From assembly GCA_009846685.1 (NCBI GenBank), contig VWVY01000001.1:806001-870000 (forward strand): DNA of 64,000 bases, written 5' to 3'. Below are positions 1 to 64,000 of this stretch, piece after piece; positions within the stretch are counted from its first letter, which is position 1; each line of letters begins with the position of its first letter. The translations under genes were made by a program, and so were the position numbers. This DNA comes from Rhizobiales bacterium SYSU XM002 (GTDB lineage: Bacteria; Pseudomonadota; Alphaproteobacteria; Rhizobiales; Beijerinckiaceae). The notes below the pieces were generated by a model. It ran no database searches. It saw only the letters and a list, made by a program, of their open reading frames with translations, and was not told where the DNA came from.

Positions 1-1
1 G

Positions 2-1813
2 ATCGGCCTTGCTGCCCACAAGCGTGTCATGGCGCGCGATGCGCGCGTCGGCCTGCCGGAAGTGCGGCTCGGTTTGGTGCCGGGAGCCGGGGGAACCCAG
101 CGTCTTCCACGCCTCGTCGGCCTCCCTGCCGCGCTCGACATGATCGCCACCGGGCGGATGATCGATGCCGTCGAGGCTTTCGCCATAGGTCTATGCGATG
201 AGGTGACCGACGGCGACGTTCGCGCTGCCGCCATCAACGTGGCGCAGGGATTGATCGGCAAGATGCAGCCGCGCCTCTCGTTGCGGGCGCCCACGCCACC
301 CGAGCCGGGAGCGTGGGAGGCGATGGTCCGGCGCGTGAAACAGGAGGCGCGCGCCCGGCTTGCTCCGCTCCGCGTGATCGATCTCGTCGGCCAGACACTG
401 AGCACCGGGTTTAGTCAGGGCGCATCGCAGGAACGTCACGCCTTTCTCGATCTTGCCGCCTCCGACCAATCGCGGGCGCTGCGTCATCTCTTCCTCGCCG
501 AGCGGCGCATCCGCCATATCCACGGGTTGGAGGGGATCGAAGCGCAGCCGATTGCGAGCGTCGGCATTCTCGGTTCCGGCCAGGTCGCGACCGGCATCGC
601 CACCCTGTGCATCGAGCAGGGCGTGCCGGTCAGTCTCGCGGCGGGCTCGGCCGCAGGCGTTCAGCAGGCGCGCGAAAAGGTCGCCACGCTTGTCGCCCGC
701 GCCATCCGCGCCGGACGGATACCGGCGCACAAGCAGCAGGAAATCGCACGCCGCGTTGGCTTCACCAATGACTGGGCCCATCTCGCGCGCTGTGATCTCG
801 TTATCGACGCCTCAGCCGACGAGGGGCCGGCAGTCACGCGCCTGCGCGAACTCGACGAGATGCTCCCGGCGAGGGTCCCCCTTGCCGTGTCCTATCCGGG
901 AGCGGACTGGTCATCCCTTGCCGCGCTTGTCCGTCACCCCGAACGGTTGATCGGTCTCCATTTCTTCGCTCCGATCCCGCTGATCCGCGCGGTCGAGCTA
1001 GTCCGCTTCCCCGAGACCACCCCGTCATGCCTGGCGACCGTTCTCGGCTTGCTCCGGCGGATGGATCGGATCGCTGTGCCGTGTCGGCCCGCGTCCGAGC
1101 TTGTCGGCAACCGCATTCTCGCGCGATTCCGCCAGCAGGCCGAATTCATGCTGGAGGAAGGCGCGAAGCCCGCGGCGATCGATACCGCGCTCGAACAGTT
1201 TGGCCTCGCGCTCGGCCCCTTCGCGGCACAGGATCTCGCCGGGCTCGATATTGCCTGGGCGCGTCGTCGCAAGGAAGAGCGCCCGGAGGGTCATCGCAGC
1301 AGCGTTCTGCTTGATGCCTTGTGCCGGCTCGGCCGCTTCGGCCAGAAGACGGGTCGTGGCTGGTATCGTTACGTCGAAGGACGGCGTGAGCCCGATCCCG
1401 AGGTCGAGGCGCTTGTCGCGCGCGCCGCCGCACGATCCGGGTTGCCGCAGCAGCGTTTCTCTATCGAACTGATCCAGATGCGCCTGCTGGCGACAATGGC
1501 CAATGAAGGCGCAAGACTTCTGGCCGAGAAGGTCGTCGAGGCCCCCTTCGCGATCGATCTGGCCATGGTCCATGCTTTCGGGTTTCCGGCCTGGCAGGGC
1601 GGGCCGATGCAGGCCGCCGATGCGCGTGGCCTGCGGTCTATTCTCGCGCTCGCCGAGGAAAGCGCCAACCGCGACGGGCCGGACTACGCAGTCGCCCCGC
1701 TCCTCCGGGATCTTGTCGCGACGGGAAAGAACTTCGCTTCGCTCAACACCGATGCCGAACCTGCTGCTGTGACCCAGCAGGGAGGTGCCCGCCTCGCAGC
1801 GCAGACGGCCTAG
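2..1813 (+). CDS. 3-hydroxyacyl-CoA dehydrogenase / enoyl-CoA hydratase multienzyme, 5' truncated by the window edge
   Basis: The reading frame is open at the window start, so the real start lies upstream. The first visible residues (ARVGLPEVRLGLVPGAGGTQ) are the active-site half of a crotonase domain. A Rossmann NAD-binding domain follows from about residue 185 (GSGQVATGIA), then the dehydrogenase motif HPERLIGLHFFAP, and two C-terminal helical domains (GNRILARF and the second half ending in FGFPAWQGGPM). This order matches FadJ-type or peroxisomal-type bifunctional proteins, which carry out the hydration and NAD-dependent oxidation steps of fatty-acid beta-oxidation in the cytoplasm. The glycine loop reads GSGQVA rather than the commoner GAGTMG, which is tolerable. 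A thiolase partner is not visible and may lie upstream. Confidence 0.9.
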   Translation: MGLAAHKRVMARDARVGLPEVRLGLVPGAGGTQRLPRLVGLPAALDMIATGRMIDAVEAFAIGLCDEVTDGDVRAAAINVAQGLIGKMQPRLSLRAPTPPEPGAWEAMVRRVKQEARARLAPLRVIDLVGQTLSTGFSQGASQERHAFLDLAASDQSRALRHLFLAERRIRHIHGLEGIEAQPIASVGILGSGQVATGIATLCIEQGVPVSLAAGSAAGVQQAREKVATLVARAIRAGRIPAHKQQEIARRVGFTNDWAHLARCDLVIDASADEGPAVTRLRELDEMLPARVPLAVSYPGADWSSLAALVRHPERLIGLHFFAPIPLIRAVELVRFPETTPSCLATVLGLLRRMDRIAVPCRPASELVGNRILARFRQQAEFMLEEGAKPAAIDTALEQFGLALGPFAAQDLAGLDIAWARRRKEERPEGHRSSVLLDALCRLGRFGQKTGRGWYRYVEGRREPDPEVEALVARAAARSGLPQQRFSIELIQMRLLATMANEGARLLAEKVVEAPFAIDLAMVHAFGFPAWQGGPMQAADARGLRSILALAEESANRDGPDYAVAPLLRDLVATGKNFASLNTDAEPAAVTQQGGARLAAQTA

Positions 1814-1924
1814 CTGCAAAGCCTCGCGGTTCGGGAGAGCCGATCAGCGCGGTGCCGTGCTGTACGGCACAGCCCGGTTATCGGTCCTGTGCGACGTCTG
1901 CCATACCAACCAGAGGAGCTTTTC

Positions 1925-2338
1925 GTGAAACGTTTGCTGATTCTCGGAGCGCTGCTTGCCGGCGCTCTTGCCGGAACGCCGATGCCGGCCGCCCTCGCCC
2001 AGGATTCGCGGGCGCCGGCTGCGCTGCAAAAGGAGTATGACGGCTTTATCGCGGAGTTCCGTGCGGCAATGAAGGCGAACGATGCTTCCGCCGTCACCAA
2101 GCTCACCAAGTTTCCATTCTACTGGAACGAGATGCGCGACGCGGCTTACTTCGAGAAGAGCATCTACGCCAAGGTCTTCACATCGAAGACGCGCCGTTGC
2201 CTCGCCAATGCGAAGGGCGTCTATGCCCGCGACCCCACCGGCTCCGATACGTTCACGCACTTCTGCGGCGAACAGCTGTTCCTCTTCGCCAAGACACCGC
2301 AGGGGTTCCGCTTTTCCGAAGTCGGCGTGAACGACTGA
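1925..2338 (+). CDS. Small exported protein of unknown function (137 aa)
   Basis: I choose the GTG start at 1925 because AGAGGAG lies 8-14 bases upstream and the first residues (VKRLLILGALLAGALAG) form a clear signal peptide ending near AALAQ. A longer frame from 1889 would put the signal peptide inside the protein. The mature part is about 110 residues, rich in charged and aromatic residues (YDGFIAEFRAAMKANDASAV), with two cysteines that could form one disulfide. The pattern, with an early helix and a later line of strands, resembles small periplasmic NTF2-like proteins, but I do not recognise a family. It lies downstream of the beta-oxidation gene with a 111-base gap, so it may have its own promoter. 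Confidence 0.7.
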   Translation: MKRLLILGALLAGALAGTPMPAALAQDSRAPAALQKEYDGFIAEFRAAMKANDASAVTKLTKFPFYWNEMRDAAYFEKSIYAKVFTSKTRRCLANAKGVYARDPTGSDTFTHFCGEQLFLFAKTPQGFRFSEVGVND

Positions 2339-2405
2339 CAATCGCGCAGACATGCCGCGATGCCGGTTCCAGGCTTCGCGTCGGGCGGGAGAAAGCAAAG
2401 AGAAA

Positions 2406-2490
2406 TGGTGGGGGAAGTAGGACTCGAACCTACGAAGGCTTAGCCAGCGGATTTACAGTCCGCCCCCTTTGCCGCTCGGGACATTCCCCC
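2406..2490 (-). tRNA. tRNA-Tyr (anticodon GTA)
   Basis: Read on the minus strand, the 7-bp acceptor stem GGGGGAA/TTCCCCC encloses a cloverleaf whose anticodon stem GCGGA closes the loop CTGTAAA, giving anticodon GTA. A long variable arm (class II) lies between the anticodon and T arms, as expected for bacterial tRNA-Tyr. The T loop reads TTCGAGT. Discriminator A and an encoded CCA end the gene (2406-2408). Confidence 0.96.
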
Positions 2491-2684
2491 AAACACGTAC
2501 CGGGCGGGAAAGCCCTTGCGTGAGGCGTGCGTTATGGGCAAGGCCGCATCGGCTGTCAACGCCCTTGCGGGCTCGCCGCGCGCTTTTTCTCGTGTCATTT
2601 GCCGCCGGGTGATCGACTTTTTCAGGCGAGCCACGTAATCCGGCTCGGGAAGGTCAATCGGCCTTCGACGAAAGGATACGGCGT

Positions 2685-3503
2685 ATGAAATCGCCTCACC
2701 GCCATCCGAACGGCGACAAGACCGGTCAGCGCCCACCAAAGGACAAGTCTCGCTTCGCGCCCAAACCGAAGAAGGAGCGCCCGCGCCTGCCGGAGGACTG
2801 CGACGTTCTCTACGGCCTCCATTCTGTCCGCGAGGCCCTCGCCAATCCGCAGCGCAAGCTTCGCCGTCTCCTCACCACCGAGAACGCCCTCGTCCGGCTC
2901 TCGGAAGGCATGAAACTCCGGATCAAGGCGGAAATCGTCAAACCCGAAGCGATCAGCGCGCTATTGACGCCGGACGCCGTGCATCAAGGCGCCTATCTCG
3001 AAGCCGAACGGCTCCCCCTGCTCCGCCTCGAAAAACTGCCGCAGGACAAGGTGATCGTCGCCCTCGATCAGGTGACGGACCCGCACAATGTCGGCGCTAT
3101 CATCCGCTCGGCGGCGGCCTTCGGTGTCGGCGCGATCCTGACGACCTTCCGCAACAGCCCAGAATTGACCGGCGTACTCGCCAAAGCCGCCTCCGGCGCG
3201 CTCGAACACGTGCCGCTCGTCGGCGTCACCAATCTCGGCCGGGCGCTCACCGAACTCTCCAACGAGGGTTTCATGGTAATCGGGCTCGACTCCGAAGCGC
3301 CGGAGGAGATCCACGATCTTCCCTTGCGCCTGCCGCTGGTGCTGGTGCTGGGCGCGGAGGGCAAGGGCCTGCGCCAATCAACCCGCGCGCTCTGCCATCA
3401 TCTCGCGCGCCTCGAACTGCCGGGCGCGATCCGCAGCCTCAATGTCTCGAACGCGGCGGCAATTTCGCTCTACGCGGTGGGGCGCTCGCTCGCCAAGCTT
3501 TGA
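2685..3503 (+). CDS. rlmB: 23S rRNA (guanosine(2251)-2'-O)-methyltransferase RlmB / TrmH-family SpoU methylase
   Basis: This 272-residue protein has a basic, disordered N-terminal tail (about 40 residues), an L30e-like substrate-binding domain starting at LYGLHSVREAL, and a SPOUT methylase domain from about residue 125. The three SPOUT motifs are visible: DPHNVGAIIRSAAAFG, LVLGAEGKGLR and LNVSNAAAISLY. The family methylates G2251 in the peptidyl-transferase loop of 23S rRNA using S-adenosylmethionine. The start ATG has AAAGGA upstream. It stands alone between tRNA-Tyr and a convergent transporter. The TrmH paralogue is an alternative, but RlmB fits the L30e-like domain better. Confidence 0.92.
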   Translation: MKSPHRHPNGDKTGQRPPKDKSRFAPKPKKERPRLPEDCDVLYGLHSVREALANPQRKLRRLLTTENALVRLSEGMKLRIKAEIVKPEAISALLTPDAVHQGAYLEAERLPLLRLEKLPQDKVIVALDQVTDPHNVGAIIRSAAAFGVGAILTTFRNSPELTGVLAKAASGALEHVPLVGVTNLGRALTELSNEGFMVIGLDSEAPEEIHDLPLRLPLVLVLGAEGKGLRQSTRALCHHLARLELPGAIRSLNVSNAAAISLYAVGRSLAKL

Positions 3504-3536
3504 GCCTTTCTCGCCCGACGTCCCCAAAATGACAAA

Positions 3537-3562
3537 AAACCCGCCGTTTCCGGCGGGTTTCC
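3537..3562. terminator. Bidirectional Rho-independent terminator between rlmB and the MFS gene
   Basis: A perfect 10-bp stem AAACCCGCCG/CGGCGGGTTT (3537-3546 and 3551-3560) with loop TTTC sits between the convergent genes. It is flanked by an A-run on the left and T-rich sequence on the right, so it can stop transcripts from both sides. Confidence 0.85.
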
Positions 3563-3584
3563 TGTTTGATCGGTTCAGGAACAA

Positions 3585-5252
3585 TCAGTTCTTGAAGATG
3601 TCGCGATCCTTGGTTTCCGGCAGGAAGAGCATGCCGATCACCACCGTCATCAGCGCAACCACGATCGGGTACCACAGGCCGGCGAAGATATCGCCGGTCG
3701 CGGCGACGATCGCGAAGGCCGTCGGCGGGAGGAAGCCGCCGAACCAGCCGTTACCGATGTGATAAGGCAGCGACATGCCGGTGTAGCGGATGCGGGTCGG
3801 GAAGAGTTCGACAAGCATCGCAGCGATCGGGCCGTAAACCATCGTCACGTAGATGACGAGGATGAACAGCAGGCCGATGATCTTGAGCGCACGGCCATCC
3901 GAGAGCACGCCACCGACTGACGGCGCCTTCAGGATGGTCGGGTCCGCAGCCTTCGGATAGCCCGCCTCGACAGCCGCCGCGGCGACGTTCTTGGCGAAGT
4001 CCTTGTCGACGGTCACGGCCTTGCCGTTGACGGTGACGGTGGTGCCCGAACCGGCAGCGCCGTTCTCGAGCTTGTAGGCGATGGCCGAGGCGGCGAGGCC
4101 ACGGCGGGCGATGTCGCACGCCACGGTGAAGGTACGCACGTTCACCGGATCGAACACGTTGCCGCAGGTCGCCGGATCGGCCGTCACGATAACCTTCACC
4201 TTCTCATGGGCTTCCATGAGCTTCGGGTTGGCCGTGTGGGCGATCATGTTGAAGATCGGGAAGTAGGTCGCGGCCGCAATCAGGCAGCCCGCCATCAGGA
4301 TCGGCTTGCGGCCGATCTTGTCCGAGAGCCAGCCGAAGAAGATGAAGAACGGCGTGCCGAGCAGGAGCGAGCCGGCGATCAGCAGGTTCGCGGTGGTGCC
4401 GTCGACCTTCATGGTCTGGGTGAGGAAGAACAGGGCGTAGAACTGGCCCGTGTACCACACCACGGCCTGGCCGGCGGTGCCGCCGAGCAGCGCGATGAGC
4501 GCGACCTTGGCGTTCTTCCACTGGCCGAAGGCTTCGCCGAGCGGCGCCTTCGAAAGCGTGCCCTCAGCCTTCATCTTCTGGAACGCCGGCGATTCGTTGA
4601 GCTGGAGACGAATCCAGATCGAGATGATCAGCAGCAGGACCGAGACGATGAACGGGATACGCCAGCCCCAGTTGGCGAAATCTTCCGGCGTCATCGACAG
4701 GCGGAGCGTCAGAATGACGATCAGCGAGGCAAAGAGGCCGACGGTCGCGGTGGTCTGGATCCACGAGGTGTAGAGACCGCGGCGTCCGTGCGGCGAGTGC
4801 TCGGCCACGTAGGTCGCGGCGCCGCCGTACTCACCACCGAGCGCGAGCCCCTGCACAAGGCGGCAGATGATGAAGCCGATCGGTGCGAGAATGCCGATCG
4901 AGGAATAGCCCGGCATGATGCCGATGACGAAAGTCGCGATACCCATGAGGGTCATCGTGACAAGGAAGGTGTACTTACGGCCGATCAGGTCGCCGAGGCG
5001 GCCGAACACCAGCGCGCCGAACGGGCGGACAGCAAAGCCGGCGGCGAAGCCGAGGAGCACGAAGATGAAGCCCGCGGTGGGGTTCACGCCCGAGAAGAAG
5101 TTGGCGCTGATATTCGCAGCAAGCGAGCCAGCAAGATAAAAATCATACCATTCGAAGACAGTACCGAGCGAGGAAGCAAGAATTACTCGCTTTTCTTCAG
5201 GTGTCATCGGACGATCGGGGGATTCCGACGCTGCCGTTCCCTGCATGGCCAT
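3585..5252 (-). CDS. MFS transporter, metabolite:H+ symporter (MHS/ProP-like) family with large loop insertion
   Basis: This 555-residue membrane protein has the MHS-family signatures in order: ASSLGTVFEWYDFYL in TM1, GRLGDLIGRKYTF in the 2-3 loop, LVQGLALGGEYGGAA in TM4-5, and GWLSDKIGRKP in the 8-9 loop. Such proteins import organic acids or compatible solutes with protons. Typical members have 430-450 residues. Here about 110 extra residues lie between the eighth-ninth TM region and TM10, just after the GRKP loop. They include a DPATCGNVFDP stretch and a second cysteine, and are probably periplasmic. I prefer the ATG at 5252 (GGAGA seven bases upstream) over the GTG at 5258. Substrate unknown. 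Confidence 0.88.
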   Translation of the reverse strand: MAMQGTAASESPDRPMTPEEKRVILASSLGTVFEWYDFYLAGSLAANISANFFSGVNPTAGFIFVLLGFAAGFAVRPFGALVFGRLGDLIGRKYTFLVTMTLMGIATFVIGIMPGYSSIGILAPIGFIICRLVQGLALGGEYGGAATYVAEHSPHGRRGLYTSWIQTTATVGLFASLIVILTLRLSMTPEDFANWGWRIPFIVSVLLLIISIWIRLQLNESPAFQKMKAEGTLSKAPLGEAFGQWKNAKVALIALLGGTAGQAVVWYTGQFYALFFLTQTMKVDGTTANLLIAGSLLLGTPFFIFFGWLSDKIGRKPILMAGCLIAAATYFPIFNMIAHTANPKLMEAHEKVKVIVTADPATCGNVFDPVNVRTFTVACDIARRGLAASAIAYKLENGAAGSGTTVTVNGKAVTVDKDFAKNVAAAAVEAGYPKAADPTILKAPSVGGVLSDGRALKIIGLLFILVIYVTMVYGPIAAMLVELFPTRIRYTGMSLPYHIGNGWFGGFLPPTAFAIVAATGDIFAGLWYPIVVALMTVVIGMLFLPETKDRDIFKN

Positions 5253-5270
5253 TTCCACTCTCCACTTTTG

Positions 5271-5313
5271 TGAGGTTTTGACTTCCGAGGGAATCCAAAA
5301 AACAAAAACCTCA
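5271..5313 (-). promoter_or_regulatory. Leader hairpin upstream of the MFS gene
   Basis: A 9-bp inverted repeat (TGAGGTTTT at 5271-5279 and AAAACCTCA at 5305-5313) lies in the 5' leader, just upstream of the ribosome site. It encloses a small nested dyad (TTCC/GGAA at 5283-5286 and 5290-5293). It could be a regulator operator or an mRNA structure; which is not decidable from sequence. The remaining 5314-5538 is AT-richer and shows no gene. Confidence 0.4.
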
Positions 5314-5538
5314 CTGCCGCGAACGCGACAATGATCGCTTTTAATTTTTGGAAGTCGCCTCAGGTCAAATATTCTTGGATATCTACGGTGTAATTTCCCG
5401 TCGATGGCCCCGAACTTACGAGGATTCCATTTTTATGAAATCGGTATTTTCGGCTGAAATACTATAGTCTAAGAAGCAGCGCACAAAAAGCCGCCGAAGA
5501 GTTGCGAAACGCTCGAAAATCGGGGATACGGGCGCAGG

Positions 5539-5613
<75 letters not shown>

Positions 5614-5688
5614 TTTTCTGCAGGTCCTATCCGCCATTCGCATGCTCACATGCGGGAACGGGAAAGGTAATTGCGGTCGGGCGCGGCG

Positions 5689-5892
5689 TCAGCCCCCGCG
5701 CATTGCTTCGATACCATAGCCGGCATCGCTGTGCTGGCGTGGCTTGAAGCCACCCGCAGGAACGAGGCGGTCCTGACGCTTGCCATGAAGGGTAACCCTG
5801 GCCTGTCCGCCGGGCTCGTAAGCGACTGCGGCGGCCGCAAAGGCCATGATCGCGCCGAGCACCAGGCTCAATCCGATATTGCGGAAAAACAT
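5689..5892 (-). CDS. Small exported or membrane-anchored protein (67 aa)
   Basis: The ATG at 5892 is preceded by a strong ribosome site (GAGGAGG six bases away). The first 25 residues (MFFRNIGLSLVLGAIMAFAA) form a signal peptide with a likely cut after AVA. The mature part is about 43 residues, basic and glycine-rich, with no recognisable domain. It is divergent from the kinase gene that starts near 6098, leaving about 205 bases of shared upstream region in which I see no clear motif. It might be a small envelope protein; function unknown. Confidence 0.6.
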   Translation of the reverse strand: MFFRNIGLSLVLGAIMAFAAAAVAYEPGGQARVTLHGKRQDRLVPAGGFKPRQHSDAGYGIEAMRGG

Positions 5893-6097
5893 GCGCGCCT
5901 CCTCGTTGTGTGTCGCGCTCTCCGCGCGGCGTTTCCATGGGAGATGTTCTAGCGACGCCGTGTTTCGTCGGCTCGCCGCGCCGCGACGGCTTTGTTTCAG
6001 AACACCGCCGAATGTTTCAGAGACCCGTGCGCCGCGCCGGCTTTACATCGAACCCCGACCGGTGACACTAACGGGAGGCGTGAGAGGAGCGAGCGGC

Positions 6098-8803
6098 TTG
6101 GCCTCAGAGGGTTCGGAAGCGACGGTGACAAGCTGGCCCGTCCGATGGCTTTGGCGGCCAGACGACGACATGCTGGAAATCGATACCTCGCGCCGCGAGA
6201 TCGCCGAATGGACCGAGGCTGCCCAAGGTCCTACCGGGGCGGGCTTCCTCGCCCGCCTCCATCCCGACGATGTCGAACGGCATCGCGGCACCATGCGCGC
6301 GCACCTTGGCGGAGGACCGCCGTTTGCCTGCGCCTCGCGCCTTCTTGGCCCGCACGGCGAACCTCACTGGCTGTTCCTGTCTGGCGAGGCGGAACGCGAC
6401 GCCACAGGGCGCGCCATAGTCGTTCGCGGAACCGCCGTCCGCCTCGAGACTGCTGCGCCGACACTGCATGAAGCAACGGCTGCGCTGCCGATGGCCGATC
6501 TTTTTTCGGCCGGCGTCGCTGCGATGGAAGAGCGCGAGGCGGAACGGAACCTGCGGCTTCAGGCGGAAGAAAACGCGTTTTCACAGCGCGAATTCCTCTC
6601 GACCGTCAGCCACGAGATCCGCAATCCGCTGACCGTGATCTTCGCCAATATCAGCATCCTGCGCGCAAAAGCCGAGCGCGACGGCGATATGAATCTGATC
6701 CAGCGCCTGTCCTCCCTGGAAAAGTCCGGCCGCCACCTGCGCGACCTTGTTTCCGATGTTCTCGATCTCGCGAAACTCGAGGCCGGCCATCTCAAGACTG
6801 AAGCCGAGTGGTTCGACCTGACCGCGCTGCTCCTCGAGGTCGAGGAAATGGCGAACGCGCTCACCCGTGACGGCAGCGTGATGTTCCTGCTGGACATGCC
6901 GCTCGATCTCGGCCGGGTGTTCGGTGATCGGCTCAAGCTGAAACAGATCCTGCTCAACCTCATCGGAAATGCAGCGAAATTCACCAAAGAAGGCCGCATC
7001 GTCCTGTCTGTGACCGACCAGAACAGCACCATCCTGTTCGCGGTCGAGGATACTGGTCCCGGCATTCCGCCGGATCGGCTCGACACCCTGTTCAAGGCGT
7101 TCTCGCAGATCGATGGCTCCAACGCGCCGCGCGCCGTCGGCACAGGGTTGGGGCTCTATATCTCCGAGCGCTATGTGCGCCTGCTGGGCGGTCGCCTTTC
7201 CGTCAAGAGCCAGATTGGTGAGGGCAGCACCTTCGATTTCGCGCTCCCGCGCGTCGCGCTCTCGAAGGTCGAGCGCGTCCCGCCAGTCCGCCGTGAAGAC
7301 AGGCTGGTCATCGGTCATACCGAGGACCTCGGCACGCTCGATCCGCATCTCCAGATGCGCGCGACCAACGCGATGATCGCCCGGCATCATTTCGACGCGT
7401 TGACGGCGATGGCTTCAACCGGCCGCTTGAAACCTGCCTTGGCCGAGCATTGGGAGCCACTCGGCGAGCATGGTTGGCGGTTTCACCTGCGTCGCGGCGT
7501 CCAGTTCCATGACGGCTCGACCTTCGACGCCGGAGATGTGCTTGCCACCTATGCGCGCGTACTTGGCGAGTCCGGCTCCCCCAGCGCCTACGCGGCCTTC
7601 CTTAAGCCGATCGTCTCGATCAAGGCGCTCGATCCTTTCACGCTGGAGATCGGCACCGAAGGACCGGTTCCGCTGCTGCCCGTCGACCTGAGCCATGTCG
7701 CGATCGTCAACCGGCGTTTCCGGACGGCGCCGACGGCAGCTTTTGACGGGCTTGAGGCCACCGTGGGAACCGGACCTTTCCGCCTCGTTGCCCGCCCCAG
7801 CACGCGAGCACTGCAATACGAGAGCTTCGCCGGGCATTGGGCAGGCACGCCGGAGTGGAAACAACTGGAGTTCCGTCTCATCGACGACAGCGGCCTTGCT
7901 TCCGTCAGCGCCCTCCTCGCAGGCGACGTCGATCTGATCGACAACGTCAGCCCGGAACAGTTCGTCGATTTGAGCCGGCGCGACGACGTGGTGCTCTCGA
8001 CCTGCGACAGCAACCGCGTCTGGTATCTCTTCTTCGATCAGTTCCGCGATGCTTCGCCCTGGATCACGGACAGGGCCGGTCAGCCCCTCACGACGAACCC
8101 GCTGCGTGACCCACGTGTCCGCAAGGCGATCTCGCTGGCGATCGACAGGCAGTTCATCACCCAGCGTCTGATGGCGGGACAAGGCACTCCGGTCGGCGAT
8201 GTCGCCGGTCCGGGCGTATTCGGCGTCAACCCCTCCCTCGCCCCGCCATCCTACAATCCGGCATGGGCTCGCCAGTTGCTTGCCGATGCCGGCTACCCTG
8301 AAGGGTTCGGCATCACCCTGCATGGCTCGCGCGACCGGTCTTTCCACGGCGCGACGACCCTGCGGGCCATCGAATTGATGCTCAACGCCATCGGCATCCT
8401 GTGCCGCTCAGAAGCGCTGCCTGCGGGAGAATTCTATCCTCGCGCGGCGCGGGGCGAGTTCAGCTTCGGCCTGTCGGGATGGGGGTCGATCACGGGTGAA
8501 ACCTCCTACAGCCTGCGCCTGCTCCTCTGTTCGCCCGATCCCGCGGGCGGTTTCGGTACCGCCAACCGCGGCGGCTACGCGAACACCCATTTCGACGAGC
8601 TCGTACGCGAGGCCGTCCGCACAATGGACGAAGACCGTCGCCGCATCCTCCTCGAGAAAGCATCCGCCATCGCAATGGCCGAAACCGCGATTGCCCCGAT
8701 CTGTGCCCGCCGGACCACCTGGGCTGCCAAGCGCGGCCTGCGTTACGAAGCGCAGATGGATGGCGCGACGCTCGCGGTCGGCGTCAGCCGGGAAGCCGAT
8801 TGA
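6098..8803 (+). CDS. Soluble PAS-histidine kinase fused to a C-terminal SBP_bac_5 substrate-binding domain
   Basis: About 901 residues from the TTG at 6098, which has AGAGGAG eight bases upstream; GTG at 6080 or 6062 are alternatives. In order: a PAS-like fold (residues 10-125), a short coiled coil, the HisKA H-box FLSTVSHEIRNPL with phospho-acceptor near His172, and a HATPase domain with N-box LNLIGNAAKF (near 291), DTGPGIP and GTGLGLYIS. From about 403 to the end there is a full extracellular-solute-binding family 5 domain (LKPALAEHWEPLGEHGWRFH, then FHDGSTFDAGDV), like DppA, NikA and the sensor part of SgrR. No transmembrane helix or signal peptide is seen at the N-terminus or at the junction, so both parts should be cytoplasmic. 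Probable partners are the two OmpR-type regulators next door. The ligand may be a peptide or related cytosolic solute (inference). Confidence 0.85.
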   Translation: MASEGSEATVTSWPVRWLWRPDDDMLEIDTSRREIAEWTEAAQGPTGAGFLARLHPDDVERHRGTMRAHLGGGPPFACASRLLGPHGEPHWLFLSGEAERDATGRAIVVRGTAVRLETAAPTLHEATAALPMADLFSAGVAAMEEREAERNLRLQAEENAFSQREFLSTVSHEIRNPLTVIFANISILRAKAERDGDMNLIQRLSSLEKSGRHLRDLVSDVLDLAKLEAGHLKTEAEWFDLTALLLEVEEMANALTRDGSVMFLLDMPLDLGRVFGDRLKLKQILLNLIGNAAKFTKEGRIVLSVTDQNSTILFAVEDTGPGIPPDRLDTLFKAFSQIDGSNAPRAVGTGLGLYISERYVRLLGGRLSVKSQIGEGSTFDFALPRVALSKVERVPPVRREDRLVIGHTEDLGTLDPHLQMRATNAMIARHHFDALTAMASTGRLKPALAEHWEPLGEHGWRFHLRRGVQFHDGSTFDAGDVLATYARVLGESGSPSAYAAFLKPIVSIKALDPFTLEIGTEGPVPLLPVDLSHVAIVNRRFRTAPTAAFDGLEATVGTGPFRLVARPSTRALQYESFAGHWAGTPEWKQLEFRLIDDSGLASVSALLAGDVDLIDNVSPEQFVDLSRRDDVVLSTCDSNRVWYLFFDQFRDASPWITDRAGQPLTTNPLRDPRVRKAISLAIDRQFITQRLMAGQGTPVGDVAGPGVFGVNPSLAPPSYNPAWARQLLADAGYPEGFGITLHGSRDRSFHGATTLRAIELMLNAIGILCRSEALPAGEFYPRAARGEFSFGLSGWGSITGETSYSLRLLLCSPDPAGGFGTANRGGYANTHFDELVREAVRTMDEDRRRILLEKASAIAMAETAIAPICARRTTWAAKRGLRYEAQMDGATLAVGVSREAD

Positions 8804-8821
8804 GCCCGCCTGTGTAGTTTG

Positions 8822-9547
8822 TCAGTCGCCGACGAACACATAGCCCGCCCCGCGGACCGTCTTGACGTAGCGCGGCGCATCCGGGGTCGGCTCGATCTTC
8901 TTCCGCAACCGCGTGATGCGGATATCGACCGCGCGTTCCGTATCGCCGTTATCACCACCGCCGGACAGTTCAAGAATATGGGCGCGCGAAAGGGTCCGCC
9001 CCGCCCGGGTGGCGAGGACGGACAGCAGGTCGAATTCCAGCGCCGTCAGGTCGATGGGCGCGCCATCGGCATCCAGCAGAATGCGCGCATCAAGGTCGAG
9101 CACCTTGCCCCCGAAGCGGATGCGCTTGCCCGGCGTTTCCGAAGGTGCCTCAATCCCGCGCACGTCTAATACTGGCAGCCGTCGCAGTACAGAGCGGACA
9201 CGCGCCAGCATCTCGCGCAGTTCATACGGTTTGACGAGATAGTCGTCCGCCCCGAGTTCCAACCCGATGATGCGGTCGATCGAGGTTCCGGCGGCGGTCG
9301 CGAAAATGATGCCGGTCTGCGCGCCCTTTCCCCGCATCCAGCGCGCGAGCGAGAGCCCATCCTCGCCTGGCATCGCGATATCGAGGATGGCGACGTCGAA
9401 TCCTCCAGAACCCAAAGCATCGCGAAACGCAGATGCGCGTGCGAAGCCTTCGACGGCGAAACCGTGCATTGCAAGGTATTCAACCACCGCCTCCCGGAGG
9501 TCATCCTCGTCATCGACAACCGCAATCCGCTTTTCGTCCCCGCTCAT
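8822..9547 (-). CDS. OmpR-family two-component response regulator
   Basis: The protein (241 aa) has a receiver domain with the acidic pair DDE (residues 12-14), phospho-acceptor Asp56 in AILDIAMPGEDG, and the conserved lysine in YLVKPYELREM. A winged-helix DNA-binding domain follows, ending in VKTVRGAGYVF. I place the start at ATG 9547 because GGAGGG lies just upstream and the receiver begins seven residues later; an upstream TTG at 9616 would only add a disordered tail. It ends 18 bases from the end of the kinase/SBP gene (tail to tail) and is divergent from the next regulator. It probably acts as a DNA-binding output of one of the neighbouring kinases. Confidence 0.92.
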   Translation of the reverse strand: MSGDEKRIAVVDDEDDLREAVVEYLAMHGFAVEGFARASAFRDALGSGGFDVAILDIAMPGEDGLSLARWMRGKGAQTGIIFATAAGTSIDRIIGLELGADDYLVKPYELREMLARVRSVLRRLPVLDVRGIEAPSETPGKRIRFGGKVLDLDARILLDADGAPIDLTALEFDLLSVLATRAGRTLSRAHILELSGGGDNGDTERAVDIRITRLRKKIEPTPDAPRYVKTVRGAGYVFVGD

Positions 9548-9633
9548 GCCCCCTCCACCACGCTCCGCTTGACTCGAACCGGAGCCTCTGGTCCCGTCCG
9601 CTTGTTGTGCAACCAAACAGGTGCCGGGTCCAG

Positions 9634-10311
9634 ATGGCGTCGCGCGGCCGTATCATCATCGTCGATGACGAGCCGGAACTGATTGCCGCCTTCGTCGAAT
9701 TCCTGAACGATCGCGGGTTTGACGCCGTGCCCGCAGCCGGCGCCTACGCTTATGACGCACTCGCCACGGCGGGAAAGCCCGATCTGGTGGTTCTCGACCT
9801 GCAGATGCCGGGAGAGAGCGGTCGCGATCTGCTCCTGCGTATTCGCACCGCGCACGACATCCCGGTGATCGTGATGACGGGTGCGAACGACCTGCTCGAT
9901 CGTGTGCTCTGCCTCGAACTCGGCGCCGACGATTTCGTCGAAAAACGGATCACCCCGCGCGAACTCACTGCCCGGATCCAGGGTCTGCTCGAACGGCGTG
10001 GCAGCGGACGGCGCGACATCGTCCGGTTCGAGCGCACGACGGTTGACCTGCGCGCGGCACTTGTCATGCACAATGACGGCACAGAGGAGCGGCTCGGGAT
10101 CAGTGAGATCATGCTGCTCAAAGCCTTTCTCGCCAATCCGCGCAAGCTATTGACAAGAGACGATATTCTCGACCTCGCACCCGCCCTGGACCGCGATGCA
10201 CTCGATCGGTCCGTCGATCCGCGCGTCGCACGACTGAAACGGAAGCTCGCTACTGAATGGATCGAGACACGGCGGGGGCAGGGATATGTCTATGCGCCGC
10301 AAAACAGCTAA
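9634..10311 (+). CDS. OmpR-family response regulator with atypical K-R in place of K-P
   Basis: The 225-residue protein has a receiver domain (DDEPE, Asp55 in VVLDLQMPGESG, switch region VMTGAND) and a C-terminal winged helix ending in IETRRGQGYVYAP. The usual lysine-proline pair at the end of the receiver is Lys104-Arg105 (FVEKRITPREL), so the conserved cis-proline is missing. The start ATG at 9634 begins two residues before the receiver core; no good Shine-Dalgarno sequence is seen. Seven bases after its stop the hybrid kinase gene begins, so the two are almost certainly co-transcribed. The 86 bases separating it from the divergent regulator should hold both promoters. Confidence 0.9.
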   Translation: MASRGRIIIVDDEPELIAAFVEFLNDRGFDAVPAAGAYAYDALATAGKPDLVVLDLQMPGESGRDLLLRIRTAHDIPVIVMTGANDLLDRVLCLELGADDFVEKRITPRELTARIQGLLERRGSGRRDIVRFERTTVDLRAALVMHNDGTEERLGISEIMLLKAFLANPRKLLTRDDILDLAPALDRDALDRSVDPRVARLKRKLATEWIETRRGQGYVYAPQNS

Positions 10312-10317
10312 GTCGAC

Positions 10318-12267
10318 ATGGAAGTCCGTATGAAAGTATTGGAATCGCATTGGCCGTCCGGGTTGCAGGGCCCGGATACGGCTGTGTTGCGAGCGGTCGT
10401 CGATGCCTGCCCGTCGCGGGTGTCGCTGGTGACGCCGGATCATCGCTATCTCTACGCCAATCCGGAGTTCCTTCAGTTCGTTGGGCTTTCGCTGGAGCAG
10501 CTCATCGGCCGCTCAGCACGTGACATTCTCGGCCCGGAAGTCTATTCCGCCTTCGCCGAAACCGCCTTGCAGGTTCGACCCGACCACACGCCGACCTGGG
10601 AAGGGTGGATCAATTTCTCAGGCAACCGGCGACGCTACCTCGATGTCACGATGGCGCCCTATGCGCCTGCCGGAGGCAAGCTGGAGGCGATCTTCGTCTT
10701 TGCCCGCGATACAAGCGAACTGAAGTTGCGCGAGCAGCAGCTGCGGGAGAGCATCGAGGATCTGAAGCGCACCGAGGCGGATCGCAACGCCTCCGACAAG
10801 GTCAACACCCAGATCGTGCAGAGCGCGCTTGACGCCTTCATCCTGGCGGACGCCGAGGGGATCATCCGGGACTTCAACCCGGCGGCCGAGGCGATGCTCG
10901 GCTACCGTCGCGAGGAAGCGATCGGCAAGCCTCTTGCCCAACTCATCATCCCCGAGCATCTGCGCGCGGCGCACAACGCGGGGATGGCGCGCTATCTTGC
11001 CTCCGGCGTGTCGCGGGTTATGGGTCGCCGCCTGCAGCTCGAAGCACTCGCGTCCGGCGGCGAAATTGTGCCGGTCGAGGTGACGCTGAACGAAGTCAAG
11101 CTGCCGGATCGGCATCTGTTCACGGCCCACATGCGCGATCTGCGCGACAGCAAGCGCGCGCAGGCCGAAATCGAGGCCCAGCGCGTCCGGATCCATCAGA
11201 TCGAGAAGCTGTCTGCGATGGGCTCGCTGCTCGCCGGCGTCGCGCACGAACTCAACAACCCGCTGGCGATCCTCGTCGCGCAATCGACGCTTCTGAAGGA
11301 AAAGGCGCCAACCAGCGATACCAAGCATCGTGCCGAGCGCATCCATGCCGCCGCCGATCGCGCGGGGCGGATCGTCAAGAGCTTCCTGGCGCTCGCACGG
11401 GAGAAGCCACCGTCGCGGGAGTTGACGGATGTGAACCGCCTCGCGGCCAACACATTGGAAATGCTCGCCTACGGGCTGAGGACCGCAGGCATCGAGATCG
11501 TGCGCGAGTTGGACGCGGCCATGCCGGAACTGCGGATCGATTCCGATCTGCTCGGACAGGTCTTCGCCAATATCGTGCTCAACAGCCAGCAGGTGCTGAT
11601 GACGCACCCGCGGCCGCGCATTCTGACCTTGCGGACCCGCGCCGCCGCCGATCATGTCACGATCGACATCGGTGACAACGGGCCCGGCGTCGCGCCGGAC
11701 CTCGCGGCGCGCATTTTCGACCCGTTTTTCACGACCAAGCCAGCAGGCGTCGGCACCGGTATCGGCCTCGCGATCTGCAAGGACATCGTTCAGGCGCACG
11801 GCGGCAAACTCGAACTCGCCGAGAATTCGCAAGCCGGCGCGCTGTTCCGCATCACCCTGCCCCGCATGATCGATGATCCTGCCACGGCGGACTCCGCCGC
11901 GAGCATGCCGAATGGCGAACGGATCCTCGTCGTCGATGACGAGCACGACGTCGGTGAAAGCCTCGGCGAGATCCTCGATGCTCTCGGCCATCGCGCAACG
12001 GTCACGGCTTCCGCGCTCGATGGTCTCAAACGCCTGCGAAGCGAAAGCTTCGACCGCGTTTTCGTCGATCTGAGAATGCCGGAACTCAACGGGCACGAAT
12101 TCCTGAAAGAACTGGCCGAAATCGACCCGTCGCTCGTGGCCCGCAGCATCCTGATGACCGGTGATACCGTGCGGGGACCTGCAACGTTGCTCGGTGGAGC
12201 CGATGTCCGCGTCCTCGAAAAGCCGTTCTCGCTGGATGATATCCGCGCTGTGATCAGCGCCGGCTGA
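10318..12267 (+). CDS. Hybrid sensor histidine kinase: PAS-PAS-HisKA-HATPase-receiver
   Basis: The 649-residue protein lacks membrane segments. Two PAS domains occupy about residues 20-135 and 160-275. The H-box LLAGVAHELNNPLAI places the phospho-acceptor at His310. The HATPase domain carries DNGPGVAPDL, FDPFFTTKP and GTGIGLAICKDIVQAHGG. A C-terminal receiver starts near 534 (RILVVDDEHD) with Asp584 in VFVDLRMPEL and the K-P pair in VLEKPFS. This resembles NtrB-like hybrid kinases that can pass phosphate to their own receiver or drain it. A start at ATG 10330, which has GGAAG upstream, is equally possible. It is co-transcribed with the OmpR-type regulator before it. Confidence 0.9.
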   Translation: MEVRMKVLESHWPSGLQGPDTAVLRAVVDACPSRVSLVTPDHRYLYANPEFLQFVGLSLEQLIGRSARDILGPEVYSAFAETALQVRPDHTPTWEGWINFSGNRRRYLDVTMAPYAPAGGKLEAIFVFARDTSELKLREQQLRESIEDLKRTEADRNASDKVNTQIVQSALDAFILADAEGIIRDFNPAAEAMLGYRREEAIGKPLAQLIIPEHLRAAHNAGMARYLASGVSRVMGRRLQLEALASGGEIVPVEVTLNEVKLPDRHLFTAHMRDLRDSKRAQAEIEAQRVRIHQIEKLSAMGSLLAGVAHELNNPLAILVAQSTLLKEKAPTSDTKHRAERIHAAADRAGRIVKSFLALAREKPPSRELTDVNRLAANTLEMLAYGLRTAGIEIVRELDAAMPELRIDSDLLGQVFANIVLNSQQVLMTHPRPRILTLRTRAAADHVTIDIGDNGPGVAPDLAARIFDPFFTTKPAGVGTGIGLAICKDIVQAHGGKLELAENSQAGALFRITLPRMIDDPATADSAASMPNGERILVVDDEHDVGESLGEILDALGHRATVTASALDGLKRLRSESFDRVFVDLRMPELNGHEFLKELAEIDPSLVARSILMTGDTVRGPATLLGGADVRVLEKPFSLDDIRAVISAG

Positions 12268-12320
12268 AACTTTGCTGCCTGCACCGGCTCGGGGTCAGGG
12301 TCAGTCCTCGCAGCAGGCCG

Positions 12321-12360
12321 TAAAAAAGATGTCCCCGCCGGCATGACCGGCAGGGACATC
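12321..12360 (-). terminator. Rho-independent terminator of the glycine-rich exported protein gene
   Basis: On the minus strand, GATGTCCCTGCCGG/CCGGCGGGGACATC (12329-12360) forms a long stem with one mismatch around loop TCATG. It is followed by TTTTTTA (the A-run at 12322-12328 on the plus strand). It lies downstream of the minus-strand gene that ends at 12457. A second hairpin, CCGGACC/GGTCCGG near 12419-12437, lies between them. Confidence 0.75.
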
Positions 12361-12456
12361 AGGCAGTCGGCTTTCCCGGCGAGGACCAAGGAGAAAGGGT
12401 CCGCTGCCGCCTGAAAGCCCCGGACCTCGTGGGTCCGGCCCCGAAACTGGATGACG

Positions 12457-12723
12457 TCAGATGAAGTGACCGCCGTTGATGAAGGACTTGGCCTTCTTGC
12501 AGACACTGCCCTTCTGCGGCTCACCGTTGAGCGTGTTGTACTGGAGGCAGGTCTGCGTCATCGGGTAGCTGATCGAGTATTCGCCGTTGCCGCCCGGGCT
12601 ACCGCCGATCGAACCACCACCGCCGACGGTGGCCGCAGCAGCCTGGCCGCCAATGAGAGAAACCGAACCCGCAACCGGCATGGCCAGCATCGCGACGGCG
12701 AGAGCGAGAGACTTGATGTTCAT
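12457..12723 (-). CDS. Small glycine-rich exported protein (88 aa)
   Basis: The ATG at 12723 has AAAGGAGC seven bases upstream and starts a clear signal peptide (MNIKSLALAVAMLAMPVAGS), probably cut near AAAAT. The mature part is short: a glycine-rich stretch (VGGGGSIGGSPGGNGEYS), then a C-terminal segment with two cysteines that could pair (QTCLQYNTLNG and SVCKKAKSF). No family is recognised. It has its own leader and terminator, so it is a single-gene transcript, perhaps strongly expressed. Confidence 0.7.
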   Translation of the reverse strand: MNIKSLALAVAMLAMPVAGSVSLIGGQAAAATVGGGGSIGGSPGGNGEYSISYPMTQTCLQYNTLNGEPQKGSVCKKAKSFINGGHFI

Positions 12724-13025
12724 GGTAAAAGCTCCTTTCGATGTGAAGTGCGTCCGTTGCACTGATGCTGTTATGAAGGGGGAGTGTTTCGCCTGATGGC
12801 CGCCGGATCACACTCATCATTTCAATTGTTGCGTCGGGAGCCGACATTATCCTTCAGGCCGCGCGGTCCCGCACCGCCTGAAGGACTTAGGGAACGCGCC
12901 CGCCCGCGTATAAGAAGCCGCGCGGACGGCGTGCCTTGAAACATTTGAAACAAAACGCGACGCGCATGACCCGCCCCTGAAAGACGCTGGCCCTAACGTG
13001 TCACCATCGAACAGGGAGAAAGACC
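12724..13025. other. Divergent intergenic region with a bulged hairpin
   Basis: This stretch separates two divergent genes for exported proteins. The only structure I see is an inverted repeat CCTTCAGG/CCTGAAGG (12851-12858 and 12877-12884) enclosing a smaller CGGT/ACCG stem. There is no T-run, so it is more likely an operator or mRNA structure than a terminator. No open frame looks coding. Confidence 0.4.
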
Positions 13026-14375
13026 ATGTCCCGCAACCGGCCGAAATCGCCACTTCCCGCCGCCAGACTCGCGCTGATCACCGCCACAGTGCTCGGCGCG
13101 AGTGTGACCCATGCAGCGGCCAACTGCTCTGCCGCCGGCATCAATTGGCGGTCGGACCCCGTTTTCCGCGCGACCGAACACCCCGACGATCGGCAGAGGC
13201 CGGTGCGCACGGACGTCGTCTGTATCGTCGAGCAGGAATCGACTGTCACGGCTGGCAATGTTTCGCTCCGGCTGACGCTCGGCAAACTTACCTACGAGAA
13301 GGCCGACGGTATCGTGCTGCCGGTCCGGCTGGTCGATATCTCGAAGGTCGAGCCCACGGGCCTGCGCTCGATCGGCCGTATCCTTCTTGGCGAAGATCCG
13401 CTCGACCGTCAGCTCCGTTTCGAGCCGCAGGCCCGGGATATCGGCGGCACCGTCCTGATCCGCATCGCGCCGCGTCATGATGCCATCTATCGGCTGGACG
13501 GTGAGGCCCTGCGGCCGGTTGCAGCCGACGGCTGGCAGAAGGCGGCGCGTGCCGCCCTTCCCGAAAATGAGCGCGAAGGCTCCGCTCTGTCCATCGATCT
13601 CGAACGGATGGAGGGTCGCCTTTCGATCCGGGCCGGCGGCACGGACCCCGCCGTCGGCCCGCTGCCGAGCGCGTTCGCACCGCGTCGCGTCCTGGTTGCG
13701 GCACTTGTTTGGCGTGGCGGCGAGTTGTCTGTCGACAAGACCAGCATTGTCGAGCGCCGGGCAAACGATGAGGTGGCGCTTGACGGTTTCGAATCCGCCG
13801 AGGCCGATAGCCGCGCCGCACTTGGAACCCTTCCACCCGGTGTCGAGCCCTGCACGATCAGCGGCTGGTCCAACGACGTCGATCGAAAAGGCCTGAATGT
13901 AAGGGCTGCGCCGGATGCTAAAGCCAAGGTTGTCGGCATCGTGCCGCCGCCGCGCAAGATGCCGCCGGAAGATGATGCCTTCGGTTCCGGACCGGTCAAG
14001 GCGGAATTCAGGATCGCTGGCTACAAGGATGGCTGGTTCCTGATCGATGACATCAAAGCGCCGGGCACTCCCTATGACGTCACGTACCCACGCTCTCTGC
14101 CGCAACCCTACAAGGGCAGAGGCTGGGTCAACGGCAAGATGGTGGGAGCAGCACTTGCCAACGGCGGACTGCCGGAAGGTCGCGTCTACGCCGCCCCGCA
14201 CGCCGACGCCAGATCCCGCGAGGTTCTCAACAGCGAGGGCAACCGGATTAGCCTCGACGGTACGAAATTCAGGCTGCTCGCCTGCTCCGGCCCTTGGGGG
14301 CTCATCGAGATCGAGGGCGGTCATCGCGGCTGGTGGCGCGGCCTGTGCTCCAATCAGGTGACGAACTGCTCCTGA
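13026..14375 (+). CDS. Exported SH3b-domain protein of unknown function (449 aa)
   Basis: The ATG at 13026 follows GGGAGAAAGACC and starts a signal peptide (about residues 1-31, ending near THAAA). The central part, residues 35-270, is of unknown fold with few cysteines. From about residue 283 a bacterial SH3-type domain is visible (GWSNDVDRKGLNVRAAPDAK, with the typical LNVRAAP signature). The C-terminal 100 residues contain a second, SH3-like segment (GWVNGKMVGAAL to GHRGWWRGLCSNQ). SH3b domains bind cell-wall peptides or periplasmic partners, so an envelope location is likely. Cysteines near both ends could form disulfides. It is monocistronic as far as can be seen. Confidence 0.75.
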   Translation: MSRNRPKSPLPAARLALITATVLGASVTHAAANCSAAGINWRSDPVFRATEHPDDRQRPVRTDVVCIVEQESTVTAGNVSLRLTLGKLTYEKADGIVLPVRLVDISKVEPTGLRSIGRILLGEDPLDRQLRFEPQARDIGGTVLIRIAPRHDAIYRLDGEALRPVAADGWQKAARAALPENEREGSALSIDLERMEGRLSIRAGGTDPAVGPLPSAFAPRRVLVAALVWRGGELSVDKTSIVERRANDEVALDGFESAEADSRAALGTLPPGVEPCTISGWSNDVDRKGLNVRAAPDAKAKVVGIVPPPRKMPPEDDAFGSGPVKAEFRIAGYKDGWFLIDDIKAPGTPYDVTYPRSLPQPYKGRGWVNGKMVGAALANGGLPEGRVYAAPHADARSREVLNSEGNRISLDGTKFRLLACSGPWGLIEIEGGHRGWWRGLCSNQVTNCS

Positions 14376-14427
14376 CCTTCGTGGCTGGTGCGAGGCGTCG
14401 CCTTTGCTGGAATGTTGGCGTGCGCCA

Positions 14428-14853
14428 TCAGGCGTCGATCTCGACGGCAGCCACGACCCCGAAGCACGTTGGGGGCGGCTCCTCGACCGGCTTACCCCCC
14501 GCTGCCGCGCGCTGCTTCAGCTTGAAGCCGACCTCGGCGATCGCGATGATCGCCGGCAGCAATTCTCGTCCGAGATCGGTCAATTCGTATTCGGTGGACG
14601 GCGGCGAGGTCGGCATCACCCGCCGCAGGATGACGCCCTTCGCTTCCATCTCCTTGAGACGCGCGCTCAGCATCTTTGCCGAAATCGCCGGGATATCGAT
14701 CCGCAGTTCCCCGAACCGCCGCGGCCCGCCATGAAGATACCAGATGATATTCGGCGTCCAGGCACCGCCGATCAGGTCCATGCATTCCGCGACCACACAT
14801 TTCGGTGGCGGCGCTGGCGAGCGATTTTTCCGCACTTTCAAAGCCATAGCCAT
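14428..14853 (-). CDS. HxlR-family transcriptional regulator
   Basis: The 141-residue protein is a single winged-helix domain of the HxlR/MarR-like type, with LIGGAWTPNIIWYLHGGPRRFGEL split by the recognition helix region PAISAKMLSARLKEMEAKGV. The N-terminal part contains Cys19 and Cys24. HxlR proteins such as YodB and HypR sense electrophiles or oxidants through such cysteines, so a redox or quinone sensor role is possible (inference). It is divergent from a glutathione transferase operon, the probable target, and likely controls itself too. The C-terminal 25 residues are low complexity. Confidence 0.9.
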   Translation of the reverse strand: MAMALKVRKNRSPAPPPKCVVAECMDLIGGAWTPNIIWYLHGGPRRFGELRIDIPAISAKMLSARLKEMEAKGVILRRVMPTSPPSTEYELTDLGRELLPAIIAIAEVGFKLKQRAAAGGKPVEEPPPTCFGVVAAVEIDA

Positions 14854-14871
14854 TCCTCAGCGCGTTAGCTG

Positions 14872-14905
14872 GTTACCGCCGGGTAACTTGAATCTTAAAG
14901 TAACC
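14872..14905. promoter_or_regulatory. Putative HxlR operator
   Basis: Between the divergent HxlR and glutathione transferase genes lies a perfect dyad, GTTACC-GCCG-GGTAAC (14872-14887), with a further GTAACC half-site at 14900-14905. The repeated GTTAC/GTAAC words fit a dimeric winged-helix protein. The spacing puts the sites over the promoter region of both genes. Confidence 0.5.
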
Positions 14906-14978
14906 AAATGGAACCACATATACATTTGTTATCATGAAACCTAAGTTCCGGCCATCCGTAACTCAGGAGGAAAACCTC

Positions 14979-15587
14979 ATGAAACTCTACTACTCCCCCG
15001 GCGCCTGCTCGCTTGCCTCCCACATCGTGCTGCAGGAGATCGGCAAGCCGTTCTCGATCGAGAAGGTCGATCTCGCTGCGAAGAAGACTGCCAGCGGCGC
15101 GGATTTTTCCGCCATCAACCCGAAGGGCTATGTGCCGACGATCGAACTTTCGCCCGGCGAGGTTCTTACCGAAGGCCCGGCAATCCTCCAGCATCTTGCC
15201 GATCAGGCCGGGCGTCTTGCACCAGCTCCTGGCACGATGGCGCGTGCCCGGCTCAATGAATGGCTCGCTTTCATCAACGGCGAGGTCCACAAGGCCTTCG
15301 GGCCGCTGTTCAAGCCCGATGCTTCCGCCGAGGCCAAGGAAGCCGCCAAGGCCCAGCTCGCCAAGCGCTTCACGCACATCGAGAAGACGCTTTCGGACGG
15401 CCGCGACTATCTGACCGGCGCTGACTACACGATCGCCGACGCCTATCTCTTCGTCGTTACCAACTGGGCGAACTTCACGGGGTTCGCGCTCGACGCCTTC
15501 CCGCGTCTGCAGGCTTTCCAGGCTCGAATCGCGGCCCGGCCGGCGGTCGAGAAAGCGCTCGTCGCCGAAGGTCTAAAGGCGGCATGA
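14979..15587 (+). CDS. Beta-class glutathione S-transferase
   Basis: The ATG at 14979 has AGGAGG eight bases upstream. The protein (202 aa) begins MKLYYSPGACSLASHIVLQE, the typical start of bacterial beta-class GST, with Cys10 as the residue that forms a mixed disulfide with glutathione. The thioredoxin-like N-domain (NPKGYVPTIEL, EGPAILQHLAD) is followed by the all-helical C-domain (YLTGADYTIADAYLF). It probably conjugates or reduces electrophiles. It heads a three-gene operon with a SnoaL-like protein and a tautomerase, behind a putative HxlR operator. Confidence 0.93.
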   Translation: MKLYYSPGACSLASHIVLQEIGKPFSIEKVDLAAKKTASGADFSAINPKGYVPTIELSPGEVLTEGPAILQHLADQAGRLAPAPGTMARARLNEWLAFINGEVHKAFGPLFKPDASAEAKEAAKAQLAKRFTHIEKTLSDGRDYLTGADYTIADAYLFVVTNWANFTGFALDAFPRLQAFQARIAARPAVEKALVAEGLKAA

Positions 15588-15979
15588 GCAAGCTCACGCA
15601 GCCCAACCCCGGTTATGCGGAACTGGTCGCTGCGATGCAGGTCTACTTCGATGGCCTCTATCACTCGGATACGGAGCGCCTGCGTTCCGTATTCCACCCG
15701 GATGCCATCTATGCCTGCACGACGACAGGCGCACTGACCCGCATGCTCATGCCGGACTATTTCGCGATGGTGGCGACGCGCGAGGCGCCTGCCGCCCGCG
15801 GCGAAGCGCGGACGGACAACATCATGTCGATTGCCTTCGCCGGTCCTGTGACGGCGCTTGTTACCGCCACCTGCTCGATCGGTCCGAAGCACTTCGTGGA
15901 TCTGCTGAGTTTCGTGAAGCTGAACGGTCGTTGGCAGATTATCGCGAAGGTCTTTCATTACGATCTCGCAACGCCCTGA
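15584..15979 (+). CDS. SnoaL/NTF2-like protein (putative lumazine-binding family)
   Basis: This 131-residue protein has the NTF2-like alpha+beta cone pattern: an N-terminal helix (YAELVAAMQVYFDGLYHSD), then LRSVFHPDAIYACTT, and C-terminal strands ending in NGRWQIIAKVFHYDL. This matches the PF12893-type putative lumazine-binding proteins, whose real substrates are mostly unknown. Its start overlaps the stop of the GST gene (ATGA), so they are translationally coupled. In this operon it may process a small aromatic or quinone-like molecule (inference). Confidence 0.75.
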   Translation: MSKLTQPNPGYAELVAAMQVYFDGLYHSDTERLRSVFHPDAIYACTTTGALTRMLMPDYFAMVATREAPAARGEARTDNIMSIAFAGPVTALVTATCSIGPKHFVDLLSFVKLNGRWQIIAKVFHYDLATP

Positions 15980-15990
15980 AGGAGGCGCCG

Positions 15991-16203
15991 ATGCCCTACG
16001 TCAACATCAAGATCACCCGCGAAGGTGCGACACAGGCCCAGAAGGCCGAACTGATTGCCGGCGTGACCGATCTGCTTGTCCGCGTCCTCGACAAGAACCC
16101 GGCAACGACCTTCGTCGTGATCGACGAGGTTGCGATGGAGGACTGGGGCGTCGGCGGCGTTCCGGTCGAGCAATACCGAAAGCGTCTCAAGGCACGAACC
16201 TGA
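15991..16203 (+). CDS. 4-oxalocrotonate tautomerase family enzyme
   Basis: The ATG at 15991 has AAGGAGG upstream and starts MPYVNIKITREG; after Met removal, Pro1 is the catalytic base of the tautomerase superfamily. At 70 residues it has the normal subunit length for hexameric 4-OT enzymes. Its middle (ITREGATQAQKAELIAGVTD) and C-terminal parts fit the family. It closes the GST operon, 11 bases after the SnoaL-like gene, and probably interconverts enol and keto forms of a small compound. Confidence 0.9.
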   Translation: MPYVNIKITREGATQAQKAELIAGVTDLLVRVLDKNPATTFVVIDEVAMEDWGVGGVPVEQYRKRLKART

Positions 16204-16223
16204 AGCAGCGCACCCGAAAAACA

Positions 16224-16252
16224 AAAGGCCGCCTAAAACGGCGGCCTTTCTT
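16224..16252. terminator. Bidirectional terminator after the GST operon
   Basis: A perfect 10-bp stem AAAGGCCGCC/GGCGGCCTTT (16224-16233 and 16240-16249) with loop TAAAAC lies between the convergent tautomerase and chemoreceptor genes. It has A-rich and T-rich flanks. Confidence 0.85.
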
Positions 16253-16270
16253 GTTTTCCAGCTTGCGGCA

Positions 16271-18268
16271 TCAGGCCGCGCGGACATCCCGCAGGAACGA
16301 CGAAACCACATTCTCAAGCGTAACCGCTTCATCCGCGACCGACTGCGCCACATTGGCGACGGCACTCGACGTATCGCGGCTCGACGCGGCGCGTGTCTCG
16401 GCATCCTTGATCGCGCTGGCGCCTTCCGCCGAGGAGCGTGCTGCCTCGTTGACATTGTCGCTGATGGTCGAGATCGCGCTCGACTGCTCCTCGACTGCGG
16501 AAGCCACGGAGGTCGCGATGGTGCTCATCTCCGACAAGATACCGCCGATCTGGCCGATCGCTTCGCTGACATCGCCTGACGCACCCTGGATCGACGTGAT
16601 GCGCTGGACAATATCCTCGGTCGCCTGCGCCGTCTGGTTGGCGAGCGCCTTGACCTCTGAGGCGACAACGGCGAATCCTTTGCCGGCCTCGCCCGCACGC
16701 GCCGCCTCGATGGTGGCGTTGAGTGCGAGCAGGTTCGTCTGCCCCGCGATCGACCGGATGAGTTCGACGACATCGCCGATCTTGTCGGCTTCGGCGGCGA
16801 GTTCCGACATCATCGACGTCGCACGGTGCGACTGCTGGACGGCGCGATCCGCGACCTCGGTCGAGCGGACAGCCTGTCGCGACACCTCGTCCACAGACTT
16901 CGAGAGCTGCTCGGCAGCAACCGCGACAGAGGACACCTCGCGCGAGGCGATAGCGGTCGCGTTGCCCGCGACACCGGCCTGAGCGGTGAGCGCCGACGAA
17001 TCGGCGTCGAGCGTTTCGGAGGCCTGTCGCATGGTGTCAGCGCTCTTCTTCAACTGATTGAGCGCCGTCTCGACAGACGATCCGAAGCCCGTGATCGAAC
17101 CTTCGATCCGGCGGGCGCGGTCGAGGCGTTCGGCTGCCTCCTGCTCGGCGGCCTGCGACAGGCGCGCACGCTCATCGATGGAAGCCTGGAAGACTTCCAG
17201 CGCCCGACTCATTGCACCGATTTCATCGCGGCGATCACGGAACGGAATAACAACGTCGGATTCGCCCTCGGCAACGCGGCGCATGCTGCCCGCAAGATTG
17301 GTCAGTGCCTTGCCGATGCTGCGACCGACGAGGAAGATCATCGCGATAGATACGAAAGCCGCCAACGCAGCCGCCAACAGATTGAACTTGTCCGAGCGAT
17401 CATTCGCATCGGCCAGCGCTCGGCGCGCTTCCGTCTGGCGTTCCGAGGCGCGATCGCGCAGCGCGGCGGCAGCGGCGATGGCCCGCTTCGAATGGCCGAC
17501 CGTCTCGTCACGCTGTTCGCGCTCGCCGGCGACGCCGTTGCGCCAAGCATCGAAAGCGGCCTTCTGCTTCACCAGCGACTGGAGCAGCATGTCACCCTGC
17601 GGCTTGTCGAAATCGATATTCTTCAGACGCTCCATCAGGCCTGAACGCATGAATTCGATCCGGGTCTCCAGCTTGCTGTCACGCTTCCAGCGATAGCGGA
17701 GTTCAACACCACGGAGATCCGAATAGGCGGCCGCAAACGTGCGAAAGCCGTCATGGGTGGAGACGGCGCCATCGAACAGTGCGGAGAGCACTTCGGTCAG
17801 TTTGTCGAGATCGTCGGTCAGACCCTCATTGCTCGTCCGGCCGACCAACTCGACCTTCTCCTTGAGTTTGTTGAAGGACTCTCTCGCCTTGATCAGTCGG
17901 TTCTCGGCGGCCTCGACGCTCTCGCGCATGGCCTTGTCCGTTGACGCCTTCAGGCTGTCGAGCGCCTTCTGGGCGTCGGCGATACCGATCAGGATTTCGC
18001 GCTCGACAATATCGGAACGACTTTCGAGATAGCCCGCGACTTGATTGTTCACCAATGCGAGATTGGAGGTCGCCATTTCGACCTGCGCCAACTCGTTCTG
18101 CGCCAAACGGTAGGCTTCCTCGCCTTCCGTCCGGATGTTGTCCGAGTACTGATTGAGCGCGAGCGTAAGACCAAGACCGAGAATCGGCCCCAATGCGATC
18201 AGCGCGATTTTCCAGGTGACAGATGCCGTAAAGCGTCCGAAAATTCGAGCGTTAAAGCCTCGCAGCAT
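16271..18268 (-). CDS. Methyl-accepting chemotaxis protein
   Basis: The protein has 665 residues when started at ATG 18268, which has GGAGGAA six bases upstream. TM1 is near residues 19-38 ([20 protein letters not shown]). A long helical periplasmic sensor domain follows (about 39-294), then TM2 near 295-318 and a HAMP domain. The cytoplasmic signalling hairpin has the usual tip ([38 protein letters not shown]). It should pass a chemical signal to CheA/CheW. The C-terminus ([11 protein letters not shown]) lacks the pentapeptide used to tether CheR/CheB. No che genes are in the window, so it is an orphan receptor. The ligand is unknown. Confidence 0.93.
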
Positions 18269-18568
18269 CAGGTCTTCCTCCATTTCCCGGCACAAAAACA
18301 CGCGTCGGGCCCTTCATTTGCCGCCGAAAGCCTCCCATCGAATGTTGAAAAAGAGGTAAATGGTTTCTTGCGCGCGAAAGTTGCACGCAAATCTTCTTTT
18401 TCTGGCTTCATCCTCAGGATTGCAATTTCGCAATGGATTTTTGAATTTGCGCAACTGGTCAGACCCAATGAACGCGCGATGTTTAAGAAAGGGCAGGAAC
18501 GCCGGGGCCAACACACTCCGCCGCCGGCAGCCTGACTTGCGCCAGCTTCATCCATAACGGAGGAAATA
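18269..18568. promoter_or_regulatory. Divergent control region with three TTGC/GCAA dyads
   Basis: This 300-base stretch between the chemoreceptor and the metallo-hydrolase has no gene. Within 74 bases it holds three inverted TTGC/GCAA pairs: TTGCACGCAA (18381-18390), TTGCAATTTCGCAA (18420-18433) and TTGCGCAA (18447-18454), with spacers of 2, 6 and 0 bases. They may be binding sites of one regulator; the variable spacer argues for caution. Confidence 0.35.
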
Positions 18569-19552
18569 ATGATTTTGACACGCCGCCGTCTTTTCTCCAC
18601 CACCGTCGCCACGGGGACCGCGCTGGTCGCCGCACCGGCGATCATCCGCGGCCTCGCGACGCCTGCCGAGGCCAAAGCGCCGATCGCGGGCACGAAAGCG
18701 CCGTCCTTCTATCGCTTCAAGCTCGGCGAATTCGAAATCACCGCCCTCCATGACGGAGAATTCGCCCGTCCGCTCGATGCAAGCTTCGTCCGCAACGCTC
18801 CCCTGGAGGACGTTCAGAAGACCCTCGCCGACAATTTTCTGCCGACCGACAAGCTCACGATCAGCTTCACGGCATTGCTGGTGAACACCGGCTCGAAGCT
18901 GGTGCTGATCGATACCGGCTTCAACGACAACGGTGGGCCGACGAACGGTCGTGTCGTCTCCGCGCTCAAGGCCGCGGGATATGACCCCTCGATGGTCGAT
19001 GCCGTGATCTTCAGCCATTTCCACGGCGATCACTTGCAGGGTGCGCGCACCAAGGCCGGCCAACTCGTCTATCCCAACGCCGAGATGATGGTGCCGGCCC
19101 CGGAATGGGATTTCTGGATGGACGATGCCAAGATGGCCGCAGCATCCGAGGGGATGAAGGGTGCCTTCGCGGGCGTTCGCCGTGTTCTCCAACCGAACGC
19201 TGCAGACGTGAAGCGCTTCAAGTGGGGCGACGAGGTTGTCACCGGCATCACGGCGGTCGAAGCGGCCGGTCACACGCCGGGTCACACGGCCTTTGCGATC
19301 GTTTCCGGCAATGCGAAGATGATGTATGTCGCCGACGTCACCAACACGCCGGTGCTGTTCGCCACCAATCCGGACTGGAAGGTGATGTTCGACATGGACG
19401 CTGACAAGGCGGTTGCTACCCGCAAGCGCATTCTCGACATGGCGGCGACGGACAAGTTCCAGCTCTCCTTCTACCACGCCTCCTTCCCCTCGACCGGGTT
19501 CATCGCCAAGGCCGGCGCGGGTTATCGCTTCGTGCCGGTGCAATGGTCGTGA
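18569..19552 (+). CDS. Tat-exported metallo-beta-lactamase-fold hydrolase
   Basis: The 327-residue protein opens with a twin-arginine-type signal (LTRRRLFSTTVATGTALVAA), so it is probably folded with its metal before export. The metallo-beta-lactamase motif HFHGDH is at residues 150-155, with further ligands likely in EAAGHTPGHTAFAI and the aspartate of MMYVADVTN. It is in the broad family that includes quorum-quenching lactonases and PQQB-like proteins; the substrate is not evident. A ribosome site (GGAGGAAATA) precedes the ATG at 18569. No obvious partner genes are next to it. Confidence 0.87.
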   Translation: MILTRRRLFSTTVATGTALVAAPAIIRGLATPAEAKAPIAGTKAPSFYRFKLGEFEITALHDGEFARPLDASFVRNAPLEDVQKTLADNFLPTDKLTISFTALLVNTGSKLVLIDTGFNDNGGPTNGRVVSALKAAGYDPSMVDAVIFSHFHGDHLQGARTKAGQLVYPNAEMMVPAPEWDFWMDDAKMAAASEGMKGAFAGVRRVLQPNAADVKRFKWGDEVVTGITAVEAAGHTPGHTAFAIVSGNAKMMYVADVTNTPVLFATNPDWKVMFDMDADKAVATRKRILDMAATDKFQLSFYHASFPSTGFIAKAGAGYRFVPVQWS

Positions 19553-19677
19553 GGAACTGAACCTCCCCGCCCATAAATCCGCGCAAGGCGCCGCGTGCGC
19601 CTTGCCTTTCTGTCGCGCCCTGTCGCATGCTCGCAGGTCAAAGCGCCCGAGAGCGTTTCGTGATCCGAGGAGACACC

Positions 19678-20475
19678 GTGGACAGCGCCAAGAACCCCGC
19701 ATCCGTGCCGGGTAACCCTGCCCTCGCCTTCGTGGCCTCCTCCGCACCAGAGGCCCAGCTTGCCGCCAAGCGACTTGCGCGCTTCTACGGCGATGTCGAT
19801 CCTGAAGCGGCGGATGTCGTTGTTGCGTTGGGCGGAGACGGCTTCATGCTTCAGACGCTGCATCGCTTTCGCGGCACGGAGAAGCCGATCTACGGCATGA
19901 ATCGCGGCTCGATCGGCTTCCTGATGAACGAGTTCCGCGAGGATGGCCTCACCGAGCGCATCATCCAAGCCGAACGCTCCATCGTCCATCCGCTGAAGAT
20001 GCGGGCCACCGCCGCCGATGGCCGCACGGTGGAGGCGCGGGCGCTGAACGAGGTCTACCTGTTCCGGCAGTCCTATCAGGCGGCGAAGCTCGAAATCGCC
20101 ATCGACGGTCAGGTGCGCCTGCCAGAGTTGGTTGCCGACGGCGTTCTCGTCGCCACGCCGACCGGTTCGACCGCCTATAATTTCTCCGCCGGTGGTCCGA
20201 TCCTGCCGTTGAACGCGCCGCTGATCGCGCTCACGCCGATCTCCGCCTTTCGCCCACGTCACTGGCGCGGCGCCATCCTGCCGGACACGACCTCGATCCG
20301 AGTCCGCGTTCTCGAAGCCGCCAAGCGCCCCGTCGCGGCCGTGGCGGATCACTTCGAACTGCGCGACGCCGTCGAGGTTGATATCTCGATGGAGCGCGGC
20401 ATCAATCTCGTCATGCTGCACGACCCCGGCCACAGCCTCGACGAGCGCATCCTGCGCGAGCAGTTCGGCCACTGA
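19678..20475 (+). CDS. nadK: NAD kinase
   Basis: From the GTG at 19678, which has GAGGAG six bases upstream, the protein has 265 residues. It shows the NAD kinase motifs: the phosphate-binding GGDG at about residues 52-55 ([14 protein letters not shown]), the NAD-binding NEVYLFRQS, and the catalytic [13 protein letters not shown]. It makes NADP from NAD and ATP in the cytoplasm and is normally essential. The sequence matches the alphaproteobacterial group ([20 protein letters not shown] at the N-terminus). It appears monocistronic. Confidence 0.95.
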
Positions 20476-20630
20476 GGTTCCGCATTCTGGTTCGGAACCG
20501 GACCTGTTTCAGCGACCGTTAACGATCTTCGCCTAAATTTGCCGACGTCGCAGAAGCGATGGCGGTCCGGGACAAGTATTGCGTCACACTCCGGGGCCGA
20601 CGGCAGAATCCGTGACGCGTTGAGCGAGCG

Positions 20631-21149
20631 ATGTTCCGCGTTGATTGCAGCCGCCTGCGTTTCCTGGTCATTGACGACAACGGCTACATGCGCCGCATCA
20701 TCCGCACCCTTCTGCACGGGTTCGGCACACGCGAGGTGTTCGAGGCGGAAGATGGCGCCGCAGGCCTTGAAGCCTTTGCCACCCATCTTCCCGACGTCGT
20801 GATCACCGACTGGTCGATGCCCGTTTTCGACGGAATCGAGCTGACGAAGATGATCCGTCAGCCCGACACCAGCCCGAATCCCTTTGTGCCGATTATCATG
20901 GTCACCGGCTATGCCGAGCGGAACCGGGTGTTCGAGGCCCGCGACGCGGGCGTTTCGGAAATGCTCGTCAAGCCGATTTCCGCCAAGAGCCTCTATCAGC
21001 GCATCGCCAAGGTCGTGCTGAATCCGCGCCCGTTCATCCGCACGGAGAACTATTTCGGCCCGGATCGTCGCCATCTCGTGAAGGCGGACCAGTACAAGAC
21101 CCGCGGCGCCGCCTCCAACTTCATCAATTCGAGCATCGGCAGCCCATAA
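20631..21149 (+). CDS. Stand-alone receiver-domain response regulator
   Basis: The 172-residue protein is a CheY-like receiver (acidic residues in VIDDN, phospho-acceptor Asp60 in VVITDWSMPVFDG, switch threonine in IIMVTGYAE, K-P in MLVKPIS). A 45-residue C-terminal extension (PFIRTENYFGPDRRH) has no DNA-binding motif. Output is therefore through protein contact or through phosphate transfer. One base after its stop the Hpt gene begins, which strongly suggests that the two form a phosphorelay pair. Confidence 0.9.
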   Translation: MFRVDCSRLRFLVIDDNGYMRRIIRTLLHGFGTREVFEAEDGAAGLEAFATHLPDVVITDWSMPVFDGIELTKMIRQPDTSPNPFVPIIMVTGYAERNRVFEARDAGVSEMLVKPISAKSLYQRIAKVVLNPRPFIRTENYFGPDRRHLVKADQYKTRGAASNFINSSIGSP

Positions 21150-21150
21150 G

Positions 21151-21735
21151 ATGACCCGCGCACCTCAAGCCAACGATTATGCCGGCGATGGCACCGTCGA
21201 ACAGGATTTCGGCGATACCCGCGTCTTTCACCTCGGCGGCACGCTTCGCGCCAAGGCCGCCGTCCGCTCCGCCGATGCCGGTGGCGTGGATGACCTCTCT
21301 GTCGCGGCCGCCGATGCGGCGATGAAGGATCTCTCCGGCGATTTCCAGAACTGGATGGGCGACGAGGTCAACCGCCTGATCGCCGCCTTCGAAGTGTTCA
21401 GCGATTCGCCCCCGAACAAGCGGGACATTGGCCCGCTTTTCCGCGCCGCGCACGATATTCGCGGCCAGGCCGCCGTTTTCGGCTACCCGATCGCCTCGGA
21501 GATCGCCGGCAGCCTCTCGAAGCTGCTCGACAAGATTGAGCCGGACTACCTTCCGCTCCAACTCATTGCCCACCATGTCGATTCGGTGAAGGCGATCTAT
21601 CGCAACAACATCCGCGACTACGCCAATCCCGTCGCCACGCAGATCATCCACAACCTGCGCCGTGCCATCGATCGTGTGGTCGAGGCCCGTCAGAAAGCGA
21701 TGGCCGAGGAAATGAAATTCCGCCGCACGATCTAA
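21151..21735 (+). CDS. Histidine phosphotransfer (Hpt) domain protein
   Basis: The 194-residue protein contains an Hpt helix with the motif LFRAAHDIRGQAAVFGYP, so His101 is the likely phosphorylated residue (HxxRG replaces the commoner HxLKG). The first 70 residues are hydrophilic and probably disordered. The C-terminal part is helical (IIHNLRRAIDRVVEARQKAM). It probably shuttles phosphate between a hybrid kinase and the receiver encoded just upstream. The kinase is not obvious here, although the hybrid at 10318-12267 has a suitable receiver. Confidence 0.8.
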   Translation: MTRAPQANDYAGDGTVEQDFGDTRVFHLGGTLRAKAAVRSADAGGVDDLSVAAADAAMKDLSGDFQNWMGDEVNRLIAAFEVFSDSPPNKRDIGPLFRAAHDIRGQAAVFGYPIASEIAGSLSKLLDKIEPDYLPLQLIAHHVDSVKAIYRNNIRDYANPVATQIIHNLRRAIDRVVEARQKAMAEEMKFRRTI

Positions 21736-21761
21736 CGGCAGTTCAGCAGAGTTTTCGACGA

Positions 21762-23195
21762 TCAGGCAACCCGGCTCCGGCCGGGTTTTCCATTGCGATT
21801 GGCCTCGACAAGCGCCGCGGTGCGGGCGACATCGCGCGCGGCATTCTCCGCCTTCCACTGCGCGATCAGCGATTTGAGATCCGGGATCGGCTCGTCCAGC
21901 AGGATGCCACGCATCCGCACGATGCGGGCCGCGGGCAACGGCGCCGGCGCAACCGCCTCGGCGGGTTCTGCTTGTGCTTCCGCCTCGACATCATCCATCA
22001 TCGACAGGCGCAGCATCTCCGGTCCGATATCGAGCGGCAGCAGTGCGACCGGGCCCCGCTCGGCTATCACGCTCTGGCGCAGTTCTTCCGCCATAAGGCG
22101 TGACTGGGCACGGGCAGCATCGGCCTCATGGCGCCGCAGCAACGCCATCAGCCGGATAGCATCCTCCCCCGACACGGACGCACAGGCCGCTTGCGCGGCA
22201 TGGAGAACAACGAGCGAGAGCCCCTTCCCGCGCTCGCTGGTTGGGAGCGTCGCGGCGGCCCGGATTACGGCAACCATGACGGGGGCGAGAAACGCCGCCA
22301 GCCCTGCCCGTCGGACAATCGCGCTGATCGGCCCATCCGCGCGGGAGGTCAGAATGCTCTCGATCCGGTCGCGTTGCATGTCGCACAATTCCGCGAGCGC
22401 CGAGGCGATGAATGGAAGATCGCCTTCAAGTCCGCCCCGCAGCAAGAGACCGGGCGTCAATTGGCCGGTAGTGCGCAGATAGGCGACGAAATCATCAAGA
22501 TCGTCCGCCGCGCCGCGCGCAATGGCGATCGTGCCCTGCTGGAGTGTTTCGTCGAGCATTCGCTTGTTGCGTTTGCCATCGAGAAAGCCGCCGTCGACCA
22601 GAAAACCGCCGAGATTACCTGCGGTAGCAAGCATCAGCCGATGCCGGACCGAGGGTGGCAGGTTGCCACGCCGCAACAGCAGCTCTCGCAGCCGCGCCGA
22701 TCGACCGAAAGCATCGAGCAGCACGAGCATGTCGCGCTCCGAGATCTCCGCCATCCGGTTGGAAACGAGCGCGCAGGTGCTTTTTTCTTCCTCGCGCTCG
22801 ACGACCGCGTGAGCAATCCGGACGGTTACATCCTGCCGCAGCGCAATCGCGCACAGCGCAAGCTTCTCGCCGTTGCCGGCAAGGTCGATCAGATCGGCTT
22901 CCGTCAGCAGCGGCGAGCGGGCGATCAGCATCGCGGACACCTCGGCCTGATCACGCGCGAGATGCAACACGATATGACGCGGCGCATCGAGACGATCCGC
23001 GAAGGCCATCGCCAGCACCCGCCGGACGTTTGGCGAGGGATCGTCGAGAATAAGCGTCAGCGCCGCTTCGACCGCCTCCGGCGTATCGCCCCCGAGCGCA
23101 CCGGCAAGATAGGCTTGCGCCAGCATCGAGACGGCTTCGCCGCGCTCTTGCGCGGAGGCATCTTCCATCCAGGCGAGGAACGATTTGACCAACAT
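21762..23195 (-). CDS. DUF2336 domain protein
   Basis: The 477-residue protein has HEAT-like helical repeats in the N-terminal two thirds (LTLILDDPSPNVRRVLAMAF, then LIARSPLLTEADLIDLAGNG, HAVVEREEEKSTC), matching the DUF2336 family found mainly in Alphaproteobacteria. No catalytic motif or transmembrane segment is seen. The C-terminal 70 residues are low complexity and charged. It starts 10 bases after the lytic transglycosylase gene, so the two should be co-transcribed. It is convergent with the receiver/Hpt pair. Function unknown; repeat proteins like this usually act as scaffolds. Confidence 0.8.
   Translation of the reverse strand: MLVKSFLAWMEDASAQERGEAVSMLAQAYLAGALGGDTPEAVEAALTLILDDPSPNVRRVLAMAFADRLDAPRHIVLHLARDQAEVSAMLIARSPLLTEADLIDLAGNGEKLALCAIALRQDVTVRIAHAVVEREEEKSTCALVSNRMAEISERDMLVLLDAFGRSARLRELLLRRGNLPPSVRHRLMLATAGNLGGFLVDGGFLDGKRNKRMLDETLQQGTIAIARGAADDLDDFVAYLRTTGQLTPGLLLRGGLEGDLPFIASALAELCDMQRDRIESILTSRADGPISAIVRRAGLAAFLAPVMVAVIRAAATLPTSERGKGLSLVVLHAAQAACASVSGEDAIRLMALLRRHEADAARAQSRLMAEELRQSVIAERGPVALLPLDIGPEMLRLSMMDDVEAEAQAEPAEAVAPAPLPAARIVRMRGILLDEPIPDLKSLIAQWKAENAARDVARTAALVEANRNGKPGRSRVA
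21768..21790 (+). terminator. Terminator of the receiver/Hpt operon, inside the 3' end of the DUF2336 gene
   Basis: AACCCGG/CCGGGTT (21768-21774 and 21781-21787) with a 6-base loop and trailing TTTTCC lies just after the Hpt gene. It overlaps the last codons of the convergent DUF2336 gene. Confidence 0.5.
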
Positions 23196-23205
23196 CACAG
23201 CTTAC

Positions 23206-24297
23206 TCAACGCTTTCGGGAACGGGACATGCGAGCGAGATCGAGCGGCGCATCAAGTGACGCCGGTCGCCGCGGCGGCAGCGGTGCATCGACCTCGGGAT
23301 AGGGTTCGCGCGCCTCGAAGGTCGCGAGTGGCGATGGCGCGACCGGCGCGTCGCTTGCCGCTTCAGTCGCTGCCGTCACGGCGTCCGGATCGACTGCGGC
23401 AACCTTGACGTTATCACCTCGCGGGAAAAACGACGGCGCGTTGGGATTAACGCGCGATTCGGCGATGCCTATCCAGGTCTTGCGGAGGTTGGCGGCGGCC
23501 TGGGCCTGCCCGCCGGAACGGAAGAACCCGTTGACGGCCGCAACCGAATTTGCTGCCGAGCCGCCCTGTGCCGGAGCGATGGCGAGCGGGGAACGGGTCG
23601 GCAGCTCCGACTCGACCGTGCCAGTGTTCTGCGCGGTGGCGATGGGCTGGAGTGTCGTATTCGCACCGTCATGGAAGGCGACGAGCCGGGAGTAAACCTC
23701 GCGCACGGTACGGGCGCGACCGGCCGAATCGAAAAAAATCGACCGGTTGGCGGAGGCGGCATCCGGAAACGCGCTGGCCGCCGAGCGTTCCGGGTTGTTC
23801 GAGGCCTGCGAAATCAGTTCGCGCGCCCCGCCGGCGCCCATGAAATGCGCGATGTAGAGTTCGCCCCCGCTCGGATCGCGCCCGAGCGCCTCGCGCAGGC
23901 TCGCCTTGTTCTCGGCAGTAAAAACGCCGGCGAGACGTGCGGAAAGCGTCGGGTCCTTGCGCATCGCCAGAATTTGCGCGCGTGCCTCCGCCTCCGGAAC
24001 GACATAGCGACCCGAACCGTCGCGCTGGATGGCGTTGGCCGCATTATCGAGGCCGAGTTTCGCCCCCTCGCGCTTCACAAGCCCGAGCCAGGTCTGCTCG
24101 ATGAACTGGAAAAGACCGGTCGCGCTCGACGATGACGCCTTGGCTTCCGGGTTGAGGTTTGATTCGCGCTTCGCGGTTTTGATGAGATAGTCAAACGAAA
24201 CGCCTGTCGCCTCGCTCGCCTGCCGCAGCGGCATCGCCAGCGGGTGCTCGTTCTGCGCAGCAGGTGCCGTGCGATTGGGCGTGGAGAAAAGAAACAT
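23206..24297 (-). CDS. Lytic transglycosylase (SLT) domain protein
   Basis: The 363-residue protein has an SLT-like lysozyme fold at about residues 20-170. The catalytic glutamate is probably Glu45 in LIKTAKRESNLNP, followed by SSSATGLFQFIEQTWLG and GGELYIAHFMGAGGA. Such enzymes cut peptidoglycan at the N-acetylmuramic acid bond. There is no clear N-terminal signal peptide, so export may be unusual (for example with a flagellum or secretion system), or the real start lies elsewhere. The C-terminal 190 residues are low complexity and rich in Ala and Pro. It is the first gene of a pair with DUF2336. Confidence 0.85.
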   Translation of the reverse strand: MFLFSTPNRTAPAAQNEHPLAMPLRQASEATGVSFDYLIKTAKRESNLNPEAKASSSSATGLFQFIEQTWLGLVKREGAKLGLDNAANAIQRDGSGRYVVPEAEARAQILAMRKDPTLSARLAGVFTAENKASLREALGRDPSGGELYIAHFMGAGGARELISQASNNPERSAASAFPDAASANRSIFFDSAGRARTVREVYSRLVAFHDGANTTLQPIATAQNTGTVESELPTRSPLAIAPAQGGSAANSVAAVNGFFRSGGQAQAAANLRKTWIGIAESRVNPNAPSFFPRGDNVKVAAVDPDAVTAATEAASDAPVAPSPLATFEAREPYPEVDAPLPPRRPASLDAPLDLARMSRSRKR

Positions 24298-24451
24298 GCG
24301 TCGCGACCCTGGGGCGGCGCACGGATTGTCGGCGCCGAACCTCTTGCAGTTTCGTCATTTATGGTAAACCGCCCCTTAATCCCACACGGCGCCGCCGTTC
24401 CAGTTTGGAACAGCAAGGCGAGATAGCACGATTTTTCAAGGAGTTGACCCG

Positions 24452-24967
24452 ATGTCCACCCTCTCTACCGCTGCTCAGCCCTGGAAGCCGGGCGACCGCC
24501 ACCCGCGCGGCGGGCTCTATTTCGAGGATTTCCATGTCGGCAACACTATCCGCCACGGACTGACCCGCACCGTCACGCAGATGGACAACATGCTGTTTTC
24601 CAACATGACGCTGAACCCGCAGCCCCTGCATATCGACGCGCATTTCTGCGCAACCGAGACCGAATGGGGCAAACCGCTGGTGAACTCGCTGTTCACGCTC
24701 GGATTGATGATCGGCATCTCAGTCGCCGATACCACGGTCGCCACCACGATCGGCAACCTCGGCATGACCGATGTGAAGTTTCCCGCTCCCGTATTCGAGG
24801 GTGATACCATCAACGTCACGACCGAGATCGTCGCCAAGCGCGAATCCCGCTCGCGGCCGGATGCCGGCATTGTCGAGTTCCATCACCGCGCCTACAAGCA
24901 GGATGGGACGCTCGTGGCGGAATGCCGCCGGCAGGCCTTCATGAAAAAGGCGCCGGTCAGCGCCTGA
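24452..24967 (+). CDS. MaoC-like hot-dog dehydratase
   Basis: The 171-residue protein has a single hot-dog domain with the MaoC hydratase pattern (GLTRTVTQMDNMLFSNMTLN, then PLHIDAHFC, containing the Asp/His active-site region). MaoC proteins hydrate enoyl-CoA thioesters with R stereochemistry; several members act on mesaconyl-CoA. The next gene, 22 bases later, is a CitE/malyl-CoA-lyase-like protein. That pairing fits a small dicarboxylic acyl-CoA pathway (for example mesaconyl-CoA to methylmalyl-CoA and then cleavage), though the exact substrate is an inference. Confidence 0.85.
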   Translation: MSTLSTAAQPWKPGDRHPRGGLYFEDFHVGNTIRHGLTRTVTQMDNMLFSNMTLNPQPLHIDAHFCATETEWGKPLVNSLFTLGLMIGISVADTTVATTIGNLGMTDVKFPAPVFEGDTINVTTEIVAKRESRSRPDAGIVEFHHRAYKQDGTLVAECRRQAFMKKAPVSA

Positions 24968-24989
24968 TCCGCAATTTGGAGAACACGCC

Positions 24990-25868
24990 GTGCGTTCCAT
25001 GCTTTTCGTTCCCGGCGACGACAGCCGAAAGATCGCCAAAGGGCTTGGCTCGGGCGCCGACGCGCTGATTCTTGATCTTGAGGATTCCGTCGCCGCAACC
25101 CGCAAGGCCGACGCCCGCGCCGTGGTGCTCGACACCCTGAAAAGCCGATCGCCGGGCGGTCCACGCCTTGTGGTACGGGTGAACGATCTCCGCTCCGGCC
25201 AGATCAAGGCCGATCTCGAAGGCGTCATGGCCGGCGCACCGGATGCGATCATGCTGCCAAAATGCGAGGGGGGTGCCGATGTGCAACACCTTGGGGCACT
25301 GCTCGCCGTGCATGAAGCCGAGCAGAACCTTGCCGACGGGCAGGTGAAAATTGTTGCGATCGCCACGGAAACGGCAGCCGCGATCTTCAAGCTCGGCTCG
25401 ATCCCCGGTGCGAGCCTGCGGCTCGACGGGCTCACCTGGGGCGCTGAAGACCTCGCCGGGGCCATTGGCGCGGAAAAGAACCGGACCGAGACCGGCGCTT
25501 ACACCGATCCCTTCCGCCTCGCGCGTTCGCTGGCGCTTTTCGCCGCAGCGGCAGCCGAAGTGACACCGATCGACACCGTCTACACCGACTTCCGCAATCC
25601 CGAGGGCCTGCGCGCTGAATGTCTCGCCGCCCGGCGCGACGGCTTTACTGCCAAGATGGCGATCCACCCCGGTCAGGTCGAGATCATCAACGAAGTCTTC
25701 ACGCCGGATGAGGCTGCCATTGCCCATGCGCGCAAGATCGTTGATTTCTTCGCCGCCAACCCGGACGCCGGCGTTGTCGGCATCGATGGGCAGATGATCG
25801 ACAAGCCGCATCTCGTGCAGGCCAATCGTGTGCTGGCGCGGGCGCGCGCAGCCGGTCGACTGGCCTGA
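24990..25868 (+). CDS. CitE/HpcH-type CoA ester lyase
   Basis: The 292-residue protein starts at GTG 24990 (GGAG upstream) with RSMLFVPGDDSRKIAKGLGS, the usual start of the HpcH/CitE aldolase family. It keeps the core motifs DALILDLEDSVA, VRVNDLRSG, IMLPKCEG, the metal-binding IATETAAA, LTWGAEDLAGAIG and the late GFTAKMAIHPGQV. Members cleave malyl-CoA, methylmalyl-CoA or citryl-CoA in a Mg-dependent reaction. It is co-transcribed with the MaoC gene, which supports a malyl-type substrate over citryl. Confidence 0.88.
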   Translation: MRSMLFVPGDDSRKIAKGLGSGADALILDLEDSVAATRKADARAVVLDTLKSRSPGGPRLVVRVNDLRSGQIKADLEGVMAGAPDAIMLPKCEGGADVQHLGALLAVHEAEQNLADGQVKIVAIATETAAAIFKLGSIPGASLRLDGLTWGAEDLAGAIGAEKNRTETGAYTDPFRLARSLALFAAAAAEVTPIDTVYTDFRNPEGLRAECLAARRDGFTAKMAIHPGQVEIINEVFTPDEAAIAHARKIVDFFAANPDAGVVGIDGQMIDKPHLVQANRVLARARAAGRLA

Positions 25869-26471
25869 TCAAACCTCCGGGCGATTGAGGGAAAACACGC
25901 TCTCGACCGCCGCGTATTCCATGTATCCGAGGCGCGCGAGTTGCTTCATCGACAGCGGGTCAATCCGGCCGTTGCGGATGATCCGCTCGTCGACATGAAC
26001 GCCGATCACTTCGCCGAGTACGAGGAAATAGGTGCCCGGAGCGCCATCGGCGTGGCGCATGTTGACAATGTCGGTCGTCCGGCATTCGAGCGCGGCGGCA
26101 ATGCCCTTGACGCGAGGGGCCTTGACCAGTCGCGACGCTTCCATCTCGAGCCCTGCCATCTCGAACTCGTTGACAGTGGATGGATACGGTGCCGAACTCT
26201 GGTTCATCGCATCGGTGTCCGACCTGGAGACGATATTGCAGACGAATTCGCCGGTGTCGCGCGCGTTGGTCGCGCTGTCCTTCCAGCCCACGGAAGAAAA
26301 CCCAACCACCGGCGGGCGATCCGAAAAGGCGTTGAAGAACGAATAGGGCGCGAGATTCGGGATTCCGTCCTTTGACAGCGTTGAAATCCAGCCGATCGGC
26401 CGCGGTGCGACCAGCGCCTTGAAGGGATCATGCGGCAGGCCGTGATTGCGCAGGTGCGGCTCGTAGAACAT
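25869..26471 (-). CDS. Flavin reductase-like FMN-binding protein
   Basis: The 200-residue protein has the split-barrel flavin reductase domain (PRPIGWISTLSKDGIPNLAP, FFNAFSDRPPVVGFSS, TGEFVCNIVS). The family (DIM6/NTAB) binds FMN and reduces it with NAD(P)H, often for a partner monooxygenase. I choose ATG 26471, which has AAGGA seven bases upstream, over the TTG at 26477. It is convergent with and directly abuts the CitE-like gene. No obvious monooxygenase partner is adjacent; the FAD enzyme at 40974 carries its own flavin. Confidence 0.88.
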   Translation of the reverse strand: MFYEPHLRNHGLPHDPFKALVAPRPIGWISTLSKDGIPNLAPYSFFNAFSDRPPVVGFSSVGWKDSATNARDTGEFVCNIVSRSDTDAMNQSSAPYPSTVNEFEMAGLEMEASRLVKAPRVKGIAAALECRTTDIVNMRHADGAPGTYFLVLGEVIGVHVDERIIRNGRIDPLSMKQLARLGYMEYAAVESVFSLNRPEV

Positions 26472-26632
26472 CAGCAATTCCTTTTGAACATCTGCCAGCG
26501 CAATTGGCGTCCCGCCATCGTTCTGGCAAGATGTTTCGCCAAGAACTTTGCCACGGGCCTTGCCACGAACTTAGACACGGAAAAGCGCGCGCCCGCCTTG
26601 CGCATGCCTTGAGTCTCGGGAAAAGAACAAGA

Positions 26633-27481
26633 ATGCCTCCCGCCCTGCCCCGTCTCACACGCCTCTTTGCCATCACCGCCGCCTTCGCCGCGAGCCTGGC
26701 AGGCGCGTCGGCGCAGTTCGGTGCAAGCGGCACGGGCGTTCTGTCGCTACGCGCGACCTATGGCGATCGCGGTGGCGAGATCGGTGACGACATCACCTGG
26801 CGCATTTTTTCTATCCGGAACAGCAACCCCGAACTGGTGCTGAAGAGCCAGGTCGCGCGACCGAGCCTCGTGCTGCCGGCGGGTCGCTACATGGTCCATG
26901 TCAGCCACGGGCTCGCCACCGCCACGCGCGAACTCAATGTCGGCGAGACCGGTTCGGTCTCGACCGTACCGGTCAACGCCGGCGCGCTCTCTGTTTCCGG
27001 CTATCTCGGCGTGCCGGAGCGACCGATCCCGCCGCAGCGGCAGAAGCTGACGGTCTACATCCCCACGGCAAACAACTCCGAGGGCAAGCTGGTGACGACC
27101 AGCCTGAAACCCTTTTCGAAACTACATCTGCCCGAAGGCACTTACCACCTCGTCTCGACCTATTCCGGCTCGAACTCCGTTGTCCGCACTGATGTGAAGA
27201 TCGAGACCGGCAAGGTGACGGAGGCGGTGGTGAACCATCGCGCCGCGACCATGACTTTGAAGCTCGTGCGCCAGAAGGGCGGCGTCGCGCTCGCCGGCGC
27301 GGAATGGACCATCGAAACGCCTGGCGGCGATATCGTCTCCGAAGCGGTCGGCGCCTTTCCGAGCGTCGATATCGGCGAGGGAACTTACACGGTCACCGCC
27401 CGCCACAACGAGCGGGAATACAAGGGCCAGATGAAGGTGGAAGGCGGCGTCAACCGCGATTTCGAGATCGTGGTGGAGTGA
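26633..27481 (+). CDS. Secreted protein built of three repeats (282 aa)
   Basis: The ATG at 26633 starts a signal peptide (LFAITAAFAASLAGASAQ). The mature protein contains three copies of a beta-rich motif around residues 80, 165 and 247: LPAGRYMVHVSHG, LPEGTYHLVSTYSG and GEGTYTVTARHN. Each is followed by a V-rich strand with a 'G+V' pattern. The 80-85 residue spacing and the motif suggest beta-sandwich domains like carboxypeptidase-regulatory or Ig-like folds. No catalytic residues are seen. An envelope or surface location is likely. The gene is divergent from the flavin reductase. Function unknown. Confidence 0.75.
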   Translation: MPPALPRLTRLFAITAAFAASLAGASAQFGASGTGVLSLRATYGDRGGEIGDDITWRIFSIRNSNPELVLKSQVARPSLVLPAGRYMVHVSHGLATATRELNVGETGSVSTVPVNAGALSVSGYLGVPERPIPPQRQKLTVYIPTANNSEGKLVTTSLKPFSKLHLPEGTYHLVSTYSGSNSVVRTDVKIETGKVTEAVVNHRAATMTLKLVRQKGGVALAGAEWTIETPGGDIVSEAVGAFPSVDIGEGTYTVTARHNEREYKGQMKVEGGVNRDFEIVVE

Positions 27482-27516
27482 CCCCGAGCACCGCTATGTC
27501 GGCGTTGCATGGAACC

Positions 27517-27577
27517 CCCGTTCGGGTATCCTCAGCAGTGAAAATCAAGGCTCTGACTTTTTCATAGCCCGAACGGG
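27517..27577. promoter_or_regulatory. Pair of inverted near-palindromes upstream of the Lrp-like gene
   Basis: CCCGTTCGGG (27517-27526) and CCCGAACGGG (27568-27577) are exact inverted copies, 41 bases apart, each nearly self-palindromic. They lie 50-110 bases upstream of the Lrp-like gene at 27631. They could be a paired operator or form a long hairpin in the leader. Confidence 0.35.
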
Positions 27578-27630
27578 CGCCCGAGCTCATGCGAGGGAAC
27601 CGTCGCGCAGCGACAAGGACCAAACAAAAA

Positions 27631-27867
27631 ATGCAGACATTTTTTGTGCAGATCAAATGCAAGCTCGGCAAGACCTACGAAGTCGCGACCGCCCTCGCCG
27701 ATGCCGAGATTGCCTCCGAGATCTATTCCACCGCCGGCAACTACGACATCCTCGCCAAGTTCCACCTCGACGACCAGCATGACATCGGCCATTTCGTCGG
27801 CGAGAAAGTGCAGGTGCTGCCGGGGATATTGGATACGGTGACGGTGATTACGTTCAAAGCTTTCTGA
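27631..27867 (+). CDS. Stand-alone Lrp/AsnC ligand-binding (RAM) domain protein
   Basis: This 78-residue protein (MQTFFVQIKCKLGKTYEVAT, later YDILAKFHLDDQHDIGHFV) matches the C-terminal RAM domain of Lrp/AsnC regulators but has no helix-turn-helix. Such stand-alone forms bind amino acids or act as partners of full regulators. AAGGA lies 11 bases upstream of the ATG. A separate promoter is likely, given the inverted repeats upstream. Confidence 0.85.
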   Translation: MQTFFVQIKCKLGKTYEVATALADAEIASEIYSTAGNYDILAKFHLDDQHDIGHFVGEKVQVLPGILDTVTVITFKAF

Positions 27868-27948
27868 CAACACACCGCAGACAACGACATCCTGCAAGAC
27901 GCCGTGCTTTGGGCCGGGCATCGGCTTTCCCACCGCAAGAGAGGTGAC

Positions 27949-28236
27949 ATGCCAGCCTACGTGATTTTCGATGTCGATATCAGCAACTCTACCCGCTATC
28001 AGGAGTTTATGGGCGGGGTGAAACCGGCGCTTGAAGCCGCCGGCGCGCGCTACCTCGCGCGCGGAGGCGCTCACACGGTCTACGAAGGCGACTGGATCCC
28101 GCGCCGCATCGTCCTGCTCGAATTCCCGAGTGTCGAGGCGTGGGAAGCGTTCTACAACGGCCCGGTCTATCAAGGATTGAAGTCGATCCGCGACGCCTGC
28201 AGTTCGGCACGGCTTGTTGCAGTCGAGGGACTATAG
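27949..28236 (+). CDS. DUF1330 family protein
   Basis: The 95-residue protein has the DUF1330 dimeric ferredoxin-like pattern (YVIFDVDISNSTRYQEFMGG, YLARGGAHTVYEGDW, RRIVLLEFPSVEAWEAFYN). The fold resembles dimeric alpha+beta barrel enzymes, but no function has been assigned to the family. It follows the Lrp-like gene by 81 bases and may share its transcript. The start ATG at 27949 has GAGAGGTG upstream. Confidence 0.88.
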   Translation: MPAYVIFDVDISNSTRYQEFMGGVKPALEAAGARYLARGGAHTVYEGDWIPRRIVLLEFPSVEAWEAFYNGPVYQGLKSIRDACSSARLVAVEGL

Positions 28237-28239
28237 AAA

Positions 28240-28262
28240 AAGGCCGGGTTTCCCGGCCTTCC
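28240..28262. terminator. Terminator hairpin after the DUF1330 gene
   Basis: AAGGCCGGG/CCCGGCCTT (28240-28248 and 28252-28260) with loop TTT lies between the DUF1330 gene and the convergent exported protein. The T-run is short, but the left A-run supports minus-strand use. Confidence 0.7.
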
Positions 28263-28285
28263 GCATTATCGGTAAGGCGCACACC

Positions 28286-28954
28286 TCAATTCGCCGCGAA
28301 ACAGTAGAGCAGCCCGTTACCGCCGGTCGCGCGCAACGCGGGATTATCGCAGCCGCGCGATGGATGCGCCGCGTTCCAGCTCTTGGCAGCCGCGCTGTCA
28401 TTGAGGCCCATGCGGTCGTGATGGCCGACGATCGCGGAACCGGCCCCGCCGCTCGTCCAGTTCTTGCAGGTCATGTCCTTGTCCGCCGCCGGCGCGGTGC
28501 CGTCGGCGTTCGAGCCGGTCAGGATGTCGTGGTAGTTCACAACGAACAGGCGGCTCATCACCTGTTTTCCGGTATCCGTGATGCCGGTATCGACATTGAT
28601 GTTCGCCTTGGCCGGATCATGGAGATCGGCGACACTCGCGGCAATCGTCACGCCCTTGGCGTTGACCCACGGTCCCTTGCCGATACGATCCCGTGCGTTG
28701 ACGGCAGGTTTGCCGTCCGCTGCCTGCTGGCTGAGATAGGCCCGCCAGGTCTTGCCGCCCGCTCCGGCGCTTGCCGCGAGCTTCTGGCAGAAGGCATCGG
28801 CACCGTCGAGGCCGCCGAAATTCGCGCCATCAGGGCCCGGTGTCGATGTGATGAAGAACGTCATGTCCGGAAACTGCGGCGGCGCAGGCGCCTGCGCCAG
28901 GGCCGGAATGGTTCCGAAAGCGAGCAAAGCGCCCGCCAGTGTCGCGAGTTTCAT
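28286..28954 (-). CDS. Exported lectin-like or endostatin-like protein (222 aa)
   Basis: A signal peptide (MKLATLAGALLAFGTIPALAQ) is followed by a compact domain beginning MTFFITSTPGPDGANFGGLD. It contains four cysteines (DGADAFCQKLAA, DMTCKNW, SRGCDN, LLYCFAAN) and the motif GKTWRAYLSQQ. The pattern of an Asp/Gly-rich start, ADAFCQ, WRAYLS and a C-terminal W/C block resembles C-type-lectin-related (endostatin-like) domains found in some bacteria. Function is unknown; a periplasmic or surface carbohydrate-related role is only a guess. Confidence 0.7.
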   Translation of the reverse strand: MKLATLAGALLAFGTIPALAQAPAPPQFPDMTFFITSTPGPDGANFGGLDGADAFCQKLAASAGAGGKTWRAYLSQQAADGKPAVNARDRIGKGPWVNAKGVTIAASVADLHDPAKANINVDTGITDTGKQVMSRLFVVNYHDILTGSNADGTAPAADKDMTCKNWTSGGAGSAIVGHHDRMGLNDSAAAKSWNAAHPSRGCDNPALRATGGNGLLYCFAAN

Positions 28955-29107
28955 TGGATCCTCCCCTCACGTTCCGCTGTTCCCGCGGAAACGGACGGAA
29001 AGGCTAACGCGCCACCGAAGCGAAACGCGCATCACAATTCACGTGAAGATCATGCGTCCGCGCAAGATTATCTCGCACGGACGCACGTGGAATTGCACGA
29101 AAGCTGG

Positions 29108-31093
29108 TCAGATCGCTGCCTTTGCCCGCTTTACATCCGGCGGGATGGCTTCCGCTTCGAGCATCGCCAGCGCCTCAGCCAGCGGCATCGTGGTCTGGGC
29201 TTGCGAACCGAGCCGGCGGATCGTCACCGTCTTCTCTTCCGCCTCGCGCTTGCCGACAGCGAAGATCACTGGAGCCTTGGCGAGCGAATGTTCGCGCACC
29301 TTGTAGCTGATCTTCTCGTTGCGAAGATCCGCGCGGGCGCGCAGACCGGACGCAAACAGCGCCTCGGTGACGCGCTCCGCATACTCATCGGCCTCCGAGG
29401 TAATCGGACAGACAATGACCTGCTCCGGCGCGAGCCAGAGCGGGAAATGCCCGGCGTAACTCTCAATCAGAATGCCGAGGAAGCGCTCCATCGAACCGCA
29501 GATCGCGCGGTGGATCATCACCGGCTGCTTCTTCTCGCCGTTGGCGTCGATGTAGAACGCGCCGAAGCGCTCGGGCAGGTTGAAGTCGACCTGCGTCGTG
29601 CCGCACTGCCAATCGCGGCCGATGGCGTCACGCAGGGTGTATTCGAACTTCGGCCCGTAGAACGCGCCCTCGCCGGGATTGATGCCGGTCTTGATCTTGC
29701 CGCCCGATTGCGCGGCGATCTTGTCGAGCACCTTGGTCATCACAGCTTCGGCGCGATCCCACAGCGCATCCGAGCCGACGCGCTTCTCGGGGCGGGTGGA
29801 AAGCTTCACCACCAGTTCCTCGAAGCCGAAATCGGCATAGACCGAGAGCATCAGCTCGTTGATGCGCAGGCACTCCGCTTCCATCTGCTCGTCGGTGCAG
29901 AACACATGCGCATCGTCCTGCGTGAAGCCGCGCACGCGCATGAGGCCGTGCAGCGCGCCCGAAGGCTCGTAGCGATGCACCATACCGAATTCCGCGAGGC
30001 GGATCGGCAGGTCGCGGTAAGACTTGAGCCCATGCTTGAAGAGCTGCACATGGCCTGGACAGTTCATCGGCTTGAGCGCGAAGACCTTCTGGTCAGCGGT
30101 CTCGTCCTTGGGGTTCATGAAGGCATGGGCGGATTTCACCGCGAACATGTTCTCCTGATACCAGCCCCAATGGCCGGAGGTCTCCCAAAGGCTCTTGTCG
30201 AGCACCTGCGGGGCATTGACCTCTTCGTAATGCCGACGCAACCGCCGCCGCATATACGCGACGAGCTGCTGGAACATGGTCCAGCCTTTGGAGTGCCAGA
30301 AAACCGTGCCCGGCCCCTCGTCCTGGAAGTGGAAGAGGTCCATCTCGCGCCCGAGCTTGCGATGGTCGCGCTTCTCGGCTTCCTCAAGCTGCTTGAGGTA
30401 GGCGTCGAGTTCTTCCTGAGACGCGAAGGCCGTCCCGTAGATGCGGGTCAGCATCGGATTGTTGCTGTCGCCACGCCAATAGGCGCCCGCCACCTTCATC
30501 AGCTTGAAGGCGGTGCCGACCTTCCCGGTCGAGGTCATGTGCGGCCCGCGGCAGAGGTCGATCCACTGGCCCTGCCGATACATCTTCAGGTCTTCGCCGG
30601 CCGGAATGGCATCGACAAGCTCGACCTTGAACGCCTCGCCCTTACCGCGGAAAAAGTCCTTGGCCTGATCGCGCGTCCAGAACTCCTTGGTGAAAGCGGC
30701 ATCGCGCGCGACGATCTCGCGCATCTTCTTCTCGATGGCAGGAAAATCCTCGGGCGTGAACGGGGTATCGCGCGCGAAGTCGTAGTAGAACCCGTTCTCG
30801 ATCACCGGACCGATGGTCACCTGCGTGCCAGGCCACAGCTCCTGCACCGCCTCGGCGAGCACATGCGCGCAATCATGCCGGATGAGTTCCAGCGCGCGCG
30901 GGTCGGTGCGCGGGACGAATTCGATCTTTGCATCGCGGTCGATCGGGTCGGCGAGGTCGGCAACAGTGCCGTCGAGCGCCATTGCAACCGTGCGCTTGAG
31001 GAGCGAGGGCGAAATGCCGCTCGCAATCTCGGAGCCTTTGATACCTTTGGGGAATTGGCGCGCGGCGCCATCGGGGAAAGTCAACGTGATCAT
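29108..31093 (-). CDS. thrS: Threonyl-tRNA synthetase
   Basis: The 661-residue protein has all the parts of ThrRS: an N-terminal TGS domain ([19 protein letters not shown]), the editing domain with the [11 protein letters not shown] motif, and the class II catalytic core. The zinc and active-site residues lie in [29 protein letters not shown] and [14 protein letters not shown]. The anticodon-binding domain ends the protein ([18 protein letters not shown]). The length is normal. It loads threonine on tRNA-Thr; a tRNA-Thr gene is at 5539 but is not linked. It is the last gene of a minus-strand run with iscU-like and yidD. Confidence 0.98.
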
Positions 31094-31176
31094 GTCGTCC
31101 TCCGGCTCACTCCCGCATACGGGGCGGGTAAGCGTTGTGTGTGAAATAGGGCGGAATAGCTCTGCCCGCTTATGGT

Positions 31177-31476
31177 TTAGGCTTTGTTACCGGCATTCGT
31201 CCGTCGCCACAAACCGTAGGTCCACGGCTTAAACCAGCGCGATTCCGGGGGCAACTCCTCGCAGACGAAATCGAGTCCCGAGGTTCCGCCCGGTCGGCAG
31301 CGGCAAATCCGGGCGAAGCCCATCCAGCCGCCGGGCCAGACGCCGTGCCGGTCCACCGCCTCGATCATGTACTCCGAGCAGGAGGGCATGTGGCGGCAAG
31401 TGCGGCCGATGAAGGCGGAAATCGTGTAGCGATAGAGATAGACCGGTGCGAGGAAGAGGCGGCGGAGAAGTTTCAC
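31177..31476 (-). CDS. yidD: Membrane protein insertion efficiency factor YidD
   Basis: The 99-residue protein has the YidD core: [38 protein letters not shown], and the G/W-rich segment [15 protein letters not shown]. The family helps YidC insert inner-membrane proteins and is normally 70-100 residues long, with conserved cysteines (CRHMPSC). It overlaps the end of the iscU-like gene by four bases (ATGA), so the two are coupled. The C-terminal 30 residues are longer than in E. coli. Confidence 0.95.
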
Positions 31477-31934
31477 GCCACCGGAGCCTTCTCGGAACCC
31501 ATCTTCCGTTTCGCCTCCACTTGCGAGATCGCGTCGACCACCGCATCGAAGGTCAGCATAGTCGAGGCGTGCCGGGCCTTATAGTCGCGCACCGGTTCGA
31601 GAACGCGGATATCTTCCCATTTGCCCTTCGGCGGCGCGCCGTTCTCCTTGAGCATCCGGCGCACGATCTCGCGGATCTCGCGCAGTTCCGTTGCGGTCGA
31701 GCCGACGATATTGCGCGCCATGATCGACGACGAAGCCTGCCCGAGCGCGCAGGCCTTCACCTCATGAGCGAAATCCGTGACGGTGTCGCCATCCATCTTC
31801 AGATCGATGGTCACGGTTGATCCGCAAAGCTTGGAATGCGCGGTCGCGGAAGCATCCGGCGCATCGAGGCGACCCTGCCGCGGGATATCGGCGGCGAGTT
31901 CGAGAATGCGGCGATTGTAGACGTCGTCGAGCAT
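31473..31934 (-). CDS. IscU/SufU-like Fe-S scaffold protein lacking the third cysteine
   Basis: The 153-residue protein has the SufU/IscU-type fold with LDDVYNRRILELAADIPRQG, a first ligand cysteine in HSKLCGSTV and a second in KACALGQASSS. Where canonical SufU has a third cysteine near the C-terminal third, this protein reads KARHASTMLTF. It might still act as a scaffold or in iron-sulfur or sulfur handling. It precedes yidD and thrS on the same strand, with a 38-base gap to the window's next regulatory stretch. The start ATG at 31934 directly follows weak Shine-Dalgarno sequence. Confidence 0.85.
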   Translation of the reverse strand: MLDDVYNRRILELAADIPRQGRLDAPDASATAHSKLCGSTVTIDLKMDGDTVTDFAHEVKACALGQASSSIMARNIVGSTATELREIREIVRRMLKENGAPPKGKWEDIRVLEPVRDYKARHASTMLTFDAVVDAISQVEAKRKMGSEKAPVA

Positions 31935-32106
31935 GGATCACCTGTTGCCGATAGAGATAATGCTCACCCCGCGAAAAGACCAGCCATGCCTCCTGCCGGA
32001 AATTGACGGGCGGCAACAGCACACCCCCTGTCAGAATGTCGGATGTGCTACAGATCCGGAAGACATGCGGCCGCGTATGATCTGAAAACGCCAGAGGAGG
32101 CTCCAC

Positions 32107-32733
32107 ATGGATGCTGTGGTTAAGACCTTGAACCCGTCTTCGACGCAAGCCGTCAACGCCCGCCCGACGCGCGAGGAAGCGGAGGCCGCCGTGCGCACGC
32201 TCATTGCCTGGGCTGGCGACGATCCCGCCCGCGAAGGGCTCCTGGAAACGCCCGCACGCGTCACCAAGGCCTATGAGGAGCTGTTTGAGGGCTACCGCCT
32301 CGATCCAGCCGAAGCGCTCTCCAAGGTTTTCCGCGAGGTCGAGGGTTACGACGATCTCGTTCTCGTGAAGGACATTCCGTTCCATTCGCACTGCGAGCAC
32401 CACATGGTTCCGTTCCACGGGGTCGCGCATATCGCCTATTACCCCGAGAATGGCGTCGTCGGGCTCTCGAAACTCGCCCGCGTCGTCGAGATTTTCGCAC
32501 GCCGGCTCCAGACACAGGAAACGATGACGGCACAGATCGTCCAGGCGATCGAGGAAGCATTACGCCCGCGCGGCGTCGCGGTGGTGATCGAGGCCGAGCA
32601 CATGTGCATGTCGATGCGCGGCATCCGCAAGTCCGGCGCCTCGACCTCGACCTGCCAGTTCACCGGCGTCTTCCGTGACGATCCGGCAGAACAGGTGCGC
32701 TTCTTTACCCTGCTCAATAGCCGCCGCGCCTGA
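32107..32733 (+). CDS. folE: GTP cyclohydrolase I
   Basis: The 208-residue enzyme carries out the first step of folate (and queuosine) synthesis, turning GTP into dihydroneopterin triphosphate. The catalytic zinc ligands are visible in [20 protein letters not shown] and [20 protein letters not shown] 30-residue N-terminal extension precedes the core that begins AEAAVRTLI. The start ATG at 32107 has AGGAGG about nine bases upstream. It is followed after 42 bases by hisI, a common neighbour order in this order of bacteria. Confidence 0.96.
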
Positions 32734-32775
32734 TCGCGCTTGATTTCGCGCGGCGATTGGCGGCAAGACAAGGCC

Positions 32776-33183
32776 ATGTGGACCGCCAGCACCCCTTTCG
32801 CGCCGCCCGGAACCAAGCTCGAGCTTGAGGAAGGCGCGGCCTTCACCCCGCGCTTCAATGCGGACGAGCTGATCACTGCCGTCACCGTCGACGATGCGAC
32901 CGGCGAGATCCTGATGCTCGCGCATATGAACGCCGAAGCGCTTCGCCGCACGCTCGAAAGCGGCGACGTCTGGTATTTTTCGCGTTCCCGTAACGAGCTC
33001 TGGCGCAAGGGCGCGACCTCGGGGCACACCCAGCGCCTCGTCGAAATGCGAACGGATTGCGATCAGGACGCCGTGATCGTTCGCGTCCGGCAGGAAGGTC
33101 CGGCCTGCCACACGGGCCGACGTTCGTGCTTCTACCGACGTGTGGCGACCGGGAAAAACGGTCCAACGCTCGTCAAGGATTAG
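32776..33183 (+). CDS. hisI: Phosphoribosyl-AMP cyclohydrolase
   Basis: The 135-residue protein catalyses the third step of histidine synthesis, opening the purine ring of phosphoribosyl-AMP. The zinc and magnesium motifs are visible in [14 protein letters not shown] and [15 protein letters not shown], with [18 protein letters not shown] in between. I choose the ATG at 32776, 12 residues inside the longest frame, because AAGG precedes it. The pyrophosphohydrolase part (HisE) is not fused, as is usual here. The last 11 bases overlap the end of the convergent membrane-protein gene. Confidence 0.94.
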
Positions 33184-33388
33184 GCGACTGTCTCTTCGTG
33201 GAGAGGCGCCACGCAAGCAGAATACCACCGATCACCCCGAAGAACGGCCCGATCACGAAAGCGAAGGCCATCGCCTTTCCGCCTTCGCGGTCGTGCATCA
33301 CACCAAGCTCGACGGCGACGATGTAGAACACGATCGCCGCGCCCCAGGCGAGCACAAAGCCGCCGAGGAAGCCGAGCACCGTGCGCAT
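33173..33388 (-). CDS. Small two-helix membrane protein (71 aa)
   Basis: The ATG at 33388 starts a protein with two membrane helices (about residues 3-30, [20 protein letters not shown], and 40-61, [19 protein letters not shown]) and a short basic tail. It lies five bases after the stop of the CBS gene and is probably coupled to it. The gene overlaps the 3' end of hisI by 11 bases on the other strand. No family is recognised. Confidence 0.65.
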
Positions 33389-33393
33389 GCTGC

Positions 33394-33825
33394 TCAGCTC
33401 GCCGCGATATATTCGCGCAGGGTCTGGCTCTCGTGCTCCAGTTCGGCGAGCCGGTGCTTCACCACATCGCCGATCGAGATCATGCCGTCGAGCCGCCCGT
33501 CCTTCACGACCGGCACATGGCGGAACTTGCCGGCGGTCATGATCTCCATAACGTCGTTGATGCCTTGTGCCTCGACGCAGGTGATGACCTTGCGCGTCAT
33601 GTGATCGCCGACTGTCTCGTCGAGGCCCGCGGCCCCCTTCTGTGCCATCGCCCGGACGATATCGCGCTCGGAGAGGATACCGGCGACACCGCCGTTGCTG
33701 TCCGTCACCACGACGGCACCGATGCGGAACTGGGCGAGAAGCTGGCTCGCCTGATGCAGGGTCTGTCCGGCCTGGGCCGTGACGACCGCTTTTCCCTTGG
33801 AATTCAGAATTCTGCCAACGCTCAT
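33394..33825 (-). CDS. CBS-domain pair protein
   Basis: The 143-residue protein is made of two CBS motifs (about residues 5-60, IGAVVVTDSNGGVAGILSER; and 75-130, RHVPVVKDGRLDGMISIGDV), which together form one Bateman module. Such modules bind adenine nucleotides and regulate partner proteins. The DIVRAM and DVVKHR ends of the two repeats are typical of the stand-alone alphaproteobacterial CBS proteins. It precedes a small membrane protein, which might be its partner (inference). Confidence 0.9.
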   Translation of the reverse strand: MSVGRILNSKGKAVVTAQAGQTLHQASQLLAQFRIGAVVVTDSNGGVAGILSERDIVRAMAQKGAAGLDETVGDHMTRKVITCVEAQGINDVMEIMTAGKFRHVPVVKDGRLDGMISIGDVVKHRLAELEHESQTLREYIAAS

Positions 33826-34267
33826 GGGTCACTCCCTGAATGGTCGAGGACGTCCAACTCGCCGTCTTCTTGTGGGCGGCATGGCATGGAAGTGTTGTCC
33901 AAAACCGGCGGGCGCGCAATCGGCGACTTGTTGCGCAGCGCAGCAGAGCCGATGGTTAACGCGGGCGGGAGGGGGCCTTGAAAAAATTAACGCCGCGCCC
34001 GGAGCGGGGGCGCGGCGTGAAATCCTTGGAGCCCGATAACCCTCTCACAATCCGGCCGATCAGGCAAATTCCATCCGTTGTTATCCTTAATTCGGCCGAG
34101 GCCTTCCGGGTATCAATCGTTAAAGCTGGCCCGGCACGCCGCTCGCACCCACCCCTGCAAACGGAGAGGCGATGCAGGCCCCTGCCCCGCTTCGAACCGG
34201 AAGACGATCCATGCCGGGACGGTTGGTCCGAAAGGAAACACCCCCGGCGGAGCAGCGGAGCGGCATC
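33826..34267. other. Gene-free region with a candidate minus-strand small RNA
   Basis: This 442-base stretch lies between two divergent genes and has no credible protein gene. It contains a strong minus-strand terminator at 33981-34018 with no minus-strand gene upstream of it, so a small RNA from about 34.02-34.26 kb is possible. No promoter was identified with confidence. Confidence 0.3.
33981..34018 (-). terminator. Orphan Rho-independent terminator
   Basis: Read on the minus strand, a 10- to 11-bp GC-rich stem (ACGCCGCGCCC/GGGCGCGGCGT, 33990-34000 and 34008-34018 on the plus strand) is followed by TTAATTTTTTC. It lies about 150 bases upstream of the CBS gene and matches no known upstream minus-strand gene. 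Confidence 0.65.
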
Positions 34268-34963
34268 ATGCGCCATCGTTCGACCAAGGCCCTGTTTGAC
34301 TACTGGAACCGGCTTCGGGGCATGCGCGCCGCACCCAACCGCACCGAGATCAATCCGCGTGAAATCGCTGGCTGTCTCGGCGACGTCTTCCTGATCGAGG
34401 GCACGTTGGCCGATTTCCGCTTCCGCCTCGCCGGATCGCGCATCGGAGAGGGTCTGGGGCGCGCGCTGACCGGCCAGCCATTCGAGAGTATCTGGAAGCC
34501 GGCCATGCGCCCGGCAGCCCTCGGCCTTCTCGCGACGGTTACGGAACAGGTCGAGCCTATCCTCGTCGGGTTCCGGGCGTCCGGCAGGGAGAACGAAGGT
34601 CAAATGCCCTCTCCTTCCACGCAATCGCCAGGCTCCTCATGGCCAAATCTACGTGCCCCGAATTCACGTCTCGGCATCGAGCGACGGCTTGATACCGCCA
34701 ATGCCGGCGAATTGCTGCTGTTGCCGCTGAGGCATCACGGACGCGACGGAGAACGTATCCTCGGCGCACTCACCTTGTTCAGAACGCCGGCCATGCCCCG
34801 GCAGGCGCCAGTGGAACTCGACATCGCCTCCACACGCGTGCTCGCGCGCGCGGCTGTGCCAAAAACCGGAACGCGCCTTCTCTCCGGAGACGCGGCGGCT
34901 CGGATCGTCTCGCGTCACGGCCATCTCGTCCTGATCGAGGGCGACCGCCCGACGACCGACTGA
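34268..34963 (+). CDS. PAS_5-family (DUF1457) protein
   Basis: From the ATG at 34268 (GGAG seven bases upstream) the protein has 231 residues. It begins MRHRSTKALFDYWNRLRGMR and has the PAS_5 core FLIEGTLADFRFRLAGSRIG, typical of a family common in Alphaproteobacteria with PAS-like fold and unknown ligand. A stretch near residues 105-130 (QMPSPSTQSPGSSWPNLRAP) is unusual, Pro/Ser-rich and breaks the fold; family members have a shorter linker here. The protein resumes normally at ELLLLPLRHHGRDGERILGA. It may sense a small ligand and is monocistronic. Confidence 0.8.
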   Translation: MRHRSTKALFDYWNRLRGMRAAPNRTEINPREIAGCLGDVFLIEGTLADFRFRLAGSRIGEGLGRALTGQPFESIWKPAMRPAALGLLATVTEQVEPILVGFRASGRENEGQMPSPSTQSPGSSWPNLRAPNSRLGIERRLDTANAGELLLLPLRHHGRDGERILGALTLFRTPAMPRQAPVELDIASTRVLARAAVPKTGTRLLSGDAAARIVSRHGHLVLIEGDRPTTD

Positions 34964-35047
34964 CCGCGCCGCAGCCATTGCGGTTAATCATTCCTTCGTG
35001 GCTTGCTGCGAAATTCGGACAGGAAGAACTCTGATCCGGATTCCCTC

Positions 35048-35689
35048 ATGCCGTTCGCGCTGAACAAGAACGTGGCCGAAGCCCAATCCCAACGCATTTT
35101 CCGGCTCACGCCGGAAAAACGGCAGGTCCCGCGCGTGAAAATCTCCATTGGCGGGCGCTTCATGCTCGAAGATCGCTCTGAGCATGGCGGAACGGCGTGC
35201 GAGGCGTCCATCCAGGGCCTTGCGATCGAGAGCGACGCGAAAGGCCGGCTCGGCGAGCGTATCGTCGGCTATTTCTACACGATCGGCCGCGTCGAGGGCA
35301 AAGTCGTCCGTCTCACCGAGAAAGGCTTCGTGATCGAGATGGTGACGACCACGCTCAAGCGTGACCGCCTCGCCAACCAACTCACCTGGCTCGCCAATCG
35401 CGACATCCTCAATCTACCCGAAGACCGCCGGCACGATCGTATCGTTCCGCGCAACCCGCGCGTGGACGTGCGCAACCTTTCGGACGCAGGCACCATTACG
35501 GCCGGGCACATCATCGATATCTCGCGCTCAGGCGCTGCGGTCTCGGTCAAGGGCGATTTCAAGGTCGGCGACGAGATTGTTCTCGGAACGACGCCGGCCT
35601 TCGTGGTCCGCGCCTTCGACGGCGGGGTCGCGACTGAATTCCATGCCGCTGTTCCGGATGCCATGTTCAGCGTCGAAATCCGCCTCTAA
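35048..35689 (+). CDS. Tandem PilZ-domain protein
   Basis: The 213-residue protein has two PilZ-like domains. The first (about 15-105) begins LTPEKRQVPRVKISIGGRFM and has a degenerate second motif (EASIQG in place of D/N-x-S-x-x-G). The second (about 130-213) contains RNPRVDVR and the full IIDISRSGAAVS motif. PilZ domains bind cyclic di-GMP, so the second domain should bind and the first may not. It might act as a c-di-GMP effector on motility or surface traits. Monocistronic with its own terminator. Confidence 0.85.
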   Translation: MPFALNKNVAEAQSQRIFRLTPEKRQVPRVKISIGGRFMLEDRSEHGGTACEASIQGLAIESDAKGRLGERIVGYFYTIGRVEGKVVRLTEKGFVIEMVTTTLKRDRLANQLTWLANRDILNLPEDRRHDRIVPRNPRVDVRNLSDAGTITAGHIIDISRSGAAVSVKGDFKVGDEIVLGTTPAFVVRAFDGGVATEFHAAVPDAMFSVEIRL

Positions 35690-36068
35690 GCACTACGTCG
35701 ACCGGATCGAGGCCGCGCATTCGCCCTGCGCGGCTTTTTTATGCCCGTTTTTCAGATTTTCCCGATCGGTGCTCTGCAGCCGAATTGCCGCTGTTTCTGA
35801 CAGGCTCAACAAGATCATAAGGCGCGAAGTAAACAGAGGTTAATTCCTATACAGACAATTTTATCGCCTCGCAGCGGGATGGAAATTTTTTCGTTACATA
35901 TCAATCTACTAGATAGATAATTTTTCATTTCCCGGAAACAACACGTGATTTAACTTCTTCTCAAGCTTAGAAAACCCTTAAATCGAAGCCAAAATTACAA
36001 GCACTAAAAATCGGGCGATGTGAAAAGTCTGCATGCCATCTCTTTCCGTGACGAACGGGAGGGGTTCC
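35690..36068. other. AT-rich intergenic region
   Basis: Apart from the terminator at 35712-35740, this 379-base stretch is markedly richer in A and T than the surrounding genes (runs such as ATTTTTCATTTC). It leads into the BTLCP gene, suggesting a strong or regulated promoter. I see no open frame with coding character and no clear palindrome. Confidence 0.5.
35712..35740 (+). terminator. Rho-independent terminator after the tandem PilZ gene
   Basis: An 8-bp stem GCCGCGCA/TGCGCGGC (35712-35719 and 35727-35734) with a 7-base loop is followed by six Ts. Confidence 0.85.
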
Positions 36069-36668
36069 ATGAAGACCAACGCAGTCAAGTTTATCGCAGT
36101 AATAACGTTTGGAGTGCTTGCGGGTACTTCGGTGCAGGCTCAGACGACCGGTTCCATCGGTGTCTCGACTTCGCCCCCGATTGGTTTTGTGCAGTTCTGC
36201 CGCGACAATCCGCAGGACTGCGAGAACCGGACCTTTGAACGTTCCAGCATCGCGCTCAACGAAGCGAGCTGGCGGAAAATCGTGAAGATCAATGCGGATG
36301 TGAACCGCGAGGTGGTCGCCGTCACGGATCAGGAACATTGGGGTGTTCCGGAGCACTGGGGTTACCCTGATGATGGCAAGGGCGATTGCGAGGATTTCGT
36401 TCTCGAAAAGCGGCGCCGCCTCGTCAAGGCGGGTTTCCCGGCCAACACGCTGCTCATCACGGTCGTCCGCGATCAGAAGGGCGACGGTCACGCGGTGTTG
36501 ACGGTCAAGACCGACCGGGGCGACTTCGTGCTCGACAATCAGGAAGGCAAGATCCTGGCGTGGCGTGATACCGGCTATCGCTACATCAAGCGCCAGTCCG
36601 ACGAAAACCCGACGCGGTGGGTCTCGCTCGGCGGCATTGACACCCGCACTGTCGCCTCGAACCGCTAA
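36069..36668 (+). CDS. Transglutaminase-like cysteine peptidase (BTLCP), LapG-related
   Basis: From ATG 36069 (GGAGGGG upstream) the protein has 199 residues. A signal peptide (about 1-25, ending TSVQAQ) sends it to the periplasm. The catalytic triad of the BTLCP family is present: Cys107 in DGKGDCEDFVLEKRR, His141 in KGDGHAVLTV and Asp156 in DFVLDNQEG. LapG-type members cut large surface adhesins when c-di-GMP is low. There is no LapD-type receptor or adhesin gene next to it, but a tandem PilZ protein is upstream and other c-di-GMP genes are nearby, so a biofilm role is plausible. Confidence 0.88.
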   Translation: MKTNAVKFIAVITFGVLAGTSVQAQTTGSIGVSTSPPIGFVQFCRDNPQDCENRTFERSSIALNEASWRKIVKINADVNREVVAVTDQEHWGVPEHWGYPDDGKGDCEDFVLEKRRRLVKAGFPANTLLITVVRDQKGDGHAVLTVKTDRGDFVLDNQEGKILAWRDTGYRYIKRQSDENPTRWVSLGGIDTRTVASNR

Positions 36669-36748
36669 CGGCCGGGGTCAAGGAGCTTTCGCAGGTTCGG
36701 TCAGGTCCCCACCCCACCCCGTCCCCCCCGGATCGGGCTTGCGAAAAA

Positions 36749-36790
36749 AGGGCCGGCTCGCGTCACCCGCGGGCCGGCCCGATCTTTTTC
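36749..36790 (+). terminator. Terminator after the BTLCP gene
   Basis: A GC-rich stem GGGCCGGC/GCCGGCCC (36750-36757 and 36773-36780) with a 15-base loop is followed by GATCTTTTTC. An A-run on the other side may let it also serve the convergent carbonic anhydrase-like gene. Confidence 0.65.
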
Positions 36791-37319
36791 AATCGATACG
36801 CTTCATACCGCGGATGAAACGCTTGAAGTTGCGTGCATAGCCTGCGGCAGATCCCTTCAGTCCCTCAAGCGCTTTCTCGTCGAGCGTGCGGACCGCCCGC
36901 GCAGGCGAGCCGACAATCAGCGAATTCGGCGGGAACTCCTTGCCCTCGGTGACGAGCGCTCCTGCGCCCACCAGCGACCCTGCTCCAATCTTCGCGCCGT
37001 TGAGAATAATCGCCCCCATGCCGATCAGCACGTGATCGCCGAGCGTGCAGCCGTGCAGGATCGCCCCGTGGCCAATCGTGCAGCCCCGCCCCGTCGTCAG
37101 CGGATACCCCATATCGGTGTGGAGCGTCGAATGCTCCTGGATGTTGGTCTCGGCACCGAGCGTGATGGTCTCGTTGTCGCCGCGCAGCACCGCGCCAAAC
37201 CAGATGCCGACATTATCGCCGATCACGACCTTGCCGATCACATGCGCATCCGGCGCAACCCAATAACGCCCCTCGCCCGGTGTCTGCGGTTGATGGTCGT
37301 CGAGCGCGTAGAGCGGCAT
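36789..37319 (-). CDS. Gamma-carbonic anhydrase-like hexapeptide-repeat protein (YrdA/PaaY type)
   Basis: The 176-residue protein is a left-handed beta-helix of hexapeptide repeats (YWVAPDAHVIGKVVIGDNVG, VGIWFGAVLRGDNETITLG, with TIGHGAILHGCTLGDHVLIG and IGAGSLVGAGALVTEG). The histidines in QEHSTLHTDMG and GHGAILHGC are at metal-ligand positions of gamma-class carbonic anhydrases. Many members lack that activity and act on CoA thioesters or are unassigned. The last 25 residues contain the helical tail that packs on the trimer. Monocistronic. Confidence 0.88.
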   Translation of the reverse strand: MPLYALDDHQPQTPGEGRYWVAPDAHVIGKVVIGDNVGIWFGAVLRGDNETITLGAETNIQEHSTLHTDMGYPLTTGRGCTIGHGAILHGCTLGDHVLIGMGAIILNGAKIGAGSLVGAGALVTEGKEFPPNSLIVGSPARAVRTLDEKALEGLKGSAAGYARNFKRFIRGMKRID

Positions 37320-37386
37320 GGAAATCTCCGGGTTCGTTTCAGGTAGCCGAGCTTACCGGCGTCTCCACCAAAACGCGCCAAAAAAA

Positions 37387-37707
37387 TCAGCCCGAGAAAC
37401 CGGAGAAAGCTTTCATCACCTGATAGCCGAGCGCGATGGCCCAGAACGAGGCGATGATCGTCGCCAGCGTGACGAAATGGATCGGCCTGCGTTCGAACTT
37501 CCGTCCACGCAGGGTGTTACGCATGATGATGGCCGGCCCGGTGACCGCCAGCAGCGGGATGGCCGCAACCAGCCCCGGACCGCCGTTCATCAGCAGGCTG
37601 AAGCTTGCCGGGCGGGCGCGCAACGCGCTGTAGAGCGCGGAAACGAAACCGGCGAGGGCGAAACCGACAGCAAGAGCGAGAAAGGAATCGAGCTGGCTCG
37701 GGGACAT
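37387..37707 (-). CDS. Conserved small membrane protein (106 aa)
   Basis: The protein has three predicted membrane helices (about 8-30, LALAVGFALAGFVSALYSAL; 42-62, GGPGLVAAIPLLAVTGPAII; 78-100, FVTLATIIASFWAIALGY). It shows no catalytic motif. Similar proteins are seen in many Hyphomicrobiales, but no function is known to me. It is separated by 67 bases from the carbonic anhydrase-like gene and may share a transcript with it. Confidence 0.65.
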   Translation of the reverse strand: MSPSQLDSFLALAVGFALAGFVSALYSALRARPASFSLLMNGGPGLVAAIPLLAVTGPAIIMRNTLRGRKFERRPIHFVTLATIIASFWAIALGYQVMKAFSGFSG

Positions 37708-37845
37708 GACGCAACACTCCGTGAGGCTTGGGCCGAGGTTTCCTCAACGGCAGCAAGCACCATGCCTATCGATAACGCGTCAGTTTGGTTCAAATCGACC
37801 GGATTTTTAAGATTTGGTTAACCACGTTGGCCCCTTACTCCCAAT

Positions 37846-38487
37846 ATGAAGCAACTCGTCCTCGCCATCGGGTTTCTCGGCGTCGCGCTCGGCGCGAATG
37901 CGGCCCTGCTGATGCGCAAGGAAACGACGCGCGAGGAATTCGCCGGCACAAGCCGCGTGTTCATCGGCGGGCGCAACCTTGATATCCCCCGAGCCCTGTT
38001 CCGCGATCGCGCGCAGATGGCGGGGGGGCGGCTCGACCGGCTTGATCTTGCTGTAAGCCCGTTCGATTTCTCGCCGCTCCCGCCCCCCTCGCCCAAGGTC
38101 GCGCGGGACTTGATCCCGGACAGCGTGACCCTCTCGATCGCCCCGAAAGGCGATGCGCCCGATCCGGCCGACATGTTCCAGAACGTCTACGCCCGGTTTT
38201 TCTCGCGCGAGAACTGGTCAAACCCCGGCGGGTTGGTGATGCGCCGCTTTCGTGCGGGCACGCCCTACGAGGATCGGGAAATCTATATCGGCGCGGGCGG
38301 CACGAAGCTCTTCGTCGCGCTTTGCCCGGTCGATGTCGTCGCGCGTGAGATCGAGCCCTGCACGGCAACCGTGCGGCAGGACGGGTTCGATATCGAAATG
38401 CGGTTTCATGCCCGGCATCTGCCGGACTGGCGACGGCTGACGAACGCGACTGTCAAGCTCGCCAGCGCCGTTCTCGCTGCGCGCTAG
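37846..38487 (+). CDS. Exported protein of unknown function (213 aa)
   Basis: The ATG at 37846 starts an N-terminal hydrophobic segment (LVLAIGFLGVALGANAALLM) that may be a signal peptide or anchor. The rest has mixed strands and helices with two cysteines (FVALCPVDVV and IEPCTATV) that probably pair. It has an ordered C-terminal half (FDIEMRFHARHLPDWRRL). The pattern is seen in conserved Hyphomicrobiales proteins without known function. The next gene, convergent, is DUF3126. Confidence 0.65.
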   Translation: MKQLVLAIGFLGVALGANAALLMRKETTREEFAGTSRVFIGGRNLDIPRALFRDRAQMAGGRLDRLDLAVSPFDFSPLPPPSPKVARDLIPDSVTLSIAPKGDAPDPADMFQNVYARFFSRENWSNPGGLVMRRFRAGTPYEDREIYIGAGGTKLFVALCPVDVVAREIEPCTATVRQDGFDIEMRFHARHLPDWRRLTNATVKLASAVLAAR

Positions 38488-38496
38488 ATCGCCGGA

Positions 38497-38706
38497 TCAG
38501 TCGAGATCGGTGTCGAGGATCGCCATCTCGAAGAAATAGGACTTGTCGCCGTCCTCGTTATCCTCGGAAATCACGCCGATGAACTCGTCGCCGAGATAGA
38601 CTTCCGCACTGTCTTTCTTCTTCGGACGCGCGACCACGCGGATCGCCGCATTCGAGAAAGTGCGCCGCATATAGGCCTCGACCTTGGCCAGATCCGCTTT
38701 TTCCAT
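38497..38706 (-). CDS. DUF3126 family protein
   Basis: The 69-residue protein (MEKADLAKVEAYMRRTFSNA, KKKDSAEVYLGDEFIGVISE, ending in an acidic tail) matches the DUF3126 family, which is confined mostly to Alphaproteobacteria. It is soluble and small, with a ferredoxin-like or swapped-strand pattern. It lies before cysE on the same strand, separated by about 124 bases from cysE's end. Function unknown. Confidence 0.9.
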   Translation of the reverse strand: MEKADLAKVEAYMRRTFSNAAIRVVARPKKKDSAEVYLGDEFIGVISEDNEDGDKSYFFEMAILDTDLD

Positions 38707-38830
38707 TTTTACGCCCCGTCACGTTGCGCCCGCCAGTTGGAACCAGAATCGGGCAAGTTCATGACCCTCGATTGCCACGCCATGATGCCGTGAACAATCG
38801 AAAATGCACGCCGCAACGCGACAAGAGGGG

Positions 38831-39655
38831 TCAGATGCCGGTGCCGATCACCTGATCCATCGCCCGGGAAGGCTCGGCGCAGCCAGCCTCGCCGACAATC
38901 CGCGCCGGAACACCGGCGACGGTCTTGCAGGCCGGGACGGGCTGGAGAACCACCGAGCCGGCCGCCACACGGGCGCAATGCCCGATCTCGATATTGCCGA
39001 GAATCTTCGCGCCCGCGCCGATCAAGACACCGCGTCGGATCTTCGGATGTCGGTCGCCATGTTCCTTGCCGGTGCCGCCAAGCGTAACGCCCTGCAGGAT
39101 CGATACGTCGTCCTCAATCACCGATGTTTCGCCAACGACCAGCCCGGTCGCATGATCGAAGAAGACACCGCGTCCCATCGGCACCGCCGGATGGATATCG
39201 GTCTGGAACACGGCAGAGGAGCGGCTTTGCAGATAAAGCGCGAAATCACGGCGCCCCTGCGCGAGCAGCCAATGCGCAAGCCGATGCGTCTGGATCGCGT
39301 GGAAGCCCTTGAAATAGAGTACCGGCTCGATCAGCCGGTCGCAGGCCGGATCGCGGTCGATCACCGCCATCATGTCGGCGCGCAGCACCTCGCGCCAGAT
39401 CGGCTGCGCTTCCGAAAAATCGTTGAACGCCTGCCGGATCAGACTCGCGGAAAGGTCGGGATGGTCGAGCCGTTCGGCGATGCGATGCGCAACCGCCTCT
39501 TCGAGCGAGCGCTGCTGAAGGATCGTCGCCAGCACCAGACCTGCAAGCGAGGGCTCGGAAATCCGGACCTGTTCCGCCTCCTGACGCAGCCGTTCCCAGG
39601 CGGGATCGAGTTGCGGCAGCGCGCGGTTGCGGTCGGCGGATGGACTCGCGGGCAT
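38831..39655 (-). CDS. cysE: Serine O-acetyltransferase
   Basis: From ATG 39655 (AAGGAG seven bases upstream) the protein has 274 residues. It contains the helical N-terminal CysE domain (WERLRQEAEQVRISEPSLAG, FNDFSEAQPIWREVLRADM) and the hexapeptide beta-helix with the catalytic region DIHPAVPMGRGVFFDHATG and GDRHPKIRRGVLIGAGAKIL. It makes O-acetylserine from serine and acetyl-CoA, the carbon backbone for cysteine. The C-terminal tail can bind cysteine synthase CysK; here it ends in GTGI, with the terminal isoleucine needed for that contact. A longer start at 39694 lacks a ribosome site. Confidence 0.96.
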   Translation of the reverse strand: MPASPSADRNRALPQLDPAWERLRQEAEQVRISEPSLAGLVLATILQQRSLEEAVAHRIAERLDHPDLSASLIRQAFNDFSEAQPIWREVLRADMMAVIDRDPACDRLIEPVLYFKGFHAIQTHRLAHWLLAQGRRDFALYLQSRSSAVFQTDIHPAVPMGRGVFFDHATGLVVGETSVIEDDVSILQGVTLGGTGKEHGDRHPKIRRGVLIGAGAKILGNIEIGHCARVAAGSVVLQPVPACKTVAGVPARIVGEAGCAEPSRAMDQVIGTGI

Positions 39656-39783
39656 GACGGGCTCCTTGCGCTCGTTCAGGGGCGAACGGATCATACCCCA
39701 AACATGGCGTCCTGGCGATAACCGGCAAGGGCTGCGAGACCGGTTCAGACGTTACGCGGTTAACACAATCCGGTGAGCGCCGC

Positions 39784-40563
39784 TCACCCGCGCTTGCTCC
39801 GCAGTTCCTCGTAAAAGGCGAGAACCGCCGCGCGGTGGCTGCGATCGCCCACCGCGAGGTTGTGGTCACGCCCTTCGATCGCGAATGCGCGCGCGTCCGG
39901 CATCATCGCGACGAGCGGCTCCGGCGGCCCGGCGATCGGATCGTTGGTGCCGACGGCAACGAGCGTCGGCGTCCGGAGGCGCTTGACCTCGTCGCGGTCC
40001 ATCACCTGTCGTGAGCCCCGGATGCAGGCCGCGAGTGCGGCGAGGTCCTGCCGGTTCTTCTCGGCGAAGGTGCGGAACATCAGTTGCGTCGGGTCGGTGA
40101 TGTTTTCCGGGTCGTGCCGTTCCAGCGCCTCAGCGATGCCGAGCGGCAGACCGACACCGTCGACGAGATGGATTCCCAGCCCGCCCATCGCGAGGCCGAG
40201 AATACGCCCGGGATGATCGAGCGTCAGGAAGGCGGAGATTCGCGCGCCCATCGAATAGCCCTGCACGAAGGTGCGCTCGATCCCGAGATGATCGAGCAGG
40301 GCAAGCGCATCGCTCGCCATCCGGTGCGTCGAATAGGCCGCGGGCTGATGCGGCTTGTCGGAGGCGCCGTGGCCACGGTTCTCGATCGCGATCACGCGGT
40401 AGCCGGCCTCGCCCAGGGTCTTGAACCATCCGGGAAAAACCCAATTGACCTCGATCGAGGACGCAAAACCGTGGATCAGCAGCACGGGCGTGTCGTGCCC
40501 GCTCGTGTTCCGTTCGTCGCGGTAGGCAAGGCGAAGCCCGTCATGGATGAAGGTCTGGATCAT
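39784..40563 (-). CDS. Alpha/beta-hydrolase
   Basis: The 259-residue enzyme has the alpha/beta-hydrolase fold with the oxyanion motif LIHGFASSIEVNW, the nucleophile elbow GYSMG (Ser104) and a C-terminal histidine in EGRDHNLAVG. The acid residue is likely in GTNDPIAG. It resembles esterases, lactonases or carboxylesterase-like enzymes; no substrate is evident. The ATG at 40563 starts the domain directly (MIQTFIHDGLRLAYRDERNT). Confidence 0.9.
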   Translation of the reverse strand: MIQTFIHDGLRLAYRDERNTSGHDTPVLLIHGFASSIEVNWVFPGWFKTLGEAGYRVIAIENRGHGASDKPHQPAAYSTHRMASDALALLDHLGIERTFVQGYSMGARISAFLTLDHPGRILGLAMGGLGIHLVDGVGLPLGIAEALERHDPENITDPTQLMFRTFAEKNRQDLAALAACIRGSRQVMDRDEVKRLRTPTLVAVGTNDPIAGPPEPLVAMMPDARAFAIEGRDHNLAVGDRSHRAAVLAFYEELRSKRG

Positions 40564-40705
40564 GCAGCCGGGGTAGCCGCCTTCGGCTTGTCGCGCAAGC
40601 GGGCCGCTTCTAAGGTCAGGCGTGGACGAGCGAACGTAGGGCTTGGACACGCGGAAACTTGGGTCTATTCAGAAAGGACTCAAGCGGCCTTCGAGGAGAG
40701 AGATC

Positions 40706-40954
40706 ATGGCGGAGCACGCGGTGCCCCATTTCCACAACAACGCCGGGCTCGCGACCATCGCGGTCGGCTCGAAGGAATTCATGTGCATCGGCGCGAAGCC
40801 TCCCTTCGATCACCCGCATGTCTACCTCGACATGGGTTCGGACAACGAGATCATCTGCCCGTATTGCTCGACGCTTTACCGCTTCGATGCCGCGCTGAAG
40901 GCCGGGCATTCCAACCCGGAAGATGCCGCCTATTCCCATCACGAAGCGGCCTGA
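40706..40954 (+). CDS. Zinc-ribbon (zf-CHCC) domain protein
   Basis: From ATG 40706 (GAGGAG eight bases upstream) the protein has 82 residues. A zinc site of zf-CHCC type is visible: Cys27 (FMCIG), His36/His38 (DHPHVYLDMG), Cys51 and Cys54 (IICPYCSTLYRFD). It is related to the NDUFS6-type accessory subunit of complex I, which is conserved in Alphaproteobacteria and mitochondria. It begins an operon with the FAD monooxygenase after a 19-base gap. Confidence 0.92.
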   Translation: MAEHAVPHFHNNAGLATIAVGSKEFMCIGAKPPFDHPHVYLDMGSDNEIICPYCSTLYRFDAALKAGHSNPEDAAYSHHEAA

Positions 40955-40973
40955 GGAGCCTCAAGGCGCCACC

Positions 40974-42230
40974 ATGCCCGACGAAGGCCCAGAACCGGGA
41001 CAAACTCCGGAAAAGCCATTTGATCGCAAGCCCCACGGCCTGATCGCCGGGGCCGGCATCGGCGGGCTCGCGGCAGCTCTTTTTCTCGCGCGCGCCGGCT
41101 GGCGGATCACGATCGCGGACCGCGAGCCGGCGCTTCTGGAAGTCGGCGCCGGTCTCCAGCTCGCCCCCAACGCGACACGCCTGCTCAAGGACATCGGCAT
41201 CGTCGATGATCTCGACGACATCGCCGTCGAGCCGAGCGGCCTGCATGTCCGGCTAGGGCGTGATGGGCAGACCGTGAGCCGAACCCCGCTCGGTCGGTCC
41301 GGCGAATCCCGCTTCGGAGCCCCGTTTCTCGTCGTTCACCGGGCCGATCTCCAGAACGCGCTCTTGCGCCGGGTTGAGCAGGAGCCCGCAATCGAGCTGC
41401 AGCTCGGCCTCCGGCTCGTTGATATCCGCGAACGCGAGGACAGCATCGCCGGACTTTTCATCGACGCGCACGAACAGGAAACCCGCTTCGAAGCCGATCT
41501 CCTCGTCGGCGCGGACGGACTCTGGTCGAAGGCGCGCAGCCTTGCGGGGCTCCCGTCCCCGACCCGCTATTCCGGAAAAACGGCCTGGCGTACGCTGATC
41601 CCGCGCGACGAGGCGCCGCTCTTTGCGCGTGAGGCCGAGGTCAATCTCTGGCTCGGGCCTGATGCGCATATCGTCCATTATCCGGTGTGCGGCGGACACG
41701 AGATCAATGTCGTCGCCATCATCGAGGACGACTGGCGCGAGGAAGGGTGGTCTGCCCCCGGCAATCCGGACATCGTCAATTCCCGCTTCCGGAACTGGAA
41801 CACGAAAGCGCGCGATCTCATCGCCGCCGCCGCGAGCTGGAACCGCTGGGCGCTGATCGACCGCGCGCCGGAAGGCCGCTGGTCGCGCGCGCGGATGACG
41901 TTGCTCGGCGATGCCGCCCACCCGATGATGCCGTTCCTCGCGCAGGGCGCCAGCCAGGCGATCGAGGATGGTGCGGCGCTCGCGGTCCTGCTCGGCGGCA
42001 TCGCGCCGGAGGGCTCCGCCCTCGCCGGCATTCTCAAACGCTACGATGCCCTGCGCATCCCCCGCACCGCGCGCATCCAGAAGGAAGCGCGGCGTCAGGG
42101 CACGATCTACCACCTCGACGGTGCGGCCGGCTGGATGCGGGATGCGGCGCTGCGCCTCCTGCCGACGGATGCCCTGCTTCAACGTTATGACTGGCTGTTC
42201 TCGCATGATGCCCGCCAGATATCGACCTGA
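40974..42230 (+). CDS. FAD-dependent monooxygenase (UbiH/salicylate hydroxylase-like)
   Basis: The 418-residue flavoprotein has the FAD dinucleotide motif at residues 26-31 (LIAGAGIGGLAAALFLARAG), the middle DG motif (DLLVGADGLWSKAR) and the second FAD motif (MTLLGDAAHPMMPFLAQGAS). This is the group A aromatic hydroxylase pattern. It uses NAD(P)H and oxygen to hydroxylate an aromatic ring such as salicylate, hydroxybenzoate or a quinone precursor. The exact substrate cannot be told. It follows the zinc-ribbon gene and precedes the DMT transporter by 18 bases, so all three probably form an operon. Confidence 0.9.
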   Translation: MPDEGPEPGQTPEKPFDRKPHGLIAGAGIGGLAAALFLARAGWRITIADREPALLEVGAGLQLAPNATRLLKDIGIVDDLDDIAVEPSGLHVRLGRDGQTVSRTPLGRSGESRFGAPFLVVHRADLQNALLRRVEQEPAIELQLGLRLVDIREREDSIAGLFIDAHEQETRFEADLLVGADGLWSKARSLAGLPSPTRYSGKTAWRTLIPRDEAPLFAREAEVNLWLGPDAHIVHYPVCGGHEINVVAIIEDDWREEGWSAPGNPDIVNSRFRNWNTKARDLIAAAASWNRWALIDRAPEGRWSRARMTLLGDAAHPMMPFLAQGASQAIEDGAALAVLLGGIAPEGSALAGILKRYDALRIPRTARIQKEARRQGTIYHLDGAAGWMRDAALRLLPTDALLQRYDWLFSHDARQIST

Positions 42231-42248
42231 CGGGGACCTCCCGGTGGC

Positions 42249-43166
42249 ATGACGGCGACGCTCGAAACGCCCCCGTCCCCCGTCGAAGCGGCATCGGAGC
42301 GGCGTCGGCGGCTGATCGCCATCGCATTGATGTGCGGCGCCTTCGCCTGCTTTTCCGCGCTTGATGCCACGGCAAAATGGCTCTCGCCCCGGATCGGCGT
42401 GATCGAGACGACCTGGATCCGTTATGTCTCCAGCTTCCTTTTCGTCTCGATACTGCTCAATCCCTGGTCCTTCCCGACCATTGCGGAGACGCGCCGGCCC
42501 TGGACGCAGGGCATCCGTTCGCTCGCCCTCCTCGCCTCGACGGTGTTGAATTTTCTCGCCCTGCAATACCTCCAGTTGACCGAGACCATGACGATCATGT
42601 TCACGCAGCCGCTGATCGTAGCGCTGGTTTCGGGTCCGTTGCTCGGCGAGTGGCCCGGCCCGCGTCGCCTCGCCGCGATCGGCGTCGGCTTTCTCGGGGT
42701 CGTGCTCATCACCCGCCCCGGCGCTGGCGGCATCCATTGGGCGGCAATCTACTCCTTTATCGGGGTAGGAGCCTACGCAGCCTACTCGATCATGACACGA
42801 AGCCTCGCCAAGGATGACCCGTCCGAGACGACGATGTTCTATTCCGCTGCCGCTGGGATCCTTCTGCTGACGCCCGCAATCCCCTTCATCTGGCACGCGA
42901 CGCCGGATCTCAAGACACTGGGGTTGATGGTGCTGGTCGGTTTCTGGGGCGCGCTCGGCCACTGGCTGCTGATCCTCGCGCACCGACATGCCTCGGCCGC
43001 AATCCTCGCGCCGTTCCTCTACACGCAGATCGTCTGGATGATCCTGCTCGGCTATGTCGTGTTCGGGGATGTTCCTGATCTCTGGACCCTGGCGGGCGGT
43101 GCGATCGTCATAGCCTCGGGCATCTACCTTTTTCACCGTGAGCGGGTGCGCCGCATTTCCCGCTAA
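42249..43166 (+). CDS. DMT-family (EamA) transporter
   Basis: The 305-residue membrane protein has ten predicted helices arranged as two EamA repeats (MCGAFACFSALDATAKWLSP at the start; MIFYSAAAGILLLTPAIPFI-like in the second repeat). The pattern GVVLITRPGAG at the end of repeat one and GDVPDLWTLAGGAIVIASG are typical. Such proteins export small metabolites or amino acids. It is the last gene of the operon with the zinc-ribbon and FAD genes; the substrate is unknown. Confidence 0.9.
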   Translation: MTATLETPPSPVEAASERRRRLIAIALMCGAFACFSALDATAKWLSPRIGVIETTWIRYVSSFLFVSILLNPWSFPTIAETRRPWTQGIRSLALLASTVLNFLALQYLQLTETMTIMFTQPLIVALVSGPLLGEWPGPRRLAAIGVGFLGVVLITRPGAGGIHWAAIYSFIGVGAYAAYSIMTRSLAKDDPSETTMFYSAAAGILLLTPAIPFIWHATPDLKTLGLMVLVGFWGALGHWLLILAHRHASAAILAPFLYTQIVWMILLGYVVFGDVPDLWTLAGGAIVIASGIYLFHRERVRRISR

Positions 43167-43262
43167 GTCGATTGTTTCGGCCACGAATATTTAAATTGTT
43201 CGCTTTATGGTGCTGTCGATGGCCATACGGGCCAATCAGACAAAGGCCACGCAGGTCGCACC

Positions 43263-43667
43263 ATGCAGTCGGAACACCGAACCAGTCCGCGCGTTCGCAG
43301 CTTTCTGCGGGGCGAGATCATTCACTCGAATGGCTCGTCGAAGACTGAGTGCGTCGTGCGCGATCTTTCTGAAGGCGGCGCCCGTGTCGAAGCCCCCGCG
43401 ACCGTCACCGTGCCGGAGTTCTTCGAGCTTCACATTCCGCTGCGCAATGCTGTCTATCGCGCGCAGATCGTCTGGCAGCACGGCCAGGAACTCGGCCTTC
43501 AGTTCGCGAAGCCCGAGGCAAAAGGCGCCAGAATCCCGGACGAGAAGAGTTCCGACGTGAAACTCCGGATGCTGGAACTTGAAAACGAGGTCTCCAAACT
43601 CCGCGTCCAGCTCGCGGAAATGCGTCGTCTTGTCGAGCATGTCGTTGGCGACAGGATGACCGGTTGA
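43263..43667 (+). CDS. PilZ-domain protein with C-terminal coiled coil
   Basis: The 134-residue protein has a complete PilZ domain: RTSPR (RxxxR-type motif) near residue 6 and VVRDLSEGGARVEAP (D-x-S-x-x-G) near 40. The C-terminal 35 residues (LRMLELENEVSKLRVQLAEM) form a heptad-patterned coiled coil, probably for dimer formation. It should bind cyclic di-GMP. It is followed 53 bases later by another PilZ protein on the same strand. Confidence 0.9.
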   Translation: MQSEHRTSPRVRSFLRGEIIHSNGSSKTECVVRDLSEGGARVEAPATVTVPEFFELHIPLRNAVYRAQIVWQHGQELGLQFAKPEAKGARIPDEKSSDVKLRMLELENEVSKLRVQLAEMRRLVEHVVGDRMTG

Positions 43668-43720
43668 AGGACAACCGGCGAGAAGGATCAACCGCCGGAA
43701 AATCCCAGAAGGGAAAATCG

Positions 43721-43990
43721 ATGCAGAACAAGCGAGCCGAGCTCCGCAATCCCAGCTTTCTCCGTGCCGAGATCATCCTTGGAACGAACGTGCCGCCGGT
43801 TCCCGCCGAGGTGCACGATATCTCGGATCGCGGCATGCGGCTCGTGGTCGAGAAGCCGGAAGCCCTGCCGGGCGAATTCATGGTATCGATCCCGCGCCGT
43901 CGCCTGCGCGAATTCGTCGAGGTCGTGCGTCGCGATGAAGGTTCGGTCGGCGTGCGCGTCCAGCCCCTCAAACGCACCGCGATCGTCTGA
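43721..43990 (+). CDS. Small PilZ-domain protein
   Basis: From ATG 43721 (AGAAGGG eight bases upstream) the protein has 89 residues, a single PilZ domain. The RxxxR-like motif (KRAELRNPSFLR) and the D-x-S-x-x-G motif (VHDISDRGMRLVVE) are both present. It probably binds c-di-GMP. It follows another PilZ gene and may be co-transcribed with it; it ends two bases before the encoded CCA of the tRNA-Leu gene on the other strand. Confidence 0.9.
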   Translation: MQNKRAELRNPSFLRAEIILGTNVPPVPAEVHDISDRGMRLVVEKPEALPGEFMVSIPRRRLREFVEVVRRDEGSVGVRVQPLKRTAIV

Positions 43991-43991
43991 T

Positions 43992-44078
43992 TGGTGCGGA
44001 CGGCGGGGGTCGAACCCGCACAGCCTTGAGGCCGAGAGATTTTAAGTCTCTTGCGTCTACCGGTTTCGCCACGTCCGC
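43992..44078 (-). tRNA. tRNA-Leu (anticodon TAA)
   Basis: On the minus strand, acceptor stem GCGGACG/CGTCCGC closes a cloverleaf with the anticodon stem-loop AGAGACTTAAAATCTCT (anticodon TAA) and a long variable arm, as expected for class II tRNA-Leu. The T loop is TTCGACC. Discriminator A and CCA are encoded (43992-43995). Confidence 0.95.
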
Positions 44079-44120
44079 CGACCCGTCTCTGGCTACAGGG
44101 CCAGTCGACTTCCTGCAAGC

Positions 44121-45716
44121 TCAGATCATCGCCCGCATAGCGCGTGCGAGTTCCCCGGTGCCGACGTAATCCACCTTTCCGGACCCGAGAACCGGCACCG
44201 CACCGACCACCAACACCGCGCGCGGGATGAAGAGTTCGCTTGCTCCTTCAGCCTTGCCGTGCGCGAGCAGCGCGCCCCGGTCAGCGTCCGGCTGGTCCGT
44301 AACCAGCACGATCTGCTCGCCTTTCTTGGCATCCGGAATGGAAACGGCGACATGCGTGGCATCTGGCCAGCGCGCCGCCGCCATCGCCTCCACCGCCGCG
44401 AGACTGACCATCTCGCCGCCGATCTTGGCGAACCGCTTCGCGCGGCCACGGATGATGATTTCTCCCTGCGAACCGATAGCGACGATGTCACCGGTGTCGT
44501 GCCATTCGCTCGCCCGCGGCTGGAGCACGCCGGGCGCATCGGCGAGCATGTAGCCAAGCATCACGTTGTCGCCTTTGACATGCAGCCGCCCGCCTTCCTC
44601 GATACCCTCGACGCGGTCGAGCCGCCAGGTCACCCCCGGCAACGGCGGGCCGACACTGCCCGGAAGATTGTTGCCCGGGTGGTTGCAGGCGAGCACGGGC
44701 GAACATTCCGTGCAGCCATACCCTTCGACGATCGCCGCCTTGAGCCCGGACCAGAGGCGTCGTGTTTCCTCGCGCACCTTCTCTGCCCCGGAAACGACGA
44801 GCTTCACCCCGTCGAGATCCCCTGGCGCCGCCGCGCGGATATAGCCCGTCAGAAAGGTATCGGTGCCGAACAGCAACGTCGCGCCGGTCTCGCCGACCAG
44901 CTTCGGCACCTGCTTGTAGTGCAGCGGCGAGGGATAGAAAACGATCTTGAACCCCGCGAGCAGGCCGAACAGCGTACCTGCCGTCAATCCGAAGGAATGG
45001 AACGCCGGCAGCGGGTTGAAGACCGTTTCGCGCGGGGCGAAAAATTCCGTGCCGTAGGCGAAAATCTGCTGCGCATTGGCGATCAGGTTGCGGTGCGAAA
45101 GCACCACTCCCTTGGGTTCTCCCTCGGAACCGGAGGTAAAAAGGATCACAGCCGGATCCTCGGCGCTGGCTGTTGCACTTCGGGCGACCATCCCGGCAAA
45201 AAGGCTGCGCACCAGCCCGCCGATCTTGGCGGATGTACCTATACCCTTACGGATATCCTCAAGATAGACGATCCGGCACATCTCGCCGAGGCCCGCGACG
45301 ACCTCGTCAAGCTTCGCCGTATCGACGAAACGGCGCGAGGTGAGGATGGTCTGGAGCTGGGCCGTCCTGCAGGCCGAGCGCAGGTTCTTGAGCCCGGCAG
45401 TGAAGTTCAGCATCACCGGCACGCGGCCCTCGAACCAGAGGCCGAACAGTGTCACCGCCATGCCATTGACATTGGGCAGCAGGATGCCGATCCGACCGCC
45501 TTTCGGCGCGAGGGGAGCGAGCTGGCGCCCGAGCACCAGCGCGCCAAGCACCAACCGGTCAAAGGTCAGCGGGGAGCGTTCCGGATCCTCGAGCGCTTCG
45601 GCCTTGCCGCCGACGCGCTGCCGCGCGGCCAGGAGGGCCTCGGGAAGGTTGCGGAACGGACGCAGCGTGAAAGGCTTGCCCTGCCCTTCCTTGGGACTAT
45701 CGGCAAAACTGGACAT
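44121..45716 (-). CDS. AMP-forming acyl-CoA/acyl-ACP synthetase (Aas C-domain-like)
   Basis: The 531-residue enzyme has the adenylate-forming motifs: the P-loop VILFTSGSEGEPKGVVLSHR, FGLTAGTLFGLLAGF, GYGCTECSPVL and the hinge RAKRFAKIGGEMVSL. It resembles the C-terminal synthetase half of Aas, which loads fatty acids onto ACP for lysophospholipid repair, but the N-terminal acyltransferase domain is missing. Substrate length is unknown. I choose ATG 45716 (GGGGAAGAA upstream), as the longer frame adds a tail unrelated to the family. Confidence 0.88.
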   Translation of the reverse strand: MSSFADSPKEGQGKPFTLRPFRNLPEALLAARQRVGGKAEALEDPERSPLTFDRLVLGALVLGRQLAPLAPKGGRIGILLPNVNGMAVTLFGLWFEGRVPVMLNFTAGLKNLRSACRTAQLQTILTSRRFVDTAKLDEVVAGLGEMCRIVYLEDIRKGIGTSAKIGGLVRSLFAGMVARSATASAEDPAVILFTSGSEGEPKGVVLSHRNLIANAQQIFAYGTEFFAPRETVFNPLPAFHSFGLTAGTLFGLLAGFKIVFYPSPLHYKQVPKLVGETGATLLFGTDTFLTGYIRAAAPGDLDGVKLVVSGAEKVREETRRLWSGLKAAIVEGYGCTECSPVLACNHPGNNLPGSVGPPLPGVTWRLDRVEGIEEGGRLHVKGDNVMLGYMLADAPGVLQPRASEWHDTGDIVAIGSQGEIIIRGRAKRFAKIGGEMVSLAAVEAMAAARWPDATHVAVSIPDAKKGEQIVLVTDQPDADRGALLAHGKAEGASELFIPRAVLVVGAVPVLGSGKVDYVGTGELARAMRAMI

Positions 45717-45775
45717 TTCTTCCCCGTTTTCCGTCAATGATGACGGGAAAGCAGGACCCTGTCCACGGGTTCGAT

Positions 45776-46306
45776 TCAGCCCTCTGCACCATCCCTGATC
45801 GGAGACTGAAACGCGAGGCCCATATCCCACGGGAAATAGATCCAGGTGTCCTGGCTCACTTCAGTCACAAAGGTATCGACCAGCGGCCGCCCCTGCGGCT
45901 TTGCGTAGACGGTGGCGAAATGCGCCTTCGGCAGCATGTCGCGCACGACACGCGCCGTTTTGCCGGTATCGACGAGATCATCGACGATCAGCACGCCCTT
46001 GCCGCCATCTGTGCCGACAATCAGGCTGTCGATACCCTTGATGACCTTCAACCCGCCTTGATCCTTGTAGTTGTGATACGAGGCGATGCAAACCGTGTCG
46101 ATCATGCGGATTTCGAGTTCGCGGGCGATGATCGCCGCCGGGACGAGCCCGCCACGGGTGATGCACACCAACGCTTCAAAGGGGCCTGAAGCCGCCAGCC
46201 GCCACGCGAGCGCGCGCGCATCGCGGTGGAATTGATCCCACGACACCGGGAAGGCCTTGTCCGGCAACGGCTTGACTCGTGTTTCCTTCTTGGGGGTTTC
46301 AGACAT
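45776..46306 (-). CDS. gpt: Xanthine phosphoribosyltransferase
   Basis: The 176-residue protein is a type I phosphoribosyltransferase with the PRPP-binding motif [17 protein letters not shown] at about residues 105-121 and the upstream [16 protein letters not shown]. The length and the FPWDMGL segment match Gpt/XPRT, which salvages xanthine and guanine. It sits 33 bases after the CinA-like gene on the same strand and before the acyl synthetase. Confidence 0.9.
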
Positions 46307-46339
46307 GGAAGCCTCGTTTCTTGAACCGGTTTTATTGCT

Positions 46340-47092
46340 TCAGATCGGCGCCTTGTCGGACTTCAGCCCGCCAAGAAAGCAGCTCACGGCCGTCTTCGCG
46401 GCATCAATCAGCACCGCATCCTTGCCCCGGAGCACGATCTGGTTCTGGAAGCGCCCTTCACGGAACGACGGGTAGGAGCCGATGGAGACACCGGGATGCG
46501 CCTTGGCCACCTCGGCCAGACCTGCTGCGTAGACACCTTCCGGCAACCCGCCCGCATCGACTGTCTCGGCGAGCATCCTGGTCCCGGTCGCGAGCGTCGG
46601 CGCGATATTGTCGAGCATCGCCTGCATGATCGAGGGCACACCTGCCATCACGATAACATTGCCGACGCGGAAACCCGGTGCCTTGGAAATCGGATTCTCG
46701 ATGAGATCGGCACCGGCGGGAATGCGCGCCATGCGCAAGCGGGATTCGTTGAGATCTTCCGGCTGGTAGCGCTCGCGCAGCATCGCCAGCGCGCGCGGAT
46801 CATGATCGATCGAAACGCCGAACGCCTTGGCGATGCAGTCGGCGGTGATGTCATCATGTGTGGGGCCGATGCCGCCGGTCGTGAAGAGATAAGTATAACG
46901 CGCGCGGAGGGCGTTGACCGCAGCGACAATCTCAGCCTCGTCATCCGGCACAACGCGGACCTCGCGCAGGTCGATGCCGATGTTGGTGAGGTATTCGGCG
47001 ATATAGCCAATATTCTTATCCTTGGTCCGTCCGGACAGGATCTCGTCGCCGATAACGAGAATGGCGGCCGTGATGTCGGCACGCTCTGCCAT
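46340..47092 (-). CDS. CinA-like molybdopterin-binding domain protein
   Basis: The 250-residue protein has the MoCF-type domain of CinA/competence-damage inducible protein A (ITAAILVIGDEILSGRTKDK, LFTTGGIGPTHDDITADCIA, IVMAGVPSIMQAMLDNIAPT). There is no C-terminal deamidase domain, so it is the short CinA form; its function in bacteria (nucleotide or NAD-derivative turnover) is unsettled. The ATG at 47092 overlaps the stop of the preceding FkbM gene, so translation is coupled. Confidence 0.88.
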   Translation of the reverse strand: MAERADITAAILVIGDEILSGRTKDKNIGYIAEYLTNIGIDLREVRVVPDDEAEIVAAVNALRARYTYLFTTGGIGPTHDDITADCIAKAFGVSIDHDPRALAMLRERYQPEDLNESRLRMARIPAGADLIENPISKAPGFRVGNVIVMAGVPSIMQAMLDNIAPTLATGTRMLAETVDAGGLPEGVYAAGLAEVAKAHPGVSIGSYPSFREGRFQNQIVLRGKDAVLIDAAKTAVSCFLGGLKSDKAPI

Positions 47093-48060
47093 CACTTGCG
47101 CTCCAGGAGGTGGTTGTTGCGCGTGCCGCCGATGCTGACATAGCCCCGCTCCGCAAGGAACCCGAGCAGGTCGAGCCCCCAGCGCCCCTCGCCGCGCTCG
47201 ACGATGATGAGCTTCGGCCACAGCGTTTCAGGAGCATCCGTGAAATAGCGCTTCAGGATCAGATCTTCGGCACCTTCGACGTCGAGCTTCATCGCATCGA
47301 CATGGTCGAAGCCCTCATCCTCGACGATGCCCAGCAGCGTCCGTGCCGGAACGCGCACCTGGCGCACGTTGTCGGCGCTGACGATCTTGACGCTCGCCTC
47401 ACCCTTGTTGCGCGGATCGAGGAATAGAGTCAGTTCCCCGTCGCGATCCGCGACGGCAACCGCAAGCGCCTTGATGTTCCCGAACGGGTTGATGCGGATG
47501 TTGTAGATCAGCCGCTCGAAGATTTCCGGCTGTGGCTCGAAGGCGATGACGCGCGCGTCAGGCCCGGCTTTCGCCGCCACGGCCAGCGAATATCCGCCGA
47601 TGTTGGCGCCGATATCAAGAAACACGAACTTCGGATGAAGGCGCGAGATCAGCAGGTCGCGTTCGGTCTCGTCGAAATCGCGCGGTGCAAACAGAATGCG
47701 CTTCTCGCACACATTGTTGTAGGGGTGCAGCCGGAACCGGGCTCCGAGTGACTCGGCGTCTACCGGCTTGCCATTCAGCAGGGAAATCGCGATGCGCCGG
47801 AGCAGAAACCCGACGCGCTTACCGATCCAGTTGCGCGGAAGTGCCCGCGTCCAGCCGATCAGGATGCCGACAAGACCAGTCGCGGCATGGCTGCCATAGG
47901 AGGATGACTCGCTGTTCAAAGCCTGCTCGTTCGCCGTTTCATAGAGTGGAGGGTAAGAAGTGGAGGGCCATGTCCTTAGCGAGCCCCGGCAAAAAAAGCG
48001 AGTGTTCTGCGCGTGAAGGCGAGCCGCCAGACTGCAATTGCTTTGGAAACCCCGCTTCAC
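47092..48060 (-). CDS. FkbM-family methyltransferase
   Basis: The protein, up to 322 residues, has the FkbM SAM-methyltransferase domain: FVFLDIGANIGGYSLAVAAK, ARVIAFEPQPEIFERL, then DAMKLDVEGAEDLILKRYF. The family methylates sugars and polyketide or surface-glycan hydroxyls. The N-terminal 90 residues are poorly conserved, with a hydrophobic segment (AATGLVGILIGW). I keep GTG 48060 (AAGGGG 11 bases upstream), but the start is uncertain and a TTG near 47918 is an alternative. It is divergent from map and overlaps the CinA-like start by one base. Confidence 0.8.
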   Translation of the reverse strand: MKRGFQSNCSLAARLHAQNTRFFCRGSLRTWPSTSYPPLYETANEQALNSESSSYGSHAATGLVGILIGWTRALPRNWIGKRVGFLLRRIAISLLNGKPVDAESLGARFRLHPYNNVCEKRILFAPRDFDETERDLLISRLHPKFVFLDIGANIGGYSLAVAAKAGPDARVIAFEPQPEIFERLIYNIRINPFGNIKALAVAVADRDGELTLFLDPRNKGEASVKIVSADNVRQVRVPARTLLGIVEDEGFDHVDAMKLDVEGAEDLILKRYFTDAPETLWPKLIIVERGEGRWGLDLLGFLAERGYVSIGGTRNNHLLERK

Positions 48061-48144
48061 CCGTCAATGCCCCTTGGAGGAAACGCGCCGAGCCGCTACA
48101 TCAGAACCGATGAGCCGGCGCGCCGGCATCAGGACTTGAGGATG

Positions 48145-48981
48145 ATGAACGACGCCGCCGCCGAAACCGTCACGCGCCGCCAGCCGGGTACGATCAAGCT
48201 GCATGGACCCGAGGCTTTCGAGGGCATGCGCAAGGCCGGCCGGCTGACTGCGGAAGCGCTCGACATGATCGCAGGACTCGTCAAGCCGGGCGTGACGACC
48301 GATGCCATCGACCGCGCGGCCTTCGAATTCGCGATGGATCACGGCGCCTATCCGGCCACACTCTACTATCGTGGTTATCCCCGCTCCTGCTGCACCTCGA
48401 TCAACGAGGTCGTCTGCCACGGCATTCCCAATGAAAAGCCGCTGAAGGAAGGCGATATCGTCAATATCGACGTGACGTTGATCGTCGATGGCTGGCATGG
48501 AGATTCGAGCCGGATGTATGCCGTGGGCGAGATCAAGCCCTTCGCCATGCGCCTTCTCGCGATTACGCACGAAAGCCTCGAACGCGGCATCGCCGCCGCG
48601 CGACCGGGCGCGACCACAGGCCATATCGGCGAGGCGATCCAGCGTTATGCGGAAAGCGAACGCTGCTCGGTTGTCCGTGATTTCTGCGGCCACGGCCTCG
48701 GCCGCCTTTTCCACGACGAGCCCAACATCCTGCACTACGGCCGCGCCGGCGAGGGTGTCGAGCTGCGGCCGGGGATGTTTTTCACCATCGAGCCAATGAT
48801 CAACCTCGGCCGCCCTCAGGTGAAGATCAAGAATGACGGCTGGACGGCCGTCACGCGCGATCGGTCGCTCTCGGCCCAGTTCGAGCACACAATCGGCATC
48901 ACCGAGACGGGCTGCGAGGTCTTTACGCGCTCGCCGAAAGGGCTCGACTTCCCGAGCCGCCCCTCCGCCCCCCTCACGTGA
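48145..48981 (+). CDS. map: Type I methionine aminopeptidase
   Basis: The 278-residue enzyme removes N-terminal methionine from new proteins. The metal-binding core is visible: [40 protein letters not shown]-like metal region, [13 protein letters not shown] and [15 protein letters not shown] choose ATG 48145, which has GAGG four bases upstream, over the adjacent ATG 48142. It runs into radC after ten bases, a neighbour order seen widely in Hyphomicrobiales. Confidence 0.95.
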
Positions 48982-48991
48982 CCGTTTCGCC

Positions 48992-49729
48992 GTGACGGAT
49001 GAGCCCAGCCCCTCCCCCAAACGCAGGCCCACACGGCCCATCGTCAAGGGAATGGCCGAGGCGCCGCATTATCTGGGGCATCGGTCTCGACTGCGCGACC
49101 GGTTCGCGCAGTCACCGGAGGCCCTGCCGGATTACGAATTACTGGAACTGGTCCTGTTCCGCTCGATCGCGCGCGGGGACGTCAAGGGCATCGCCAAGGC
49201 TTTGATCGCGCGGTTCGGCACTTTCGCCGAGGTCGTGGCGGCGCCGGTGGAACTGCTTCAGGAGGTCAAGGGCGTCGGCCCCGCCATCGTCCACGACCTC
49301 AAGCTTGTCGAGCAGGCGTCACGCCGCGTCGCGATCGGCGCCGTGCGCAACCGGCAGGTGTTGAGCTCCTATGCCCATGTGGTCGAGTATTGCCGCACCG
49401 CAATGGCCTTTGCCGAACGCGAGGAATTTCGTCTGCTGTTCCTCGACAAGAAGAACGGCCTTATCGGCGACGAGGTGATGCACAAGGGGACGGTCGATCA
49501 CACGCCGGTCTATCCGCGCGAGATCGTCCGCCGCGCCTTGCAACTCAACGCCTCGGCGGTAATCCTTGTCCACAACCATCCCTCGGGCGACCCGGCACCG
49601 TCGCGGGCGGATATCGAGATGACCAACGAGATCGTCGCCCTCGCCGAGCCGCTCGGGATCGTTGTGCATGATCACCTGATCGTGGGGCGCAAAGGTCATT
49701 CGAGTTTCAGGGCGCTCGGCCTGATCTGA
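48992..49729 (+). CDS. radC: RadC-family JAMM-domain protein
   Basis: The 245-residue protein has an N-terminal helix-hairpin-helix region ([20 protein letters not shown]) and the JAMM metal motif [18 protein letters not shown], the hallmark of RadC/MPN+ proteins. Despite the historical name, its role in DNA repair is unproven. The start is uncertain: GTG 48992, ten bases after map, gives a normal length, while ATG 49052 is possible. It is co-transcribed with map. Confidence 0.9.
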
Positions 49730-49868
49730 TTGCCGCCAACAAGCGCACCGCAATGCTGCCGCTTGAAAATACTGGGATTCCTCGAACCGTTCTCCGCAAA
49801 TGAAACCAGCTATCAACTTTCTTAGTTCACCATGATGCATACCGAGTATCGCGTCAAAGAGTGTAAGA

Positions 49869-52013
49869 ATGCAGATTGTGCCGGCCCGAGCGAAGAAAGC
49901 GCAGGGCGCCTCACTCTCCATTGTTCCGATTTTCCTACTGGTGCTCAGCGTCATGGCATCGATGGCGCTCGTTGCGCAGCGCGCTGCCACGCGTCAGGAG
50001 CAATTCGAGCTGACTCGGGAAAAACATCAGTTATCACAGTCTCTTAGCTTTGAGTCCGAAAACCTATTGGCCAACGTCGCCCGCGACGATACACTCGGCA
50101 ACCTCTTCCAGCATCAGCGCAATCCGGCGCTGGCAGAGGCCCAGCTCGTCGGCCTCAACACCCGCACGACGCTCGATTTTTCCGCATTAGTCGACAAGAC
50201 CAGTGGTCAGGTCATCGCCGAGGCGGGCGATTCCGATACGGCAGCGCAGCGCAAGGCGCTCATTGTCGAACTGATTGAAAGTTCGCGCATGCGCGGGGTC
50301 AGCCAGGCGACGCTCGGCATCGGGCGCGAGGCGCGCATTGTACACGATGGGAGTTCAGTCCTTTCGCTCATTGCCGTTCCGATCGGTCGGAACATGGTTC
50401 TTGTCGGCACCAAGGCCTTCACACCCATCATGCTCCGACGGCTCTCGACCATGCTGTCCGTGCCGGACCTGCGTGTATTCAAAGGGCTTGTGCTGCAGGA
50501 AACGAGTTATGTCGTCCAGCCCCTCGGCAGCCAACCGCCGCTGTCCCTGATATGGACGCCCAGTCGCAAGGCTGCGGAGACGCTGGCCGATCTGGCATTT
50601 TTCGGCCTGATCGCCTCGCTCGCCGTCGCCGCGATCGCCGTGCTGGTCTTCAAACGGATCCGGGCTTCGACGGAGGCGATCCTTGTCCGAGAAGCCAAGG
50701 CCAGCCACGAGGCGAGGCATGATCCCTTGTCGGGCCTGCCGAACCGCGCTGTCTTCTGCGAACTGCTGGCTGACAATATCGAGGACCTTCCGCATCGCGA
50801 TTCCTCCATTGCCGTCCTGCTGCTCGATCTCGACAAGTTCAAGGATGTCAACGACACCTATGGTCATGCCGCCGGCGACAAGGTGATCATCGATTTCGGC
50901 AATCGTGTCCGGTCACTGCTGCGCCAGACCGATGTCATCGCCCGCCTTGGCGGCGACGAATTCGCCGTGATGCAGATGGGCATTCATACCCATATGGAGA
51001 CGACCCGCCTCGCGCAGGCGATTATCGACGCGGCAAACCGCCCGTTCACGATGGACGGCGCCACGATGCGCATCGGCGTCACGGTCGGCATTTCCTTCGC
51101 ACCCGATGACGGCATGGATGTCGCCACCATCCTGCGCGCCGCCGACACCGCGCTCTATCGCGCCAAGAACGAGGGCCGCAATCGCTTCGCGCTCTACGAA
51201 CACCGGATGACCGAGGCGGAGCGCATCCGCAAACTGGTGGATGACGAGTTGCGCGGCGCGATCGAACGCGAGGAACTCACACTCGTCTACCAGCCGCAAG
51301 TTCATGCCGATTCCGGCCGGATCGCCAGCGTCGAGGCCCTGGTGCGCTGGCGCCATCCGGTGCACGGCCTCATCTCCCCCGCGACCTTCATTTCCGCCGC
51401 CGAGGAGCGCGGGTTGATCGTTCCGCTCGGCGATTGGGTGATGCGGCGCGCCTGCCGCGACGCCGCGCGTTGGCCCGGCCTGCGCGTCGGCGTCAACGTG
51501 TCGGCGATCCAGTTCCGCCAGTCGCATTTTCCGGAAAACGTGGCCACGATCATCCGCGAGGCCAATCTCGAACCGCACCGGCTCGAACTGGAACTGACGG
51601 AAGGCGTGCTCGTCGAGGACGCGGATCAGGCGGAAGCCGCCATGATGGAGTTGCGGGCAATCGGCGTGAAGCTCGCGCTCGATGATTTCGGCACGGGCTA
51701 TTCCTCGCTGATCTATCTGCGGCGTTTCGCGTTCGACAAGATCAAGATCGACAAGTCCTTCCTCGATTCGATGGAAGCGACCGGTGAAAGCGCGATCCTC
51801 GTGCATTCCGTGGTCCATCTCGGTCGCGCGCTTGGCCTCGAGGTGACGGCGGAGGGCGTGGAGAACGAGGACCAGCGGCGCTTCCTGCAGGCGGTCGGTT
51901 GCCACTACCTACAGGGTTACCTGTTCTCGAAGCCTGTTTCCGCCGAAGCCATCGACGAGATGCTCAAGGCCGAGCGTGACCAGTCCGCGCTCGCCTCGCC
52001 CGACGCTGCGTAA
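49869..52013 (+). CDS. Membrane-bound GGDEF-EAL protein (diguanylate cyclase/phosphodiesterase)
   Basis: The 714-residue protein has two membrane helices (about residues 16-36 and 239-262) around a periplasmic sensor domain. The GGDEF motif is intact at residues 361-365, with an I-site (RQTD) five residues before it, so product inhibition is likely. The EAL domain keeps the catalytic EALVRW (Glu489), DDFGTGYSSL, IKIDKSFL and AEGVENE, so it should also be able to break down c-di-GMP. Which activity dominates cannot be told. It follows radC by about 140 bases and should respond to a periplasmic signal. Confidence 0.93.
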   Translation: MQIVPARAKKAQGASLSIVPIFLLVLSVMASMALVAQRAATRQEQFELTREKHQLSQSLSFESENLLANVARDDTLGNLFQHQRNPALAEAQLVGLNTRTTLDFSALVDKTSGQVIAEAGDSDTAAQRKALIVELIESSRMRGVSQATLGIGREARIVHDGSSVLSLIAVPIGRNMVLVGTKAFTPIMLRRLSTMLSVPDLRVFKGLVLQETSYVVQPLGSQPPLSLIWTPSRKAAETLADLAFFGLIASLAVAAIAVLVFKRIRASTEAILVREAKASHEARHDPLSGLPNRAVFCELLADNIEDLPHRDSSIAVLLLDLDKFKDVNDTYGHAAGDKVIIDFGNRVRSLLRQTDVIARLGGDEFAVMQMGIHTHMETTRLAQAIIDAANRPFTMDGATMRIGVTVGISFAPDDGMDVATILRAADTALYRAKNEGRNRFALYEHRMTEAERIRKLVDDELRGAIEREELTLVYQPQVHADSGRIASVEALVRWRHPVHGLISPATFISAAEERGLIVPLGDWVMRRACRDAARWPGLRVGVNVSAIQFRQSHFPENVATIIREANLEPHRLELELTEGVLVEDADQAEAAMMELRAIGVKLALDDFGTGYSSLIYLRRFAFDKIKIDKSFLDSMEATGESAILVHSVVHLGRALGLEVTAEGVENEDQRRFLQAVGCHYLQGYLFSKPVSAEAIDEMLKAERDQSALASPDAA

Positions 52014-52022
52014 CGTCTCGCG

Positions 52023-52652
52023 TCAGGCCATTCCGAAAAGAGAAGCGAAGAACCGGAACACCGGCTTGAGGATCGCGTAGGTCAGCCCGACGGTAAAGAT
52101 CAGCGCGAAAATCGTGGCGACGACCCCCGCGATCACGAAAACCCCGTCGCGTTCCGCAAGCGCGAGCCCGAAGAGGATCACAGCGATTCCCGGCGGGATA
52201 CCTCCGAAAAACGGGATCGGGGACATTAAGGCGATCGCCAGCAGCAGCAGCAGTGCACCAAGGACGCGCTGACCGGCTGTACCGGTCAGGATCAGCAGTC
52301 GCGGGCGCATGATGCGTTCAAACCAGCGCAACGTGCCTTCCGAACGTTCGAGCACTCTTTGCAGGTTCTTCCGGCTGATGCGTCGCTCGCCAAGCCAGGC
52401 CGGCAGGACGAGGCTCTCCTTGCCGAGCAGCATCTGGAAAGCGACGACCCCGACAACAACCCCGCACAGGATCGGGAGGCCGGGCACGGGCAGGAGGTTC
52501 GGCAGACCAAAAAGAACGAGAACGATACCGAACGACCGTTTGCCAAGGAGCGCAACGATCTCGCCAAGCTGGGGAAAGGGCTCGTCCATCCCACCTTGTT
52601 CGCGAACGGACTCGGCGAGGACGTCGGCGATGCGGGCCGAAAAAGGCTTCAT
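52023..52652 (-). CDS. exoD: ExoD-family membrane protein
   Basis: The 209-residue membrane protein matches ExoD (PF06055): a charged N-terminus (FSARIADVLAESVREQGGMD), FGLPNLLPVPGLPILCG, the basic loop RRISRKNLQRVLERSEG, and two to three C-terminal helices (MSPIPFFGGIPPGIAVILFG). ExoD was first found in rhizobia as needed for normal exopolysaccharide production and survival in alkali. It is convergent with the GGDEF-EAL gene, nine bases apart. Confidence 0.88.
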   Translation of the reverse strand: MKPFSARIADVLAESVREQGGMDEPFPQLGEIVALLGKRSFGIVLVLFGLPNLLPVPGLPILCGVVVGVVAFQMLLGKESLVLPAWLGERRISRKNLQRVLERSEGTLRWFERIMRPRLLILTGTAGQRVLGALLLLLAIALMSPIPFFGGIPPGIAVILFGLALAERDGVFVIAGVVATIFALIFTVGLTYAILKPVFRFFASLFGMA

Positions 52653-52804
52653 GTTACGATACGGTTCCTTCCGGCCTAGTGCGGCCTAGATAACGCATAG
52701 CTCCGAGCGAGGGAAGGGTTCGACGAAAGAATTACGGACGATTCGCCCGCACAATCTTCAGTTGCTGGCAAAGGAATCCATTCCGCTATTCCCTTGAAAG
52801 AGGA

Positions 52805-53821
52805 ATGAGGTCCGAAAACGGACCCGGCTTCGGGGTGGGTGGCGTGAAGGCGCGATGTCAGGCTGGACCTTGGCGTCGGAGAGGGCTGGCAGCCAGTTGG
52901 CTGCTAGCGGCCAACCTCTATTGTTTCCCGGCAGCCGCGAATGAAATCCTGTCCGACGGCCCGGTTTCAGCGGGCTTGTTCACGTTCATCGAGAACACCC
53001 TTCCCTGGCCCGATATCGGGCGCGGCCAACCGGTCGACCAGCGTCAGGCCGAGATGACCGCCTTTTTCGAAGGCACGCCCGCCACAGGATCGGTCGCGCC
53101 GCTTTTCAGACGCGATCGTCGCAAATACGATATCTGGTTCAATCCATTGCCGCTCAAGAACGTCTTCTTCGCAGGCTACGACGTATCCGGCACCGATCAT
53201 TTTACTTCGATCGGAATCAAACGCGCCCTGGGTTCAACGCTCGATGTGCCCGGCTTCCGTTTTCTCGCCAGCCTCGGCATCAAGATCGCCGCGCGCGATG
53301 CAACGACCGGCGATCGCATGACGCGCCTTCACGCCGTGCGGGCAAGCCTCGGCCGCGAATTCCATGTCGGCAATACGTCGATCACCGCCTATGCAGGCAC
53401 GAGCGTCGTCATGAACCCGGATGGCGCCGTACTCGCCGGCTCGCGCCGGAGTCGTTTCGGACCGATGACCATGCTCGATCTCTGGCATAACTGGCCAGAT
53501 GGCACGTTCTATTCGCGATATTCTTCGGCCTTCGTCATGGCCGATCAGACCAGCCGGAGCCTCTATATCCGTGTGCGGCACGGCTTCGGCTTGGAGGGGC
53601 AGCCCTGGCGGATCGGCCCTGAGGTCAGTTTCTCATCCGGAGCCACGCTACGGAGCAAGGGGATCCGCGTGCAGGACGGTTGGAATCGAAAGCGGCTCGG
53701 GCTGCACGTCAGCGAAATCCCGCTGGGCGATGCACGCCTTTCAGTCTCCTGTGGCAACGAATGGCGCGAAAGGGGTAAATTCGCGCTTTACGCACAGGCC
53801 GGAGTCTATTTCCGTTACTGA
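52805..53821 (+). CDS. Exported outer-membrane-like beta-rich protein, possibly BcsS-like
   Basis: The 338-residue protein has a signal-like segment (about residues 25-47, GLAASWLLAANLYCFPAAAN) that follows a charged start, and then a long beta-rich domain. The repeated aromatic-glycine pattern (NVFFAGYDVSGTDHFTSIGI, GNTSITAYAGTSVVM, KFALYAQAGVYFRY at the very end) and terminal Tyr suggest a small outer-membrane beta-barrel. The FAGYDVSG motif resembles the cellulose-synthesis protein BcsS family of Alphaproteobacteria, but no bcs genes are nearby. The last seven bases overlap the convergent MoeA-like gene. Confidence 0.55.
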   Translation: MRSENGPGFGVGGVKARCQAGPWRRRGLAASWLLAANLYCFPAAANEILSDGPVSAGLFTFIENTLPWPDIGRGQPVDQRQAEMTAFFEGTPATGSVAPLFRRDRRKYDIWFNPLPLKNVFFAGYDVSGTDHFTSIGIKRALGSTLDVPGFRFLASLGIKIAARDATTGDRMTRLHAVRASLGREFHVGNTSITAYAGTSVVMNPDGAVLAGSRRSRFGPMTMLDLWHNWPDGTFYSRYSSAFVMADQTSRSLYIRVRHGFGLEGQPWRIGPEVSFSSGATLRSKGIRVQDGWNRKRLGLHVSEIPLGDARLSVSCGNEWRERGKFALYAQAGVYFRY

Positions 53822-55407
53822 CCCTTCAGCGCATCGGGCGTGTCGAAATCCGCGAGCACGCCGGGATCGTCGACCGGAACTTCGCGCACGGCCTCCCGGG
53901 AAGCCTCCAGCAGCTTGCGCGCTCCTTGATCGCCGTGAAGCTGCATCAGCGAGGGGAAGAGCGCGCGTCGCACCAGCACCGGGTTTCCCCACCGCCCCTC
54001 GAAGACCGGCACGAAGGCCAGTGACGGATCGTCCGCACAAGCAGCAACAAGGCGTTCGAGCGTCTCCGGGCGCACTCGCGGCATATCGCCCAGCATGATG
54101 AAGGTGGCCCCGATATCGTCCGGCAAGGCCGCAAGCCCGGCGCGGATGGATGTCGAGAGCCCAAGCCGGTAGTCAGGATTCTCGATGACCCTCGCCTCCC
54201 CTGCGAGCGCGCGGACAGTTGCCGCCTCATGCCCCGTGACAAGAAACCGGGACGCAATTCCCGCCGCCTCCACGATACGAAGGACATGGTCGAGCATCGG
54301 TCGCCCTTCGAAATCGGCGAGGAGTTTGTTCGCGGCACCGAACCGTGTCGAGCGCCCCGCGGCAAGGATCAACGCCGCGGTTGCACCCTCTTCGTGTTTC
54401 AACGATTCCTTGCCCGACGCGCGCGGCTGTGGCCGCGAGACGATTTCCATCAGCAACCCGCCTACGCCCATGCCCTGCACATCCGCCGCGCGAACCGGAA
54501 GGTCGGTACAAAGCCGGGCCAGAACCCAATCGAAGCCGTTTTCGCGCGGGCTCCGCGCACAGCCGGGCGCGCCGATGACCGGCTTCCCTCGCCATTCGGC
54601 AAGCAGCAGCAGGTTCCCCGGATCGACAGGCATCCCGAAATGCTCGATCCGCCCGCCCGATGCCTCGATCGCCGCCGGGATGATGTCGCGCCGGTCCGCG
54701 ATGGCGGCAGCGCCAAAGATGACAAGAAGATCGAAGGTTGCGGGATCAAGCGCTGCCAGCGCCATTTCGAGCGCTCCCTGCCGGTGATCGAGGCGCTGCT
54801 CGAAGGCAAGCATGCTGCCGAGCGCGGCGAGACGCGATTCCATCACCCTCACGGTCTTGTCGATCACGCTTTCCTTGAGCCCCGGCAACCGTAGGGAGAG
54901 CATCGCCACCCGCTTCGCCCGGTAAGGTGCGACACGCAGCGTGCCAGCGAGAATGCTGGCACCTGCCCGGACCATCGCGTCCGGCACAGCGAAGGGAATG
55001 ATCTTCACGGTGGCCACCATCTCACCCGGCTCGACCCGCTTGAACGCCGGCAGGGTCGCGATCGTCATCGCCGGATCGAGCGCGTTGAAGCGATCTATCG
55101 CGGCGCGATCGACCACCAGAAGCCCGGCCGCATCGGCAAAAAGGTTGGCGCGCCCCGTAAAGGCAGGATCGATGCGCAGCGAAGGATCGGCAACGGCAGT
55201 CGCGAGCCGCCGCGCGGCGTCGTCTTCCCCTATATCGTCCGTTTCAAGCCGGGCGATGGTGACCTCATCGAGCCCCGCCGCAGCGAGCACGGCGCAGTCA
55301 TCCGCCGACAGCAGGTGACTCTTGCGAAAGGCGAGATCGCCTACCCGCACCTGATGCGCGAGGATGCCTCCCGCCGCCTCGGCGACTGGAACCGGACCGA
55401 ATTTCAT
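53815..55407 (-). CDS. MoeA-like molybdopterin-binding / MocA-like cytidylyltransferase fusion
   Basis: From ATG 55407 (AGGGGAAACG upstream) the protein has 530 residues. Residues 1-330 resemble a molybdopterin-binding MoeA/MogA-type protein (VAEAAGGILAHQVRVGDLAF, LLVIFGAAAIADRRDIIPA). From about 340, a MobA/MocA-type nucleotidyltransferase follows with AALILAAGRSTRFGAANKLL and FIMLGDMPRVRPETLERLVA. The second half probably adds CMP to molybdopterin, giving the cytosine dinucleotide form used by CO-dehydrogenase-type enzymes. It is the last gene of the cox-like operon, 25 bases after the XdhC-domain gene. Confidence 0.85.
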   Translation of the reverse strand: MKFGPVPVAEAAGGILAHQVRVGDLAFRKSHLLSADDCAVLAAAGLDEVTIARLETDDIGEDDAARRLATAVADPSLRIDPAFTGRANLFADAAGLLVVDRAAIDRFNALDPAMTIATLPAFKRVEPGEMVATVKIIPFAVPDAMVRAGASILAGTLRVAPYRAKRVAMLSLRLPGLKESVIDKTVRVMESRLAALGSMLAFEQRLDHRQGALEMALAALDPATFDLLVIFGAAAIADRRDIIPAAIEASGGRIEHFGMPVDPGNLLLLAEWRGKPVIGAPGCARSPRENGFDWVLARLCTDLPVRAADVQGMGVGGLLMEIVSRPQPRASGKESLKHEEGATAALILAAGRSTRFGAANKLLADFEGRPMLDHVLRIVEAAGIASRFLVTGHEAATVRALAGEARVIENPDYRLGLSTSIRAGLAALPDDIGATFIMLGDMPRVRPETLERLVAACADDPSLAFVPVFEGRWGNPVLVRRALFPSLMQLHGDQGARKLLEASREAVREVPVDDPGVLADFDTPDALKGQ

Positions 55408-55432
55408 CGGATCGTTTCCCCTCGCATTGGCC

Positions 55433-56119
55433 TCACGCGCGCCTTTTCTCGCGCATGGTGGCGATGATCTCGCCCAGGATCGACACCGCGATCTCCGCCG
55501 GACTGACCGCGCCGATATCGAGCCCGATCGGCGCATGAATCGCCCCCAGCGCCGCATCCACCACCCCGGCGGAGGCGAGCCTTTCGAGGCGCTTCGCATG
55601 GGTCTTCCGGCTGCCGAGCGCGCCGATGTAGAAGCATCCCTTCGCAAGCGCGTGCAGGATCGCCGGATCGTCGATCTTGGGATCATGCGTGAGCGCCACA
55701 AAAGCGGTATAGTGATCGAGCTTCAGCGGCGGCAGCGCAACATCCGGCCATTCGGCGATGACGCGTGCATTCGGAAAGCGCTCCGCCGTCGCGAACGCCG
55801 TGCGCGGATCGACGACTACGCTGTCGAGCCCGGCGATCCGCGCGATTTCCGTCAGCGCCTGCGAAATATGCACCGCGCCGATGATGACGAGCTTCACCGG
55901 CGGCACATGGACGTTGATGAACGCCTTGCCGGCGGGCGTTTCGACCACCATGCTCTTGCCGGTGCGGAATGCTTCCGCAAGCTCCACCGCGAGCAGGTCA
56001 CCTGCCACATCCTCCCGCGTCACCAGTCGGGCTGCGCCGGTTGCAAGGGCGGTGACGAGCGCGATGGCCTCGCGCTTCGCGCGGGCTTCGTTGAGGCGAG
56101 CGAGGAGCGAAAGGTCCAT
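55433..56119 (-). CDS. XdhC C-terminal (Rossmann) domain protein
   Basis: The 228-residue protein has the Rossmann-like C-terminal domain of XdhC (VKLVIIGAVHISQALTEIAR, DSVVVDPRTAFATAERFPNA, AFVALTHDPKIDDPAIL, GCFYIGALGSRKTHAKRLER, PIGLDIGAVSPAEIAVSILG). XdhC proteins bind and sulfurate or protect the molybdopterin cofactor of the hydroxylase. Only this half is encoded here; the N-domain is a separate protein at 56750. I start at ATG 56119, with AAGGAACTGAG upstream. One base separates it from the LysE-type gene. Confidence 0.85.
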   Translation of the reverse strand: MDLSLLARLNEARAKREAIALVTALATGAARLVTREDVAGDLLAVELAEAFRTGKSMVVETPAGKAFINVHVPPVKLVIIGAVHISQALTEIARIAGLDSVVVDPRTAFATAERFPNARVIAEWPDVALPPLKLDHYTAFVALTHDPKIDDPAILHALAKGCFYIGALGSRKTHAKRLERLASAGVVDAALGAIHAPIGLDIGAVSPAEIAVSILGEIIATMREKRRA

Positions 56120-56120
56120 C

Positions 56121-56750
56121 TCAGTTCCTTTCGAGCGCAAGCCGGAGGCCGAGCCCGGCGAGGATCGTCCCGCCCGTCCAGCGGAATGCGGCCTGCGCGC
56201 GCGCGCTCTGTTTCATGCCCGAAGCGATGCGCGACGCCAGCAGCACGGTGACGATATCCGCGAGCGAGAAGGCGCAATTGACGATCACGCCGAGGATCAG
56301 GAACTGCGCCCAGACCGGCAGGCTCGCCGCCGGATCGACAAACTGCGGGAGGAACGCGATGAAGAAGATCGCGACCTTGGGGTTGGTCAGTTCCACGATG
56401 ATCGAGTCGATGAAGGCGCGCCGGGCGCTTTTACGCTCGATGTCCGGTAGCGCGCCGTTCACCAACTTTGCGCGGATCATGCCGATCCCCAGCCAGATGA
56501 GATAGAGCGCACCGGCGATCTTGAGCGCCGCGTATGCCTCCGGAACATGCTTGAGCATGGCAGAAAGCCCGAAAACTGCCGCGAAGACATGGACATAGCA
56601 CCCAAGATGGATGCCGAGAACGGCCATGAAGCCGGCGCGACGCCCGCGCACCAAAGTCTGCGCGGCGGTGTAGAGGATCGCCGGACCGGGAAAGGCGGCG
56701 AATGTCAGCGTAGCAAGCGCGAAAGCAAGAAGAACTTCCCAACTCGCCAT
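56121..56750 (-). CDS. LysE/RhtB-family exporter, between two XdhC-domain genes
   Basis: The 209-residue membrane protein has the LysE family start (VLLAFALATLTFAAFPGPAI, with GPAILYTAAQTLVRGRRAGF) and about six helices. The A of its ATG is the last base of the stop of the upstream XdhC/CoxI-domain gene (TGATG), so it is clearly coupled. LysE proteins export amino acids or related small molecules. Its place inside a hydroxylase maturation operon is unusual; it may export a product or a toxic intermediate (inference). Confidence 0.88.
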   Translation of the reverse strand: MASWEVLLAFALATLTFAAFPGPAILYTAAQTLVRGRRAGFMAVLGIHLGCYVHVFAAVFGLSAMLKHVPEAYAALKIAGALYLIWLGIGMIRAKLVNGALPDIERKSARRAFIDSIIVELTNPKVAIFFIAFLPQFVDPAASLPVWAQFLILGVIVNCAFSLADIVTVLLASRIASGMKQSARAQAAFRWTGGTILAGLGLRLALERN

Positions 56751-57082
56751 CACGCGACCTTCACGACATGCACGGCGATCTTACCGCCGCAGGACAAGCC
56801 GACGCGCCAGGCCGTTTCATCGGCGACGCCGAATTCGAGCAGCTTGGCCTTGCCCGAACCGATCACGTCGATCGCCTCCGATACCACCGCCCCCTCAACA
56901 CAGCCGCCCGAGACCGAACCAAGGAAATTTCCCTCCTCGTCAATCACGAGATGCGAGCCAACCGGGCGCGGCGCGGAGCCCCAGGTCTCGACCACGGTGG
57001 CGATAGCGACGCCCCTCCCCGCGCGTTTCCATGCCTCAGCTTCACGCAGAATATCTGTGTCGGTCGAGAGCGAAACACTCAT
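56750..57082 (-). CDS. coxI: XdhC/CoxI N-terminal domain protein
   Basis: The 110-residue protein is the N-terminal XdhC_CoxI domain (ILREAEAWKRAGRGVAIATV, VETWGSAPRPVGSHLVIDEE, SVSGGCVEGAVVSEAIDVI), with the conserved Cys in SGGCVEGA and a late VGLSCGGKIAV. It helps insert or sulfurate the molybdopterin cofactor. ATG 57082 has AAGGAGG six bases upstream and overlaps the stop of the VWA gene. The matching Rossmann half is encoded two genes downstream. Confidence 0.88.
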   Translation of the reverse strand: MSVSLSTDTDILREAEAWKRAGRGVAIATVVETWGSAPRPVGSHLVIDEEGNFLGSVSGGCVEGAVVSEAIDVIGSGKAKLLEFGVADETAWRVGLSCGGKIAVHVVKVA

Positions 57083-58287
57083 GGGCGAACCTCCTTGAGG
57101 TAGCGGCGCGGGGTAGACTCGTCGGATCTGCCCGCTGCCAGCGCGGCGCAAAGATCGGCGATGGAGTTCAAGCTATGCAGCGAGCGGAATTCGTCAACAT
57201 GCGGCAGCATCGCGCGGATACCGGCCGCCTTCGCTTCAAAGCCATCGAAGCGCAGCAGCGGATTAAGCCAGATCAGCCGCCGCGAGGAGCGACGGAGGCG
57301 AGAGAGTTCGCGCGAAAGGTCCGGCCGCACGTCGCGTTCAAGCCCGTCGGTGATCAGCAGCACCACTGCCCCGCCGGCAAGCACGCGCCGCGTCCACTGC
57401 TTGTTGAAGCGTTCCAGCGTCGCACCGATGCGCGTGCCGCCATCCCAGTCGCGCACCAGCTTGGAGGCGCCGCGCAAGGCGATATCCGGGTCCTTCGTCG
57501 AGCGCAGGCTGCGGGTGACATTGGTGAGCTCGGTCGCGAAGGTGAAGGCATGAACCTTGCGCCCGGTCTGCGCCAGCGCATGCAGGAAGTGCAGGAAAAT
57601 CCGCGAATACTGGCTCATCGAGCCGGAAATATCGCAGAGCGCGACCAGCGGCGGCACTTTCTCGACCCGCGAACGGAACCGGATCTCGAAGCCGTCGCCG
57701 CCGGCGCGAAGGCTCGCGCGCATCGCCGCGCGCGGATCGGCACGATGCCCATGCGGATCGGGCACGAAACGCCGCGTCTTCACGTGCTGGAGCGGCATAA
57801 CCAGCTTGGCGATGGCGGCCTTGGCTTCGGCGAGTTCCGCCGCGCTCATGCCGTCGAAATCGCGGTTGCGGAACACCTCGATATCCGAAACCGTGAGGCG
57901 GGAATCGAGATCGACGCGCTCCTTCTCCTGCGTGTCGTCCGGCTTGCGCTCGTTGAAGAGGCTTTCGGTGATGCGTCTGAGTGCTTCGTCGCGCCGGTCA
58001 TCCGGACTGCCGGGGGCGACGGGCATCATCGTCGCCATCATCTTCTCTAGCAGCGCCCGCCGCCGCCAGAACAGCCGGAACGCCTGATCGAACATCTCGG
58101 CATCCTGGCGGCGTTTGACGAACACGGCCTCCAGCGCCGCGCGGAACTCTTCCCGGTGGCCGATGCCGATGGTCTCGACCGCCTCCACCGCATCGAGCAT
58201 CGCGCCGGGGCCGACGCTCATTCCCGCCGTGCGCAGCGCCCGCCCGAAATAAGCGATGTTCTCGGCGAGATGGCCGCCGGTTTCCAT
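57079..58287 (-). CDS. coxE: CoxE-like von Willebrand A-domain protein
   Basis: The 402-residue protein has a C-terminal VWA domain with a complete metal-ion-dependent adhesion site (CDISGSMSQYSR, Asp219, Ser221, Ser223) and later VVLLITDGLERDV. The N-terminal half is helical. CoxE works with the MoxR-type ATPase CoxD in maturing the Cu/Mo centre of CO dehydrogenase. The ATG at 58287 overlaps the CoxD stop (TGATG), so they are made together. Confidence 0.9.
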   Translation of the reverse strand: METGGHLAENIAYFGRALRTAGMSVGPGAMLDAVEAVETIGIGHREEFRAALEAVFVKRRQDAEMFDQAFRLFWRRRALLEKMMATMMPVAPGSPDDRRDEALRRITESLFNERKPDDTQEKERVDLDSRLTVSDIEVFRNRDFDGMSAAELAEAKAAIAKLVMPLQHVKTRRFVPDPHGHRADPRAAMRASLRAGGDGFEIRFRSRVEKVPPLVALCDISGSMSQYSRIFLHFLHALAQTGRKVHAFTFATELTNVTRSLRSTKDPDIALRGASKLVRDWDGGTRIGATLERFNKQWTRRVLAGGAVVLLITDGLERDVRPDLSRELSRLRRSSRRLIWLNPLLRFDGFEAKAAGIRAMLPHVDEFRSLHSLNSIADLCAALAAGRSDESTPRRYLKEVRP

Positions 58288-59189
58288 CACAGCCCCGCCT
58301 TCACCTCGTCGAGGATTTCCTTCGCGCGAGAGCCCTGCATCTTGAGGATGTCGTCCTGATATTTCAGCAACACGCCGAGCGTGTCGGAGACGAGGCTCGG
58401 ATCGAGCGCGACTGCATCGAGTTCGACAAGCGCCGTGGCCCAGTCCAACGTTTCGGCGACGCCCGGCACCTTGAACAGGTCTTCCTTCCGGATCGCCTGC
58501 ACGAAGGCGATGATCTGCTTGGAGAGTTTCGCCGGGGTCTTGGGCCGCTTTTCCTTCAGGATCGACAGTTCGCGCGGCGCATCCGGGTAATCCACCCAGT
58601 GATAGAGGCAGCGACGCTTCAGGGCATCGTGCACCTCGCGCGTGCGGTTCGAGGTGATGACGACGATCGGCGGTGCAGGCGCCTTCACCGTGCCGAGTTC
58701 GGGGATCGTCGCCTGAAAATCGGACAGGATTTCGAGCAGGAACGCCTCGAAGGCCTCGTCCGTCCGATCGAGCTCGTCGATCAGCAGCACCGGCGGACCG
58801 GCGGGATCGGGTTCGAGCGCCTGCAGGAGCGGACGTTTCACGAGGTAGCGCTCGGAGAACACATCGCCCGCGAGGCGCTCCTTGTCGTGCTCACCCGCCG
58901 CCTCGCCGAGGCGGATCGCCATCATCTGCCCGGCGTAGTTCCACTCGTACAGCGCGGCGGCGGCATCGAGCCCCTCATAGCATTGCAGGCGGATCAGCTT
59001 CCGCCCCAACCCGCGCGCCAGCACCTTGGCGATCTCGGTCTTGCCAACGCCCGCCTCGCCTTCGAGGAACAGCGGGCGCCCCATCTTCAGCGCGAGGAAC
59101 AGCACGGTCGCAAAACCACGATCGGCGACGTAGTGCTCGCGCTTGAGCAGGTCGAGCGTATCCTCAATCGAGGCGGGAACGGAGATCAT
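58287..59189 (-). CDS. coxD: CoxD-like MoxR AAA+ ATPase
   Basis: The 300-residue ATPase has Walker A at residues 44-51 (FLEGEAGVGKTE), Walker B at 135-142 (VLLIDELDR) and sensor/arginine-finger segments (VITSNRTREVHDALKRRCLY). MoxR ATPases act with a VWA partner as chaperones for metal cofactor proteins. In known cox operons CoxD is needed to build the [CuSMoO2] centre. It overlaps the LysE-type gene upstream by four bases (ATGA) and CoxE downstream. Confidence 0.92.
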   Translation of the reverse strand: MISVPASIEDTLDLLKREHYVADRGFATVLFLALKMGRPLFLEGEAGVGKTEIAKVLARGLGRKLIRLQCYEGLDAAAALYEWNYAGQMMAIRLGEAAGEHDKERLAGDVFSERYLVKRPLLQALEPDPAGPPVLLIDELDRTDEAFEAFLLEILSDFQATIPELGTVKAPAPPIVVITSNRTREVHDALKRRCLYHWVDYPDAPRELSILKEKRPKTPAKLSKQIIAFVQAIRKEDLFKVPGVAETLDWATALVELDAVALDPSLVSDTLGVLLKYQDDILKMQGSRAKEILDEVKAGL

Positions 59190-59788
59190 CGGCGGGTTCC
59201 AACGAAAAACCAGAGCGCGACCAGCGCCAGCGACAGCGCAAGTACGCGACGAACGAGCTGCTCATGCGGCCCTTCGACAAGATAGGGCCTGAGCGCGGCG
59301 GCGAAAACCACAATCGAGGCATGAACCGCAGTCGCGACAGCGACATAGATCGCAACCAGCACCACGCTCTGCGCGATCACCCGGTCGTCGGCGATGGTAA
59401 TGAACAGCGGCAGCACCGCGATGTAGAACACCGCCGCCTTGGGGTTGAGAAGGTTGGTGAGGAGTGCCCGGCCGAATGCCGCGCCATCGCTCATCGGCGC
59501 CTGCTCGCCATCGCCCTGCCAACCTTCCCAGGCGAGATAGAGCAGGAATAGCGCACCGGCATAGCGCAGAGCATCATAGGCGTAGGGGATCGCCGTGATC
59601 GCCGCCGCGAGCCCGAAAACCGACAGGAGTCCGACAACCGAAAGGCCAAGCGAAACGCCGGCGACGGCGGAAAAGCCGATCCGCCGTCCCTCGGACAGCG
59701 TCAAAGCCGCGAGCCAAGCCATGTTGGGCCCCGGGGTCAACTCGATGAGAAGGGAGGTCAGCGCGAAGGAAGCGAGCGTAGCGATCAT
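59186..59788 (-). CDS. LysE-family exporter within the cox-like operon
   Basis: The 200-residue membrane protein begins MIATLASFALTSLLIELTPG, with the usual PGPN motif (LTPGPNMAWLAALTLSEGRR), and has six helices. Its stop overlaps the start of coxD (ATGA), so it is co-translated with the maturation genes. It lies about 100 bases after coxM. It is distinct from the second LysE protein at 56121. Having two such exporters in this operon is unusual. Confidence 0.88.
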   Translation of the reverse strand: MIATLASFALTSLLIELTPGPNMAWLAALTLSEGRRIGFSAVAGVSLGLSVVGLLSVFGLAAAITAIPYAYDALRYAGALFLLYLAWEGWQGDGEQAPMSDGAAFGRALLTNLLNPKAAVFYIAVLPLFITIADDRVIAQSVVLVAIYVAVATAVHASIVVFAAALRPYLVEGPHEQLVRRVLALSLALVALWFFVGTRR

Positions 59789-59888
59789 GTGATTATTATG
59801 CGGCGCACGCGAAACCGACGCCACGACATGCCTCAATCATCATGCCATCAACGGCCGCCGTGCGTGTATCGTCCGGCGGCCCCTGATG

Positions 59889-60695
59889 TCACTTCCCGCT
59901 CGCCGTCGTCACCGCACGCCGCGCCATCACGCCGATCAGATGGCTGCGATAGTCGGCAGAGGCGTGGATATCGCCATTGAGGTTCTTGGCCGAGGGTGTC
60001 GCCACGCCGTCAAGGGCTTTGGCGCTGAAGCGCTTCTGGAGTGCTGCCTCAGCCGCTTCCCAGCGGAACACGCCATCCGAACCCGCACCGGTAACGGCCA
60101 CGGCAACCTTGCCGCCCTTCTTGGCGACCGCAACGCCGACCATCGCATAGCGCGACGCCGGATTGCGGAACTTGGCATAGGCGAACTTCGCACCGGTCGG
60201 CACGATCACCTTGGTGATGATCTCGCCCTCGTCGAGCGCGGTCGAGAACAGGCCGGTGAAGAAATCCGACGCCGCGAGCCGCCGCTTGTTGGTGACGATG
60301 GTCGCGCCCAGCGCGAGCAGCCCGCCGGGATAATCCGCCGCCGGGTCGTTGTTGGCGATCGAACCGCCGATCGTCCCGCGATTGCGTACATGCGGATCGC
60401 CGATGCTGCCCGCGAGCGCCGCAAGGCCCGGCAAAGCTGCCTTCACGAGCGCGGACCCGGCAACCTCGGCATGGGTCGTCATCGCGCCGATGACGAGATT
60501 GCGTCCTTTCTGCTCGATGCCGGCGAGCTCGGGAATGCCGCCGAGATCGACAACCTGCCCGGGGCTCGCGAGGCGCTGCTTCATGGTGGGGAGCAACGTC
60601 TGACCGCCCGCGAGCAGCTTGGCATCCTCGAGCTTGCCCATCAGTCCGTTGGCCTGCCGGAGCGTCGAAGGACGATGAAAATCAAAGTTGTACAT
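59889..60695 (-). CDS. coxM: CO dehydrogenase-type medium (FAD) subunit
   Basis: The 268-residue protein has the FAD-binding fold of molybdenum hydroxylases: AGGQTLLP at residues 29-36 and [16 protein letters not shown] at 108-123. It passes electrons from the iron-sulfur subunit to quinone or other acceptors. Length is normal for this subunit (about 270-290). It follows coxL after 24 bases. The typical enzyme is a dimer of LMS heterotrimers. Confidence 0.93.
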
Positions 60696-60719
60696 CGGTT
60701 CGTTTCCTTCTCTGTTCCG

Positions 60720-63083
60720 TTATTCCGCCGCCTTGGCGAGGCTGGCCTGCGTTGCCTTCCACACCGCCTGCGGCGTCGCCGGCATGGCAATGCCCTCGTG
60801 GCCGAGCGCGTCGGTGATCGCGTTGATGACGGCCGCCGGCGCCGCGATGGCTCCAGCCTCGCCGCAGCCCTTGATTCCCAACGGGTTAGAGGGGCACGGC
60901 GTCGTCGTGTGGCCGACGGTGAAGGACGGCAGATCGCCTGCGCGCGGCATCTGGTAATCCATGTAGCTCGCGGTGAGGAGCTGGCCGTTCTTGTCGTAGA
61001 CCGCGCCTTCCATCAGCGCCTGGCCGATACCCTGCGCGATGCCGCCATGCACCTGCCCCTCGACGATCATCGGGTTGATGATGACGCCGAAATCATCAAC
61101 CGCCGTCCACTTGACGATCTCGGTCGTGCCGGTCTCCGGGTCGATCTCGACCTCCGCAATATGCACACCGGAGGGGAAGGTGAAGTTGGTGGGATCGTAG
61201 AACGCCCCCTCCTTCAGCCCTGGTTCGAGCTGCTCGCCGGTGAACTTGTGGGCGATATAGGCCTGAAGCGCGACGGAAGCGAAATCGACCGATTTGTCGG
61301 TGCCCTTCACCGAGAACTGGCCGTCCTTGAAGTCGATGTCGGCCTCGGAGGCCTCAAGCACGAAGCTCGCGACCTTCTTGGCCTTGGCCTCGATCTTGTC
61401 GAGGGCTTTCACGATCGCACTCATGCCGACCGCGCCGGAGCGCGAGCCGTAGGTGCCCATGCCCATCTGCACCTTGTCGGTGTCGCCATGGACAATGGAA
61501 ACGTTCTCGATCGGGATGCCCAGGCGGCCCGCGACGAGTTGGGCGAAAGTCGTCTCGTGCCCCTGCCCGTGGCTGTGCGAACCGGTGAGCACTTCCACCG
61601 TCCCGACCGGGTTGACGCGCACTTCCGCGCTCTCCCAAAGCCCGACGCCGGCACCAAGCGAACCGACCGCTGCCGAGGGGGCGATACCGCAGGCCTCAAT
61701 ATAGGCAGAATAGCCGAGCCCGCGCAGCTTGCCCACCTTCGCGCTCTCGCGCTTGCGCCTGGCGAAGCCTTTCACATCGTGGGTTTCCATCGCCTTCTTG
61801 AGCGAGGCGTCGTAATCGCCGGTGTCGTAGCACATGATCACCGGCGTCTGGTGCGGGAAGGACTTGATAAAGTTCTTCCGCCGGAACGCCGCCGGGTCCA
61901 TCCCCAGTTCGCGCGCGGCGACTTCCATCAGCCGCTCGATCACGAAGGTCGCCTCGGGACGGCCGGCGCCGCGATAGGCATCGACCGGCGCGGTATTGGT
62001 GTAGACCGCCTCGACCTCGCCGTAGATCGCCGGGATGTTGTACTGGCCCGAGAGCAGCGGCACGTAGAGGTAGGTCGGCACCGAGGACGCAAAGGTCGAG
62101 AGATAGGCGCCGAGATTGGCGCGCGTCTTCACATGCAGGCCAAGAATCTTGCCGTTCTCGTCGATCGCCATCTCGGCATGGGTCATGTGGTCGCGCCCAT
62201 GCGCATCGGCAAGGAACGCCTCCGTGCGGTCCGAGACCCATTTCACCGGCCGGCCGACCTTTTTCGCCGCCCAGACGCAGACCGTCTCCTCGGCGTAGAT
62301 GAAGATCTTCGAGCCGAAGCCGCCGCCCACATCCGGCGCGATCACGCGCAGCTTGTGTTCAGGCGCGATGCCGATGAAGGCCGACAGCACCAACCGCGCA
62401 ACATGCGGGTTCTGCGAGGTGGTGTAGAGCGTGAAGGCATCCTCGCCGGCATTGTAGTCGCCGACAGCCGCGCGCGGTTCCATCGGATTCGGCACGAGAC
62501 GGTTGTTGACGAGATCGATCTTCGTGACGTGCTTCGCCTTCTTGAAGGCCGCATCGACGGCCGCCTTGTCGCCGAGGTGCCAGTCGTAAACCTGATTGTC
62601 TGGCGAAACGTCATGGACAACCGGGCTGCCCTTCTTGGTCGCCGTCGCGAGATCGACGACCGGCGCAAGCTTCTCGTAATCGACGTTGATCGCCTCCGCC
62701 GCATCCTTCGCTTCCGCAAGGCTCTCGGCGATGACCACGGCGACGTGGTCGCCGACATAACGAACCTTGCCCTGCGCCAACGCCGGATGGCCGCCCGATT
62801 TCATCGGCGATCCGTCCTTCGAGTGGATCATCCAGCCGCAGATGAGCCCGCCGACCTTGTCCTTCTCGATGTCATCGCCCGTCAGGATCGCCACGACGCC
62901 CGGCATCGCGGCCGCCTTCTTGGTGTCGATCTTCTTGATGGTCGCATGGGCATGCGGCGAGCGGAGGAAGTAGGCGTATGCCTGCCCCGGCCGGTTGATG
63001 TCGTCAGTGTAATTGCCTTTGCCCGTGATGAAGCGGAAATCTTCCTTGCGCTCGACGCGCGCTCCAATTCCTGTGCCTGCCAT
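60720..63083 (-). CDS. coxL: CO dehydrogenase-type large (molybdopterin) subunit, Form II
   Basis: The 787-residue subunit carries the Mo-hydroxylase large-chain motifs, including [28 protein letters not shown] and the conserved glutamate region [15 protein letters not shown] near the C-terminus. The active-site loop is AYRGAGR at residues 369-375. True (Form I) CO dehydrogenases carry AYXCSFR there, with the copper-binding cysteine; Form II lacks it. So the enzyme may oxidise CO poorly or act on another substrate (aldehyde, N-heterocycle). It is the catalytic core of this operon. Confidence 0.93.
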
Positions 63084-63206
63084 TGTGATGGTTCCCTTGG
63101 CAAAAATGGATCGTTTCCTCGAAGGCTCCCCCGCACGTGCCGGCTGGCGCCGGTCTTTGGCGCGGAGGAGGAATGATTACGGGGCTTGCCCGTCAGTGTG
63201 ATGCCG

Positions 63207-63410
63207 TCACTTGCATTTCGACATGCAGGCCTGGGCCTTGCCGCCGCATTGCGACTTGTTGCTCGTCCGCTTCAGGCACGCGGCTTCCTCCTCGCCGCAT
63301 TTGGCACGGCAGGTGGCCTGCGCATTCGCCTCGGTGACGAATGCGCCCATGCCGCCGACGGCGCCAAGCGTGAGGAAGGCAGCGAGAGTGGTGATCTTGA
63401 GCACGCGCAT
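63207..63410 (-). CDS. Small Cys-rich exported peptide in the cox-like operon
   Basis: From ATG 63410 (GGAGGTTTCTC upstream) this 67-residue protein has a signal peptide (LKITTLAAFLTLGAVGGMGA) probably cut after ANA at about residue 30. The mature 37 residues contain six cysteines at 34, 38, 45, 55, 62 and 66, that is CX3C-X6-C-X9-C-X6-CX3C, a mirror-symmetric arrangement. This looks like a disulfide-linked helical hairpin or a metal-binding peptide. It lies between coxS and coxL. No family is recognised. Confidence 0.7.
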   Translation of the reverse strand: MRVLKITTLAAFLTLGAVGGMGAFVTEANAQATCRAKCGEEEAACLKRTSNKSQCGGKAQACMSKCK

Positions 63411-63482
63411 GAGAAACCTCCATTTTGGTGTGCGGACACACCGTGTGGCGGGGCTGCGGAAGAAAACGTGCGCCAGCGCACT

Positions 63483-63971
63483 TTACTCCGCAGCAACCTT
63501 AAGGCCACCCATCGCCGCCGCGCCGGCCTGAATGGCCTTGACGATGTTGTGGTAGCCCGTGCAACGGCAGATATTCCCGTCGAGGTTCTCGCGGATCGTC
63601 TCTTCGGAGAGATTGAAGCCGAGGCGGTTCACCATGTCGATCGCCGCCATGATCATGCCCGGCGTGCAGAAGCCGCACTGAAGGCCATGATGAGCGCGGA
63701 AGGCCGCCTGCATCGGGTGAAGGTCCTGCCCGTTGGCAAGGCCCTCGATGGTTGTGACATTTGCGCCCTCGCAGGAAAGCGCCAGCGTCGTGCAGGACTT
63801 GATCGCCTTGCCGTCGACATGGACAACGCAGGCCCCGCACTGGCTTGTATCGCAGCCGACATGTGTGCCGGTCAGCCGCTGTTCGTTGCGCAGGAAGTCG
63901 ACCAGCAACGTTCGTGCATCGACATTGCCGCTCACGCGCTTGCCGTTCACGGTCATGCTCACCTTGGGCAT
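63483..63971 (-). CDS. coxS: CO dehydrogenase-type small [2Fe-2S] subunit
   Basis: From ATG 63971 (AAGGAG upstream) the 162-residue subunit binds two [2Fe-2S] clusters. The plant-type ligands are Cys40, 45, 48 and 60 ([20 protein letters not shown]); the second set is Cys99, 102, 135 and 137 (LQCGFCTPG and CRCTGYHNI). It carries electrons from the Mo centre to the FAD subunit. It is the first visible gene of the operon; upstream genes or a promoter would lie beyond the window edge. Confidence 0.95.
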
Positions 63972-64000
63972 GTATCTCTCCTTGGGCAAAAAAGGGCCAA

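What the first reader, a model, noticed from the sequence alone, without database searches (positions are those of the whole stretch)
6098..8803. Soluble histidine kinase with a C-terminal oligopeptide/nickel-type substrate-binding domain
Seen: PAS, HisKA, HATPase and then a full family-5 solute-binding domain in one frame, with no signal peptide or membrane helix at the start or at the junction. Known: kinases with substrate-binding domains normally carry them at the N-terminus, outside the membrane. SgrR shows that a family-5 domain can act in the cytoplasm as a sensor. Inference: this is a kinase that reads a cytosolic ligand (peptide, sugar-phosphate or metal chelate) through its own binding domain, a sensor design I do not recognise.
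Basis: partly seen in the sequence, partly recalled or inferred. Interest (0 to 1): 0.78.

Follow-up and report, generated by a model that had tools for sequence, protein, structure and literature searches.

The report
Soluble histidine kinase with C-terminal solute-binding domain
A bacterial signalling kinase with no membrane parts carries, at its tail, a whole nutrient-capturing domain of the kind normally found outside the cell membrane, so it probably reads a small molecule inside the cell; this layout turned up in only two species among all the genomes searched.

Summary
Confirmed. Window 6098-8803 (+) is one intact 901-aa reading frame: PAS_3, HisKA (H172), HATPase_c and a complete family-5 solute-binding domain (SBP). 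It has no signal peptide or membrane helix by hydropathy. A second species of the genus has the same protein (71% identity over 889 aa) beside the same neighbours, so it is not a sequencing artefact. The SBP is under purifying selection as strong as the kinase core (dN/dS 0.12 vs 0.15; PAS 0.44). I found no other fusion in the genus (17 genomes), 397 family, 398 order, 385 class or 399 phylum genomes, nor one place covering at least 80% of it in the 5,000 best plasmid records.

The closest kinases are all hybrids with a receiver after the ATPase; here the SBP sits in that place. The SBP descends from signal-peptide-bearing, importer-type SBPs (43% identity at best), changed heavily on its stem branch, then froze.

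Best reading: a cytosolic kinase whose C-terminal SBP binds an unidentified peptide-like or amino-acid-like ligand and tunes kinase/phosphatase activity towards a neighbouring OmpR-type regulator. Ligand, partner and direction of control are inferred. Cytosolic family-5 sensors have precedent (SgrR, DsvR); the combination with a histidine kinase, at its C-terminus, is the new part.

The parts
6098..8803 (+). Gene for the soluble PAS-HisKA-HATPase_c-SBP_bac_5 kinase (901 aa; start TTG 6098, alternatives GTG 6062/6080)
   Evidence: orthologue L029:9275-11968 (71%)
6242..6436 (+). PAS_3-like domain (residues 49-113), fast evolving (45% identity over residues 1-135, dN/dS 0.44)
6494..6682 (+). Predicted continuous helix (residues 133-195): signalling-helix-like coiled coil running into DHp helix 1
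   Evidence: AlphaFold2 secondary structure, (low confidence at its start)
6584..6787 (+). HisKA/DHp domain (residues 163-230); phospho-acceptor H172 in SHEIRNP
6923..7252 (+). HATPase_c domain (residues 276-385) with N, G1, F and G2 boxes present
7253..7303 (+). Junction (residues 386-402), no signal peptide or membrane helix, predicted flexible
   Evidence: pLDDT below 50 at 387-397
7304..8800 (+). Family-5 solute-binding domain (residues 403-901), complete two-lobe fold
   Evidence: AlphaFold2 pLDDT 92.8; Foldseek TM 0.87/0.92 to 5u4o
8822..9616 (-). OmpR/TorR-type response regulator (likely start near 9547), convergent with the kinase gene; candidate partner (inferred)
   Evidence: conserved next to the fusion in G013 (74%)
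9622..10311 (+). Second winged-helix response regulator, divergent from the first
   Evidence: 76% in G013
10318..12267 (+). PAS-PAS-HisKA-HATPase_c-REC hybrid kinase
   Evidence: 73% in G013
13026..14375 (+). Exported-looking protein with a weak, sub-threshold SH3_3 match; among 41 genomes found only in the two species that have the fusion, beside the cluster in both (52%)

Best explanation
A soluble sensor histidine kinase that arose when the receiver end of a TorS/BarA-like hybrid kinase was replaced by the mature part of a family-5 SBP of the ABC-importer kind. SHOWN by computation: one gene in two species, kinase motifs present, complete SBP fold, no export signal by hydropathy, strong purifying selection on the SBP, and a shared gene neighbourhood. 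INFERRED: the SBP lies in the cytosol and binds an unidentified small molecule, most likely peptide-like or amino-acid-like. Its closing, passed on through the short junction to the ATPase domain of the dimer, changes the balance of autokinase and phosphatase activity. The phosphoryl group goes directly to a response regulator, most likely the convergent OmpR-type one at 8822-9616, because the kinase has no receiver or Hpt of its own.
For: Domain calls; orthologue at 71% through the junction. dN/dS: SBP 0.123, kinase 0.148, PAS 0.440. All nine nearest kinases scanned have a receiver after HATPase_c, and the best NCBIfam matches are hybrid kinases such as TorS, HrmK and BarA. Most free SBP relatives have signal peptides, and two of the four inspected lie in oligopeptide-type ABC operons. 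SBP model pLDDT 92.8, near-full match to family-5 structures. The fused pair is one clade (100/100) with stem 1.82 against tips 0.14 and 0.28. 44 of 169 columns conserved in free SBPs changed in both fusions, 35 to the same residue; free controls 2-26 of about 142. The longest identical runs between the fusions are the N-terminal strand/loop 403-430 and segment 736-758, which carries the position aligned with DppA R355. Neighbour cluster conserved.
Against: No binding or phosphorylation data. DppA's two ligand anchors (R355, D408; from general knowledge) align with S748 and I798, so classic dipeptide chemistry is not kept. The full-length model gives no confident packing between the SBP and the kinase (pTM 0.60, junction pLDDT below 50), so the signal path is not modelled. 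Partner choice rests on neighbourhood only; in G055 the homologous regulator lies directly upstream of a hybrid kinase, so it may serve that kinase. An N-terminal PAS is also present and could be the main input.
Confidence: 0.62

Rival explanations
1. The SBP no longer binds a small ligand and serves as a scaffold or docking domain, for example for a partner regulator or an importer's cytosolic parts, or holds the ATPase domain in one state.
For: Many positions conserved in transport SBPs are changed, including those aligned with DppA R355 and D408; a long stem branch fits loss of the old function.
Against: Most changes are the same in both species and then frozen; three pocket-region segments are 66/70 identical against 74% for the whole domain (segments chosen by me after seeing the alignment, so the p-value is descriptive). 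The pocket Trp shared with DppA (W795) and the whole two-lobe fold are kept.
Confidence: 0.2
2. The PAS domain is the true input and the SBP is a secondary modulator, such as feedback by an imported nutrient.
For: PAS is in the usual N-terminal place and is joined by a predicted long helix to the DHp.
Against: PAS is the least constrained part (45% identity, dN/dS 0.44) while the SBP is among the most constrained.
Confidence: 0.15
3. Assembly error, frameshift or decaying fusion joining two unrelated genes.
For: The architecture was found in two species only.
Against: An independent genome has it at 71% identity with the same junction, order and neighbours; no stops; dN/dS 0.17 overall.
Confidence: 0.01
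4. The SBP end is outside the cytosol by an unrecognised export route.
For: Most free relatives look exported.
Against: No hydrophobic segment at the N-terminus or junction in either species; an ATP-dependent kinase domain lies directly upstream.
Confidence: 0.02

Closest known systems
SgrR and DsvR (Vca0578)
   Same: A family-5 SBP domain at the C-terminus of a soluble regulator (HTH plus SBP_bac_5; PMC13060122)
   Different: Output there is an HTH DNA-binding domain; here it is a histidine kinase with H172 and an ATPase domain
TorS/BarA/ArcB-type hybrid histidine kinases
   Same: HisKA-HATPase_c core is nearest to these (nine relatives)
   Different: They carry a receiver (often Hpt) after the ATPase; here the SBP is in that place, and there are no membrane helices
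TorT-TorS, BctC-BctE, LuxP-LuxQ and BvgS-type SBP-linked kinases
   Same: An SBP controls a histidine kinase (BctC-BctE described in PMC9602780; the others from general knowledge)
   Different: There the SBP is periplasmic, a separate protein or N-terminal, and signals across the membrane
GsiB, DppA, 5u4o, AgaA (family-5 SBPs of ABC importers)
   Same: Fold and sequence family
   Different: Those are free, exported and transporter-linked; DppA anchor residues are not kept here
Azospirillum SBP5-hybrid kinase-response regulator gene trio (plasmid NZ_CP022369)
   Same: Family-5 SBP and kinase encoded side by side
   Different: Separate genes, SBP first with a signal-peptide-like N-terminus, kinase with membrane-helix-like segments (by eye)

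Membership tests
HisKA-type sensor histidine kinase | Phospho-acceptor His in the H-box and HATPase_c with N, G1, F, G2 boxes | tested here: met
HisKA-type sensor histidine kinase | Autophosphorylation and transfer to a response regulator | not testable with these tools
   needs protein
Hybrid histidine kinase (TorS/BarA-like) | Receiver domain C-terminal to the ATPase | tested here: not met
   no Response_reg match; SBP in its place
SBP_bac_5 fold family | Pfam SBP_bac_5 above cut-off and complete two-lobe fold | tested here: met
   208.7 bits vs 32.4
Transport SBP of an ABC importer | Signal peptide or lipoprotein anchor | tested here: not met
   hydropathy only; most free relatives have one
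Transport SBP of an ABC importer | Linked ABC permease/ATPase genes | tested here: inconclusive
   none recognised among the genes called around it in either species, but not every neighbour was scanned against a family library
SgrR family | N-terminal SgrR-type HTH domain | tested here: not met
   PAS-HisKA-HATPase instead
SgrR-like way of working (cytosolic family-5 sensor) | Ligand binding in the cytosol alters output | not testable with these tools
   inferred
Dipeptide-binding protein (DppA) | Arg355 and Asp408 ligand anchors | tested here: not met
   align with S748 and I798 (HMMER alignment, the R355 position could be off by one)

The most novel reading that the evidence does not exclude
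A previously undescribed sensor layout: a histidine kinase controlled from its C-terminus by a cytosolic family-5 SBP that took the place of a receiver domain and evolved a new ligand specificity after leaving transport.
Probability: 0.5. Interest if true: 0.65.

Novelty: new variant of a known kind. Interest (0 to 1): 0.55.

Why it matters
If true, it shows that a common peptide-binding fold of bacterial importers can be moved into the cytosol and wired to a histidine kinase from the C-terminal side, where most known inputs are N-terminal. It would be a natural case of turning a hybrid kinase into a metabolite sensor by swapping the receiver for a binding protein, useful for sensor design and for asking how C-terminal inputs control the ATPase domain.

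Tried and rejected
Artefact or pseudogene: rejected by the orthologue and selection. Long open frames reported for some free SBPs (e.g. G009, 856 aa) as further fusions: the one examined (L018) is a read-through open frame with a normal-looking signal peptide before the SBP. DppA-like dipeptide site: I first expected the Arg and Asp anchors to be kept; the alignment showed they are not. Azospirillum plasmid hits covering both halves: separate genes in the opposite order. Genome-contig scan: one weak kinase-only hit in a planctomycete MAG. Viral contigs: nothing. Promoter/terminator scan: no promoter match, one terminator-like site, fewer than in shuffles. Literature searches found no histidine kinase with a C-terminal SBP in the held open-access library.

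Full report
OBSERVATION. The reading frame at 6098-8803 (+) is intact and encodes, in order, PAS_3 (residues 49-113), HisKA (163-230), HATPase_c (276-385) and SBP_bac_5 (444-811), each above Pfam's cut-off. Kinase motifs are present: SHEIRNP with H172, the N-box at 287, DTGPG at 318, the F-box at 331, GTGLG at 348. Hydropathy shows no signal peptide or membrane helix. It is the only one of 12 SBP_bac_5 genes in this genome that lies in so long a frame (993 against at most 690 codons).

REALITY. A second species of the genus (G013) has the same protein, 71% identical over residues 11-899, open through the junction. Nei-Gojobori dN/dS between the two is 0.168 overall, 0.440 for PAS, 0.148 for the kinase and 0.123 for the SBP; synonymous sites are fairly saturated (dS 1.2-1.5), so the ratios are approximate. 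The SBP is therefore a functional part, constrained as strongly as the kinase.

DISTRIBUTION. Full-length searches found no other fusion in the remaining 15 genomes of the genus, or in 397 family, 398 order and 385 class genomes, nor did a junction-spanning query in 399 phylum genomes. No single place covers 80% of the query in the 5,000 best-scoring plasmid records. Limits: the sets overlap, only the best 2-4 candidates per genome were scored in the large searches, thresholds would miss very distant fusions, and UniProt/InterPro could not be queried.

ORIGIN OF THE KINASE HALF. Its best NCBIfam matches are hybrid kinases such as TorS, HrmK and BarA. All nine nearest relatives scanned carry one or two receivers after HATPase_c. 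The SBP here stands where the receiver stands in them. That the receiver was replaced is an inference from this comparison.

ORIGIN OF THE SBP HALF. The nearest free SBPs (up to 43%) are in other orders of the class. Most show a signal peptide just before the point where the fused domain begins. Of four inspected, two sit beside oligopeptide-type ABC permeases and ATPases, and three have an AstE/AspA-type deacylase gene nearby, which points to peptide or N-acyl amino-acid import in the ancestors. This is a hint about the old ligand only.

CHANGE AFTER FUSION. In a tree of 30 SBPs the two fused ones form one clade (100/100) on a stem of 1.82 changes per column, with tips of 0.14 and 0.28; the tool flagged their unusual amino-acid make-up, so the stem length may be inflated. 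Of 169 columns conserved in 25 free SBPs, 44 are changed in both fusions, 35 to the same residue; leave-one-out controls change 2-26 of about 142. The two longest identical runs between the fusions are residues 403-430 and 736-758. By alignment, DppA's R355 and D408 fall on S748 and I798, where free relatives mostly have Tyr and Gly. Reading: a burst of change, then strict conservation, including pocket-region segments. This fits a new ligand better than a lost one, but does not prove binding.

STRUCTURE. The SBP alone is predicted with pLDDT 92.8 and matches family-5 structures over its whole length: 5u4o (TM 0.87/0.92), GsiB (0.85/0.87), unliganded DppA (0.84/0.83) against liganded DppA (0.71/0.70). 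The full-length model has mean pLDDT 80.6 and pTM 0.60, a continuous helix at 133-195, weak PAS confidence and a flexible junction at 387-397. It gives no reliable contact between SBP and kinase.

NEIGHBOURHOOD. The fusion gene, a convergent OmpR/TorR-type regulator (8822-9616), a divergent second regulator (9622-10311), a hybrid kinase (10318-12267) and an exported-looking protein with a weak SH3_3 match (13026-14375) keep order and orientation in G013, while genes to the left differ. Above the thresholds used, the hybrid kinase and the first regulator were found in few other genomes of 61, and the last gene only in these two of 41. In G055, where no fusion was found, the homologous regulator lies directly upstream of a hybrid kinase and divergent from another regulator, so the regulator's pairing is open.

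MECHANISM AND NOVELTY. The best-supported account is a cytosolic metabolite-sensing kinase working like SgrR at the input and like an ordinary HisKA kinase at the output. SBP Pfam domains are known as sensor domains of cytosolic and membrane signalling proteins in general, and family 5 is predicted to bind mostly peptides (PMC9602780). An SgrR-like regulator with a C-terminal SBP_bac_5 domain is described in PMC13060122. I found no published histidine kinase with a C-terminal SBP in the held library. I therefore file it as a new variant of a known kind.

Noticed in passing
window 13026-14375; L029:16888-18429: Exported-looking protein with a weak SH3_3 match found only in the two species with the fusion (of 41 genomes) and beside the cluster in both; possible output or partner of the signalling module.
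   Followed up: partly
window 3585-5258 (-): MFS metabolite/H+ symporter whose TIGR00883 match is split into two stretches; the 557-aa protein appears to hold an extra stretch of roughly 100 residues.
   Followed up: no
L082:5875-11645 (Azospirillum sp. TSH58 plasmid NZ_CP022369): Family-5 SBP, large hybrid kinase and single response regulator as three adjacent genes: a possible multi-gene counterpart of SBP-controlled kinase signalling.
   Followed up: partly
G000:C1:21503-23008 (L071, L079): Paralogue of the hybrid kinase of this cluster (62% identity over residues 147-648) elsewhere in the same genome.
   Followed up: no
L098:6595-7686, L099:4751-5761, L101:11821-12810: AstE/AspA-type deacylase genes recur near free relatives of the SBP, hinting at N-acyl amino-acid or peptide import.
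   Followed up: partly
L029:16094-16714: In G013 an L,D-transpeptidase-like gene (by eye) lies between the hybrid kinase and the SH3-like gene.
   Followed up: no
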